Source: Cymodocea nodosa
Lineage: Eukaryota > Streptophyta > Magnoliopsida > Alismatales > Cymodoceaceae
Assembly: GCA_036874045.1 (NCBI GenBank)
Contig: CM072347.1
Span: 6,202,501-6,266,500 of the forward strand
Reading direction: 5' to 3'
DNA: 64,000 nucleotides
The translations under genes were made by a program, and so were the position numbers. This document shows positions 1-64,000 of the stretch, piece after piece. Within the stretch, counting starts at the first letter, position 1. Every line of letters begins with the position of its first letter. The notes below the pieces were generated by a model, which had not been told where the DNA came from, searched no databases, and saw nothing but the letters and a program-made list of their open reading frames with translations.

Positions 1-159
1 ACTCCTAAGTTTTTGAATAGAGACACTGCTCATTTTGAACAAAATTGCAAAACATTTTAAATTTTTCAAAAACTTCTGTCTTAGATGCTAGAAAATATAC
101 CCAAGTGTATCTAGAGAAATCATCTACTAAAACAAATACATACCGTTTACCACCAAGAC

Positions 160-771
160 TTATGATTCTTGTTGGCCAAATAGATCAATATGTATAAGTT
201 CTAAGACTCTCTTACTTGAAATATCAGTTTTGGATTTAAAAGAGTTTTTGTGAAGTTTACCTAACTCACATGCATCACACATAAAGTTCTTTAAGTATTT
301 AATCTTTGGTAAACCTCTCACTAAATGTTTTCTAGATAGTTTGTGTAATAGTCTCATATTTATATGCCCAATCCTTCTATGCCATAGATATGCATCACTA
401 GTTTCAGCTAGCAAATATGAATTTAAATCAACTACACCAGAAGGTAAAGATAAAATACATATAGAACCTTTTCTTTTAGCAATAAACTTAATTTCATCTG
501 TATTTTTATCAATTATTTTGCATACATTATCTTCAAACACTACATAATATCCATTTTCAGTTAGTTTTATGACACTCAGCAAATTAAATCCTAGGTTTTC
601 TACATATAGTACATTCGAAATAACACAAGTAGGAGTTATTTGAACATTGCCCATACCTATGATTTTATCTTTGCTTTTGTTTCCAAATGTTACACTTCCT
701 TTCATGGTATTTGTAAAATTTTGTAATAGACTTTTTTGTCCGGTCATGTGACTTGACGCTCCACTATCCAA
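160..771 (-). pseudogene. Copia A protease and GAG-pre-integrase segment
   Basis: The product starts at a retropepsin-like active site, DSGASSHMTG, near its first residues. It continues into the GAG-pre-integrase zinc-binding region, with WHRRIGH at about residues 130-136 and CDACELGK at about 168-175. This is the standard order in Ty1/copia pol, where the aspartic protease precedes integrase. The segment ends before the integrase catalytic core, which would lie to the left of the window. It follows the gag-extension segment on the same strand. The family assignment is secure from these motifs. It is part of a decayed element and no host function is implied. Confidence 0.85.
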
Positions 772-807
772 GATCCATTTTGATGTTGTTTCCTCCTACA
801 ACACAAA

Positions 808-2088
808 TTAAGAAAAACTTTTTCTTGGTACCCAATGTTGTTGAGGACCAAGCTCATTAAACGCATATTTCTTCTTTTTGTTTAAAAATAGTTTAACATT
901 ATCATTTATATTCTTATTAGTTGTAAGTACTATTGATTTATCATTAGCTTCATACTCACATATAGCATTATTGCTTTTGCAATCATTCTTTTTGTTTTCA
1001 GATGTAGTATAATCAAGACCAAACATATTTTTATCAGATGTTAATTTATTTTGGTCATGCTTATACATTTCTGTAAGTTCATACCAAGATTTTGTACTTG
1101 TATTAGCACTTTCCGTACATACAAAATCTTTTTCTACACAAGAATTTTTTGTTTTATCACATACAGAATGAGTAATTGGTCTAATACTGGTGTATTGAAT
1201 TACATGCTCAGGTTTCTGAATTTTCAGTTTACTATAATTGTCTGAAATTTTAGAAACATTAGAAACTGAATTTTTAGAACAAGAAACAAGATTTTTAGAA
1301 ACATTTATAGTCATGTTAGAAGTACAATTTGACAAATCACATTGATTTATATTATTACTCCATGATTCATCCCTTGAAGTACCTACTTCTACATATTTAT
1401 TACCTTGTTTCATAATAAAAGGAATTTTAGTCTTAGATTTACTTGAACTACAACTAATAAATCCTTTATTGGCTTGAGATTCAAGATATTTAGGATAATC
1501 AAATCCTAAGCCAAATTTATAAGACACCGCAGGGGTACTAGTTAGTTTGTCTAACTTAGTTTGACTTAAATTCCATTTCTCAATGGTAGAATTTAAATCT
1601 TGCTCTCTTAGTTTTAATTTATCTATCTCTAATTTAAGTTCATTTATATTGTTTCTCAACATTTCATTTTCAGATTCTATCTTTAATTTTTCAGCATTTA
1701 TATTCTGTATTTGTTCATGCAAGATACATTCATTAAATCTAAATTTTTGCAAATCTCTAGCATGATTTTCATTATCACATTTAAAGTTTTCTAAAGTAGT
1801 AAACAGGAAACAATTTTCTTCTTCCATAATGGATGAAGATTTTCTAATATTCTTATTTTCCAGTTTACATACTTTAAGTTTTTGTAATAATGCATGATAA
1901 GCACATAATAATTCATCAAAGTTGAAATCTGAATGACTTTCAGGATCAGATATTACCTCAAACTCATCTGCCATGAAGCACACATGAGCAACGTCTTCTA
2001 ACTCTTGTTCTCCTTCTGAATGTGAAGATTTTGATGTTGATTCCTCAGATTCAGACTCTTCAGACGTGTCATCCCAAGTGACCTTCAA
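808..2088 (-). pseudogene. Copia A gag C-terminal extension, coiled coil
   Basis: The segment starts with an acidic, serine-rich stretch. A long heptad-like coiled coil follows at about residues 95-180, rich in Leu, Lys, Glu and Asn, and then a low-complexity polar tail that ends with a HWVPRK-type motif just before the protease. This layout (gag, zinc knuckle, long coiled-coil linker, protease) is typical of SIRE-type plant copia polyproteins. No enzymatic motif is present. It lies between the gag core and the protease on the same strand. Confidence 0.75.
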
Positions 2089-3065
2089 AGCCTTTTTCTT
2101 GTAAAACTTTTCTGAGTTTTTTGAGCCGTCTTCTTCTGATTTGTCCTACTTTGCTTTTCATTTTTCCTCATAGGACAATCTACAGAAAGATGTCCAGGTT
2201 TCTTACAGTTGTAACATACATACTTTCTGGATGAAGAATTCTTGTCATTCAATGATTTTGACGTTGAGGGTTTGTCATTTTTGTTCCTTTGTTGTTTCCT
2301 AGCTTTCCATGCTTTCTTAAATTTCCTAGTCACCAAAATCAAATCCTCATCAGAATCAGTAGATATATCAGAATCTGAATTAATTTCGAAGGTTATTTCT
2401 TTCTTCATTTTTAGTTTGTTGTGACTCAATGATTCATTTAATTGAACTTCATAAGTTGTTAAATTTCCTATAAGTTCATTCATAGTATAAACATTTAAAT
2501 CTCGTGATTCCTCAATTGATGTTACTTTCTGAGACCATTTAAAACTTAGGGATCTGAGAATTTTCCTCACCAAATCCTTCTGTTCAAAATTCTTTCCTAA
2601 ACATTTTAAAGAGTTTATGATATCAAGAAATCTGGAAAACATCTCAGAAATATTTTCGTCTTCATGCATCTTAAAGAGTTCATACTTATGAATCAACATG
2701 TTTATTTTTGTCTCTTTAACTTGAGAAGTACCTTCATGTGAAACTTCTAATGCATGCCACATCTCATAAGCAGATTTATATGCCGACACTTTACTGAACT
2801 ATTCATAACTCAATGCACAAAATAAAATATTTAAGCCCTTAGCATTCATAATTTCATTTTCTTTTTCAGTAATTGTCCAAGTATTATAAGGAGTAGTTAA
2901 CAGAGTATATGGTTTAGAAATCATGAACCACAACTTATGATCTATACTTTGAAGAAAAACAGTCATCCTATATTTCCAATGTTCAAAATGTATTCCATCA
3001 AATAAAGGAGGACGATTAAGATTTTGGCCTTCATATAAAGAAAAATTACCATTTCCAATAGCCAT
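2085..3065 (-). pseudogene. Copia A gag core (UBN2-type) with zinc knuckle
   Basis: The N-terminal part (about 2799-3065) opens with an ATG at 3065 and the plant copia gag signature PPLFDGIHFEHWKYRM. The downstream part (2085-2789) holds the alpha-helical UBN2-type gag domain and one CCHC zinc knuckle, CYNCKKPGHLSVDC. Gag would form the virus-like particle and the knuckle would bind the element RNA. The primer site and 5' LTR lie directly upstream. The region does not read as one frame. Confidence 0.85.
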
Positions 3066-3251
3066 CTTACCTTAGATTTTTCAACCTATTTGATTTTAAA
3101 CAGTCTAAAAGCTTTAAAACAACTTGAGCCTTAAATCAATAGAGTTAAATGTATGCTCAGATATTAATTTCTGTTTAAAAACAAGGAAGGTAGAATAAGC
3201 AATGATATTAAATAAGTTGGTATCGATTTTATATCAAAGATTATTCACAAA
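3066..3251 (-). other. Copia A 5' leader
   Basis: AT-rich untranslated leader between the primer site and the gag start. I see no gene or other signal in it. Confidence 0.6.
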
Positions 3252-3263
3252 GCTCTGATACCA
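3252..3263 (-). promoter_or_regulatory. Copia A primer-binding site, initiator-Met tRNA
   Basis: The minus strand reads TGGTATCAGAGC, the classic plant copia complement to the 3' end of initiator-Met tRNA. It lies two bases inside the LTR end at 3266, which fixes the 5' LTR boundary and the element orientation. Confidence 0.9.
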
Positions 3264-3265
3264 CT

Positions 3266-4841
3266 TGTATGATCGTATGGCTACACAAGAGGGTGGTGAA
3301 TTGTGTATTTTTAATATTTTCTGAAATATAATCGAAACTTTAAAACTCAAAAACTAGTCGAGACATTGTTTTCATAAAATCATTTTTATTCAAGGTTTCA
3401 ATTACAATTTACAATTCAATTCTCCTTAGAAATTGTAGATGCAATTATATTTCGATACCATGTATCATCTAAACAATTTCATAACTATAAACGGAGAAAA
3501 CTAATTTGCAGAATTTAAAACTTTTCTCCCTGTTTTAGATCTTTCTTCTTCTTCTTCTTCAGCAATTCTTTAGTGACGAATATCTTGTCTTTTCATGCTT
3601 CACCGAATTTGCTTTCTTCTGATGCTTCAAATCTTCAATGACAAAAATCTTACCTTTTTATGCTTCACTGAACTTTCTTCCACTTGAGAGATTTTTCCCG
3701 AAGATGTGTTTTTGATCCCTAAAAAAGATTTTTCTTTTGGTGTGTAGGGATGGTTTTATCCTTAAAAAGATTTTTCGTTTTGTGTGCAAGGATAAATTGA
3801 TCAACGAGAATTCTATGCCATTTATACTGTATCTTCATTTCATGCATATCCTTTACGTTTAACCACTACCAGTTTTCTACTTCTCCACGTCTTTTCTTTT
3901 TCCTTCATCGAAACACACACGTTCTAACTCACGTTTATATTTCGAATTTTCTTTAATTATCAGTCCTAGTTCTCTTAAAAATTTCTTGAAAATAAACTTT
4001 CTCGTCCAAAAATTTTTCATCAGTGTAATAAGAAGTCGTTACTTTAATATTAATTAAACGAGTAACACAAGTATATATATATAACTTAACGTTTCTAACT
4101 TAACGAGTTCACCATGTGCTATTTCACGTGACAAGTACTGTAGCTAACTCAACGAACTAAGTCCGTGGTATTATGCTATCTCAACGAACCATCTCCGTTG
4201 TGTTATGATAACTCAACAAACCAGTAATAAACAAATGTTTTTATAATAAGAATTTTACCACTTGCAAAAATAACAATTTAAGTTTATAACGCTAACCTAA
4301 CGCGTTGCCTTAGTGTTCAATATAGCAACTCAACGCATTTAGTTATGTTAACTTAACGAGTTAAACATGAGCACCTTACCTGATACAATACAACATTCGT
4401 AACTTATAATTTCACCACGTGTATAACACACTCTTAATGAGTTCGTCTCTTCTTTTACTCACTAACTTAACGAGTTATCATGTGACTTATTTTAACCTTT
4501 AAGCCTCTAACTTAACGAGTTCTCACGTGACCTCTATACAAACAAAACTCTAACTTAACGAGTTGTCTAAACGTGCACTATTCATGATACAGAAGATATA
4601 ACATTAAAACATATCATGCTTTTCAATAAAAACACACGTTAACTTAACGTTTAGCTAAATGAGAAATTAATGCAACGAAACGACTAGTTATTAACTTCAA
4701 ATCCAATACAGTCAAGTATTTATATCAGTAAGCTTTTTCTGTATTAATTGATGATTTTAATTTCTTTTCATAAGCAATAGTAATTGAGCAAATATGATTA
4801 TTTTCATTCAGCACACATCATCAAAATTAAAATACTCAACA
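3266..4841 (-). repeat. Copia A 5' LTR, about 1.58 kb
   Basis: Bounded by TG...CA: in element orientation it starts TGTTGAGTATTTT near 4841 and ends ATACA at 3266, next to the primer site. Its U3-side half (about 4080-4670) carries many short motifs of the type TAACTTAACGAGTT and TAACTCAACGAAC. These resemble the hairpin arms seen in the gypsy elements, although the two families are otherwise unrelated. The exact outer end was placed from the TG dinucleotide and from where gypsy LTR homology resumes. Confidence 0.75.
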
Positions 4842-6199
4842 CCAAGGCTAGAAGCTTTACGATCTCCTGAGATATGAGTCGACACTTGGTGAAAATGGTT
4901 TCCCTTCCTGCGACGCGATCACTTCTCACAGTGGTTGTCAAGCACTGTTTTTGGCTCAGAATCGACCCGACATCAGGAAAGTATCCTCACAAACCTCTAA
5001 TGGTTGGTGATTATGGTGGTGGTAATGATGGTTGGTGTGGTACTTCAGAGAATTGTCGACATTGCTTGTAGAAAGCTCGGTACTCCTCCTCTGTACACAT
5101 TGGCCATACCCATTGATCACACCTTTACTTATTTTTCTTCTTTTCTTTTATATTTCTTCAGTGGTAACTGCTTCTACTTGAATGATCGGTTAGATTTCCT
5201 TCATTCATATCAACGACGATGCTTTCTTCTCCTTTCGTGATACGTGCAATCGTGGTTTTTCTTTCAATTGTCCTGTTTCTGCAATCGCTATAGTGGCATA
5301 TTAGAAAATAAATAGTCCATGGAGTTACAAATAACTCAACGGACTTTCTTCGTTGATTTAACTATAAAACATGTGTATAAATTTAACTATCCGATGCTTA
5401 GGTGCATTTCGGATACTTACAAACTTAACTATCTGATGCCCAGATGCATTTCGAATACTTACAACTTAACTATCCAATGCCCAGATGCATTTCGGATACT
5501 TATAAACTTAACTATCCGATGCTCAGATGCATTTCGGATAGTTACAGATAACTCTCCGATATATAATTTAAGTAAATCTACCAAATCTCAGCACGTGTCA
5601 GTAGCTGTTTAATAATAAAAGAAACATTTCGGAAAGTTTTAGGTCTAACTATCCGATGCTCAAATGCATTTCGGATAGTTAGAGATAACTCACCGAAAAT
5701 CCACTTAAGTCACTTTCCCAGAACATGACATGTGTCCACAACTATTTTATAAATAAAAAGAGATTTCGGAGAGTTACACATATAACTATCCGATGCCTAG
5801 CTACAATTTCGAATAGTTATAGATAACTCACTGAAAGTTCACTTAAGTCATTTATTATGGTTTCGACACGTGTACTTCAAAAAATAATAAAATATTCTTT
5901 TAAAACATAACTGTTCGGTAGTTTAAACATAACTATCTGATACATGTTTGGAATGTTAAACATAACTGTCCGAAATATCAAAAAATTCGGATACTTAAGA
6001 ATTTCACAACCTGCAACTTACCAACAATTCAGAAATGTACTAAATTAACATTAATTCCCCCAAATTAAGCAGATTCTTTAATTAAAGCTTATAATAATGC
6101 AATTATAACATAATGGCTTAATTCTCATATGATAAGCTAAATATTACGTAATTAACCATCATTTAACCGTTAATATTATGCACTTTTTCATTCTAAACA
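4842..6199 (-). repeat. Gypsy element 1 3' LTR, partial
   Basis: Homologous to the LTRs at 12820-15015 and 26822-28990 from the block CCAAGGCTAGAAGC onward. It ends at TTCTAAACA (6199), which is the LTR start TGTTTAGAATG in element orientation. The left 0.9 kb is displaced by copia A. Confidence 0.85.
5320..5990 (-). repeat. U3 array of short inverted repeats in LTR of element 1
   Basis: A roughly 135-145 bp module repeats about three to four times with decay. Each module has TAACTATCCGATGC facing TTTCGGATAGTTA, then TAACTCACCGAAA, then a CTTAAGT box, then an ACACGTGT-type (G-box-like) site, then an AT-rich TTTATAAATAAAA stretch. The same array occurs in the other gypsy LTRs at about 14180-14790, 28150-28770 and 39310-39970. 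Confidence 0.8.
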
Positions 6200-6212
6200 C
6201 TTCCCCCATACC
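6200..6212 (-). promoter_or_regulatory. Polypurine tract 2 of gypsy element 1
   Basis: The minus strand reads GGTATGGGGGAAG directly against the LTR start TGTTTAG. This is the expected plus-strand primer position for a 3' LTR. Confidence 0.85.
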
Positions 6213-7501
6213 TAAATTTTGCTAGTCCCTTAGCAAACTAAGATCTAATTAATTGGTCTTTCTAAAAGTGCTAGAATTAATTATTCTTCTTTTTTTTCTT
6301 CTGTTCAACATAAGAATTATTATATAGATATTCTGTATGTTTTAGTAATCAACCTGTAAATATACTTAGAATATATGCAAATTACATACAAAGTATATCA
6401 TCATCACATAGGTGTTAATTATATTATCGTGTTTTCTTCTTTTCATCATCTATCATCTTGAATTTTCCTATAAGATTTCTAGAAGAAATTTCAACAACAT
6501 ACAAATCAAAGTACAATCTAATTCAGTATGATTAAGACAAGTAGAATAAAGAATTGTATCTCTATTAAACAACTTCAAAAGTTAATTCTAGATTCATATT
6601 TCAGCAATTCTAGATAACAGAAAATATACTCGATTCATAAGATATCTGTATTTCACAAAACACTTGTATCTTTTTAGAACAGTATATGTATTTTTTTTTT
6701 TGTACTTTAAAAGTTAATTTGACAAGCTTGAATCATACAAGAGCTTTTTAATGAACTCATGTAACGAGCTTTCAGTCAACAATCCCAGATCTGATCAGGA
6801 TCTTAGGTTGCTAGATTTCAAGAGTCCTTTTTCAGGTCAACAATCCTTACATACCTATCTACTCAAGTACAAAAGGCTTGTGATCAAACAAGTCAATAAA
6901 CTCTCAAAGTTTTTTTTTTCTCTTTTTTTTTATATATAACAAAACAAAACATTAATCACATACTGTATATGTACGTCTTTCATTAATAGAGATGTAATAA
7001 ACACCAATCTCATATAGTCCTGCTTCTATCATTTACTGAAAATATGAATCCATAACAATAAGCTCATACTTTTTCTGTAGTTTAATAAGATCTACACATA
7101 AATCATTCTACAAGTTTAATCAGTCAAATTAAATGTATCTTTAATCATAGGTGTTTCATTTAATCTAGAATTCATATTTCAGCTCCTTGAGGACTTTAGA
7201 TAATTTACTAATTTTTCATTAAGCATTTTGATTTCATTTTAAAATCGTGAAACTGTTAAACTCATGAAATTCAGAAAAAACATAAGATACTATATCCAGA
7301 TTTGCATAAATAGTAAATTCTATAGCATCTTATATAACCTTCTAAATATAACATTCAAGCAATTACAATTTATAAAAATTTTACAATCTCAATTATCGGA
7401 TAGTTACAGCAAGTTCATAAAAATTTTCAATTTCCACAAAACTTTGCAGTACCATTTTAATTCCTTTACTTAACAAACTTACATGACTATTACTTTAATT
7501 A
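6213..7501 (-). other. Inter-polypurine spacer, no element-strand gene
   Basis: About 1.3 kb of AT-rich sequence between two polypurine tracts, conserved in all four complete 3' halves (here, 15029-16309, 43015-44322, 48136-49428). No sense-strand coding region is visible. A short reading frame on the opposite strand (here about 6751-6920) recurs in other copies; see findings. Confidence 0.6.
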
Positions 7502-7516
7502 CCTCCCCCCCATACC
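7502..7516 (-). promoter_or_regulatory. Polypurine tract 1 (upstream copy) of gypsy element 1
   Basis: On the minus strand a GGTATGGGGGGG-type run follows the motif TTGAGGACAATGCAAAA (with small changes). That context normally marks the 3' polypurine tract in Athila/Tat elements. No LTR begins here. Confidence 0.65.
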
Positions 7517-7942
7517 TACATTTTGCATTGTCTTCAATGTAAAAGATTTGACAATAAATACAGTAATTGTAGCAGGCATGAATACAATTTCGTTGATTTA
7601 AAATTCAGGATAAGTAATTGGTTGCATACCTTATTTCGTTTGTATCTACTTCTACATATTCCGATTTTTGATTCTGAAAAACTTTTCATTCACAGATAAA
7701 AGACGAATATAAAACAAAATAACATTTAATAGATATTGATAAATTAGTGTTTTGTGTGGAACCCAAGCTCCTATACCTCTAGTGGCTCACAAGCAAGCTA
7801 GTTGGTTTCCCAGAACAGATACCAACAAATTGGATTGATATTTTATTTTATTTTTCTTTTATAAAATAAAATAACAACTACATTTTTTTTTTCTAAAAAT
7901 AAATGCAGAATACACACAACATTAAACACACAAAATTATAGC

Positions 7943-9079
7943 TTAAGAACATGATTGTAAAGTAAAAGCAAATGGAATAAACGTGTCAGTCCAAGTAAAC
8001 TTTTTAGGCATAGTTCTTCTTACTATTAATTCTGTTTTAATGCAGTTCTTATTCCTTCTTAATTTGTAAACGTGTAATATATTTTAAATTCCAAATACAA
8101 GTGTATTACCATTAATGATATGAAATGCAAAAAAGGATCCTTTTCGGTTCCAAGGTAATGTAGCAGTTTCTATTTCTACATCTATTTCAATATATTCCTC
8201 TTCCCACTTCCATTCATTTATGTCTTTCATAATCCATATTTGAAATTTCATCAATTCATCCCACCATCTTATCAGACATAAAGTAGGATCATCATCTTCA
8301 TTATACCACATTCCTATTTGAATTTTATTAAATTCTGTAGATGGTGGTTTAGCTATTTCTTTCGGTATAGGTAAAATTTCTATATATTCATTATAACTAT
8401 CTATGCTCACTATGTATAAATCAGATCCAAATGCTATTGATATATCTGTGACTAGATATACATATCTATCAAGTATGACATGTGTTTGGTTAATTAATGA
8501 TTTCTAGCCTAGATATATCATAATATTTTCATTCCAAGATCTATTCAGAAAATTATACACACTTAAGCGTAAATCTTCACCCCAATTTCTTGTAGGTCTC
8601 CAATAATATAATTTTTCAGGAATTGTAGAATGTTTATCAAAAAATATTAAAGTCGACCCACAATTTACAATTGGTACTTCATATCTGTTAGGTCTTCCTA
8701 TATTCCATTCTTCTCTTGTTATAGGATTTCTTATCAAAATATCAGGTAATAAACATGCATACCTTGGTCTCGTCCTGTATATGATTAATCCTTCATCTAT
8801 CCCCATAATATGATCTATTCCTTCTAATTTATTGGGTGGAATTCCAGTAGTTTCTTCCATAGGCAGATATTCATGGTTAATTGAACTACGATTAAATGAC
8901 CTCCATATGAATCCATCTCTAATCTTAGTCATTTTTGCAACTTGTAGTCCCTAAAAATATTTTTCTTCGATACAATCTTTAATTTCCTTTGATACACAAC
9001 ACAGCCTGCACAGATCTTTAGCTGACAAGTTACTTAGTACTTCCCTTAGTGCATCCAATGATAATTGCATCAATTCCAT
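7943..9079 (-). pseudogene. F-box/FBA gene copy carried by gypsy element 1
   Basis: About 378 codons from an ATG at 9079 to a stop at 7943. The N-terminal F-box reads LDALREVLSNLSAKDLCRL and continues with V-K-I positions typical of SKP1-binding F-boxes (about residues 7-45). It is followed by an F-box-associated-type domain with RNPITREEWNIGRPNR (about 130-145), RSWNEN and RWWDELMKFQIWIMKD. Plant F-box/FBA proteins are substrate adaptors of SCF ubiquitin ligases. Here the gene is intron-free and sits between the gag-like ORF and polypurine tract 1, as in four other copies in the window. It carries a few breaks. The F-box call is good; substrate and function are unknown. Confidence 0.75.
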
Positions 9080-9139
9080 TTGTCGATTCTATATAACACA
9101 AACAAAAATTTAACAGAGACAAAAATTAACATAACTACA

Positions 9140-9220
9140 GCACACCCTCGTGGAGTTAAGGCATAACTCTACAGACTAAGTTTGTTGAGTTAAGGACTAA
9201 CTCTACGATACTATTAACTA
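9140..9220. repeat. Hairpin-type repeat between gag-like and F-box ORFs
   Basis: Motifs of the TAACTC(C/A)ACGA and CGTTGAGTTA/TCGTGGAGTTA family face each other here. The matching gap in other copies (36470-36530, 46405-46460) has the same pairs. Confidence 0.65.
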
Positions 9221-9266
9221 TAAATAAAACCATATATATACAGATAGTTGCTTCAGTTATGCTACT

Positions 9267-10610
9267 TCATTCAGCTACCCTCTCAGAAGAGGTATCAATT
9301 TCATTAACAGTTCTATTAACAAGGTTAGGTATTGCTTGTACTGGCAATCCTCCAGTAGGTCTAACTTCCATTGATTCTTTCTGTCTAAGTGGTATATTTC
9401 TATTCTGATTTTGAATTGCAGCATTTCCATATACAAAATCTAGACGATTGTTTAATTGTTAGATTATCTTTTCTAATTTCTCTATTCTAGATCCTTGTTC
9501 AATTAATGCTTCATAACTTATATTCTTCTCATTTATATTTTCTCCTCCCTGGAAATTGTTGTTTCTCCAAGATAAATTCGGGTGATTTCTCCAATTAGGA
9601 TTATAAGAATTTCCAAAGTTATCTCTTTGGTTTCTAGCATAAATAATATCTAAATCATTTATGTTTGCATTCTTTTCTGCTAGCTTTTGATTTAATGATA
9701 ACTCTTCTATTTTCTTTGTTAATTCAGTTAATTTCACCTCAAGCATGGTACTTAAATCTATTTCATGCATTCCTCTTGGCAATATTTTTTTATTTGCAAT
9801 AGCTTCAGTTGAGTTTTCCCACTGTGAAGTACTTTTTGCAAAGTTTTCTAAATAAGCCCATGCTTCTTCACTACATAACTTTAAAAATCCATTTTGACAA
9901 GTAGATTCTAATAAAGATTTCGTTGAAACATCAATGCCTTCATAAATTATACCTATTAATTGTGCTTTACTCATTGCATGATGCAGACATTGAGTCAGTA
10001 AATCTTTAAATCTTTCAAAATATTTCCAAAATGATTCACCCTGTTTTTGGCTACACATTAATATTTCTTTTTTTTTTTTAATCGTTTGATGTGTTGGATA
10101 ATATTTTTCCAGAAAAATAGAGCAAAATTCAGGCTATGTAGAAATTGAATCAAGCGACAGAGTATATAACCATCTCTTAGCTGTGTCTTTTAAAGAAAAA
10201 GGGATATATCTAAGTTTAATAGCATCTATACTCATGTTCGGCAATTTCATCATTTGACAAACTTCATTAAATTCTCTAAGGAAATAATAGGCATCCTCTC
10301 TTTCTAATCCATGAATATGTGACAATTGACTAATATAATTAGATTTCAATTCAAACCTATCTCTCTCAAAGTTTGGCAATCGAATACATGAAGGTTCATC
10401 AACTAATTCAGGATATAGAATTTCTCCTAATGGTTTTTCTACTGGAGCAGCCATTTCTACGTTCTCTTTTAAAGAAAGGTTAGCTACACCCGAAAGAATT
10501 TCGTTAAAGTCTAGGTTAGAAAATGTTTCAATACTCCTCTACGATGAAAATTCTTAGGTAGGTGTTCTTACTAATCGTTTAGTGCTTAGAGAACGAGTCC
10601 ATGTGCTCAT
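9267..10610 (-). pseudogene. Gag capsid-like ORF of gypsy element 1, located 3' of ORF3/ORF4
   Basis: About 448 codons from an ATG at 10610 to a stop at 9267. It contains the Athila-type retrotransposon gag domain: PSCIRLPNFERDRFELKSNY, LREFNEVCQMM, IPFSLKDTAKRWLY, then SFWKYFERFKDLLTQCLHH. A coiled coil (KLTELTKKIEELSLNQKLAEK) and the conserved tail NSYNPNWRNHPNLSW follow. No CCHC knuckle is present. In canonical Athila elements this domain lies just after the primer site, before the protease. Here it lies downstream of ORF3 and ORF4 and upstream of the F-box ORF, in all copies that keep the region. It carries a few breaks. Confidence 0.8.
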
Positions 10611-10643
10611 AAATAAATAGCAAAAGATTAATTACATACCAGT

Positions 10644-10883
10644 CTAAAGCTTTCCATTTAATAAATATTTATTGACAGATGAAGTCAAATTAGCTACTTC
10701 TCCTTCCAGTTCCTCCAACACATTCTCCTTTCTTTTAAAAGTGCTGGTAACTCGTAAATAACATTCTGTTTTATATATATGATGCACATCCATAAAGTGA
10801 ATAAATCTCATTGCAAGAACGTGTCTTGCAACATGCATTGTGGTTCCTGTTTTCATGGGTACATGTACCACTATTAATTTCAA
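10644..10883 (-). pseudogene. ORF4, small conserved unknown, gypsy element 1
   Basis: About 80 residues with a conserved core (VHVPMKTGTTMHVARHVLAM, then RFIHFMDV and ECYLRVTSTFKRKEN). I do not recognise a family. Homologues sit in the same place, directly upstream of the gag-like ORF, at 17939-18163 and 34768-35040, with a remnant at 40199-40230. It ends about 35 bases before the gag-like start. Conservation across copies is the only evidence of coding function. Confidence 0.5.
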
Positions 10884-10889
10884 ATTTTG

Positions 10890-11135
10890 GTAACCGATAA
10901 ACCGACGAAGTTTCGTTCGTGGTTAAAAGAATAACCGTTCTGCTTAATCCACGAACTAACCTCGTTGAGTTATAGATAACTCAATGGAACACAATCGGTT
11001 ACTGTTGCTAACTCCACGGACTAACTTCGTTGAGTTATAGATAACTCAACGAAGTAACCCTATATTATATTACTGACCTCGTGGAGTTACGTTTAACTCA
11101 ACGAAGTAAATTCGTTGAGTTAACACTTGGCAACC
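10890..11135. repeat. Cluster of perfect hairpins between ORF3 and ORF4
   Basis: Contains TTCGTTGAGTTAT, two bases, then ATAACTCAACGAA: a perfect inverted repeat with 13-base arms. Several imperfect partners (CGTGGAGTTACG with TAACTCAACGAAG) lie nearby. The same cluster sits in the same gap at 18180-18420 and 34555-34780. Confidence 0.8.
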
Positions 11136-11561
11136 TCTAAGTTTTACTCCTCGTAAGTACCTCTCTACTTTTTTTTCTTTTTCATTCTGCTAACTGAAAT
11201 GAAGTTAAATCTATGTCATCAATGCATCATTCTAATCAAAATTTGTTTAAATCTGAACATTATATAAATATTTTACTTGCAGGTCATTTTATGTTATGTA
11301 GAATTTACATTTTACCTTACAACATGTAGAAATTTTCAAGCATCTATCCTGTCATTCAGCAAATCGTAAATCTATTAAACATTCATTCATAAAGTTCTAC
11401 AAAATATATATAACATTCAATAAATTCCATTCATTTCACATTCAAAACACGTATGAAAAGTACATCTGAAAAATTTATATTCAATAATATGAATCAATTT
11501 ACACTACAAATACATCATACAATTTTCATACAATTCTATACAAGTAGACGAACAATACAAT
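11136..11561. other. AT-rich spacer between ORF4 and ORF3
   Basis: No coding potential or recognised signal. Homologous spacers lie at 18421-18844 and 34136-34554. Confidence 0.5.
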
Positions 11562-12819
11562 TTAGTCTCTATTCCTAAGTTCATCTACTTCCTTTTGGAG
11601 TTTTTCTAATTGTACCTCTAATTGATTAATTCTTTCTACAACTCCTGTAATTCCTCTAGAAGGTACAGCAATCTCTACAGCTACAAAATTTCTGTATTCT
11701 TTCATTGAAATGATTCTTGATCTGATCCTTTTTGATGTCCATTTCATGATATCAATACAATCCACCATCAGCAGTGGAATCAAATCTCCATAAAACAATT
11801 TCTTCTTTACTATTCTAAGCTTGGAGATAAGAACTGCAGTCCAATTTATTTGAATTCTATTTACAACTACAAACGTGGCCCATTTGACAAATTGACTCAA
11901 TTCTATGTCATGGCCTTGTCGTTGATAGACATTTTTAATCAAAATGTTGGCTACCATGTGTGCTTTACCATTTAAATGCTTCAGTCTGTTTAATAAACGC
12001 ACACTAGGATTGATAGCCAAACTGTCCTTGATTTCTTGTTCTATCCATTCAACGACAATTATACTTTCCAAAATTTCCTACCCTTCATTCTTTAATCCAA
12101 AAATGTTGTGGAGAAGCTCTGGTGTTATCTGTACATCAGCTTCCTCCACGTTGGAAATTAATTTTCCTTCTTCTTCTCTCAAATTTGCATAAAAACAGGG
12201 CACTAGATTCTCATATACTACATGCCCTCTTTCTTGAGAAATAAAATTCAGTAGACCTTGGAATTCAAATAATTCTTTGATTTCTTGCATTCCATCCCAA
12301 TTTACTGGTCTACTGTAAATAATATCATAACCCCTAATTTCTTGGTATTTGATATAAGCTTCCTGACTCCAAAAATGTACTTCATTCAAAACTGTTGTTT
12401 CATCTTCCTCTAACATAGGCTGAACTTGAACATGTTCTGCAGATTCTTGAATTTTTGCTTCTACTTCTGTCTGTGGTGGTGTGCTGGCATAACTCTCCAC
12501 TCTGTCTTGAATTCTTTCCATAGATTGCTGAAGAGTTTCTTGCTCTTCAATGGAATCTGTAAAGTCATTTTTGTCCAAATGGCTTAGTTCAGCTTCTTCA
12601 TTTTCTGCTCTTTCTTCTTCCTCCTGACTACCAATCTGCTCTGTCACTGTTCTTTCTGATTTTGTGGCAGATTGGGATGGAGTCACAGGCAATTCAGTTT
12701 CTGCCCTAATTTCTATTTCTTCTTCTTGTACAAGCTGTAGACTAATTTTAGCCTATTTTTTTTCTTCTCTTTGCTCCTGCTGCTGCTGCTCCTGTTCCTC
12801 CTTAGAATCGGATAGCAAG
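11562..12819 (-). pseudogene. ORF3, C-terminal part, plant-transposon-type domain (PF20167-like), gypsy element 1
   Basis: An acidic, Glu-rich N-terminal stretch is followed by FEFQGLLNFISQERGHVVYE, CFYANLRE, TPELLHNIFGLKNEG, RLLNRLKHLNGKAHMVANIL and QRQGHDIELSQFVKWAT. This is the pattern I know from the putative plant transposon protein domain (PF20167). The C-terminus is a short leucine-heptad coiled coil (VERINQLEVQLEKLQKEVDE). The ORF lies in the env position of Athila elements, after integrase. Its upstream part continues at 28991-29155 across element 2. Its biochemical role is unknown. Confidence 0.7.
12815..12819. repeat. Left target-site duplication of gypsy element 2
   Basis: GCAAG here and GTAGG at 28991-28995 flank element 2. 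The related uninterrupted sequence at about 20113-20120 reads GCAGG, so the two flanks look like one 5-bp duplication with a transition in each. Confidence 0.6.
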
Positions 12820-15015
12820 TGTTTGGATTTTCCCAGCCCTACACTAGAAAAACTTGGATTTGTTACTTCTGTTTTACTTAGTTAATTTATCTTTATGTCT
12901 ATTCTTACTTTTAGAAGTAAACAAACAACCTTTAATACAATTTAGATATTAATTCCAATTTGTACTTTAACTGCAAGTGCACAGTGTCTATTGTATCAGT
13001 GTGCAAGTATAGGTCAATCCCACAGGGAATTGCTGACGAATTTAAAAACTATTTGATTGTTAACAGTTCAAATTTATATTCAATAAGCACTCTGTTGAAT
13101 TATAGTTAACTCAACGGACAAAGTTTGTTGAGTTATGGCTAACTCAACGAACTATCCTCGTGCACTTAAATTAACTCCACGAGCCTGTCTCTTCTTTATA
13201 ATATTGCTATTTACAGAGGAATTCAACCAACCATTGGACGATTCCACAGATTGTAAATAACATCAATTAAGCTTTTTAATACTAGTTAACATTGGATTTA
13301 TCATTAAGCAATACTAACATTCAGATGATTCAAATAGTAACCATTAAAATCTTTAAGTATTTTGTATGAACCAATTTCAGTAAACTATAAAATTAAAACT
13401 AACATAAAACAATCACAAAACTGATACAGATAACATTAATCACGATACAACACAAACAATACAACACTCAAATACAACATACAAACAAAGATAAATTGTT
13501 TTTGATATTTTTGTTTTGATGTGAACATGGAAATGGGCGAAAGGTGAAATGTAAAGTAATCTCACTTGCCAGTAAATACTTCCGACACTACTTGCAACGC
13601 GATTACACCACTGAAAATTAAACCACTTACAATTCTGTCTCCTCTCCCTATAGAATCGTGAGTCTAGAATTGCAAGATGATCTCTTCTTCAGCATACAGG
13701 CATCAACCTGAAGCCAAGGCTAAAAACTTTACGATCTCCTAAAATATGAGTCGGCACTTGGTGAAAATGGCTTCCCTTCCCGTGACGCGATCACTCCTCA
13801 TAGTGGTTGTCAAGCACTGTGTTTGGCTTGGAATCGACCCGACATCAGGCAAGTATCCTCACAGATCTCCGATGGTTGGTGATTATGGTGGTGATGATGG
13901 TGGTGATGGTTGGTGTGGTACTTCAGAGAATTGTGATGCTCATCCTCCTCTACACACACTGTCCGTCCATCGATCACACATCGATCACACTTTCTTCTTT
14001 TTTTCTTCTTTTCTTTTATATTTCTTCAGTAGTAACTGCTTCTACTTGAATGATCGGTTGGATTTCCTTCATTCATATCAACGGCGATGCTTCCTTCTCC
14101 TGCACGATACGTGCAAACGTGGTTTTTCCTTCCAACTATCCTGTTTCTACAATCGCTACAATGGCATATTAGAAAATATATAGTCCGTGGAGTTACAGAT
14201 AACTCAACAGACTTTCTTCGTTGATTTAACTATAAAACATGTGCATAAATTTAACTATCCGATGCTTAGGTGCATTTCGGATACTTAAGAACTTAACTAT
14301 CCGATGCTCAGATGCATTTCGGATAGTTACAGATAACTCACTGATACATAACTTAAGTAAATCTACCAGATCTCGACACGTGTCAGCAGCAGTTTTAATC
14401 ATAAAATAACATTTCAGAGATTTACAGGTCTAACTATCCGATGCTCAGATGCATTTCGGATAGTTACAACTAACTCACCGAAAATCCACTTAAGTCACTT
14501 TCCCAGAACATGACACGTGTCATCAGCTATTTTATAAATAAAAAGAGATTTCGAAGAGTTATAGGGATAACTATCCAATGCCCAACTGCAATTTCGGATA
14601 GTTATAGATAACTCACCGAAAGTTCACTTAAGTCATTCATTCTGGTTTCGACACGCGTACTTCAGAAAATAATAAAATATTCTTTCAAAACATAACTGTT
14701 CGACAATATAAACATAACTATCCAACATATTCGGTCTATTAAACATAACTATCTGAAATATGTTCGGTATGTTAAACATAATTGTCTGAAATATCAGAAA
14801 ATTCGGATACTTAAGAATTTCATAGCCTGCAACTTACCGACAGTTCATAAATGTACTAAATTAACATTAATTCCCCAAAATTAAGCAGATTCTTCAATTA
14901 AAGCATATAATAGTGCAATTATAACATAATGACTTAATTCTTATATGATAAGCTAAATATTATGCAATTAGCCATCATTTAACCATTAATAATATGCACT
15001 TTTTCATTCTAAACA
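12820..15015 (-). repeat. 3' LTR of gypsy element 2
   Basis: Runs from TGTTTGGATTTTCCCAG (12820) to TTCTAAACA (15015) in plus-strand reading, i.e. TGTTTAG...CCAAACA in element orientation. Polypurine tract 2 abuts it. It contains a GC-richer block at about 13720-13950 and the U3 inverted-repeat array at about 14180-14790. Confidence 0.85.
14180..14790 (-). repeat. U3 array of short inverted repeats, element 2 3' LTR
   Basis: Three or more tandem modules with TAACTATCCGATGC facing TTTCGGATAGTTA, a CTTAAGT box and a GACACGTGTC-type site, followed by degenerate TAACTATCCGA units. Confidence 0.8.
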
Positions 15016-15028
15016 CTTCCCCCATACC
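15016..15028 (-). promoter_or_regulatory. Polypurine tract 2 of gypsy element 2
   Basis: GGTATGGGGGAAG on the minus strand, directly abutting the LTR start. Confidence 0.85.
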
Positions 15029-16309
15029 TAAATTTTGCTAGTCCCTTAGAAAACTAAGATCTAATTAATAGGTCTTTAAAAGTGCTAGAATTAATTCTTC
15101 CCTTTTTTTTCTTCTGTTTAGTATAAAAATATATTCTGTATGTTTCAGTAATCAACCTGCAAAGATACTTATAATATATGTAAATTACATTCAAAGTATA
15201 TCATCATCATATAGGTGTTAATTATATTATCGCTTGTTCTTCTTTTCATCATCTGTCATCCTGAATTTTCCAATAAGATTTCTAGAAGAAATTTCAACAA
15301 CATACGAATCAAAGTACAATCCAATTCAATCTAATTAAGACAAGTAGAATAAAGAATTGTATCTCCCTTAAACAACTTCAAAAGTCAGTTCCAGATTCAT
15401 ATTTCAGCAATTCTAGATAACAGAAAATATACTCGATTCATAAGATATTTGTATTTCACAAAACACTTGTATCTTTTCAGAACAGTATATGTTTTTTTTT
15501 TTTTGTATTTTAAAAGTTAATTTGACAAGCTTGAATCATACAAGAGCTTTCTAATGTACCCATGTAATGAGCTTTCAGTCAACAATCCTAGATCTGATTA
15601 AGATCTTAGGTTGCCAGATTTTAAGAGCCCTTTTTCTGGTCAACAATCCTTACATACCTATCTGCTCAAGTACAAAAGACTTGTGATCAAACAAGTCAAT
15701 AAACTCTCAAAATTTTCCCTTTTTTTTTTTTTTTCAATCAACACTACAAATACAAAACAAAACATTAATCACATACTATATATGTACGTATTTCATTAAT
15801 ACAGATGAAGTAAAACTCCAATCTCATATAATCTTATTTCTATCATTTACTGAAAATATGAATCCATAACAATAAGCTCATACTTTTTCTGTAGTTTAAT
15901 AAGATCTACACATAAATCATTCTACAAGTTCAATCAGTCAAATTAAATGTATCTTTAATCATATGTGTTTCATTTAATCTAGAATTCACATCTCAACTCC
16001 TTCAGGACTTTAGATAATTTTCTGATTAAGCATTAAGTATTCTGATTTCATTTTAAAATCGTGAAACTGTTAAACTCATGAACTTCAGAAAAAACATAAG
16101 ACACTATATCTAGATTTGCATAAATAATAAATTCTATAGCATCTTCTATAGCCTTCTAAATATAACATTCAAGTAGTTTATAAAAATTTTGCAGTCTCAA
16201 TTATCAGATAGTTACAGCAAGTTCATAAAAATTTTCAATTTCCTCAAAACTTTGCAGTACCATTTTAATTCCTTTAATTAACAAACTTACATGACTGTTA
16301 CTTTAATTA
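15029..16309 (-). other. Inter-polypurine spacer of element 2
   Basis: AT-rich and homologous to 6213-7501. No sense-strand gene. It contains poly-T runs near 15490 and 15720 and a recurring antisense reading frame at about 15555-15730. Confidence 0.6.
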
Positions 16310-16324
16310 CCTCCCCCCTATACC
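16310..16324 (-). promoter_or_regulatory. Polypurine tract 1 of gypsy element 2
   Basis: GGTATAGGGGGGAGG on the minus strand, preceded by TTGAGGACAATGCAAAA. It is about 1.3 kb from the LTR. Confidence 0.7.
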
Positions 16325-16771
16325 TACATTTTGCATTGTCCTCAATGTAAAAGATTTGACAATAAATACAGTAATTGTAGCAGGCATGAATACAATTTTA
16401 TTTGATTTAAAATTTAGGATAAGTAATTGGTTACATACCTTGTTCCATGTGTATCTCCTTCTGCATATTCTGATTTTTGATTCTGAAAAACTTTTCATTC
16501 CTAGATAAACATAGAATATAAAACAAAATAACATTTAACAGATATTAATAAATTAGTATCTTGTGTGGAACCCAGACTCCTATGCCTTTGGTGGCTCACA
16601 AGCAAGCTAGTTGGTTTCCCAGAATAGATACCAACAAATTGGATTGATATTTTGTTTTGTTTGTTTGTTTTTTTTTTTTTTTTTAAAATGAACATGAAAA
16701 CTTCAAAATTTCTTTTCTTTTTTTCTAAAAAAAATGCAGAATACACAACATTAAACACACAGAATCACACC
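16325..16771 (-). other. Spacer between F-box ORF and polypurine tract 1
   Basis: Non-coding. It contains a conserved block near 16560-16640 (TTGTGAGCCACCAAAGG-type in element orientation) shared with all copies, and a long poly-T run near 16668. Confidence 0.5.
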
Positions 16772-17910
16772 TTAAGAACATGATTGAAAAGTAGAAACAA
16801 ATGGAATTAATGTATCAATCCAAGCAAACTTTTTAGGCATAGTTCTTCTTGCTATTAATTCTGTTTTAATGCAGTTCTTGTTCCTTCTTAATTTGTAAAC
16901 ATGCAATATATTATAAATTCCAAATACGAGTGTATTACCATTAATGATATGTAATGCAGAAAGAGATCTTTTTTGGTTCCAAGGTAATGTAGCAGTTTCT
17001 ATTTCTACATCTATTTCAATATACTCCTCTTCCCACTTCCATTCATTCATGTCTTCCATAATCCATATTTGAAATTTCATTAGTTCATCCCACCATCTTA
17101 TCAGACATAAAGTAGGATCATCTTCTTCATTATACCACATTCCTATTTGAATTTCATTAAATTCTGTAGATGGTGGTTTAGCTATTTCACTCGGTACAAG
17201 TAAAATTTCTATATAATCATCATAACTATCTATGCTCACTATGTATAAATTAGATCTATATGCTATTGATATCTCTATGACTAAATAGATATATCCATCA
17301 AGTATGACATGTGTTTGGTTAATTAATGATTTCTATCCTAGATATATTATAATGTTTTCATTCCAAGATCTGTTTAGAAAATTATACACACTTAAGCGTA
17401 AATCTTCACCCCAATTTCCTGTAGGTCTCCAATAATATAATTTTTTAGAAATTGCAGAATTTTTATCAGAAAATATTAAAGCTAACCCACAATTTACATT
17501 TGGTGCTTCAAATCTATTAGGTCTTCCTATATTCCATTATTCTCCTATTATAGGATTTCTTATCAAAATATCAGGTAATAATAAACTTGCATACATTGGT
17601 CTCGTCTTGTATATGATTAATCCTTCATCTATCCCCATAATATGATTTATTCCTTCTAATGCATTGGATGGAATTCCAGTAGTTTCTTCCATAGCTAGAT
17701 ATTCATGGGTATTTGAACTACGATTAAATGACCTCCATATGAATCCATCTCTAATCTTAGTCATTTTTGCAACTTGTAGTCCCTGAAAATATTTTTCTTC
17801 AATACAGTCTTTAATTTCTTTGATACACAACACAGCCTGCACAGATCTTTAGCTAATAAATTACTCAATACTTCCCTTTGTGCATCCAACGGTAATTGCA
17901 TCAATTCCAT
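16772..17910 (-). pseudogene. F-box/FBA gene copy carried by gypsy element 2
   Basis: Same gene as at 7943-9079, with start ATG at 17910 and stop at 16772. Conserved segments include MTKIRDGFIWRSFNRSS, EGINHIMGIDEGLIIY, LPDILIRNPI and RWWDELMKFQIWIMEDMNEW. Because the gag-like ORF is missing from this element, the F-box ORF follows ORF4 directly. Several breaks are present. It remains strongly similar to the other copies at protein level, which suggests either recent amplification or past selection; codon-level comparison would separate these. Confidence 0.75.
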
Positions 17911-17938
17911 TTGTCGATTCAGTCTGAAGTTTTCCATT

Positions 17939-18163
17939 CTATAAATATTTGTTGTCGGATGAAGTTGAATCAGCTGCTTCTCCTTCCAGTTCCTTCAAAG
18001 CATTCTCCTTTCTTTTAAAAGTGCTGGTAACTCGTAAATAACATTCTGTTTCATATATATACTGTGCATCCTTAAAGTGAATAAATCTCATTGCAAGAAC
18101 GTGTCTTGCAACGTGCATCGTGGTTCCTATTTTTATGGGTACGTGTACCACTACTAATTTCAA
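17939..18163 (-). pseudogene. ORF4, small conserved unknown, element 2
   Basis: About 75 residues with the core MKLVVVHVPIKIGTTMHVAR, RFIHFKDAQYIYETECYLRV and a Lys/Glu-rich tail. It is homologous to 10644-10883 and 34768-35040. No family recognised. Confidence 0.5.
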
Positions 18164-18179
18164 ATTTTGGTAACCGCTA

Positions 18180-18420
18180 AACCAACGAAGTTTCGTTCGT
18201 GGTTAGAAGAATAACCGTTCTGCTTAATCCACGAACTAACCTCGTTGAGTTATAGATTACTCAACAGAACACACTCGGTTACTGTTGCTAACTCCACAGA
18301 CTAACTTCGTTGAGTTACAGATAACTCAATGGAGTGACCTTATATTATATTACTGACCTCATAGAGTTACGGTTAACTCAACGGACTTACTTCGTTGAGT
18401 TAACACTTAGTAACTTCTAA
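18180..18420. repeat. Hairpin cluster between ORF3 and ORF4, element 2
   Basis: TTCGTTGAGTTA / TAACTCAA(C/T)G(G/A)A pairs and CGAAGTTTCGTTCG, at the position homologous to 10890-11135. Confidence 0.75.
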
Positions 18421-18844
18421 GTTTTACTCTCGTAAGTTCTTTTCTATTCTGTTTTTTTTTTTTTCTTTGTCATTCTACTAACTATAATAAAGTTAAATCT
18501 ATGTCATTAATGCCTCATTTTGATTAAAATACATTTAAATCTAAACATTATATAAAGATTTAACTTGTAGGTCATTTTATGTTATGCAGAATTTACATTT
18601 TACCTTATAACATGTAGAAATTTTTAAGCAATTATCTTGTCATTCAACAAATTGTAAATCTGTTACATATTCATTCATAAAGTTCCACAAATTACATAAT
18701 ATTCAATAAATTCCATTCATTTCACATCCAACACACGTATGAAAATTGCATCTGAAAAATTATCTTCATTAATATGAATCAATTACATTACAAGTACATC
18801 ATACAATTTCATACAATTTTACACAAGTAGATGAACAGTACAAT
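18421..18844. other. AT-rich spacer between ORF4 and ORF3, element 2
   Basis: No coding potential or recognised signal. Homologous to 11136-11561. Confidence 0.5.
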
Positions 18845-20441
18845 TTAATCTCTATGCCTAAGTTCATCTACTTCCTTCTGGAGTTTTTCTAATTGCTACT
18901 CTAATTGATTTATCCTTTCTACTGCTCCCGAAATTCCTCTAGAAGGTACAGCTAGTTTTGCAGCTACAAAATTCCTGTATTCTTTCACTGAAATGGTTCT
19001 AGATCTGATCCTTTTTGATGTCCATTTCGTGAAATCAATACAGTCCACCATCAGTAGTGGAATCAAATCTCCATAAAATAATTTATTCTTCACTGTTTTC
19101 AGCTTGGAGATAAAAACTGCAGACCAATTTATTTGGATCTTATTTACAACTGCATACGTGGCCCATTTGACAAATTGACTTAATTCTATGTCATGGCCCT
19201 GTCGTTGATAGACATTCTTAATTAGAATGTTAGCTACGATGTGTGCTTTACCATTTAAATGCTTCAATCTGTTTAATAATGGCACACCAGAATTGATAGC
19301 TAAACAATCCTTGATTTGCTGCTCAGTCCATTCAACTGCAGTTGTATCTTCCAAAATTTTTATTCCTTCATTCTTTAATCCAAAAATGTTGTGGAGAAGC
19401 TCTGGTGTTATCTGTACATCAGCTTCCTCCACGTTTGAAATTAATCCTCCTTCTCCTTCTCTTAAATTTGCATAGAAACAGGGCACTAAATTCTCATATA
19501 CTGCATGCCCTCTTTCTTGAGATATAAATTGCAGTAGACCTTGGAATTCAAATAATTCTTTGATTTCTTGCATTCCATCCCAATTTATTAGTCTACTGTA
19601 TCGTAACCCCTTATTTCTTGATATTTAGTATAAGCTTCTTGACTACTAAAGTGTACTTCATTCAAAATTGTTGTTTCAGTCGGGTTAGGAAGGTGACTTT
19701 GTTGCTCTAGAGGGGTTTGTCTTGGTCTTCCTCTAGCATAGGCTGCATTTGAATATTCTCTTCAGATTCCTGAATTTTTGCTTTTGCTTCTTTCTATGGT
19801 GGTGAGCCGGCAAAACTCTCCACTCTGTCTTGAATTCTTTCCATAATTTGCTAAAGAGTTTCTTGCTCTTCAATGGAATCTATGAAATTATTTTTGTCCA
19901 AATTGCTTCTTTCAGCCTCTTCATTTTCTACTCTTTCTTCTTCCTCCTGACTACCAATCTATTCTGTTACTATTCTTTCTGATTCTGTAACAGATTGGGA
20001 TGGAGTCACGGGCAATTCAATTTTTGCCCTAATTTCTATTTCTTCTTGTACAGGCTGCAAACTAATTTCAGCCTGATTTTCTTCTTTTCTTTGCTCCTCC
20101 TACTCCTCAGAATCGGATAGCAGGTTAAAAAAAATCTGCTCCACAGGCCCTATAAAAATTGGTACTTCAGATTTAATTTCCTCATATTCAGGCACTTTTT
20201 CTTTTCCTTTCCATTTTCTGATTAGTTGTGCCTATTCTTCCTCTTCTAAAATTAAATCTACAAAAATAGGCTCTGTAGGCCTTCGAGCCACAGGTACTAG
20301 CTCTTCCTGTTTAATTCTTCCAATAATTGTTGGTCTCGAAGGACCAGCTTTCACTTCTTTTGCAGCATATCTAACAGTAGTTCTGGTAGTAGCTTCGTGA
20401 TGTTGTTCTACTTTGATTTTATATTGGGCATTCAACTTTTC

Positions 20442-20452
20442 TACAACCCTCC
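20442..20452. repeat. Target-site duplication of the SINE-like insertion, left copy
   Basis: TACAACCCTCC, identical to 20871-20881 on the other side of the insertion. Confidence 0.9.
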
Positions 20453-20870
20453 TTTTTTTTTTTTTTTTCAAGGTCCTCCTTAGACACTCAAACAGCCTGA
20501 TGAACACCAGGAGTATCCTTAGAGGTGATAGAAGGTGAACCTTCATGAACACTCAAACAGCCTGGTATATACTAGGAGTATCCATGGAGGTGATAACATG
20601 TGAGTCTCAATAGACACTCAAATGGCGTGGTATACACCAGAAGTATCTAAAGAGACGAAAGCTTGTAGGGGGCCTTGCTAGGCCCACTTTGGTAAGTGAT
20701 GCTCACAGCTACAGCTTGCCAATGCTTGAGCAGAGTCAACACTACTGCCCATAGGCACTGCACGAGAACTTCCCAAGTGGTCACCCATCCTGGTTCTGCA
20801 CCCGCCCAAACACAGTTAACTCCAGAGTTCTTATAGGAGTCAGTGCCTGGTAGTAGGTGTAAATGCACCT
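20453..20870 (-). mobile_element. 5S-rRNA-derived SINE-like retroposon with 11-bp target-site duplication
   Basis: On the minus strand the 5' head (20870 down to about 20753) is clearly 5S-rRNA-derived. It has an intact internal control box C, AGGATGGGTGACC, then CTTGGGAAGTTCTCGTG, and a diverged box A (AACTGTGTTTGGGCGG). The body holds three copies of a 65-bp unit (20484, 20549, 20614) starting ACACTCAAA. It ends in a 16-base poly-A tail (poly-T at 20453-20468). The whole is flanked by a perfect 11-bp duplication TACAACCCTCC (20442-20452 and 20871-20881). A pol III head, poly-A tail and long flanking duplication are hallmarks of LINE-mobilised SINEs. The perfect duplication implies a recent insertion. 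Confidence 0.85.
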
Positions 20871-21491
20871 TACAACCCTCCTTTTGTACAGTGCATCAAA
20901 CACCAGGTGTGCTTTAGCCACTACCAAATCTTTTGATTCTCCTTGGTTCTTCCCAACTTGAACCAGTTCTGTAAATTCTCTTATTTCTTCTTCAGTCGAA
21001 GGCCCCATCATTTCTACTTGTGCCAATGGCTTACATGGTGGAACTGAAGGTCTAGGCTGCTGCTCCTCAGGAACAGGTCTTTCAGCAGTCGGCTCCTCTT
21101 GTCCCTTAGTTGCCTCTTCTTCATTTTCTTTCCTTTCTTGCTCCCAGATTGCCCATTTAGCTCGTCTATAGATTCGTCTTTTGAACCAGAGCCAGGACTT
21201 ACGTTGGATTAATTCTAGGGCAACTTCATTACTTGGCCTTATTTGTCTTTCTTTGCTTACAACTATTTCTGTTGCTATTCTGATTCGTGTTTCCATTATT
21301 TAAGGTATTTGTATACCCAAATCTACTAAATCTCTTCTGAAATTGAAACGTTCTGATTCTACCTTCTGTAGCTCTTTCTCTCTTCTCGTATTTCTGATCT
21401 TCTACCGTGTGTGCCACTCTTCTGATTCCTTCATAAATTCTGATGTATCAATAACCTCTTCCCAGAATTCAGGCGTCATCTTCCTCATCAT

Positions 21492-22066
21492 GGAGTTACA
21501 CAATAGCACGGAATCGCTCTAATTTCTACTATTCTAGATTCTAAATGATTTGTCGGATAATGCCCCTAAAACCCTAGGTTTTAGTTTAAATTAGCCCTAA
21601 GTTTAGGCGGGTAATCGGGTCATTTCCCGAACCAACTATTACTATTTTATCCACGGTCTTAGCTACAGTACTCCGTTGAGTTAACTGTAACTCAACGAAA
21701 TAAGTTCGTTGACTAACTCAAGACTCAACGGAGTAAGCTCGTTGAGTTAAGCGTAACTCAACGGACTCCCCGTACAAGCAAATATAATAATAAAAATATT
21801 ACAGAGAATAGCTTTTCTATTTTTTTACCGGTTTAACCGATACTATGTTTCGGTCAAACCTAAATATTTTTTATTTTTTATTTTTATTTCAGTTGAACCG
21901 ATACTGTTTCAGTAAAACCAATATTTTTTCCTAAAAATTAATATACAATTTTTTTATGTTCTAGTCATACCGATGGATCCAGTCGGTTGAACCGCAACTA
22001 TTTTTATGTTTTATATATATTTTTAATTTTTTTTTTATATATATAAACATAAAAAATGATTTCTTA
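21492..22066. repeat. INT-ORF3 gap: hairpins and a second inverted-repeat family
   Basis: 21660-21775 holds CCGTTGAGTTAACTGTAACTC-type palindromes and GTTGAGTTAAGCGTAACTCAAC. 21820-22000 holds a duplicated AT-rich unit built around GGTT(T/G)AACCGATACT and GTTTCGGTCAAACC. The homologous gap at 31348-31930 carries the same two families. No coding potential. Confidence 0.7.
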
Positions 22067-23539
22067 CTAAATAAAGCTTGAGTAGTCCTCTACTCTGACT
22101 TCCTCTATAATTCCAAAGGAGCTTTTTGGTGTTTTCAGAATAGGTTTCAGTCTTTGTCCATTTACTTTAAATATATTCTGATTTTTAGGATTTTCAATTT
22201 CAATAGCTCCATAAGGATAAACATTTCGAACTATGTAAGGTCCTACCCATCTAGATCTTAATTTTCTTGGATGGTTATGGAGTCTAGCCATATAAAGATA
22301 TATTTCTTGTCTTATTTCAAAGCTTTTAGGAATAATTTTTCTATCATGCCAGAATTTAATTTTCTCTTTTTCTCTTACAGTACTCGAATAAGCTTCATTT
22401 CTAAATTCTTCTAATTCAATTAGTTGCATTTTCCTATTTTCAGCAGCTTGATTTAAATTAGTGTTCAGAGTTTTTAATGCCCAATAAGCTTTATGTTCTA
22501 TTTCAGCAAGTAAATGACAACTTTTTCCATATACTAGCCTAAAAGGTGACATACCTAAGCCCATTTTATAAGTAGTTCTATAAGCCCAAACTGCATCTAT
22601 CAATCTATTAGCCCAATCTGTTCTGGTAGGATTTACTACTTTTTTCAAGATTAATTTAATTTGTTTGTTTGCACTTTCTACTTGTCCACTTGTTTGTGGA
22701 TGATATGATGTTGCAATTTTGTGGTTTACTCCATACTTCTTCATTAAGGCTTCAAAACTTCTATTACAGAAATGAGTTCCTCTATCACTGATAATAGCTT
22801 TAGGTATTCCATATCTGGCAAATATATTTGTTCTTATAAATTGTATTACCACTTTGTTATCATTAGTTTTTGTAGGAATAGCTTCTATCCATTTAGATAC
22901 ATAATCCACCCCCAACAATATGTAATTAAATTGATTAGACATAGGAAATGGACCCATAAAATCTATTCCCCACACATCAAAGATTTCAACCTCAACAATA
23001 GGATTAAGAGGCATCATATTCCTCTTTGATATTCTTCCTATTTGTTGACATCTTAAACAACTTAAGCAATATTTATGAGCATCTTTGAATAGTGTTGGCC
23101 AATAAAACCCTCATTGCAAAATTTTTACAGTAGTTTTCCCTGAACCAAAATGCCCTCCACAAGCTTGGTCATGACAGAAAGACAATATGCTCGAATATTC
23201 AGTTTCTAGAACACACCTCCTTAAAACTACATCAGGAAATTTCTTAAATAAGTATGGGTCTTCCCAATAGTAATATTTTACTCTTGAGAAAAACAATTTC
23301 TTATCCTGTCTACTCCAATCCTTAGGTGTTAAATTAGTAACTAAGTAATTAACTATGTCTGCATACCAAGGCATTGTGTTCATGGTCATTAATTGTTCAT
23401 CAGGAAAATTATGCTTAATTTCAATATTTGATTTTTCTATTTGTAATCTTGATAAATGATCTGCTACTACATTCTCACAACCTTTTTTATCTTTAATTTC
23501 TAGATCAAATTCTTGCAATAATAATATCCATCGGATCAA
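22067..23539 (-). pseudogene. Integrase and end of RNase H region, element 2
   Basis: The integrase starts with an HHCC zinc finger ([16 protein letters not shown]..., then a C-x2-C half near 23040-23070). Next is the DDE core with AIISDRGTHFCNRSFEALMK and TSYHPQTSGQVESANKQIK. A C-terminal GPY/F-type module (KLRSRWVGPYIVRNVYPYGA) completes it. Order and motifs are those of plant Ty3/gypsy of the Athila/Tat group. It is the 3' end of pol, with ORF3 about 0.6 kb downstream. Not a single frame. Confidence 0.85.
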
Positions 23540-23546
23540 TCTAGGT

Positions 23547-23795
23547 TTAGTTTCTTTTTTTCTTTAGTAGATGTTTTAGAGCTGAATGATCCGTGTATAC
23601 TATTACTTTAATTCCAATCAGATATGATCTAAACTTTTCTAAAGCAAACACAACAGCTAATAATTCTTTTTCAGTAGTTGTGTAATTAACTTGAGCATCA
23701 TTTAAGGTTTTGCTTGCATAATGAATCACTCTAGGAGATTTTTCTATCTTCTGTCCTAACACTGCTCCTACAGCAAAATCAGAAGCACCGCACAC
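23547..23795 (-). pseudogene. RNase H, element 2
   Basis: CGASDFAVGAVLGQ at the start, followed by IHYASKTLNDAQVNYTTTEK-type and VYTDHSALKHLL motifs. These are typical of the Ty3/gypsy RNase H between RT and integrase. The domain removes element RNA during reverse transcription. Confidence 0.85.
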
Positions 23796-23813
23796 TAATT
23801 CAAATAGATGGTT

Positions 23814-25716
23814 TCAATTAGGTGCCTGAATTATAGGAGTTGAAATTAAACTAGTTTTAAGTCTGAAAAATGCTTCTTTGCAATTTTTATCAAAGTTAAA
23901 TGGGACATCTTTTAATAGATTAGTTAAAGGCCTAGCTATCTTGCTAAAGTCTTTAATAAATCTTCTATAAAAACCAGCATGTCCTAGAAATGATCTAATA
24001 TCTTTTACTGATTTAGGTTCTGGTAGATTAGAAATTACTTCTATTTTAGCTTTTTCTACTTCCAACCCTTTTTTAGAAACAACATGCCTTAAGACTATTC
24101 CTTGTTTAACCATGAAGTGGCATTTTTCCCAATTTAAAACCAGATTTTTTTCCACAGCATTTTAATATTTGGTCTAAATTGCTTAAACACACTTCATATG
24201 AGTTGCCATATATAGTAAAATCATCCATAAATATTTCTAAAAATTCTTCAGTCATTCTAGTAAATATGCCCTACACACACCTTTGAAAGGTAGCTAGCGC
24301 ATTGCATAATCCGAATGGCATTCTTTTAAAAGCATAAGTTCCATTAGGACAGGTGAAAGTTGTTTTCTCTTGATCCTCTAATGCTACTGGAATTTGATTA
24401 TACCCTAAATACCCGTCTTGGAAACAAAAATATTCTTGCCCTACTAATCTTTCCAGCATTTGATCTATAAAAGGTAAGGGAAAATGATCTTTCCTAGTCA
24501 CAACATTCAGCTTTTTATAGTCTATACATACTCTTCAGCCTAATTGAATTCTAGTAGGTATCAAGTCTTGACTTTCGTTCCTAATAACTGTTAATCCTGA
24601 TTTCTTGGGAACTACATGGATTGGACTAACCCACGAGCTATCAGAAATCGGATAAATTATATCATTATCTAACCATTTAACTATTTCCTTCCTGACTACT
24701 TCTTTAAGGTTTGGATTTAATCTCCTCTCAGAAATTCTAACAGGTTTAGCATTCTCTTCTAAATATATGTGGTGACAGCATAAAGTCGAACTTAACCCTT
24801 TTATATCAGTCATAGTCCATCCTATTGCTTCTTTATAACTTTTTACTACATCTTTTAATTTAGCTATTTGATCCTCTTTTAAACCTGAAGCAATAATGAT
24901 TGGACAAGTTCGTTTATCTTCTAGAAATATATAGGTTAATTCAGGAGGTAAAAGTTTTAATTCTAAATGTTGCCCATCAGAAGCTAGAGCTCCTGACTGA
25001 ACATCATCATTTTTTAAATTAATTTCTTCCATATCTCCTTCTATATTTATGCTTTCATTTTCCTCTGAAGTTTCAGAATTGATTTGACTATTTAATTCTT
25101 CTTGAATCACATCATCTAACATATCTCTTTCATCCTCTAAAAAGTCTATAGTATGTAAGGACATTTCTAACTCTTCAAACCTTTCTGGTTTGAAAATATT
25201 TAATTGAGTATCCTCATTACCATATGCTAACTTCATTACTCCAGTTTTAAAATTTATAACAGCCCCTGATGTTGCTAAAATTGGTCTTCCCAAAATTAAA
25301 GATGTATCACTATTTTTATGTTTAATTTGTTGGGAATCTAAAATTACAATATCAATAGGATATATAAATTTTATTATTTTAATTAAGACATCCTCTATTT
25401 TTCCTCTAAGGTATCTTATACTTCTATCAGCTAATTGAATAATCGTACTAGTAGGAGTTAAGCCTTCTAATCCTAAGGATGCAAATATATCACTTGGCAT
25501 AACATTTATACCTGCACCTAAGTCTATTAAGGTTCTTTCTAGAATGGTATTTCCTATGGTGCATGATATAACAGGGATTCTAGGATCAGATAACTTTTTA
25601 GGAATTTGTGGCAGAAATAGGGAACTACTTTGCTCAGCTAAAAATACATTTCTAAGAACTTTTCGCTCTCTTTTCTTAGTACACCAATCCTTAAGAAATT
25701 TAACACAAGGTGGCAT
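23814..25716 (-). pseudogene. Protease and reverse transcriptase, element 2
   Basis: The retropepsin-like active site is LIDLGAGINVMPSDIFASLG (about residues 60-80 of the 25716 segment), with ILGRPILATSGAVI following. The RT shows YPISDSSWVSPIHVVPKKSG, the FQDGYLGYNQIPVA block, AFKRMPFGLCNALATFQRCV and, near 24190-24240, a catalytic FMDDFT-type motif. The connection motif IRSFLGHAGFYRRFI follows. This is the Athila-type RT signature. Several frames are used and several breaks are present. Confidence 0.85.
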
Positions 25717-25719
25717 TTT

Positions 25720-26760
25720 CTACAATAAATCTAACAAAGGAATGATAACTTGTACTTTTTCAAAAATTTCTCTGATTTTCTTTTGTCTTTCAGGTATTGT
25801 TTGTTGTAATCTTTCAGGATAGGGTGCTAAAGATTTTGATTTCAAAGATTCTTTTTCTTTCAATTGATTTGTTTGATCATTTTTAGCTTCAATCGCAGAT
25901 TCAGATTGTTCTTTAGTGATTTCTAGACTTTCAGCTATGACATTTTCATTATCATTTTGATTTTTACTCTTATCCACCTTCATATCATTTTCATTTTCAG
26001 TTCTTGGTGGTATATCAGTTCCAGATCTTAATGTTACACATACATCTTCCAGATTTTCGTTACTTTCATGATGTTTTTGTATATCATTTTTGTGATTATG
26101 ATCTTCAATTGTTTTTAGTTTTAAAGTGCATTCTTTAAATTCTCTTGCATTAGTATTTTCTGTTTGTTGTATATTTTGCAAATTATGCAGGTTTATAACA
26201 TTATAATCTTCATTGTCCTATTGCATAACTTGTATTTTCATTGCATTTTTGTCTAATGCTTTTAATTTTGTTTCCAGATCATCTAATTTCATTGCATTCA
26301 ATTTTTGATCAATTTTCTTTATGATTTTTTCAGTTTCGTAAATTATATCCTATTTAGGTTCTGAATATGAATCCTTATAATTTAATTGGTTGACTTCTTG
26401 TTGCTGACACATAAAGTATTCTAGTTTGTCTAGATTTTGCTCTATACTATGCTCTAGTCTATCATAGTTATCCCAAACTTCAGTGTCTCTCATCATATTA
26501 CACATTCTATACTGACCATCAGTTGGGTAAACTATAAGATTCTCATACTCAGCTCTATTATATTGAGGATAATTCATTTGTTGTTCATGGGATCTAATCA
26601 TCTATAAACATCTCAGTTTCAAACAGTCAGAAATGTCGTGTTCTTTAGAATTGCAGAATTCACATATGCTAATTACAAGTTTCAAAAATATTTGAGCATA
26701 AGCATATGCCATATTCTCAATTATAGAAGAAAACACTCAACTCTGGCTATTAAAACGAAA
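25720..26760 (-). pseudogene. 5' leader ORFs of element 2: zinc-knuckle (NC) part of gag and charged linker
   Basis: Just inside the primer site, at about 26640-26750, the minus strand encodes an NC-type CCHC knuckle. The sister copy at 37659-37859 reads it clearly as CEFCNSKGHDISDC. A Gln/Asn/Tyr-rich segment (26350-26601) and a Lys/Glu-rich segment (25720-26181) precede the protease. No capsid-type gag domain is found here, although this is its normal place. The capsid-like ORF of this family lies near the 3' end in sister copies. Confidence 0.65.
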
Positions 26761-26796
26761 CAGCTCTAACAGTTACTTATATCAATTCAATTCAAT

Positions 26797-26814
26797 TCCC
26801 CAACAACGGCGCCA
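26797..26814 (-). promoter_or_regulatory. Primer-binding site of gypsy element 2, tRNA-Asp
   Basis: The minus strand reads TGGCGCCGTTGTTGGGGA, the Athila/Tat-type complement to tRNA-Asp with slight divergence. It starts seven bases from the LTR end (26822). Confidence 0.85.
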
Positions 26815-26821
26815 TAAAACT

Positions 26822-28990
26822 TGTTTGGATTTTCCCAGCACTACACTAGAAAAACTTGGATTTGTTTCTTCTGTTTTACTTAGTTAATTTATCTTTATGT
26901 CTATTCTTACTTTTAGAAGTAAACAAACAACCTTTAATACAATTTAAATATTAATTCCAATTTGTACTTTAACTGCAAGTGCATAGTGTCTATTATATCA
27001 GTGTGCAAGTACAGGTCGATCCCATAGGGAATTGCTGACGAATTTAAGAATTGTTTGATTGTTAACAATTCAAATTTATATTCAATAAGCACTCCGTTGA
27101 ATTACAGTTAACTCAACGGAGAAAGTTTGTTGAGTTATGGCTAACTCAACAGACTATCCTCGTGGACTTAAATTAACTCCACGAGCCTGTCTCTTCTTTA
27201 TAATATTGCTATTTACAAAGGAATTCGGCCAACCATTGGGCGATTCCATAGATTGTAAATAACATCAATTAAGCTTTTTAATACTAGTTAACATTGGATT
27301 TATCATTAAGTAATACTAACATTCAGATGATTCAAATAGTAACCATTAAAATCTTTAAGTCTTTTGTACGAACCAATTTCAGTAAATTATAAAATTAAAA
27401 CTAACATAAAACAATCACAAAACTGATATAGATAACATTAATCACGATACAACACAAACAATACAACACTCAAATACAACATACAAACAAAGATAAATTG
27501 TTTTTGATATTTTTGTTTTGATGTGAACATGGAAATGGGCGAAAGGTGAAATGTAAGTAATCTCACTTGACAGTAAATACTTTTGACACTACTTGCAACG
27601 CGATTACACCACTTACAATTCTGTCTCCTCTCCCTATAGAATCGCGAGTCTAGAATTGCAAGATGATCTCCTCTTCAGCATACAGGCATCAACCCGAAGC
27701 CAAGGCTAAAAGCTTTACAATCTCCTGAAATATGAGTCGGCGCTTGGTGAAAATGGCTTCCCTTCCCGCGACGCGATCACTCCTCACAATGGTTGTCAGA
27801 CACTATGTTTGGCTCGGAATCGACCCGACATCAGACAAGTATCTTCACAGACCTCCGATGGTTGGTAATTATGGTGGTGATGATAGTGGTGATGGTTGGT
27901 GTGGTACTTCAGAGAATTACGACGCTCATCCTCCTCTACACACACTGTCCGTCCATCGATCACATTTTCTTCTTTTTTTCTTCTTTTCTTTTATATTTCT
28001 TCAGTAGTAACTACTTCTTCTTGAAAGATCGGTTGGATTTCCTTCATTCATATCAACGGCGATGCTTCCTTCTCCTGCGCGATACATGCAAACATGGTTT
28101 TTCCTTCCAACTGTCCTGTTTCTGCAACCGCTACAGTGGCATATTAGAAAATATATAGTCTATGGAGTTACAAATAACTCAACGGACTTTCTTCGTTGAT
28201 TTCACTATAAAATACGTGCATAAATTTAACTATCCGATGCTCAGGTGCATTTCAGATACTTAAGAACTTAACTATCTGATTCTCAGATGCATTTCGGATA
28301 ATTACAGATAACTCACTGATACATAACTTAAGTAAATCTACTAGATCTTGACACATGTCAGCAGCAGTTTTAATCATAAAATAACATTTCGGAGAGTTAC
28401 AGGTCAAACTATCCGATGCTTAGATGCATTTCAGATAGTTACAGCTAACTCACCGAAAATCCACTTAAGTCACTTTCCCAGAACATGACACGTGTCCTCA
28501 GCTATTTTATAAATAAAAAGAGATTTCAGAGAGTTACAGGGATAACTATCTGATGCCCAGCTTTAATTTCAGATAGTTATAGATAACTCACCGAAAGTTC
28601 ACTTAAGTCATCCATTCTGGTTTCGACACGCGTACTTCAGGAAATAATAAAATATTCTTTCAAAACATAACTGTTCGGCAATATAAACATAACTATCCGA
28701 CATATTCGGTTTGTTAAACAAAACTATCCGAAATATGTTCGGTATGTTAAACATAACTGTCCGAAATATCAGAAAATTCGGATACTTAAGAATTTCATAG
28801 CCTGCAACTTACCGACAGTTCATAAATGTACTAAATTAACATTAATTCCCCAAAATTAAGTAGATTCTTCAATTAAAGCATATAATAGTGCAATTATAAC
28901 ATAATGACTTAATTCTTATATGATAAGCTAAATATTATGCAATTAGCCATCATTTAACTGTTAATAATATGCACTTTTTCATTCTAAACA
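26822..28990 (-). repeat. 5' LTR of gypsy element 2
   Basis: Same termini as 12820-15015. Near-identical sequence throughout, including the GC-richer block (27700-27930) and U3 array (28150-28770). Confidence 0.9.
28150..28770 (-). repeat. U3 array of short inverted repeats, element 2 5' LTR
   Basis: Homologous to 14180-14790. Modules of TAACTATCCGATGC facing TTTCGGATAGTTA-type arms, with CTTAAGT and ACACGTGTC sites. Confidence 0.8.
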
Positions 28991-29155
28991 GTAGGTTTAT
29001 AAAAATTGGATCCATAGACGCTATTGACATTGGTACCTCAGATTTAATCTCTTTTGATATTCAAACACTTTCTCTTTTACTTTCCTTCGTGTGATTAATT
29101 GTGGCTGTTCTTCCTCTTCATCTTCTGAGATTAAATCTAAAAATAAAGGCTCTTC
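28991..29155 (-). mobile_element. Continuation of gypsy element 1 ORF3 beyond element 2
   Basis: Starts with the right target duplication GTAGG. It then matches the ORF3 sequence at about 20140-20270 (TATAAAAATTGG, GGTACCTCAGATTTAAT, AAATCTAAAAATAAAGGCTC). This confirms that element 2 is nested in element 1. Homology stops at about 29150-29160, where plus-strand pol begins. Confidence 0.7.
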
Positions 29156-29163
29156 ACCAAATA

Positions 29164-30993
29164 GTTCCCTATTTCTGCCACAAATTCCTAAAAAGTTATC
29201 TGATCCTGGAATCCCTGTTATATCATGCACCATAGGAAATACCATTCTAGAAAGAACCTTAATAGACTTAGGTGTAGGTATAAATGTTATGCCAAGTGAT
29301 ATATTTACATCCTTAGGATTAGAAGGCTTAACTCCTACTAGTACGATTATTCAATTAGTTGATAGAAGTATAAGATACCCTAGAGGAAAAATAGAGGATG
29401 TCTTAATTAAAATCAAAAACTTTATATATCCTATTGATATTGTAATTTTGGATTCCTAACAAATTAAACATAAAAATAGTGATACATATTTAATTTTGGG
29501 AAGGCCATTTTTAGCAACATCAAGGGCTGTTATAAATTGTAAAACTGGAGTAATGAAGTTAGCATATGGTAATGAGGATACTCAATTAAATATTTTCAAA
29601 CCAGAAAGGTTTGAGGAGTTAGAAATGTCCTTACATACCATAGACTTTTTAGAGGATGAAGGAGATATGTTAGATGATGTGATTCAAGAAGAATTAAATA
29701 GGCAAATCAATTCTAAAATTTTAGAAGAAAGTGAAAGCATAAATATAGAAGGAGATATGGAAGAAATTCATTTAAAAGATGATGATGTTCAATTAGGAGC
29801 TCTAGCTTCTGATGGGCAACATTTAGAATTAAAACTTTTACCTCCTGAATTAACCTATATATTTCTGGAAGATAAACAAACCTATCCAATCATTATTGCT
29901 TCAGATTTAAAAGAGGATCAAAGAGCTAAATTAAAAGATGTAGTAAAAAGTTATAAAGAAGCAATAGGATGGACTATGACTGATATAAAAGGGTTAAGTT
30001 CAACTTTATGCTGTCACCACATATATTTAGAAGAGAATGCTAAACCTGTTAGAATTCATGAGAGGAGATTAAATCCAAACCTTAAAGAAGTAGTCAGGAC
30101 GGAAATAGTTAAATGGTTAGATAATGACATAATTTATCCAATTTCTGATAGCTCGTGGGTTAGTCCAATCCATGTAGTTCCCAAAAAATCAGGATTAACA
30201 ATTATTAGGAATGAAAGTCAAGACTTTATACCTACTAGAATTCAATCAGGCTGGAGAGTATGTATAGACTATAGAAAGCTGAATGCTATGACTAGGAAAG
30301 ATCATTTTCCCTTACCTTTTATAGATCAAATGCTGGAAAGATTAGTAAGGCAAGAATATTTTTGTTTCCTAAACGGGTATTCAGGTTATAATTAAATTCC
30401 AATAGCATTAGAGGATCAAGAGAAAACAACTTTCACCTGTCCTAATGGAACTTATGCTTTTAAGAGAATGCCATTCGGATTATGCAATGCACTAGCTACC
30501 TTTCAAAGGTGTATGCAAGGCATATTTACTGGAATGACTGAAGATGTTATAGAAATATTTATGGATGATTTTACTGTATATGGCAACTCATATGAAGTTT
30601 GTTTAAAAAAATTTAGACCTAATATTAAAATGCTGTGTGGAAAAAAATCTGGTTTTAAATTGGGAAAAATGTTACTTCATGGTTAAACAAGGAATGGACT
30701 TAGGGCATGTTGTTTCTAAGAAAGGGTTGGAAGTAGATAAAGCTAAAATAGAAGTAATTTCTAATCTACCAGAACCTAAATCAGTAAAAGATATTAGATT
30801 ATTTCTAGGACATGCTGGTTTTTATCGAAGATTTATTAAAGACTTTAGCAAAATAGCTAGACCTTTAACTAATCTATTAAAAGATGTCCCATTTAACTTG
30901 GTTAAAAATTGTAAGGAAGCATTTTTCAAACTTAAGACTAGCTTAATTTCAACTCCTATAATTCAAGCTGCTGAAATAGAAAAATGCAATTAA
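29164..30993 (+). pseudogene. Protease-RT region of element E
   Basis: IPVISCTIGNTILERTLIDL with GVGINVMPSDIF marks the protease. SDSSWVSPIHVVPKKSG, RMPFGLCNALATFQRCMQG and IEIFMDDFTVYGNSYE mark the RT palm, followed by FLGHAGFYRRFIKDFSKI. It is closely similar to 23814-25716 but on the opposite strand. Part of a fossil. Confidence 0.85.
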
Positions 30994-30999
30994 TTGAAT

Positions 31000-31347
31000 T
31001 AGAAGAATTTAGAAATGTAGCTTATTCGAAGACTGTAAGAGAAAAAGAGAAAATTAAATTCTAGCATGATAGAAAAATTATTCCAAAAAGCTTTGAAATA
31101 GGACAAGAAGTATATCTTTATATGGCTAGACTCCATAACCATCCAGGAAAATTAAGATCTAGATGGGCAAGACCTTACATAATTTGAAATATTTATCCTT
31201 ATGGAGCTATTGAAATTGAAAATCTTAAAAATCAGAATATATTTAAAGTAAATTGACAAAGACTTAGACCTATTCTGAAAACACCAAAAAGCTCCTTTGG
31301 AATTTTGGAGGAAGTCAGAGTAAAGGACTACTCGAGCTTTACTTAGT
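31000..31347 (+). pseudogene. C-terminal end of integrase, element E
   Basis: Plus-strand match to the end of the integrase at 22067-22450, including the KLRSRW-GPY-type module and the final DYSS segment. Confidence 0.7.
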
Positions 31348-31930
31348 AAAAAAAACAATTTTTATGTTTATATATATATATAAAAAAAACTTTAAAAAAT
31401 ATATATATATATAAAATATAAAAATCGTTGTAGTTCAACCGACTAGATCCTTTGGTATGACTGGAACATAAAAAATATGTATATTTATTTTCAGAAAAAA
31501 AAATAAATATTGGTTTTACCGAAACATAGTATCGGTTCAACCGGAAAAAATATTTAGGTCTGACCGAAACATAATATCGGTTAAACCGATAAAAAAAAAG
31601 AATAAAAAAACTATTATCGGTTATATTTTTATTATTATATTTGCTTGTACTAGGAGTCCGTTGAGTTACGCTTAACTCAACAAGCTTACTCTGTTGATTC
31701 TTGAGTTAGTCAACGAGCTTATTCCGTTGAGTTAACTGTAACTCAACGGAGTACTGTAGCTAAGACTGCGGATAAAATAGTAATAGTTGGTTCAGGAAAT
31801 GACTTGATTACCTGCCTAAACTTAGGGCTTATTTAAACTAAAACCTAGGGTTTTGGGGGCATTATCCGGCAAATCATTTAGAATCTATAACAGTAGAAAT
31901 CAGAGCAATTCCGTGTTGTTGTGTAACTCC
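31348..31930. repeat. INT-ORF3 gap of element E with two inverted-repeat families
   Basis: 31430-31630 carries ACCGAAACATAGTATCGGTT and ACCGAAACATAATATCGGTT in tandem. 31655-31755 carries CCGTTGAGTTACGCTTAACTC and CCGTTGAGTTAACTGTAACTC palindromes. Non-coding. Confidence 0.75.
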
Positions 31931-34135
31931 ATGATGAGGAAGATGACGCCTGAATTCTGGGAAGATGCAGTGGACACCGCATAGTTTCTAAAGGAATCTG
32001 AAGAATGACACACGCAGCAAAAGATCCGGAATACAACAAGAGAGAAAGAGCTACAAAAGGTAGAATCAGAACTCTTTAACTTGAGGAAAGTTTTGGTTGA
32101 GTTAGAAATACAAATACCTCAAATAATGGAGACACGAATTAGAGTGGCAATTGAAATTGCAGTAAGTAAAGAAAGAAAGATCCGGCCAAATAATGAAGTA
32201 GCCCTAGAGTTAATTCAATGTAAAACCAGATTGTGGTTTAAGAAATGCATTGCTGGTCATGCAAGATGGGCAATATGGCAACAGCAACGAGCAAGAGAAT
32301 AGGAGGAACCAATTGCTAAAAGACCTACTCCTGAGGAATAGCAGTCAGGACCTCTAGTTCAGCCAACAGAGCCATTGCCATGAGTTGCATTTGCTTGGCC
32401 GAGAACTACAGAAGAAGAGATAGAATTTGCTAGCTTGGTCAAGACAGCAAGAGACCAAGGTGATACTCAAGAGATAGCTACAGCTAAGGCACATATTTTA
32501 TATGATGCCATTAAGAAAAAAAGGATCGAAGAAAGGATAAGGGCCCAATACAAAATAAAAGTTGAATAGTATCAGGCAGCAACTAAATCAAGTGCTACAA
32601 GAGAGGTTGGTCCTTCGAGACCAGTAGTTATAAAAGAAGTTAAACAGGAAGAGCCAGTACCTATGGCTCGAAGGCCTACAGAGCCTACTTTTGTAGATTT
32701 AATTTCAGAAGATGAAGAGAAAGAATAGACACAACTAATCAGAAAAAAGAAAGGAAAAGAAAAAGTGCCTGAATATGAAGAAATTAAATCTGAAGTACCA
32801 ATTTTTATAGGGCCTGTGGAGTAAATTTTTATTAACCTGCTATCCGATTCTAAGGAAGAGTAGGAGGAGTTGCAGTAGCAGAAGCAAAGAAAAGAAGAAA
32901 ATCAGGCTGAAATTAGTCTACAGCCTATACAAAAAAGAATAGAAATTAGGGTAGAAACTGAATTGCCCGTGACTCCATCCCATTCTGTTACAGAATCAGA
33001 AAGAACAGTAATAGAACAGATTGGTAGTCAGGAGGTACAAGAAAGAGTAGAAAATGAAGAGGCTGAAAGAAGCCATTTCGACAAAAATAATTCCACAGAT
33101 TCCACTGAAGAACAAGAAAGTCTTCAGCAATTTATGGAGAGAATTCAAGATAGAGTGGAGAGTTTTGCCAGCTCACCACCACAAACAGAAACAAAAATTC
33201 AGGAATCTGTAGAAAATGTTTGAATGCAGCCTATAGAAGATGAAGAGCAAGAGCAAACCCCTCTAGAATAACAAAGTCACCTTCCTGACCCAACTGAAAT
33301 AACAATTTTGAATGAAGTACATTTTTGTAGTCAGGAAGCTTATACCAAATACCAAGAAATAAGGGGTTACAACATTATTTACAGTAGACCAATAAATTGG
33401 GATGGAATGCAAGAAATCAAAAATTTATTTGAATTCCAAGGTCTACTGCAATTCATATCTCAAGAAAGAGGGCAAGCAGTATATGAGAATTTAGTACCCT
33501 ATTTTTATGCAAATTTAAGAGAAGGAGAAGGAGGATTAATTTCAAACGTGGAGGAAGCTGATGTATAGATAACACCAGAGCTGCTCTACAACATTTTTAG
33601 TTTAAAGAATGAAGGAATAAAAATTTTGGAAGATACAACTATCGTCGAGTGGATTGAACAAGAAATCAAAGATTGTTTAGCTATCAGTCCTGGTGTGCCT
33701 TTATTAAACAGATTGAAGCATTTAAGTGGTAAAGCACACATGGTAGCTAACATTCTAATTAAAAATGTCTATCAACGACAGGGCCATGACATAAAATTAA
33801 GTCAATTTGTCAAATGGGCCACATATGTAGTTGTGAACAAGGTTCAAATAAATTGGTCTGCAATTTTTATCTTCAAGCTGAAAACATTAAAGAAAAAATT
33901 GTTTTATGGAGATTTAATTCCACTGCTGATGGTGGACTGTATCAATTTCACTAAATGGACATCAAAAAAGATCAGATCTAGAACTATTTCAATGAAAGAA
34001 TATAGAAATTTTGTAACTGCAGAGATAGCTATACCTTCTAAAGGCATTACAGGAGCTGTAGAAAGAATTAATCAATTAGAGCTTCAATTAGAAAAACTCC
34101 AGAAGGAAGTAGATGAACTTAGGAATAGAGATTAA
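31931..34135 (+). pseudogene. ORF3 of element E (PF20167-like), about 735 codons long
   Basis: From ATGATGAGGAAGATGACGCC (31931) to a stop at 34135. It has a charged N-terminal part (METRIRVAIEIAVSKERKIR), an acidic Glu/Gln-rich middle, and the plant-transposon-type domain at 33308-34050: EIRGYNIIYSRPINWDGMQE, FEFQGLLQFISQERGQ, LLNRLKHLSGKAHMVANIL, QRQGHDIKLSQFVKWAT. The C-terminal coiled coil is LELQLEKLQKEVDELRNRD. It shows that the charged region and the domain region form one ORF in this family. Some breaks are present. Confidence 0.7.
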
Positions 34136-34554
34136 ATTGTATTGTTCGTCTACTTATGTAAAATTGTATGAAATTGTATGATGTACTTGTAATGTAATTG
34201 ATTCATACTAATGAATATAGTTTTTCAGATGCAATTTCCATACATGTTTTGGATGTGAAATGAATGGAATTTATTGAATATTATGTAATTTGTGGAACTT
34301 TATGAATGAATATGTAACAGATTTACAATTTGCTGAATGACAGGATAAATGCTTAAAAATTTCTACATGTTGCAAGGTAAAATGTAAATTTTGCATAACA
34401 TAAAATAACCTACAAGTTAAATCTTTATATAATGTTCAGATTTAAACGAATTTTAATCAGAATGATGCATTAATGACATAGATTTAACTTTATTTCAATT
34501 AGTAGAAAAAAGAAAAGAATAGAGGAACTTACGAGAGTAAAACTTAGAAGTTGC
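34136..34554. other. AT-rich spacer between ORF3 and the hairpin cluster, element E
   Basis: Non-coding, homologous to 11136-11561. Nothing recognised. Confidence 0.5.
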
Positions 34555-34780
34555 TAAGTGTTAACTCAACGAAGTAAGTCCGTTGAGTTAAACGTAACTC
34601 CACGAGGTTAGTAATATAATATAAGGTCACTTTGTTGAGTTATCTGTAACTCAACGAAGTTAGTCCGTGGAGTTAGCAATAGTAACCAACTTTGTTCCGT
34701 TGAGTTATCTGTAACTCAATGAGGTTAGTTCATGGATTAAGTAGAGCAGTTATTCATTTAACCACGAATGAAACTTCGTC
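34555..34780. repeat. Hairpin cluster between ORF3 and ORF4, element E
   Basis: CAACGAAGTAAGTCCGTTG, GTTGAGTTATCTGTAACTC palindromes and CCGTTGAGTTATCTGTAACT, at the same position as 10890-11135 and 18180-18420. Confidence 0.8.
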
Positions 34781-35040
34781 GGTTTAGCGGTTACCAAAAT
34801 TTGAAATTAGTAGTGGAACACATACCCATAAAAACAGGAACCATGATGCACGTTGCAAGCCATGTTCTTGCAACGAGATTTATTCACTTTATGGATGTGC
34901 AGTATATATATAAAACAGAATGTTATTTACGAGTTACCAGCACTTTTAAAAGAAAGGAGAATGCGTTGGAGGAACTGGAAGGAGAAGCAGTTGATTCAAC
35001 TTCATCCAACAACAAATATTTATTGAATGGAAAGCTTTAG
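34768..35040 (+). pseudogene. ORF4, small conserved unknown, element E
   Basis: 90 residues from ATG at 34768 to stop at 35040, uninterrupted in this copy. The core is HIPIKTGTMMHVASHVLATR, then FIHFMDVQYIYKTECYLRVT and a charged tail. Sister copies differ mainly by conservative changes. The start overlaps the end of the hairpin cluster. The gag-like ORF begins 33 bases downstream. No family recognised and no membrane segment or known motif seen. Confidence 0.55.
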
Positions 35041-35073
35041 ACTAGTATGTAATTAATCTTCTGTTATTTATTT

Positions 35074-36415
35074 ATGAGCACATGGACCCGTTCTCTAAGC
35101 ACTAAACGATTAGTAAGAACACCTACCCAGGAATTTTCATTACAGAGGAGTACTGAAAAATTTTCTGAACTAAACTTTAACGAAATTCTTTGGGGTGTAG
35201 CTAACCTTTCTTTAAAAGAGAACGTAGAGATGGCTGCTCTAGTAGAAAAACCATTAGGAGAGATTCTGTATCCTGAATTAGTTGATGAACCTTCTTGTAT
35301 TCGATTGCCAAACTTTGAGGGAGATAGGTTTGAACTAATCTAATTATATTAGTCAATTGCCACATTTTCATGGATTAGAAAGAGAGGATGCCTATTATTT
35401 CCTTAGAGAATTTAATGAAGTTTGTCAAATGATGAAAATGCCGAACATGAGTATAGATGATATTAAACTTAGATATATCCCTTTTTCTTTAAAAGACACA
35501 GTTAAGAGATGGTTATATACTCTATCGCCTGATTCAATTTCTACATGGACTGAATTTTGCTCTATTTTTCTGGAAAAATATTATCCAACACATCAAACAA
35601 TTAAAAAGAAGAAAGAAATATTAATGTGTAGCCAAAACTAGGGTGAATCATTCTGGAAATATTTTGAAAGATTTAAAGATTTATTGACTCAATGTACACA
35701 TCATGCAATGAGTAAAGCACAATTAATAGGTATAATTTATGAAGGCATAGATGTTTCAACGAAATCTTTATTAGAATCTACTTGTCAAAATGGATTTTTA
35801 AAGTTATGTAGTGAAGAAGCATGGGCATATTTAGAAAACTTTGCAAAAAGAACTGCATAGTGGGAAAATTCGACTAAAGCTATTGTAGATAAAAAAATAT
35901 TGCTAAGAGGAATGCATCAAATAGATTCAAATACTATGCTTGAGGTGAAATTAAATGAATTAACAAAGAAAATAGAAGAGTTATCATTAAATCAAAAGCT
36001 AGCAGAAAAGAATGCAAACATAAATGACTTAGATATTATTTATGCTAGAAACCAGAGAGATAACTTGGGAAATTCTTATAATCCTAATTGGAGAAATCAC
36101 CCGAATTTATCTTGGAGAAACAACAATTTCTAGGGAGGAGAAAATGTAATTGAGAAGAATATAAGTTATGAAGCATTAATTGAACAAGGATCTAGAATAG
36201 AGAAATTAGAAAAGATAATCCAACAATTAAACAATTGTCTAGATTTTGTATTTGGAAATGCTGCAATTCAAAATCAGAATAGAAATATACCACTTAGACA
36301 GAAGGAACCAATAGAAGGTAGACCTACTGGAGGATTGCCAATACAAGCAATACTTAACCCTATCAATAGAACTGTTAATGAAATTGATACCTCTTCTAGG
36401 AGGATAGCTGAATGA
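35074..36415 (+). pseudogene. Gag capsid-like ORF of element E
   Basis: From ATG at 35074 to a stop at 36415, about 447 codons. Conserved parts are LGEILYPELVDEPSCIRLPN, LREFNEVCQMMKM, IPFSLKDTVKRWLY, FLEKYYPTHQTIKKKKEIL, a coiled coil, NSYNPNWRNHPNLSWRNNN, and a C-terminal part ending in DTSSRR-type sequence. It is the Athila-type gag capsid domain, downstream of pol and ORF3 on the same strand. A few breaks. Confidence 0.8.
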
Positions 36416-36459
36416 AGCAGCATATCTAAAGCAACTATCTGTATGTATATATGTTTTTA

Positions 36460-36535
36460 TTTATAGTTAATCGTAGAGTTAGTCCTTAACTCAACGAACT
36501 TAGTCCGTTGAGTTATTCCTTAACTCCATGAGGGT
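36460..36535. repeat. Hairpin repeat between gag-like and F-box ORFs, element E
   Basis: CTTAACTCAACGAAC facing GTCCGTTGAGTTATTC, with a CTCCATGAGG variant. Homologous to 9140-9220. Confidence 0.7.
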
Positions 36536-36608
36536 GTGCAGTAGTTATGTTAATTTTTGTCTCTGCTAAATTTTTGTTTGTGTTATACAAAATCGACAAT
36601 TAGAATTG

Positions 36609-37133
36609 ATGCAATTACAATTGGATGCACTAAGGGAAGTACTGAGTAACTTGTCAGCTAAAGATCTGTGCAGGTTGTGTTGTGTATCAAAGGAAATTAA
36701 AGACTGTATTGAAGAAAAATATTTTCAGGGATTACAAGCTGCAAAAATGACTAAGATTAGAGATGGATTCATATGGAGGTTATTTAATCGTAGTTCAATT
36801 AACCATGAATATCTGGCTATGGAAGAAACTACTGGAATTTCACCCAATGCATTAGAAGGAATAGATCATATTATGGGGATAGATGAAGGATTGATCATAT
36901 ACAGGATGAGACCAAGGTATGCAAGTTTATTACCTGATATTTTGATAAGAAATCCTATAACAAGAGAAGAATGGAATATAGGAAGACCTAATAGATTTGA
37001 AGTACCAACGGTAAATTGTGGATCGGCTTTAATATTTTCTGATAAAAATTTTGCAATTCCTGAAAAATTATATTATTAGAGACCTACAGGAAATTAGGGT
37101 GAAGATTTATGCTTAAGTGTGTATAATTTTCTA
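36609..37133 (+). pseudogene. F-box gene copy in element E, 5' part
   Basis: F-box LDALREVLSNLSAKDLCRLC near the N-terminus, followed by MTKIRDGFIWRLFNRSS, EGIDHIMGIDEGLIIY and RNPITREEWNIGRPNRFEVP. It breaks off at the LTR-end remnant at 37134. This copy keeps the N-terminal half without the WWDELMKFQIW-type C-terminal half. Confidence 0.75.
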
Positions 37134-37153
37134 AAGTGCTGGGAAAACACAAA
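37134..37153. other. LTR-terminus remnant at an inversion junction
   Basis: GTGCTGGGAAAACACAAACA matches the last 20 bases of the gypsy LTR (consensus GTGCTGGGAAAATCCAAACA). It is joined directly to minus-strand leader sequence (TTACTCTCATGATG, matching 26066 onward) instead of the primer site. Confidence 0.65.
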
Positions 37154-37885
37154 CATTACTCTCATGATGTTTTTGTATATCATTTTCGTGATTATGATCT
37201 TCAATTGTTCTTAGTTTTAAAGTGTATTCTTTAAATTTTCTTGCATTAATATTTTCTGTTTGCTGTATATTTTGCAAATTATGCAGATCTATAACATTAT
37301 AATTTTCATTGTCCTGTTGCATAACTTGTATTTTCATTGTATATTCGTCCAATGCTTTTAGTTTTCTTTCAAAATCATCTAATCTCATTACATTCAATTT
37401 TTGATCAATTTTCCTTATGGTCTTTTCAGTTTCAAAAATTATATCATTTTTAGGTTCTAAATATGCTTCCTTATAGTTTAATTGGTTGACTTCTTATTGC
37501 TGACACATAAAGTATTCTAGTTTGTCTAGGTTTTGCTCTATACTACGCTCCAGTCTGTCATACCTATCCCAAACTTCAGTGTCTCTCAACATATTACATA
37601 TTCTACACTGACCATTAGTTGGGTAAACTATAGGATTCTCATACTCGGCTCTATTATACTAAGGATAATTCATTTGTTGTTCATGGGATCTAACCGTCTG
37701 CAAACGTCTTAGTTTCAAACAGTCAGAAATGTCATGTCCTTTAGAATTGCAGAATTCACATATGCTAACTACAGGTTTCAGAAATCTTTGAGCATAAGCA
37801 TATGCCATATTCTCAATTACAGAAGAAAACACACCACTTTGACTATTAAAATGAAACAACTCTAATAGTTGCTTATACTAATTCA
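37154..37885 (-). pseudogene. Leader with zinc knuckle, element E
   Basis: The minus strand encodes MFHFNSQSGVFSSVIENMAY, then the CCHC knuckle CEFCNSKGHDISDC. A Gln/Asn-rich segment follows, and then a segment matching the charged linker at 25720-26181. It sits directly inside the primer site, as in element 2, again without a capsid domain. Confidence 0.7.
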
Positions 37886-37887
37886 AT

Positions 37888-37905
37888 TCCCCGACAACGG
37901 CACCA
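37888..37905 (-). promoter_or_regulatory. Primer-binding site of element E, tRNA-Asp
   Basis: The minus strand reads TGGTGCCGTTGTCGGGGA, a slightly diverged tRNA-Asp-type primer site. The LTR begins at 37913. Confidence 0.8.
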
Positions 37906-37912
37906 TAAAACT

Positions 37913-40198
37913 TGTTTGGTTACCCAGCACAACACTAGAAAACCTGATTGGATCTCCAACAACGTACTAGAAAAACTTGGATTTGTTGCCTTCTATTTTT
38001 ACTTAGTTAATTTATCTTTATGCCTATTCTTTTTTTTTTAGAAGTAAACAAACAACCTTTAATACAAATTAGATATTAATTCTAATTTGTACTTTAACTG
38101 CAAGTGCACAGTGTCTATTGTATTAGTGTGCAAGTACAGGTTGATCTCACAAGGAATTGCTTAAGAATTGAGAGCTGTCTGTTTTTTAACAATCAAATTT
38201 ATGTATTCAATAAGCTCTCCGTTGAGTTACAATTAACTCAACGGACAAAGTTCGTTGAGTTATGGCTAACTCAACAGACTAACCTCATGGACTTAAGTTA
38301 ATTCTACGAGCTTGTCTTTTCTTTTTAATACTGCTATTTACAGAAGAATTCGGCCAACCATTGGGTGATTCCACAGATTGTAAATAACATCAATTAAGCT
38401 TTTTAATGTTAGTAAACACTAGATTTATCATTAAGCAATACTAACATTCAGATAATTCAAACAGTAACCATTAAAATCTTTAAGTCTTTTGAACGAACCA
38501 ATTTCAATAAACTGTAAAACTAAAACAAACATAAATCAATCACAACACTGATAGGGATAACATTAATCACAATACAACACAAACAATACAACACTCAAAT
38601 ACAAAATACAAACACAGATAAATTGGTTTGGGTATTTTTGTTTTAATATGAACATGGAAATGGGCGAAAGGTAAAATGTAAAGTAATCTCAATTGACAGT
38701 AAATACTTCCGTCACTACATGCGACGCAATTACACCACTGAAAATTAAACCACTTACAATTCTATCTCCTCTCCCTATAGAATCGCGAGTCTAGAATTGC
38801 AAGATGATCTCCTCTTCAGCATACAAGCATCAACCCGAAGCCAAGGCTAGAAGCTTTACGATCTCTTGAGATATGAGTCGGTGCTTGGTGAAAATGGCTT
38901 CCCTTCCCGCGACATGATCACTCCTCACAGTGGTTGTTAGGCACTGTGTTTGACTCAGAATCAACCCAACATCAGGAAAGTATCCTCATAGACCTCCGAT
39001 GGTTGGTGATTATGGTGGTGGTAATGATGGTTGGTGTGGTACTTTAGAGAATTGCCAACGCTACCTGTAGAAAGCTCGGTGCTCCTCCTCTATACACACT
39101 GGCTATACCCATCGATCACACCTTTACTTCTTTTTCTTCTTTTCTTTTATATTTCTTTAGTAGTAACTACTTCTACTTGAATGGTCGGTTGGATTTCCTT
39201 CATTCATATCAACGACGATGCTTTCTTCTCCCTACGCGATACGTGCAATCATGGTTTTTCTTTCACCTGTCCTGTTTCTACAACCGCTACAATGGCATAT
39301 TAGAAAATAAATAGTCCGTGGAGTTACAGATAACTCAACGGACTTTCTTCGTTAATTTAACTATAAAACACGTGTATAAATTTAACTATCTGATGCTTAG
39401 GTGCAATTCGGATACTTACAAACTTAACTATCCGATGCCCAGATGTATTTCGGATACTTACAACTTAACTATCCAATGCCTAGATGCATTTCAGATACTT
39501 ATAAACTTAGCTATCCAATGCTCAGATGCATTTCGGATAGTTATAGATAACTCACTGATATATAACTTAAGTAAATCTACTAGATCTCGACACGTGTCAG
39601 TAGTAGTTTAATAATAAAAGAAACATTTCAGAGAGTTACATGTCTAACTATCCGATACTTAGATGCATTTCGGATAGTTAGAGATAACTCATCGAAAATC
39701 CACTTAAGTCACTTTCCCAGAATATGACACGTGTCCACAGCTATTTCATAAATAAAAAGAGATTTCAGAGAGTTACACATATAACTATCTGATGCCCAAC
39801 TACAATTTCAAATAGTTATAGATAACTCACCGAAAGTTCACTTAAGTCATGCATTATGGTTTCGACATGTGTACTTCAGAAAATAATAAAATATTCTTTT
39901 AAAACATAACTGTTCGGTAGTTTAAACATAATTATCCAATACATGTTCGGTATGTTAAACATAACTGTTCGAAATATCAAAAAATTTGGATACTTAAGAA
40001 TTTCACAACCTGCAACTTACCGACAGTTCAGAAATACACTAAATTAACATTAATTCCCCCAAATTAAGTAGATTCTTTAATTAAAGCTTATAACAGTGCA
40101 ATTATAACATAATAGCTTAATTCTCATATGATAAGCTAAATATTATGTAATTAACCATCATTTAACCGTTAATATTATGCACTTTTTCATTCTAAACA
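37913..40198 (-). repeat. 5' LTR of element E
   Basis: TGTTTGG...TCTAAACA in plus reading. It includes a U5-side segment with a short internal duplication of the ACTAGAAAAACTTGG end, the GC-richer block (38840-39050) and the U3 array (39310-39970). Right flank is plus-strand ORF4/gag sequence. Confidence 0.85.
39310..39970 (-). repeat. U3 array of short inverted repeats, element E LTR
   Basis: Several modules with TAACTATC(C/T)GATGC facing TTTC(G/A)GATAGTTA, CTTAAGT and GACACGTGTC-type sites. Homologous to 5320-5990. Confidence 0.8.
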
Positions 40199-40275
40199 AC
40201 AACTATTTACTGAATAGAAAGCTTCAGACTGGTATGTAATTAATCTTCTACTATTTTACTATATGTTAAGAGTTT

Positions 40276-41617
40276 ATGAGCACATAGAATCATTCTCCTA
40301 GCACTAAATGATTAGTAAGAACACCTACCTAGGAGTATTCAACACGAAGGCGTACTAAAACATTTTCTGAATTTGACTTTAACAAAATCCTTAGGGGTGT
40401 AGCTAACCTTTCTTTAAAAGAGAATGAAGATATGGTTGCTCTAGTAGAAAAACCATTAGGGGAAATTTTGTATCCTGAATTAGTTGATGAACCTTCATGT
40501 ATTCGATTGCCAAACTTTGAGGGAGATAGGTTTGAACTGAAATCTAATTATATTAGTCAATTGCCACATTTTCATGGATTAGAAAGAGAGGATGCCTATT
40601 ATTTCCTTAGAGAATTTAACGAAGTTTGTCAAATGATGAAAATGTCGAACATGAGTATAGACGATATTAAACTTAGATATATCTCTTTTGCTTTAAAAGA
40701 CAGCTAAGAAATGGTTATATACTTTGTCGCTTGATTCAATTTCTACATTGACTGAATTTTGCTCTGTTTTTCTAGAAAAATATTATCCAACACATCAAAC
40801 AATTAAAAAGAAAAAATAAATATTAATGTGTAGCCAAAAATAGGGAGAATCATTTTGGAAATATTTTGAAAGATTTAAAGATTTACTAACTCAATGTCTA
40901 CATCATGCAATGAGTAAAGCATAATTAATAGGTATAATTTATGAAGGCATAGATGTTTCAACAAAATCTTTATTAGAATCTACTTGTCATAATGGATTTT
41001 TTAAACTATGTAGCGAAGAAGCATAGGCATATTTAGAAAACTTTGCAAAAAGAACTGCACAGTGGGAAAACTTGGCTGAAGCCATTATAGATAAAAGAAT
41101 ATTACCAAGGGGAATGTATGAAATAGATTCAAGCACTATGCTTGAAGTGAAATTAACTGAATTAACAAAGAAAATAGAAGAGTTATCATTAAATCAAAAA
41201 TTAGTAGAAAAGAATGCAAACATTAATGATCTAGATATTATTTATGCTAGAAACTAGAAAGATAACTTTGAGAATTCTTATAACCCTAATTAGAGAAATC
41301 ACCTGAATTTATCTTGGAGAAATAATAATTTCCAAGGAGGAGAAAATATAAATGATAAGAATATAAGTTATGAAGCATTAATTGAATAAGGATCTATAAT
41401 AGAGAAATTAGAAAAGATAATCCAACAATTAAACAATCGTTTGGATCTTGTATTTGGAAATGCTGCAATTCAAAATCAAAATAGAAACATACCACTTAGA
41501 CAAAAGGAATCAATGGAAGTTAGACCTACTAGAGGATTGCCAACACAAGCAATATCTAACCCTATCATTAGAACTATTAATGAAATTGATACCTCCTCTA
41601 GGAGGGTAGCTGAATGA
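40276..41617 (+). pseudogene. Gag capsid-like ORF of element 5
   Basis: Same family as 9267-10610 and 35074-36415 (LGEILYPELVDEPSCIRLPN, FHGLEREDAYYFLREFNEVC, coiled coil KLTELTKKIEELSLNQK). Start ATG at 40276, stop at 41617. Many breaks; an old copy. Confidence 0.75.
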
Positions 41618-41702
41618 AGCAGTATAACTAAACTAACTATGTATAATATAGTAAGAAGAAAAAAAAAAAAAGTTTACTTATAGAAAAAAAAACTATATAT
41701 AA

Positions 41703-42526
41703 GGTATGCAATTCTGTTACTTGATATTTTGATTAGAAATCCTCTCACAAGAGAAGAATGGAATATAAGAAGGCCTAATAGATATGAAGTACCAATTGAA
41801 AATTGTGGGTCAGCTTTAATATTTTCTGATAAAAATTCGACCATTCTTGAAAAATTATATTATTAGAGACCTACTGGAAATTGGGATGAAGATTTATGCT
41901 TAAGTGTGTATAATTTTCTGAATAGATCTTGGACTTAAAACACTATGATATATCAAGGACAGAAATCATTAATTAACAACATACATGTCATACTTGATGG
42001 ATATATATATCTAGTCATAGATATATCAGTTGCATTTAGATCTGATTTATACATAGTAAGCATAGATAGTTATGATAATGACTATATAGAAATTTTGCCT
42101 ATACCGAGAGAAATAGCTAAACCACCATCTACAGAATATGATAAAATTCAAATAGTGATGTGGTATAATGAATATGATGATCCTACTTTATGTCTAATAA
42201 GATAGTGGGATGAATTGATGAAATTTCAAATATGGATTATGAAAGACATAAATGAATGGAAGTGGGAAGAAGAATATATTGAAATAGATGTAGAAATAAT
42301 AACAGCTACATTATCTTGGAACCGAAAAGGATCCCTTTCTGCATTTCATTTCATTAATGGTAATACACTTGTATTTAGTATTGATAACATACTACAATTT
42401 TACAAATTAAGAAGGAACACGAACTACATTAAAACAGAATTAATAGCAAGAAGAATTATGCCTAAAAAGTTTGTTTGGACTGACACGTTTATTCCATTTG
42501 TTACTACTTTTCAGTCATGTTCTTAA
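41703..42526 (+). pseudogene. F-box gene copy in element 5, C-terminal part
   Basis: Contains the RNPLTREEWN region, SIDSYDNDYIEILPIPREIA, KFQIWIMKDINEWKWEEEYI and the C-terminal PKKFVWTDTFIPFVTTFQSC, then stop at 42526. The F-box itself is absent. Upstream is an A-rich run (41650-41700) instead of the usual hairpin gap. Confidence 0.7.
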
Positions 42527-42998
42527 ATTTTAATTCTGTGCTTCTAATGTTGTGTGTATTTTACATTTATTTTTAGAAAAAAAAAACAAAACAAAAAACA
42601 AACAAAATATCAATCCAGTTTGTTAGTATCTGTTTTGGGAAACCAACTAGCTTGCTTGTGAGCCACCAAAGGCATAGGAGCTTGGGTTCCACACAAGACA
42701 CTGATTTATCAATATCTGTTAAATGTTATTTTGTTATATATTCTGCTTTTATCTCTAAAGGAAAAAATTTTCAGAATCAAAAATCGAAATATATAGAAGG
42801 AGATACAAACGAAACACAGTATGTAATTGATTACTTATCCTAAATTTAGATTTAAACTCAATTCGTGGAGTTATTCATTAACTCAATGAATTAAGTTCAT
42901 TGAGTTAGATGCTAAGTCAACGAAACAATATTCATGCCTGCTACAATTACTATATTTATTGTCAAATCTTTTACATTGAGGACAATGCAAAAAAAATA
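42527..42998 (+). other. Spacer downstream of F-box ORF, element 5
   Basis: Non-coding. Holds the conserved GTGAGCCACCAAAGGCATAG block (42659) and a hairpin pair CGTGGAGTTATTCATTAACTC / TTCATTGAGTTAGATGC (42864-42915). Confidence 0.5.
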
Positions 42999-43014
42999 GG
43001 TATGGGGAGGGGGG
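42999..43014 (+). promoter_or_regulatory. Polypurine tract 1 of element 5
   Basis: GGTATGGGGAGGGGGG, preceded by ACATTGAGGACAATGC. Confidence 0.7.
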
Positions 43015-44322
43015 TAATTAAAGTAATAGCCATGTAAGTTTGTTAATTAAAGGAATTAGAATGGTATTGCAAAGTTTTGTGGAAATTGAAAATTTTTATG
43101 AATTTGCTGTAACTATCCAATAATTGAGACTGTAAATTTTTTTTAAGAATTGTAACTGCTTGAATGTTATATTTAGAATACTATATAAGATGCTATAGAA
43201 TTTACTATTTATGCAAATCTAGATATAGTATCTTATGTTGTTGCTGAATTTTATGAGTTTAACAATTTCACGATTTTAAAATGAAATCAGAATGCTTAAC
43301 TGAAACTTAGTAAATTATCTAAAGTCCTGAAAGAGCTGAAATGTTGATTTTTAGATTAAATGAAACACATATGATCAAAGATACATTTAATTTGACTGAT
43401 TAAACTTATAGAATGATTTATGTGTAGATCTTATTAAACTACAGAAAAAAGTATGAGCTTATTGATATGGATTCATATTTTCAGTAAATAATAGAAGCAG
43501 GACTATATGAGATTGGTGTTTTATTGCATCTGTATTAATGAAATACGTACATATACTATGTTGAAAAGAAAGAAAAAAAGAAGAGAGAAAAACTTTGAGA
43601 GTTTTTTGACTTGTTTAATCACAAGCCTTTTGTACTTGAGCAAATAGGTATGTAAGGATTGTTGACTTGAAAAATGACTCTTTAAATCTGGCAACCTAAG
43701 ATCCTGATCAGATCTGGGATTGTTGACTAAAAGCTCGATACATGGGTACACTAGAAAGCTCTTGTATGATTCAAGCTTGTCAAATTAACTTTTAAAGTAC
43801 AAATATACATATAATGTTCTGAAAAGATACAAGTGTTTTGTGAAATACAGATATCTTTTGAATTGAGTATATTTTCTGTTATCTAAAATTGCTGAAATAT
43901 GAATCTAGAATAGACTTTTGAAGTTGTTTATTTGAGATACAATTCTTTATTCTACTTGTCTTAATCATATTGAATTGGATTGTGTTTTGATTTGTATGTT
44001 GTTGAAGTTTATTCTAGAAATATTATTGGAAAATTCAAGATGACAGATGATGAAAAGAAGAACAAATGATAATATAATTAACACCTATGTGATGCTGATA
44101 TATTTTGTATGTAATTTACATATATTCTAAGTATATTTACAGGTTGAAGAGGAGAAAACAATGTTAAAACAGATTACTGAAACATACAAAATATCTATAT
44201 AATAATATAAGTTCTTATGCTAAAAAGAAGAACAAAAGGAAGAATTAATTCTAGCACGCCTAGTGGGACTAGCACTTTAGAAAGACCAATTAATTAGATC
44301 TTAGTTTGTTAAGGGACTAGCA
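43015..44322 (+). other. Inter-polypurine spacer of element 5
   Basis: Homologous to 6213-7501, non-coding on the element strand. A recurring antisense frame lies at 43521-43751. Confidence 0.55.
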
Positions 44323-44327
44323 AGCAG

Positions 44328-45608
44328 CAACAGCAAGAGCAAAGAGAAGAAGAAAAATAGGCTGAAACTAGTTTGTAGCTTGTACAAGCAGAAGAAATAG
44401 AAATTAGGGTAGAAGCTGATTTGCCCGTAACTCCATCCTAATCTACCACAGAATCAGAAAGAATAGTGACATTGCAGATTGGTAGTCAGGAGGAAGAAGA
44501 AAAAGAAGAAACTAAACAAGAAGCTGCACCAATACATATGGAAGGAAATGATTCGATAGATTCCACTAAAGAGCAAGAAACTCTTCAGCAAATTTTGGAC
44601 AGAATTCAAGATAGAGTGGAGAGTTTTGTCAGCTCACCACCACAGATAGGAGCAAAAGCAAAAATACAAGAATTTGCGAAGCATTTTCAGTAGTTTCAAG
44701 TTCAGCACATGAAAGAGGAAGTTCAAGAACAAACCCCTCTAGAGTAACAAATTCACATTCCTGACCCGACTGAAGCAATAGTTTTAAATGAAGTACACTT
44801 TTGGAGTCAGGAAGCTTATAATAAATACCAAGAGATAAGGGGTTATGATATCATTTATAGTAGACCAGTAAATTGGGACGGAATGCAAGAAATCAAAGAT
44901 TTATTTGAATTCCAAGGTCTACTGAAGTTTATTTCTCAAGAGAGAGGGCATGTAGTATATGAGAATCTAGTGTCCTGCTTCTATGCAAATTTAAGAGAAG
45001 GAGAAACTGGATTAATTTTCAACGTGAAGCAAGCTGATGTACAGATAACACCGGAGCTTCTCCATAGCATTTTAAGATTGAAGAATGGACTTAAAATTCT
45101 GAAAAGCACAACTGCAGTCGAGTGGATAGAATAGATCAAAAAGGATTGTTTAGCTATCAATCCTAGTGTGCCATTGTTAAATAGACTAAAGCATTTAAAT
45201 GGTAAAGCACACATGATAGCTAACATTCTAATTAAGAATGTCTACCAATGACAAGGTCATGATATAGAACTGAGTCAATTTGTCAAATGGGCCACATATG
45301 CAGTTGTGAATAAAATTCAGATAAATTGGTCTGTAGTTTTTATCTCCAAGCTGAGAGTAGTAAAGAGGAAATTATTTTATGGAGACCTAATTCCAGTACT
45401 AATTGTGGACTGTATCGATTTCACGAAATAAGCATCCAAAAGGATAAGATCAAGAACCATTTCAGTGAAAGAATACAGAAATTATGCTGTTGCAAAGATT
45501 GTTGAACCTTCTAGAGGAGTTACAATAGCTGTAGAAAGGATTAACCTATTAGAGCAACAAGTAGAAAGACTCTAGAAGGAAGTAGATGAACTTAGAAGAA
45601 AAGATTAA
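44328..45608 (+). pseudogene. ORF3, C-terminal part, element 6
   Basis: An acidic stretch, then EIRGYDIIYSRPVNWDGMQE, FEFQGLLKFISQERGHVVYE, CFYANLREGE and LKHLNGKAHMIANILIKN, ending in a coiled-coil tail ahead of a stop at 45608. It is the PF20167-like domain as in the other copies. Confidence 0.7.
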
Positions 45609-45814
45609 TTGTATTGTTCATATACTTGTATATATTTGTATGAAAAATATTTGATTGATTGTAATATAAACTATCCATATAAATGAATGTATGTTTTTTT
45701 TTAGATGTGTTTACATTTATGTTTGAGAATGATGTAATAGATGAATTATCTTGAATATTATATAATTGTTTGAACAAGATGCAAGATTGTTTAAAATATA
45801 TACAAATTTGCTGA

Positions 45815-46320
45815 ATGAAATAGATTCAAGCACTATACTTGAAGTTAAATTAACTAAATTAACAAAGAAAATAGAAGAGTTATCATTGAATCAAAAACTA
45901 GCAGAAAAGAATGTAAACGTTAATGATTTAGATATTATTTATGCTAGAAACCAGAAAGATAACTTTGGAAATTCTTATAACCCTAATTGGAGAAATCACC
46001 CGAATTTATCTTGGAGAAACAATAATTTCTAGGGAGGAGAAAATATAAATGACAAGAATATAAGTTATGAAGCATTAATTGAACAAGGATTTAGATTAGA
46101 GAAATTAGAAAAGATAATCCAACAATTAAATAATCGTCTAGATCTTGTATTTGGAAATGTTGTAGTGTAAAATCAAAATATAAATAGAAATGTACCTCCT
46201 AGACAGAAGGAATCAATGAAAGTTAGACCTATTGGAGGATTGCCAATGCAAGTAATATCTAACCTTATTAACAAAACTGTTAATGAAATTGATACCTCCT
46301 CTGGGAGGGTAACTGAATGA
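45815..46320 (+). pseudogene. Gag-like ORF, C-terminal part, element 6
   Basis: Coiled coil KLTKLTKKIEELSLNQKLAE, NSYNPNWRNHPNLSWRNNN and the C-terminal tail to a stop at 46320. The capsid core is not present. The spacer to ORF3 (45609-45814) is short and AT-rich, and ORF4 is not found in it. Confidence 0.7.
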
Positions 46321-46404
46321 AACAGTATAACAAAAGTAACTATGTATAATATAGTAAGCAGAAAAATATAAAAAGAAAAAAAATGTAAGTTTAATTATAG
46401 TTAG

Positions 46405-46460
46405 TAGTATCGTAGAGTTATTACTTAACTCAACGAACTTAGTCCGTTATGACCTAACTC
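46405..46460. repeat. Hairpin repeat between gag-like and F-box ORFs, element 6
   Basis: CTTAACTCAACGAACTTAG with a GTCCGTTATGACC partner and CTCCACGAGG, homologous to 36460-36535 but shortened. Confidence 0.55.
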
Positions 46461-46534
46461 CACGAGGGTGTGAAGTAGCTATGTTAATTTTGTCTTTGTT
46501 AAATTTTTGTTTATGTTATACAGAATCACAACAG

Positions 46535-47670
46535 ATGGAATTTATGAAATTATCGCTAGATGCACTAAGGGAAGTACTGAGTAACCTATCAGCTAAAGAT
46601 CTGTGTAGATTGTGTTGTGTATCAAAAGAAATTGAAGACTGTGTTAGAGAAAAATATTTTCATGGACTACAAGCTGTAAAAATGACTAAGATTAGAGATG
46701 GATTTATATGGAAGTCATTTAATCATAGTTCAATCAGCTATGAATATCTGAATATGGAAGAAACTGCTGGAATTCCACCTAATACATTAGAAGGAATAGA
46801 TCATATTATGGAGATGGATGAAGGATTAATTATTTACAGAACCAAACTAAGGTATGCAATTCTGTTACTTGATATTTTGATTAGAAATCCTATTACAAGA
46901 GAAGAATAGAATATAGGAAGGCCTAATAAATATGAAGTACCAACTGAAAATTATGGGTCAGCTTTAATTTTTTCTGATAAAAATTTGACCATTCTTGAAA
47001 AATTATATTATTGGAGATCAACTAGGAAGTAGGATGAAGATTTATACTTAAGTGTGTATAATTTTCTAAATAGATCTTGGACTGAAAGTACTATGATATA
47101 TCTAGGATAGAAAGCTTTAATTAACAACATGCATGTCATACTTGATGGATATATATATTTAGTCACCGATATATCAGTTGCATTTAGATCTAATTTATAC
47201 ATAGTAAGCATAGACAATTATGATGATTTTATAGAAATATTACCTATACCGAGTGATATAACTAAACCACCATCTTCAGAATATGATCAAATTCAATTAG
47301 GAATGTGGTATAATGAATATGATGATCCTACTTTATGTCTGATAAGATGGTGGGATGAATTGAAGAAATTTCAAATATGGATTATAAAAGACCTAAATGA
47401 ATGGAAGTGGGAAGAGGAATATATTGAAATAAATATAGAAATAGAAATAGTTACATTACCTTGAACAGAAGACGATCCCTTTCTGCATTTCATTTCATTA
47501 ATGGTAATACACTTATATTTAGTATTGATAACATACTACAAGTTTACAAGCTAAAAAGGAAAACGAACTGCATTAAAATAGAATTAATAGCAAGAAGAAT
47601 TATGCCTAAAAAGTTTGCATGGACTAACACATTTATTCCATTTGTTACTACTTTTCAATCATGCTCTTAA
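46535..47670 (+). pseudogene. F-box/FBA gene copy carried by gypsy element 6
   Basis: Full-length extent from ATG at 46535 to stop at 47670. F-box LDALREVLSNLSAKDLCRL, then EKYFHGLQAVKMTKIRDGF, YLNMEETAGIPPNTLEGIDH, RNPITREE, KFQIWIIKDLNEWKWEEEYI and a C-terminal PKKFAWTNTFIPFVTTFQSC. The product of the family would be an SCF adaptor if expressed. It has several breaks and is the most diverged full-length copy. Confidence 0.75.
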
Positions 47671-48121
47671 ACTGTGATTCTATGCTTTTAATGTTGTGTA
47701 TTCTTTATTTATTTTTAGAAAAAAAAAAATTTAGTTTTATTTTATAAGAAAAAAAAAACAATAACAAAATATCAATCTAGTTTGTTGGTATCTATTCTAA
47801 AAAACCAATTGGCTTGCTTGTGAGCCACCAAAGGCATAGGAGCTTGGGTTCCACACAAGACACTGAATTAGCAATTTTTGTTTTGTTTTGTTATTATATA
47901 TTCTACTTTTATTTGTGAATGAAAATTTTTTCAAAATCAAAAATCAGAAGATATGGAAGGAGATACAAAAGAATAAGGTATGTAATTGATTACTTATCTT
48001 GAATTTACATTCAAATTCAATTCATTGAGTTAGGTGCTAAGTCAACGAAACAATATTCATGCCTGCTATAATTACTGTATTTATTGTAAAATCTTTTACA
48101 TTGAGGACAATGCAAAATGTA
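47671..48121 (+). other. Spacer downstream of F-box ORF, element 6
   Basis: Non-coding, homologous to 42527-42998 (GTGAGCCACCAAAGGCATAG at 47821). Nothing else recognised. Confidence 0.5.
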
Positions 48122-48135
48122 GGTATGGGGGGAGG
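48122..48135 (+). promoter_or_regulatory. Polypurine tract 1 of element 6
   Basis: GGTATGGGGGGAGG after ACATTGAGGACAATGCAAAA, about 1.3 kb from the LTR. Confidence 0.7.
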
Positions 48136-49428
48136 TAATTAAAGTAACACCCATGTAATTTTGTTAATTAAAGGAATTAGAATGGTACTTCAAAAGTTCT
48201 ATGGAAATTGAAATTTTTTATTTATGAATTTGCTATAACTATTCGATAATTGAGATTATAAAATTTTTAAGAACCATAACTGCTTGAATGTTATATTTAG
48301 AATCTTATATAAGATGCTACAGAATTTTACTATTCATGCAAATCTAGATATAGTATCTTATGTTTTTGCTGAATTTTATGAGTTTAACAATTTTACGATT
48401 TTAAAATGAAATCAAAATGCTTAACTGAAACTCAATAAATTATCTAAAATCCTAAAAGAGCTGAAATGTTGATTTTTGGATTAAAGGAAATACATATGAT
48501 CAAAGATACACTTAATTTGATTGATTAAACTTGTAGAATGATTTATGTGTAGAGCTTATTAAACTATAGAAAAAGTATGAGTTTATTGATATGGATTCAT
48601 ATTTTCAGTAAATAATAGAAGTAGGACTATATGAGATTTGTGTTTTATTACATCTGTATTAATGAAATACATATATGTTCTGAATGTTTTGAAAGAAAAA
48701 AAAAAAAAAAACTTTGAGAGTTTATTGACTTGTTTGATCACGAGCCTTTTGTACTTGAGTAGATAGGTATGTAAAGATTGTTGACCTAAAAATGACTTTT
48801 TAAATTTGGCAACCTAAGGTCCTGATCAGATTTAGGATTGTTAACTGAAAGCTCGATACATGGGTACACTAGAAAGCTCTTGTATGATTCAAGCTTGTCA
48901 AGTTAACTTTTAAAGTACAAATATTCATATACTGTTTTGAAAAGATACAAGTGTTTTGTGAAATACAGATATCTTTTGAATCGAGTATATTTTCTGTTCT
49001 CTAAGATTACTAAAGTATGAATCTAGAATAGACTTTTGAAGTTGTTTATTTGAGATACAATTCTTTATTCTACTTATCTTAATCATATTGAATTGGATTG
49101 TGTTTTGATTTGTATGTAGTTGAAATTTATTCTACAAATCATATTGAAAAATTCAAGATGATAGATGTTGAAAAGAAGAAAAAATGATAATATAATTAAC
49201 ACCTATGTGATGTTGATATATTTTGTATATAATTTACATATATTCTAAGTATATTTGCAGGTTGAAGAGGAGAAAACAAAATTAAAATAGATCACTGAAA
49301 CATACAAAAAATCTATATAGTAATCTAGTTTATTATTTTGAAGAAGAACGAAATAAAGAATTAATTCTAGCACTGTAGAAAGACTAACTAGTTAGATCTT
49401 AGTTTGCTAAGGGACTAGCAAAATTTAA
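48136..49428 (+). other. Inter-polypurine spacer of element 6
   Basis: Homologous to the other three spacers. No sense-strand gene seen. Confidence 0.55.
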
Positions 49429-49440
49429 GTATGGGGGAAG
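49429..49440 (+). promoter_or_regulatory. Polypurine tract 2 of element 6
   Basis: GTATGGGGGAAG immediately before the LTR start TGTTTAG at 49441. Confidence 0.85.
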
Positions 49441-51378
49441 TGTTTAGAATGAAAAAGTGCATAATATTAACGGTTAAATGATGGTTAATTGCATAATATT
49501 TAGCTTATCATATGAGAATTAAGTCATTATGTTATAATTGCACTATTATATACTTTAATGAAAGAATCTGCATAATTTTAGGGAATTAATGTTAATTTAG
49601 TACATTTCTGAATTGTTAGTAAAATTGCAGGCTGTGAAATTCTTAAGTATCTGAATTTTTTGTTATTTCGGAGAGTTATGTTTAATGTACTGGATAGTTA
49701 TGTTTTAAAGAATATTTTATTATTTTCTAAAGTACACGTGTTGAAATCATAATGCATGACTTAAGTGGATTTTCAGTAAGTTATCTGTTAACTATCCAAA
49801 ATGCATCTAGGCATCGGATAGTTAGGTTCGTAAGTGTCCAAAATATCTTAACTTGTTAAGTTAGAATTATGCACGTGTTGAATTTAAATGCTTTAGTAGA
49901 TCACGTGAGATGCATATGTTTAACTCGTTAAGTTAGCATAACTGTACGCGTTGGGTTACATGAATACACACTACGGTAACACGTTATGTTAGTAGCTTAT
50001 TTCTTTATTGCACGTGTTTTAGTTAAATCAACGAAGAAAGTCCGTTGAGTTATTTGTAACTCCATGAACCTTTTATTTTCTAATATACCACTGTAGTAGT
50101 TATAGAAATAGGACATTCGAAGGAAAACCACGATTGCACGTATCACGTAGGAATTCACTCGTGGAAGAAAGAAGAAATCACCATCGTTGATATGAATGAA
50201 GGAAATCTAATCAATCATTTAAGCGGGAGCAATTACTATTGTAAGAAATATAAAAGACGAAGAAAAAGTGTGTGCAAAGGGTGTTGGAGAACCGTGCTAA
50301 TTGCAGGCAGCATTAGAAGTTCCCTAAAGCTCTGCACCACCACCATAATCACCAACCATCGGAGGTCTGTGAGGATACTTTCCTGATGTCGGGTCGATTT
50401 CGAGCTAAACACGGTGTTTGACAACTACTGTGATGAGTGATCGCGTCGCGAGAAGGGAAGTCATTTTCACCAAGCACCGATTCATATCTCAAGAGATCGT
50501 AAAGCTTCTAGCCTTAGTTTTGGGTTGATGCTAGTATGCTAAGGAGGAGATCATCTTGCAATTTTGGACTCATGATTCTATAGGGAGAGGAGATAAGATT
50601 GTAAGTAATTAAGTTTTTAGTAATGTAATCGCGTCGCATGTAGTGACATAAGTTTTACTGTCCATAGAGGTTTTTACATTTCACCTTTCATTCATCTTCA
50701 GGAACATATCAAAAACAAAAATACCAAAAACAACAACTTATCTGTGTACATTTAGTATGTAAGTGTTGTATTGTTTGTTTTGTATCGTGATTAATGTTAT
50801 CATAGTTAGTATTGTGAATGTTTTATGTTTGATTGATTCAGAAAATAGATAATAGTTTTTACAATTTACTAAAATTATTGTGTTCCAGATATTTAAAGAT
50901 TTTAATGGTTATTGTTTGAAATATCTGAATGTTAGTGTTACTTAATGATAAATCTAATTTTAACTAGTATTGAAGAGCTTAATTGATGTTATTTACAATC
51001 TGTGGAACCGCCCAATGGTTGGCCGAATTCCTTTGTAAATAGCAGTATTAAATTGTATTGTTAGACTTATAGAGTTAACTTAAGTCCACGAGGTTAGTCC
51101 ATTGAGTTAGCTATAACTCTACGAACTAGGTTTGTTGTATTAATTATAACTCAACGAAGTGCTTTACTAATCACATAAACTCCAATATAAAAATTAGAAC
51201 AGTACACAATTCTTACTCCATTTCTCTGTGAGATCGACCTATACTTGCACACAAATACAATATACGTTGTGCACTTGTAGTTAAAATACAAATTGGAATT
51301 AATATCTAATTTGTGTGAAAGTTTGTTAGTTTAATTCTAAAAGTAATTATTGATATAAGCATAAAGATAAAGTAAACA
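49441..51378 (+). repeat. 3' LTR of element 6, short-end variant
   Basis: Starts TGTTTAGAATGAAAAAG and ends AAAGTAAACA at 51378. It thus lacks the last roughly 60 bases (TTTTTCTAGTGTAGTGC...CCAAACA) seen in the other LTRs, yet it keeps TG...CA ends with a 6-base terminal inverted repeat TGTTTA/TAAACA. The U3 array (49650-49950) is reduced. The GC-richer block is at about 50335-50510. Confidence 0.75.
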
Positions 51379-51780
51379 AGCTTAAGATCTAATCTTTCAC
51401 ATCAATACAAGTACATACAATAAACATAATATCAAGTCTACTATATGTTGATACAGTAAAGAACCAATTATGTTTTTATATTTTCTTTGATCTATGATTT
51501 TACCTATGTTATCAATATTTAATTTTAATAAAGTACTCATAAGAATTCGTCAAATTACTATATCTAAAAAATTAAATTTCTTAAGAATGTTAACTACATA
51601 TTTTTTCTAATTTAAAAATAACCTTTATCTATTTACTTAATTTAAAATCTTAAAAAATATATGAAAACTCTTTCGTCGTACTTATTTCAATTTTATTGAT
51701 CATTTCTTGAAAAAAGAAAAACTTTTCTATAAATTTGTCAAAAATTACGGACAGTAAAAGAAAGGATTTTATTCATTACG
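51379..51780. other. AT-rich unique spacer left of the phosphate transporter
   Basis: Very AT-rich, no coding potential, no repeat homology recognised inside the window. Confidence 0.5.
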
Positions 51781-51797
51781 TACGTCACTGATGACAA

Positions 51798-51883
51798 TAC
51801 AGAAAAGTAAAAGAAAAAGAAAACCGTCGAAATGCCAAATTACAGAAAGTAAAAAGAAAAAGAAAACCGTCGAAATGTCAAAA
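51798..51883. repeat. 43-bp tandem repeat, two copies, 3' of the phosphate transporter
   Basis: Units 51798-51840 and 51841-51883 both contain AAAACCGTCGAAATG and an A-rich arm, with a few differences. They lie about 100 bases past the stop codon on the 3' side of the gene. Confidence 0.75.
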
Positions 51884-51980
51884 ACTGAGGAACGCTTTAC
51901 CTTTCATCAGCCATGTATCACAAAAGTCGTCAGTTCCCAACGTAAAACCCGACGGAGCCAGTAAATAAAAACGCTATGAA

Positions 51981-53850
51981 TCAGAGTCTCCATCTATTGC
52001 CAGGTGCATTGATGACAAAGCCCATGACGCAGCCGGAGAAGATACCGGCAATGGGCAGGGTGATCATCCAACCAAGGTAGATCCAAGCGACCATGCGCCA
52101 GTTGATAGCACGCCAGGTACCGTTGCAAAGACCGACGCCGACGGTGGCACCAGTAATGCACTGTGTGGTGGAGATGGGAAGCGCTGGAGAAACACCAAAT
52201 GTTAGCTGTCGATCTTTTATTTGGGAGAGCGGAGCAGTATGGGATCAAAACTTACCGAGCCTGGTAGCAAGGATGATGGTGATGGCAGAGCCAAGCTCAA
52301 TGGAGAAACCACGGGAAGGCGACTGGAGAGTGAGGCGGTTACCCAAGTTCTTCATGATGTGGTAGCCATAAGTCCAGAGACCGATCATTATGCCACCACC
52401 ACCGAAGGCAAGAATCCAGATGGGCACGCAAGCCTTCTTCTTGGGATATTTGCCAGTCTGCCAGATCTGATAGATGGACGAGTAGGGGCCGATGGCGTTG
52501 GCAACTTCGTTGGCACCGTGGGTGAAAGAGGCGGTGGCGGCGGTCATAACTTGGAGGAACGCGAAGATGTATTCCACCTTATTATCAAAGTGAGAGGCAC
52601 TAGCATGGGTGTCTTCGAGATCGCCAGACAGAACACCCGTCTCTTTCTGACTGTTGATGACATCCTTGTCGACACCTCGGAGGAGAAGCCACTTGACCCA
52701 CCAGAAAAGGACTGGGCCAGAGAAGAGCTTGCCCTCGGGCTTGGGACCGACGATGGACTTGTGCTTGGGCATCTCGAAGTCGTCGACAGCGTCGGGATCA
52801 GCCTCGACATCACCACTGGCAGCAGCACTCTTGCGGCGAGCCTCGAGCTGCTTGCGGGTGAGATGGCCAGCGTAGAAGTCGCGGATGCAGTAGCCGGAAG
52901 GAGGAGGAGGGACCTCGCCACGCCGGAGGACGAAAGGGCCCATGGGTATGTGGAACCAGCGGAGCTGCCAGTCATCCTTGACAACCTTGCGGTAGATCCA
53001 CGGGAGGAGGAAGATTTGGATCAGGAGGGCAAAGCCACAACCGGTGCTGATAATGATGCCAGCAGTCGCACCATTGGAGACATTGCTCTTGATCTGGCCA
53101 CACTTTGTAACGATCAACATACAAAGGAGGGAGGCGGTGACACCGAAGTACAAGGGAATGCTGTTGAGAGCGTACATGACGGGGTTGCGGCCGAGAAGTA
53201 CACTGTACTTGGTGATGAGGAAGATGATCGATGCGAAGCATCCAGAGATGCAAGGAGTGATAATCCATGCGAGGAAGACAGCAACGACACCAGAGTTGGC
53301 CTTGAATGTGCCATCCTTTTCTTTGCCGACCCAGGTCACGTTTTCAGCGCCGACAGCGGCAATACCCATACCGAGGACACCACCGAGAATGGAGTGGGTT
53401 GTCGAGACCGGGAAACCGATCTTGGTGGCCATGGTGAGGAAGCACGCCGAGGCCATAACGGCACACAACATGCCCAGCATCAGGATGGCGGGATCCTCTT
53501 TGAAGTGATTGGTGTCGACAATCTTTGTGCCGATGATGGTATCTGTGACACGGGAACCAGCGCCGACAGCGCCGAAGAACTCCATGATACCGCCGAGGAC
53601 CATGGCTTGGAGATAGGTAACAGACCTGGAGGCGACCGAGGTGGCCCAAGAGTTGGCAACATCGTTGCCACCTGAGGGGTGGTTGTCATGTTAGAATTCA
53701 ATTCTTTTATGGATTCACTCGCTTTGTTGTGCACTTATTGCTTATTGTTTTACGGTGGGGCAACAAGAACTTACCAATGTTCCAAGCGTGGAGGAAGGCG
53801 AAGATCGTTCCGAGGGCGAAGATGTAGTCGTACTGGCTGTAGAAGGCCAT
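51981..53850 (-). CDS. Fungal-type Na+/phosphate symporter (Pho89/PHO-4 family), 3 exons
   Basis: Exons on the minus strand: 53850-53775, 53671-52256 and 52183-51981, giving 1695 nt or 564 residues, intact. It is a PiT/PHO-4 plasma-membrane phosphate permease expected to import phosphate with Na+. The inverted duplicated signature is present: GGNDVANSWATSV (residues 26-38) and HGANEVANAIGP (410-421), each paired with a PVSTTH/PISTTQ segment (113-118, 500-505). A long hydrophilic loop (about 255-385) separates the two multi-helix halves. The closest family by eye is Pezizomycotina PHO-4/Pho89: DWQLRWFHIPMGPFVLRRG, VPPPPSGY and the C-terminus NWRMVAWIYLGWMITLPIAG. It does not resemble plant plastid PHT2;1. 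Both introns (103 and 72 nt) have GTAAGT donors and CTAAC branch-type motifs. Codons are GC-rich at third positions, unlike every neighbour. Start choice: the first ATG in frame with MAFYSQYDYIFALGTIFAF, which matches the family N-terminus. Confidence 0.92.
52184..52255 (-). other. Intron 2 of the phosphate transporter, 72 nt
   Basis: The minus strand starts GTAAGTTTTG and ends TTTCTCCAG. GCTAACA near the 3' end fits a fungal branch point. It splits the Ala codon 498. Confidence 0.9.
53672..53774 (-). other. Intron 1 of the phosphate transporter, 103 nt
   Basis: The minus strand starts GTAAGTTCTTG and ends CCACCCCTCAG, with TTCTAACATG as likely branch site. Splicing restores the conserved NIGGNDVAN motif. 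Confidence 0.9.
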
Positions 53851-54240
53851 GGCGAATTGTGACCGGCTGTAGTGGGGGCGGACCGGCAGCGCTTTTCTCT
53901 CTTCTCACTCTATTTGTGAATTGTGAGAGGGCGGTAGCTGGGGCTCCTCCAAGGCACTCCGGGGAAATGTTCCTTCTGCACGGCGAGATGTCATCGACAC
54001 GCCGGGGAAATGTTCCTTCGAACTCGTTGACTTGTCAAGTGACTCCGCTCTGATTCTGATGATGAAGGGAACTGGAAGAAACCTAAAGATGTTTCACCGA
54101 GCAGGAGGACGAGGGGGCTCTTTGTTTGAAAGGTCCGGGGAGGAGGGGGTCTTCTATATATAAGATTTTGAGAGCGGCTCGGGCCTAACGGTTTCCTAAT
54201 GTCAAGGGTTCCATACTTACAGACAAGAGAAGAACAGAAG
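53851..54240 (-). promoter_or_regulatory. 5' flank of the phosphate transporter
   Basis: GC-richer upstream region. A TATATATA box lies at 54155-54162, about 305 bases before the ATG. A direct repeat CCGGGGAAATGTTCCTTC occurs at 53959-53976 and 54002-54019. I looked for CACGTG, the site of the fungal NUC-1/Pho4 regulators, and saw none here. Confidence 0.5.
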
Positions 54241-55588
54241 GCGAAACCTGGGAAAATAATTTACCTCTGGTGTTATAAAATAATAAAATAAAAACCGGGT
54301 AATAAAAATTAAAATTTTATAATGATTATATACACCCTAACGCTGGCATATTAAGCTGCTTCGCTATTATTATTGTAACCGGAAGTTATTTAATACATTT
54401 TAAAAAAAATATCCAGGAGTGAATATGGTAAAAGGTTGGCGTTAAATATAAAAAGAAATCCGGGCCAAGGAGTGATTTATTAGTTATTAAAGCCACGGCT
54501 AGTAAGGCGATTATACTTCGAATAAACCTTATTGTCATTTTATGAATACGACATTCACGCTTTTTCTTAATAGAAGTGCCCTTTCAACCAATATCTATAT
54601 TGCACACGGTCTTAAAATCCATAGGCTTTGCCACCCTTGAAGGGAATTAATTAAAAATTGCCGCCAGCTATAAACGCAGGATTTACATTGACCGTATTTT
54701 AATTTGGCGACTCTTCTTAATTTATATTTAATCAATATAATACATTTCAAAACCACTGATTGGTCCAATACTAGCAACGAAAACATTCTATCGGTCGATT
54801 GGAAATGGTGGGGGATTTTTGTACCGATGCCAAATATGGGTTTTTGTGTAAATGGTGTGATTTATGCGATGAGTGATGTTACACCCTACATGAGATTGAC
54901 TCGGGTGATGAATCGATATAATTAAAGGTCGATAGGCGTGAAGTGTCGTGATTAAAGAAGAGCTTTGATTTACAATACAGTAATGTCGATGAGAGTCGAT
55001 TCATCTACAAGGAGAGAATCAACTGGAGCATTAATGGTTATGAAAAACTAAAGGTGGTATGCGAGCAACTAGAAGTAGGGATAGTTAGAGTGGGGGCACA
55101 TCTATTAGCGTGTGAAGCTAACACATGCTAGTGGAAGAGCATCGTTGGAGAAACTGTGACGAAAGATGAATAGTTGCATTAAGTTGTAATGGTGAAGTTC
55201 AAAAGATGTGACTTTTGAGCGAGGGGTGAGCAAAGCTTATATAAGGGGTTTAAAGAAGCGGAGCTAGACAATGTTACCACACACAACTAAAGACTCTTCA
55301 TACGTGAAGGTGAATCGTTGGATATTAGAGGATTGAGTGTTGTCATGTGAAAGCTTTATAAGTGGGTAAGACCATTAGCTTTTCAACCAAATAATTTGAG
55401 ATAGGTTAATCAAAGATTGAGATGTCTAGTGTTAATAGGATTTGCACTAACTTATAAGAAAAATCCTATGACAATAGTTCCATTACCAAGATAGTCGAAG
55501 GAAACTCCTCTACAAATTGTAGTGAAAAAATAGAGCAATTGATCAAGAACATCGAAGATAGGTTGATAACTATTGTTTGGGTGAATTT
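54241..55588. other. Intergenic segment between transporter flank and LTR fragment
   Basis: No gene supported. 54241-54840 is AT-rich with scattered GC words (CCGGGCCAAGG, CCACGGCTAGTAAGG), in my judgement more like degraded fungal intergenic DNA. 54850-55588 is more balanced in composition and resembles neither the LTRs nor the island. Confidence 0.4.
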
Positions 55589-55953
55589 TGTTTACTTTAA
55601 TTATATGTTTATAATTTCTTTTAGAAGTAAACAAACAATTTTCATAAATTAGATTTTAATCTAATTTATTTTTAATTATAAGTGCACATTGTCTATTGTA
55701 TAAACATGCAAGTATAGGTTGATCCTAAGAGACTAAGTAAAAATTTCGTACTATTTTGATTTTTATAACTACAAGTTTATGTGTATTGAATTATGTCCTT
55801 CGTTAACTTACTGCTAACTTAACAAACTTAATTCGTTGAGTTATAGTTAACTCAACGGACTATCCTCATAGACTTAAGTTAACTCCATAAGCCTCACTAG
55901 TAACTTCCAATCAAATTTGATGTTCACAAAGGAATTTGGTCATTCATTGGGCA
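55589..55953 (-). repeat. Gypsy LTR fragment, short-end variant, minus orientation
   Basis: Begins TGTTTACTTTAATT and follows the U5 side of the gypsy LTR (AGAAGTAAACAAACAA, AAGTGCACATTGTCTATTGT, hairpin GTTGAGTTATAGTTAACTCAAC). At the GGAATTTGGTCATTCATTGGGC block it is cut by copia B. Confidence 0.8.
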
Positions 55954-57262
55954 TGTAAGATTGTCATATCACAAGAGAGAGGTGAATTGTATCTTTAGCA
56001 ATTAAAATTACTAGCAGATAAAATAAGAGCACAAAATACTTGTAAATAAAATTCTAATCTTTATCGACTTTAAAGAAAGAATTTACAATTTTTTTTCAAC
56101 TTAATTCCCTACTTGTCGGTTTTGATACAATAAAGTCTGAAATACAATTCAAAGGGAAAATAAAATCCTTATTCTAAACTATTTTGAATTGTATAAAACT
56201 TGATCTTTATTCACGTAACTTTTTTTCTTTCCTTTTGCTCAACTTTTATATCTCTTCTTCTCCAGTTGTTGAATTTCCTAAACTTCTTGCATTGCAGCTC
56301 ATTTTCTAAAATTACTTGGAATTCGAACTTCTTCTAATGTTGGAAAATTTTTCTAGATTTGAATATTCTAACTTGGGATTGGAATGAGATTGAATACTCA
56401 GACTTGGTATTTTGAGATTGGGATGATTATAATGTAGCTCGTACCCTTTATTTATAGTAGTCGAACTATGACTTTATGCTCAACATATTCATCCACTTAA
56501 TCCATAATCCCATGTACTAATTTCAAATTCAAATTATCCATGATCTCCACTATCTTTTGAAAATCCACTATGTCCACTTTTTATTTTGAATTTCCACTAT
56601 GTCCACTTTTTATTTTGAATTTCCATTATCTCCATTATCATTTTGAACTTCCACGATTTCATATCGTAGATCCACTGAAACTTTATCTTCTTGGAGATTT
56701 GTAGAATATATTCTAAGTCACCTCTTTAATTGAACACTTATCATTTAACTCCTATAAAAACTCAAACGCTTATCTATAACTCTTCGAGTTCTTGCACTTG
56801 CAAAACACATGATTGAAATAAGAAAACTTATTTATTCGTTAGTCACTTTATAAAACTCGAACAGTTATCCATCCATGCATATAAAAACTCGAACAATTAT
56901 CTAACTCTTTGATTTTCATTACCGAACGCATATGAAAAACACATGAAAACTTAAAACATTAAAAACACACGTGTAGATAACTTAACTATACAAGTTTTTA
57001 ACATAACTCTTCAACTAAATCAAAACATTAACTATCCAAAAGTTTAACTATTAAAACTTAACTATCCGAAAACTTTAATTATCTGAAAACTTTAACTATT
57101 CGAAAATTTTAACTATCCAAAAGTTAACTATTTAGAATTTAAATGAAACTTTTCGATAACTTGTCAACATTTAATTACGTTACTATTATACTTAGAAAAT
57201 ATTATTTAGACTTATTTATAAACTTTAATAAAATATTTATCATCAAAACAAAATTCCTAACA
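55954..57262 (-). repeat. 3' LTR of copia B, about 1.31 kb
   Basis: In element orientation it runs from TGTTAGGAATTTTG (57262) to CAATCTTACA (55954). The end near 55954 is homologous to the copia A LTR end (GATTGTCATATCACAAGAG versus GATCGTATGGCTACACAAG). It carries TAACTATCCGAAAA-type motifs at about 57010-57130. Confidence 0.8.
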
Positions 57263-57569
57263 ATCTCTCCCTTTTTTATGATGATAAAACTTAATAAGTC
57301 AAATAAACTTTCTCCCCCTTTTTGGCATTAAAAAAAATGAAAACAACATATATATAAGGAAGACAATATGCTAAGTATATTTTTCAAAAAGAACTTTTAA
57401 ACATGTATAACTTCAAAACATGGATAAAAAAACTATTTATATAATAATTGTTGGAAACATAAATGTTGTTGTAACATAAATTTTGTAAATAGTTTATACA
57501 ATTTTTGGTAGCAAATTACAATTAATGAAATCATGTGATACATAATTTGTTTATTTACAAGCTTCTTTG
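57263..57569 (-). other. 3' UTR and polypurine tract of copia B
   Basis: Contains the polypurine tract next to the LTR and a second G-rich run near 57312-57320 (AAAAAGGGGGAGAAAG on the minus strand), both typical of SIRE-type 3' regions. Otherwise AT-rich. Confidence 0.6.
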
Positions 57570-58850
57570 TCTTCAAAAATTATCTAACAAAGTATCTGAA
57601 ATTTTTTGTGCAATTTTTGTACTTACTCTATTTATTTGATCAATTACTGCTTGATCTAAATCTAAATGTGAAGCTTGTGTTTGTTGCTATAAGAAATTTG
57701 TATGTCTTTCTATATATTGTTTGTATGCTATATGTTGCTATTGTTTTTTTTTAAATTGCTCTAACTATTGTTGTTGTTGCTATTGCTGATTTTGCTAATT
57801 CTATTGTTGTTGTTATCAAATCATAGGTGGATCTGTTTTCTAGTATTTATGAAGTTCTTTTGTAGAGAAAGATCATGATTTTAACTTTTTCTATGGCCAA
57901 GGTGTAATATCTATTTGATTTGCCACAAGTTTTAAAAGTGCATCACAATAAAATAATTTACTTTGCAAATTTAAAATATGGTAAACAAAAATATCATACC
58001 AGTTCACTTGTATATGGTTAATCAATGCATAAGTCATATAAAGACAACATCTGCCAACTTCTGCTCCATGACCAAACCTCTGAAAAATTGAAGCATATAA
58101 TATCTTTGCAATAAATCGTGCTTGGCCATTTAAATCATTTAATAACCTCATTTGACTGTTGGCAATTGGATCTTTTGCTAAACTTTTGATGTCTCATCCT
58201 AGTTGATAAACCTATTTTCTTTTTGATAATTTAACTCTTTCATTTTTCAGTCTAAGTATTTGATAAAGTATTTCTAGAGTTAAATATATATCTGATTCTT
58301 GTATATTTGAAATAGGAATATCATGTTCTACTGTTAAGTTTGAATAAAAACAACTTACAATGTCAGGTATACTAAGCTGGCCTAATTGTTGTGGAAGTAG
58401 AGTCAATAAGCCTTGAAATTCAAACATTTCTTTGATGTTCGCCATCCCTTCAAACTTAACTGGTCATAAATATAAAACTGTAAAAGTTTTATATGTTTGA
58501 AATTTGTCATAATAGGATCTACTTTTGAACCATAAAAGTATACTATCTTCTAAATTTTGTTTAGGATTAGGTATTTTCCTATCATGAGTTTCTAACCTGA
58601 GACTTGTTTCAAAATTTTTAGCAACATCTACATGTTAAGATCTTTTAGAACTAGTGGAATTTCTACCAAAGCTCGTATAAATGTCTAAAATATCTGTTAT
58701 TATTGTATCAAGAATATGCTGAGCTTCGTCTGTTTGATCTTCATCAAACATATCAACAACTAACATTGGTATATTAATATCAACAGTTTGTGTAGTATTC
58801 TCTCTATCAGTAACATTTATTTTTATAAGTGGTCTATAGAACAACTAGCT
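57570..58850 (-). pseudogene. PF20167-like ORF in copia B
   Basis: Diverged relative of gypsy ORF3: MANIKEMFEFQGLLTLLPQQ, IVSCFYSNL, EILYQILRLKNERV, then MRLLNDLNGQARFIAKILYA and LINHIQVNWYDIFVYHILNL. A Gln-rich tail (57720-57830) and a short DQIN-type coiled segment follow. It lies in the env position of this copia element, between missing pol and the 3' UTR, just as ORF3 does in the gypsy family. Many breaks. Confidence 0.6.
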
Positions 58851-59154
58851 CTATATTAAAGAATATTCTATATCTACCTATACTATAGAATTATTCTATA
58901 TTTCTATAATTTCTATATGTGAAACTTCAGCAATTTCATATTCTATTTGTAATTGTGTATTTTGCTGATTATATACAGTTATTAACAAATAACATGTATA
59001 TTGTAACAGACATAACCAGATATATACAATGTAGTATAAGCAATGTACCAAAAATTAAAATTCTCAATTCGAGATATAGTAAGAGGAAGAATATCTGTAC
59101 ATTCCTCTTTAGATGAAATATCTTCAAAATTCATAGACTCAGTTTTTATGTCAT
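58851..59154. other. AT-rich spacer
   Basis: Upstream of the PF20167-like ORF and next to a gypsy LTR. Nothing recognised. Confidence 0.4.
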
Positions 59155-60695
59155 TGTTTAGAATGAAAAAGTGCATAATATTAACGGTTAAATGATAGTT
59201 AATTACATACTATTTAGTTTATCATATAAGAATTAAGTCATTATGTTATAATTGCACTGTTATATGTTTTAATGAAAGAATCTACATAATTTTAGGGAAT
59301 TAATGTTAATTAAGTACATTTCTAAACTATCGATGAATTGCAGGCTATGAAATTCTTAAGTATTCGAATTTTCTATCATTTCGGAGAGTTATGTTTAATA
59401 TATCGGACAATTATGTTTTAAATGCTTAAAGAATATTTTATAATTTCCTGAAGTGCACATGTTGAAACCTTAATGCATGACTTAAATGGATTTTCGGTAA
59501 GTTATCTGGCAACTATTCGAAATGCATATAAGTTTCGGATAGTTAAGGTTTGTAAGTATTTAAAACACTTGAACTAGTTATTTCTTTATTGTACATGTTT
59601 TATAGTTAAATCAACGAAGTAAGTCCATTGAGTTATCTATAACTCCATGGACCATTTATTTTCTAATATGCCACTATAGCAGTTACAGAAATAGGACATT
59701 TGAAGGAAAACCACGATCACACGTATCACGCAGGAATTTACTTGTGGAATGAAGAAGAAATCACTATCATTGATATGAATGAAGGAAATCCAACTAATCA
59801 TCTAAGCAAAAGTAGTTACTATAGAAAGAAATATAAAAGAAGAGGAGAAAGATGAAGAAAGTGTGTGCGTGTAGAGGTAGAGGACTACGCTAACTATAGG
59901 AAGCATTAGAAGTTCCTTGAAGCTCCACACCACCACCATAATCATCAACCATCGGAGGTTTGTGATGATGCTTTCTTGATGTCGGGTCGATTCCGAGCCA
60001 AATACGGTGCTTAACAACTACTGTGAGGAGTGATCGCGTCGCGGGAAAGAAAGCCATTTTCACTAAGCATCAACTCATATCTCAGGAGATCGTAAAGCTT
60101 TTAGCCATGGTTTCGGGTTGATGCTAGTATGTTGAAGAGGAGATCATCTTACAATTCTGGACTCTTGATTCTATAGGGAGAGGAGGTAGGATTGTAAGTG
60201 TTTAAGTTTTCAGTGGTGTAATCGTGTTGCATGTAGTGATGAAAGTTTTTACTATTGATAGAGATTTTTACATTTCACCTTTCATTCATCTTCAGGAACA
60301 TATCAAAACAAAAAAATACCAAAAATAACAAATTATCTATGTTTACATTTAGCATTTAAGTGTTGTATTGTTTGTTTTGTATCATGATTAATGTTATCAT
60401 TGTTAGTATTGTGAATGTTTTATGTTTGTTTGATTTAGAAAATAGAAAATAGTTTAACAGTTTACTAAAATTGATTCGTTCTAGATACTTAAAGATTTTA
60501 ATGGTTACTATTTGAAATATCTGAATGTTAGTAGTGCTTAATGATAAATCTAATATTAATTAACATTAAAGAGCTTAATTGATGTTATTTACAATCTGTG
60601 GAACCGCCCAATGGTTGGCCTAATTCCTTTGTAATTAACAATATTCAACTCGAAAAAATTAGGCTTATGGAGTTAACTTAAGTCCACGAGGTTAG
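59155..60695 (+). repeat. Gypsy LTR, plus orientation, truncated at right
   Basis: Starts TGTTTAGAATGAAAAAG and follows the LTR (reduced U3 motifs 59370-59570, GC-richer block at about 59935-60110, GGAACCGCCCAATGGTTGG at 60600). Homology stops at the copia C LTR start (60696). No polypurine tract precedes it, so it is a solo or 5' LTR. Confidence 0.8.
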
Positions 60696-62011
60696 TGAAA
60701 GGACCTCTAGATTTTGATAATGTAAAAATCAATGTGAGGAATCAAATTGTATTTCTCAAGCTTAAAAGTCAGCAAGAGAGCAGAAGTTGATACAGACAGT
60801 TCAAAGTGTGCTGCAAGTGATAAAAAGGATTTCGGAAGGTTACCAAGCTTAACTATTTGGAAGAGATATATTTTTGGTGAGTTACCAGTCTAAGTATCCG
60901 AAAGGTAGCATAAAGTAGTAGCAACACTATCAGACAGTTAGAAGATTAAGTATCCGAAAGTAGAAGGCTTTCAAAGAGTTGAAAGATGAATGCATGAAGA
61001 ATCGAAAGTTACTGTAGCTAACTATCCGAAACTTAAGTCATTGAATTTCCCACGTGCAGAAATCCAAACAGAAGCTTAAAAGAATAATCAGAAAGTTACT
61101 AGAGCTAACTATCTGAAATTTGAAGAGTTTTAGTGGGTTACAGGTATAACAATTCAAAACTTAAGTTAGTCTATTATGCACGTGTTGAATTAAATAAAGC
61201 AGTCGAAAACTTAACGAAAGATTTCAGAGGGTTACTATAGCTAACTATTCGATAGTTAAATAACAGTTTGATAAGTTAGAACTGCAAGTATCCGATTGAA
61301 TAATAGCTCTTATGTACGATTTGAAATCCTACATGGTAGAAAGACTTAAGTGACTTTACGGTAAGTTACAAGTATTTTTCGGAGAGTTACATGGCTAAGC
61401 CTCCAAAAAACCCAGGAAATTGAAAGGGTATCTTGAAATATCTCCCTAAATGGTAACTTATCATATTTGGGATTGAAATCTTACCAAGTACAGCAGAATA
61501 CATCCATTGGAAGAAAAATATGATCGTTACACATGCTTAGTATATATATAAGCAACAGACAATAGAATCATATAGCTTTTGCTCATTCAAATATTTACAC
61601 CAAGCTCAACAGAAGAAAGCCTTTGAGATCAAATCATCTTTAGCATATACAGACTCAATTTTTAGAAGCTCATCACGCACTCAACTTTGATACTTTCAAG
61701 CAAGTGTTTTACTGAAGTATATGGATCAAAAACTTCAGAGAAAGATTGGTTGGAGCTACGACTTGAAAGTTCAATCAAATTGGTTGGTTCTTGCTTTAAC
61801 CTTAAAGCAAGTGATTGTAAGTTTGTAAAAGTTTAGTGAAGCCCAAGTATCCCTTGGGGGTGGACTAGCCGTTAGTGGTGAACCACCTAAAAATCTTGTG
61901 TGTATTACTTTTGTCGTGTGCTTGCTAATTCTTCATATCAATCAGCCATTAAATTGTTAAGAAACAAATTATTACCATTCACCCACCTCTGGTAAGCCAT
62001 TAGGTCTAACA
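60696..62011 (+). repeat. 5' LTR of copia C, about 1.32 kb
   Basis: TGAAAGGACCTC...GGTCTAACA. The U3-side half (60830-61400) is dense in TAACTATCCGAA, AAGTATCCGAAAG and TTTCGGAGAGTTAC motifs, with ACTTAAGT boxes and CACGTG words, as in gypsy U3 arrays. A 3'-half stretch, TAGTATATATATAAGC (about 61540), looks like a TATA box. Confidence 0.75.
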
Positions 62012-62063
62012 ATTGGTATCAAAGCAAGGTTAATCTCGTTAATAGATTTAACCATCTGAGATC

Positions 62064-62138
62064 ATGACTTTCCACATTGTAGAGGGTCAGAATATCCATT
62101 GACCTTCCCTATTTGATGGTAGCAATTATTATTAGAAT
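62064..62138 (+). pseudogene. Gag start of copia C
   Basis: ATG at 62064, encoding MTFHIVEGQNIH and an SLFDGSNYY signature shared with copia A gag (PPLFDG). Interrupted after about 25 codons by copia D. Confidence 0.65.
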
Positions 62139-63139
62139 TGGAACGGATCGTTCAGTCAACTTTCTATGACACGATTCAAAAACACTCACCTCTAAACTCA
62201 CTGAAACTGGAAGTGAAGAGTAAAAGAAGAAATAACACAATGAAGACACAGGATTTACGTGGTTCAGCAACAGCCTACGTTCACGGAGAGTTGAGGGTTC
62301 TTCTATGAGCTTTGGTACAATCAACTGCAATGTTTTACAACATCATAAAGGTTTATATACTACCCAACTTAGGGTTTATAAACCTTTAATTACATACAAA
62401 CCATTACAGTAGAGAAATAATGCTTCGGAGAAGGGACTCTCAATTTTAGAGCCTTATCTTCCTAACTTACCAAAATCTGCAACATTTTGAATAGTTACAG
62501 ACTTAACTATCCGAAGAAATTCTTCTTTCTAACGGGCGGTACTGTAGTAGGCTAACTATCCGGAGAGATTCAGTATTTTGGACAGTTACAGACTTAACTG
62601 TCCAAAAACCCACTTACTTCTCTCTCTTTGTTCTTTCGGAAGGTTCTATCGTTAACTCTCTGAAAACTACATGTCTTTCGGATAGTTACTGTCTTAACTA
62701 TCTGAAAACTCACTTAAGTGTCTCTTCAGTCATTTCGGATGGTTCTGTCGTTAACCTTCCGAAAACTTATGATTTTCGGATAGTTACTACCTAACTATCC
62801 GAAGATCCACTTAAGTCTCTACTTTTCGGATACTTGGCTTCTTAACTATCTAAAGATTCACTTAAGTGTCTGACTTTTGGATACTTAGCTTCTTAATTAT
62901 CTGAACGTTTACTTAAGTGTCCTTTAAGTCATTCTAGATGGTTACAGCTAGTAACCCTCTGAAATCTTCTAACTTTCGGATAGTTAGTTCAAAGCCTTCG
63001 ATTGAAACTTTATTTTTAGATACTTAGGTCTGATAACCTACCGAAAATATAAATCTACCGGATACTTACTGTTAATAAGCTTCCGATTGAACCTGGACTT
63101 CTTATGGCATACTCCACACTTGTACTACTTGCCCTAACA
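62139..63139 (-). repeat. 3' LTR of copia D, about 1.0 kb
   Basis: In element orientation TGTTAGGGCAAGTAG (63139) to CGATCCGTTCCA (62139). Its U3 half (62480-63090) is packed with TTTCGGATAGTTA / TAACTATCCGAA pairs and CACTTAAGT boxes. Confidence 0.75.
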
Positions 63140-63301
63140 ATCTCCCACTTGGAGTTTAACACAATGATCGAAAGAAAAAATTAATCTCTACACTTGGCTT
63201 ATAATAATTGCAACAATTGCTCAAATAATCATCAACTCTTCATCTCCTTCTTCTTCTCAATTATTTAGGAGACCAATTAAGGCCATATAGAGCCTTAATT
63301 T

Positions 63302-63721
63302 CTACAGATTTAGAACTTTGGTTAGCATATCTGTAGCATTTTCAGCTCCTGCATTCTTCTGCAGATCTAACTTGTTCTGCTCTATCTCTTCCCTTATGAA
63401 ATGAAATCTCATTCTCATATGTTTGGACCTTGAATGAAACTTCAGATTTTCAACTAAATAAATGACGCTTTGATTGTCACAAAACAGAATGCTTCTATTC
63501 TGTTTGTGCCTTAATTCGTCTAGTACATTCTCTAGCCAGATTCTTTCTTTAGCTGCCTCTGCTACTACAACATATTCATCTTCTGTGGTCGAGAGTGCAA
63601 CAATACTTTGCAGCTTGGATCTCCAGCTAATTGCAGTACTTTCTATGCAGAAAACATAGCCTGAAGTACTTTTGCTTTTATCCAACTCTCTTCCTAAATC
63701 AACATCACAGTAGCCAATCAA
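63302..63721 (-). pseudogene. RNase H of copia D
   Basis: GYCDVDLGRELDKSKSTSGY, AISWRSKLQSIVALSTTEDE, FCDNQSVIYLVENLKFHSRS, KHMRMRFHFIREEIEQNKLD and ADMLTK-type end (ATDMLTK). These are the complete motif set of plant copia RNase H. The segment is open over its 139 codons. RT lies outside, beyond the gypsy LTR. Confidence 0.88.
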
Positions 63722-63801
63722 TTTAACTAGTCCTTTCTTGAAATTCAGATCTACATCTAGGGAATATCTAAGTATCCATAGTACTGCGGACCAATGCTCA
63801 G

Positions 63802-64000
63802 TGTTTGTGTTTTCCTAGCACTACACTAGAAAAACTTGGATTTGTTACTTCTATTTTTACTTAGTTAATTTATCTTTACGCCCATTCTTTCTTTTAGAAG
63901 TAAACAAACAACCTTTAATACAATTTAGATATTAATTCCAATTTGTACTTTAACTGCAAGTGCACAGTGTCTATTGTATCAGTGTGCAAGTACAGGTCGA
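63802..64000 (-). repeat. Gypsy LTR start, runs off the window
   Basis: TGTTTGTGTTTTCCTAGCAC, then ACTAGAAAAACTTGGATTTG and the AAGTGCACAGTGTCTATTGT block, as at 12820 and 26822. Plus reading shows the U5 end, so the element lies in minus orientation. Confidence 0.85.

Follow-up and report, generated by a model that had tools for sequence, protein, structure and literature searches.

The window analysed here is a 64,000-nucleotide stretch of DNA (C21:6202501-6266500) from a genome of 374.6 Mb in 28 contigs, and it carries a fungal-type phosphate transporter gene on its minus strand. This gene is referred to below as copy W, and three further copies elsewhere in the same genome are termed A, B and C. 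The features of the locus, in window coordinates, are as follows.

51981..53850, minus strand: fungal-type PHO4/Pho89 phosphate transporter gene (copy W), 564 aa, three exons, reading frame from 53850 (start codon) to 51981 (stop)
53775..53850, minus strand: exon 1 of W
53672..53774, minus strand: intron 1 of W, 103 nt, GTAAGT...CAG, at a position common to all four copies
52256..53671, minus strand: exon 2 of W
52184..52255, minus strand: intron 2 of W, 72 nt, at a position common to all four copies
51981..52183, minus strand: exon 3 of W, stop codon included
51755..53962, minus strand: core block alignable in all four copies, comprising the gene with some 110 bp before it and some 225 bp after it
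53963..55563, minus strand: upstream stretch shared, among the other three copies, with copy A only, at 85-92% in pieces; the genome-wide search reached 54850
54352..54529, minus strand: single module of W homologous to a 170-bp module of copy A, with both P1BS sites present in A altered

Both introns of W have GT-AG borders, and the predicted product matches the full PHO4 profile of Pfam (PF01384, positions 1-350 of 350; 395.5 bits, E 2.4e-118). The gene forms a GC-rich island: the GC fraction of the two 1-kb bins that cover it is 0.560 and 0.536, that of the adjoining bins 0.280 and 0.375, and that of the surrounding window DNA 0.23-0.42. The initial annotation had described an intact Pho89/PHO-4 gene of fungal type at this place. 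The description is borne out by the three-exon reading frame, the full-length PF01384 match and the ascomycete relatives described below. The word intact holds for the frame, which is whole, but not for the protein, which looks relaxed and has lost the aspartate of its second signature.

The flanks of W carry copia-type gag/pol domains, an integrase core and an F-box ORF, as identified with Pfam. Copia-type domains and F-box sequence had been reported earlier for these flanks and were recovered; the PF20167-like sequence reported with them corresponds to a nearby match that scores under that family's curated cut-off. The F-box-type ORF lies at 46481-46909 and matches PF00646, while the ORFs at 8084-8932, 16772-17842, 36606-37079 and 42215-42526 look similar, on visual comparison, to this ORF or to its downstream portion, and several broken F-box-type ORFs are strewn through the retroelement sequence of the window. 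The transporter island is flanked by two direct repeat copies (49441-51098 and 59155-60696, 84-95% in pieces), to which related copies also occur near A and C on C14. Database comparison of the copia gag of the window gave one 92% partial match and otherwise mixed angiosperms.

The transporter gene is present four times in this genome. A whole-genome DNA search with the W gene found four places, at identities of 100% (W), 94% (A), 85% (C) and 84% (B), distributed over two contigs of 12.9 and 20.5 Mb, with W on C21 and the other three on C14. A profile search with PF01384 gave eight matches, comprising one each for W, A (C14:9.13 Mb) and C (C14:17.25 Mb), two for B (C14:17.20 Mb), which is split at intron 2, and three at plant-type loci, two on C6 and one on C5. 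The reading frame is open in all four copies (563, 574, 574 and 564 aa in A, B, C and W), and both introns lie at the same places in each. The retained introns suggest that DNA was transferred and not a spliced message, and the core block alignable in all copies would set the minimum length of the transferred DNA at about 2.2 kb. Copies A and W have about 3.7 kb of sequence in common, in pieces, including an AT-rich flank. In the 3' flank of copy B, a 2.16-kb stretch of 20% GC (C14:17203310-17205466) splits off a second piece of homologous 3' flank; similar stretches recur nearby, and on inspection the candidate transposon consisted of AT-rich repeats only. An amino acid permease ORF with an AA_permease_C domain lies about 22-23 kb beyond copy C.

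The affinity of the encoded protein is fungal. Relatives of W numbered 2549 among 7996 scored candidates, and the best 120 of these 2549 were compared; they share 57-75% identity with W, and those that are named are all ascomycetes. The nearest named relative among these 120 is MKZ38_004211 of Zalerion maritima (74%), a member of the Lulworthiales, and the host copies are 72-79% identical to their four nearest relatives. A tree was built from the four copies and 45 of the best 120 relatives, and in it the copies lie inside Sordariomycete sequences. The copies form one clade (support 100/99) made up of the pairs A/W (100/99) and B/C (100/97), and this clade is nested with Zalerion and the Logan proteins P0001, P0002, P0004 and P0005 (100/99). 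The candidate sister of the host clade within this lineage is P0001, at a support of 70/41. Placement of the host copies outside the five-protein lineage P0001-P0005 was rejected (p-AU 0.017), and holding P0001-P0004 together without the host copies was not (p-AU 0.22). The source lineage, as far as the sampled relatives indicate, would thus be lulworthialean. The contigs behind the four Logan proteins are short, the longest measuring 2.1-2.5 kb, and the proteins are whole and intronless, as from transcripts; they may be fungal, or some of them may stem from other plants that carry this transfer.

The copies differ in how strongly they have been held by selection. Pairwise comparison among them gives dS of 0.11-0.30 and dN/dS of 0.38-0.48. 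Changes were assigned to branches by parsimony, excluding 33 ambiguous sites, and compared with simulated neutral change at two transition biases. The synonymous/nonsynonymous counts are 20/17 for A, 13/27 for W, 19/29 for B, 13/22 for C and 50/71 for the branch that separates the two pairs. Constraint is strong on copy A, with 17 of 37 changes nonsynonymous against about 27 expected under neutrality (P 0.0000 and 0.0010 at the two biases), and weak on B (P 0.02-0.05). Copies C (P 0.10-0.14) and W (27 of 40 changes nonsynonymous, P 0.21-0.29) are indistinguishable from neutral. The branch between A/W and B/C is constrained as well (71 of 121 nonsynonymous, P 0.0001-0.001), and part of it may lie in the fungus. 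Selection within the host is thus indicated for A and weakly for B, with C and W compatible with neutrality. The open frames by themselves are weak evidence, since the chance of encountering no stop is P 0.25-0.37.

Changes at conserved sites mark W in particular. In an alignment of 65 proteins (W and 64 of the best 120 relatives), W deviates at seven otherwise invariant columns and the next row at three; at columns of the same alignment conserved to at least 97%, W deviates seven times and two relatives six times, so that W comes first by little. Across 119 relatives (one of the best 120 was dropped for length), 192 columns are conserved to at least 97%, and deviations at these number eight in W, eight in B, three in A and three in C, with a median of zero and a maximum of seven among the relatives. 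The changes in W include D21H, R73G and D414E, the last of which falls in the second signature. W reads GGNDVANS and GANEVANA at its two signatures, with the second aspartate replaced; A, B and C keep the aspartate in both. The alanine of the first signature, GANDVANS, is replaced by glycine or serine in all four copies. D414 aligns with an aspartate of the solved PiT chain 6l85, and we take this second-signature residue to be essential in PiT transporters. Relaxed selection together with the changed conserved sites suggests that W is a decaying duplicate.

Copy A is also distinguished by its upstream region. P1BS is a plant phosphate-starvation element, GNATATNC, as described in PMC13044247. 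Within 1 kb upstream there are six P1BS elements in A (0.29 expected), one in B (0.23 expected) and none in C or W. Those of A are paired, the two sites of each doublet lying 14 bp from one another within a 170-bp module that is repeated in tandem 3.0 times (L001 323-828; C14 at about 9.128 Mb), so that the six sites reflect the amplification of one doublet and not six independent events. Across the 229 kb of host DNA examined, doublets spaced by at most 25 bp occurred solely in these three modules. The sites may have been gained in A or lost in the single homologous module of W, B and C being without the region. The other promoter motifs counted within 1 kb, CACGTG and CACGTK, occurred just once, as a CACGTK in B, and neither is present in A, C or W. 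This arrangement is consistent with copy A being under PHR1/P1BS phosphate-starvation control of the host.

Two native PHT2-type loci are present in the genome, on C5 and C6. The nearest database proteins to the PHT2 protein of this plant are P0230 (80% over 93% of length) and P0245 (87% over 82%), followed by proteins of Anthurium, Musa, Acorus, Elaeis and others; P0230 and P0245 (Logan and JGI proteins) are perhaps from another submerged alismatid. A PHT2 tree with 40 of the best 120 relatives places the host inside the monocots (98/97), with its exact place weakly supported (89/73) and an outgroup that was not clean. The seven EPF-family matches of the genome are all of EPFL type by eye, and by their motifs none was recognised as EPF1, EPF2 or EPFL9. 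Seagrasses have lost EPF1/2, and losses in the same stomatal toolkit are described for freshwater Potamogeton (PMC7615686). Taken together, the position of PHT2 in monocots, the apparently EPFL-only peptides and the probable lulworthialean donor make a submerged alismatid monocot, and specifically a seagrass, the most likely host. The parasitic or mycoheterotrophic plant suggested earlier found nothing in its favour, and the evidence points instead to a submerged, probably marine, alismatid monocot. Among seagrasses, Cymodocea nodosa has 18 chromosomes (PMC7615686).

The residence of a fungal-type gene in a plant assembly can be explained in several ways. A chimeric contig, in which fungal contaminant DNA was misjoined into the plant assembly, was the alternative offered by the initial annotation, and the abrupt GC step at the island edges and the entirely fungal protein affinity are what it would produce. 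It is contradicted, at the level of the assembly, by the four diverged copies on two large contigs, C14 and C21, from which integration in host chromosomes is read, and by the roughly 3.7 kb, in pieces, that A and W have in common together with an AT-rich flank. The copies have moreover drifted toward AT: the four terminal branches carry 82 GC-to-AT against 45 AT-to-GC changes (p 0.0013 against equal flux), and synonymous changes alone number 38 toward AT against 18 (p 0.010), as expected for residence in an AT-rich host. No relative among the best 120 of 2549 exceeds 75% identity. Chitin synthases belong to fungi and are not known from plants, and a search of the 375-Mb genome for PF03142 gave zero matches, the 14 control genomes of that search including no fungus. 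We consider a chimera highly improbable on these grounds. The gene might instead be a vertical survivor of the Pho89-like PTB Na+/phosphate symporters, which occur in green algae and bryophytes (PMC11528361). The transporter tree, in which the copies nest in Sordariomycete sequences at 72-79% identity to the nearest four, argues against this identity, and the best 120 of 2549 relatives include no named plant or alga; we give such survival a negligible chance. Plant PHT2 identity was likewise rejected, in line with the earlier statement that W is not of this family, as W is only 36-37% identical to the host PHT2 loci over the best pieces.

Two further explanations accept a transfer and differ in its history or its outcome. 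Two or more donor paralogues may have been transferred, together or separately, in which case A/W and B/C would have begun to diverge, and to be held by purifying selection, while still in the fungus. The separation of the two pairs by dS 0.25-0.30 would fit such a history. However, the four copies form one clade (100/99) that excludes the 45 relatives used, and a single plant genome contains them all, with three on the same contig; we judge this history unlikely. Alternatively, the transfer could be real and every copy a dead or dying passenger without function in the plant. The neutral-like change in W (P 0.21-0.29) and C (P 0.10-0.14), the weak constraint on B (P 0.02-0.05), the signature changes in W and the chance of retaining open frames (P 0.25-0.37) all lean in that direction; the strong constraint on A (P at most 0.001), the constrained branch between the pairs and the P1BS doublets upstream of A speak against it, and this outcome appears quite improbable to us. 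A single fungus-to-plant transfer followed by duplications, with copy A and perhaps C functional and W decaying, is in our assessment very probable. The earlier proposal of a fungus-to-plant transfer is supported by four diverged copies on two large contigs, with shared introns, membership in one clade and no chitin synthase match.

For this single transfer, the following course of events is proposed. The donor would have been a Sordariomycete carrying a Pho89/PHO4-type gene, most likely a marine fungus of the Lulworthiales. The route is suggested by the marine fungi that live in seagrass roots: Lulworthiales inhabit such roots (PMC11278098), and a Lulworthiales fungus has been described as a symbiont in the roots of a Cymodoceaceae seagrass (PMC12365678). 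The recipient would have been an alismatid monocot, probably a seagrass, whose nuclear genome took up at least about 2.2 kb of DNA with the introns in place. The gene has been duplicated into the pairs A/W and B/C, both duplications presumably having taken place in the plant. Copy A, and perhaps C, may still act as a plasma-membrane Na+/phosphate symporter driven by the inward Na+ gradient of seawater at alkaline pH. Phosphate starvation would induce copy A by way of the plant P1BS elements, and W would be a decaying duplicate. A working role for A, and perhaps for C, is proposed from the purifying selection on A, the conserved sites in both, the P1BS doublets of A and the chemistry of Pho89. 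In yeast, Pho89 is a high-affinity Na+/phosphate symporter with an optimum at pH 9.5, a Km of 0.5 uM and two Na+ per phosphate (PMC3633241). In seagrasses, phosphate enters the cells of leaves and roots by Na+-dependent, high-affinity uptake, through transporters whose molecular identity was open in 2018 (PMC6032226). Na+ coupling, membrane location, induction by starvation and the marine habit are all predictions for this host. In its most specific form, the proposal is that a marine angiosperm regained Na+-coupled, alkaline-optimum phosphate uptake with a symporter gene of a lulworthialean fungus associated with seagrasses, amplified the gene and placed one copy under PHR1/P1BS control, and we regard this as evenly balanced between true and false.

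Comparison with known transporters places the host copies closest to the fungal Pho89/pho-4 permeases (PiT, TC 2.A.20, PF01384), with which they share the full-length PHO4 domain, 74% identity to Zalerion and the same length class. By analogy with fungal Pho89, Na+/phosphate symport at alkaline pH would be expected. Unlike these permeases, the host genes reside in a plant genome in four copies and have the first-signature alanine altered, and W has additionally lost its second aspartate. PHT2 transporters, whose role is in the chloroplast, share the Pfam family but differ in exon layout, and the host copies match them at 36-37% over the best pieces. The PTB symporters of green algae and bryophytes are also Pho89-like, with Na+-coupled phosphate uptake, and the uptake systems are described as having shifted gradually during terrestrialisation (PMC11528361). 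PTB symporters are inherited vertically in algae and bryophytes, whereas the host copies are of fungal derivation in an angiosperm.

Well-supported gene transfers from fungi to angiosperms are, to our knowledge, few. Fhb7, passed from Epichloe to a grass, is likewise a fungus-to-angiosperm transfer with a proposed benefit (PMC12448838); it encodes a glutathione S-transferase, whereas the gene described here encodes a nutrient transporter that is duplicated and accompanied by candidate host regulatory elements. The main text of that review of horizontal gene transfer has no occurrence of the words "transporter" or "phosphate", and the seagrass genome paper (PMC7615686) contains in its main text no word beginning with "horizontal-" and one with "phosph-", in another context. 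A literature search of open-access papers yielded no earlier report of this transfer among the matches listed.

For a seagrass host, the result would touch on a question raised in print, namely which molecules carry out the high-affinity, Na+-dependent phosphate transport of seagrasses (PMC6032226). If the proposal is true, at least some of the Na+-dependent uptake of phosphate recorded in these plants would gain a molecular identity, and the transfer could help explain Na+-coupled phosphate uptake by a plant of salty, alkaline water. A mode of uptake that the land-plant ancestors of the host had given up would then have been regained by transfer.
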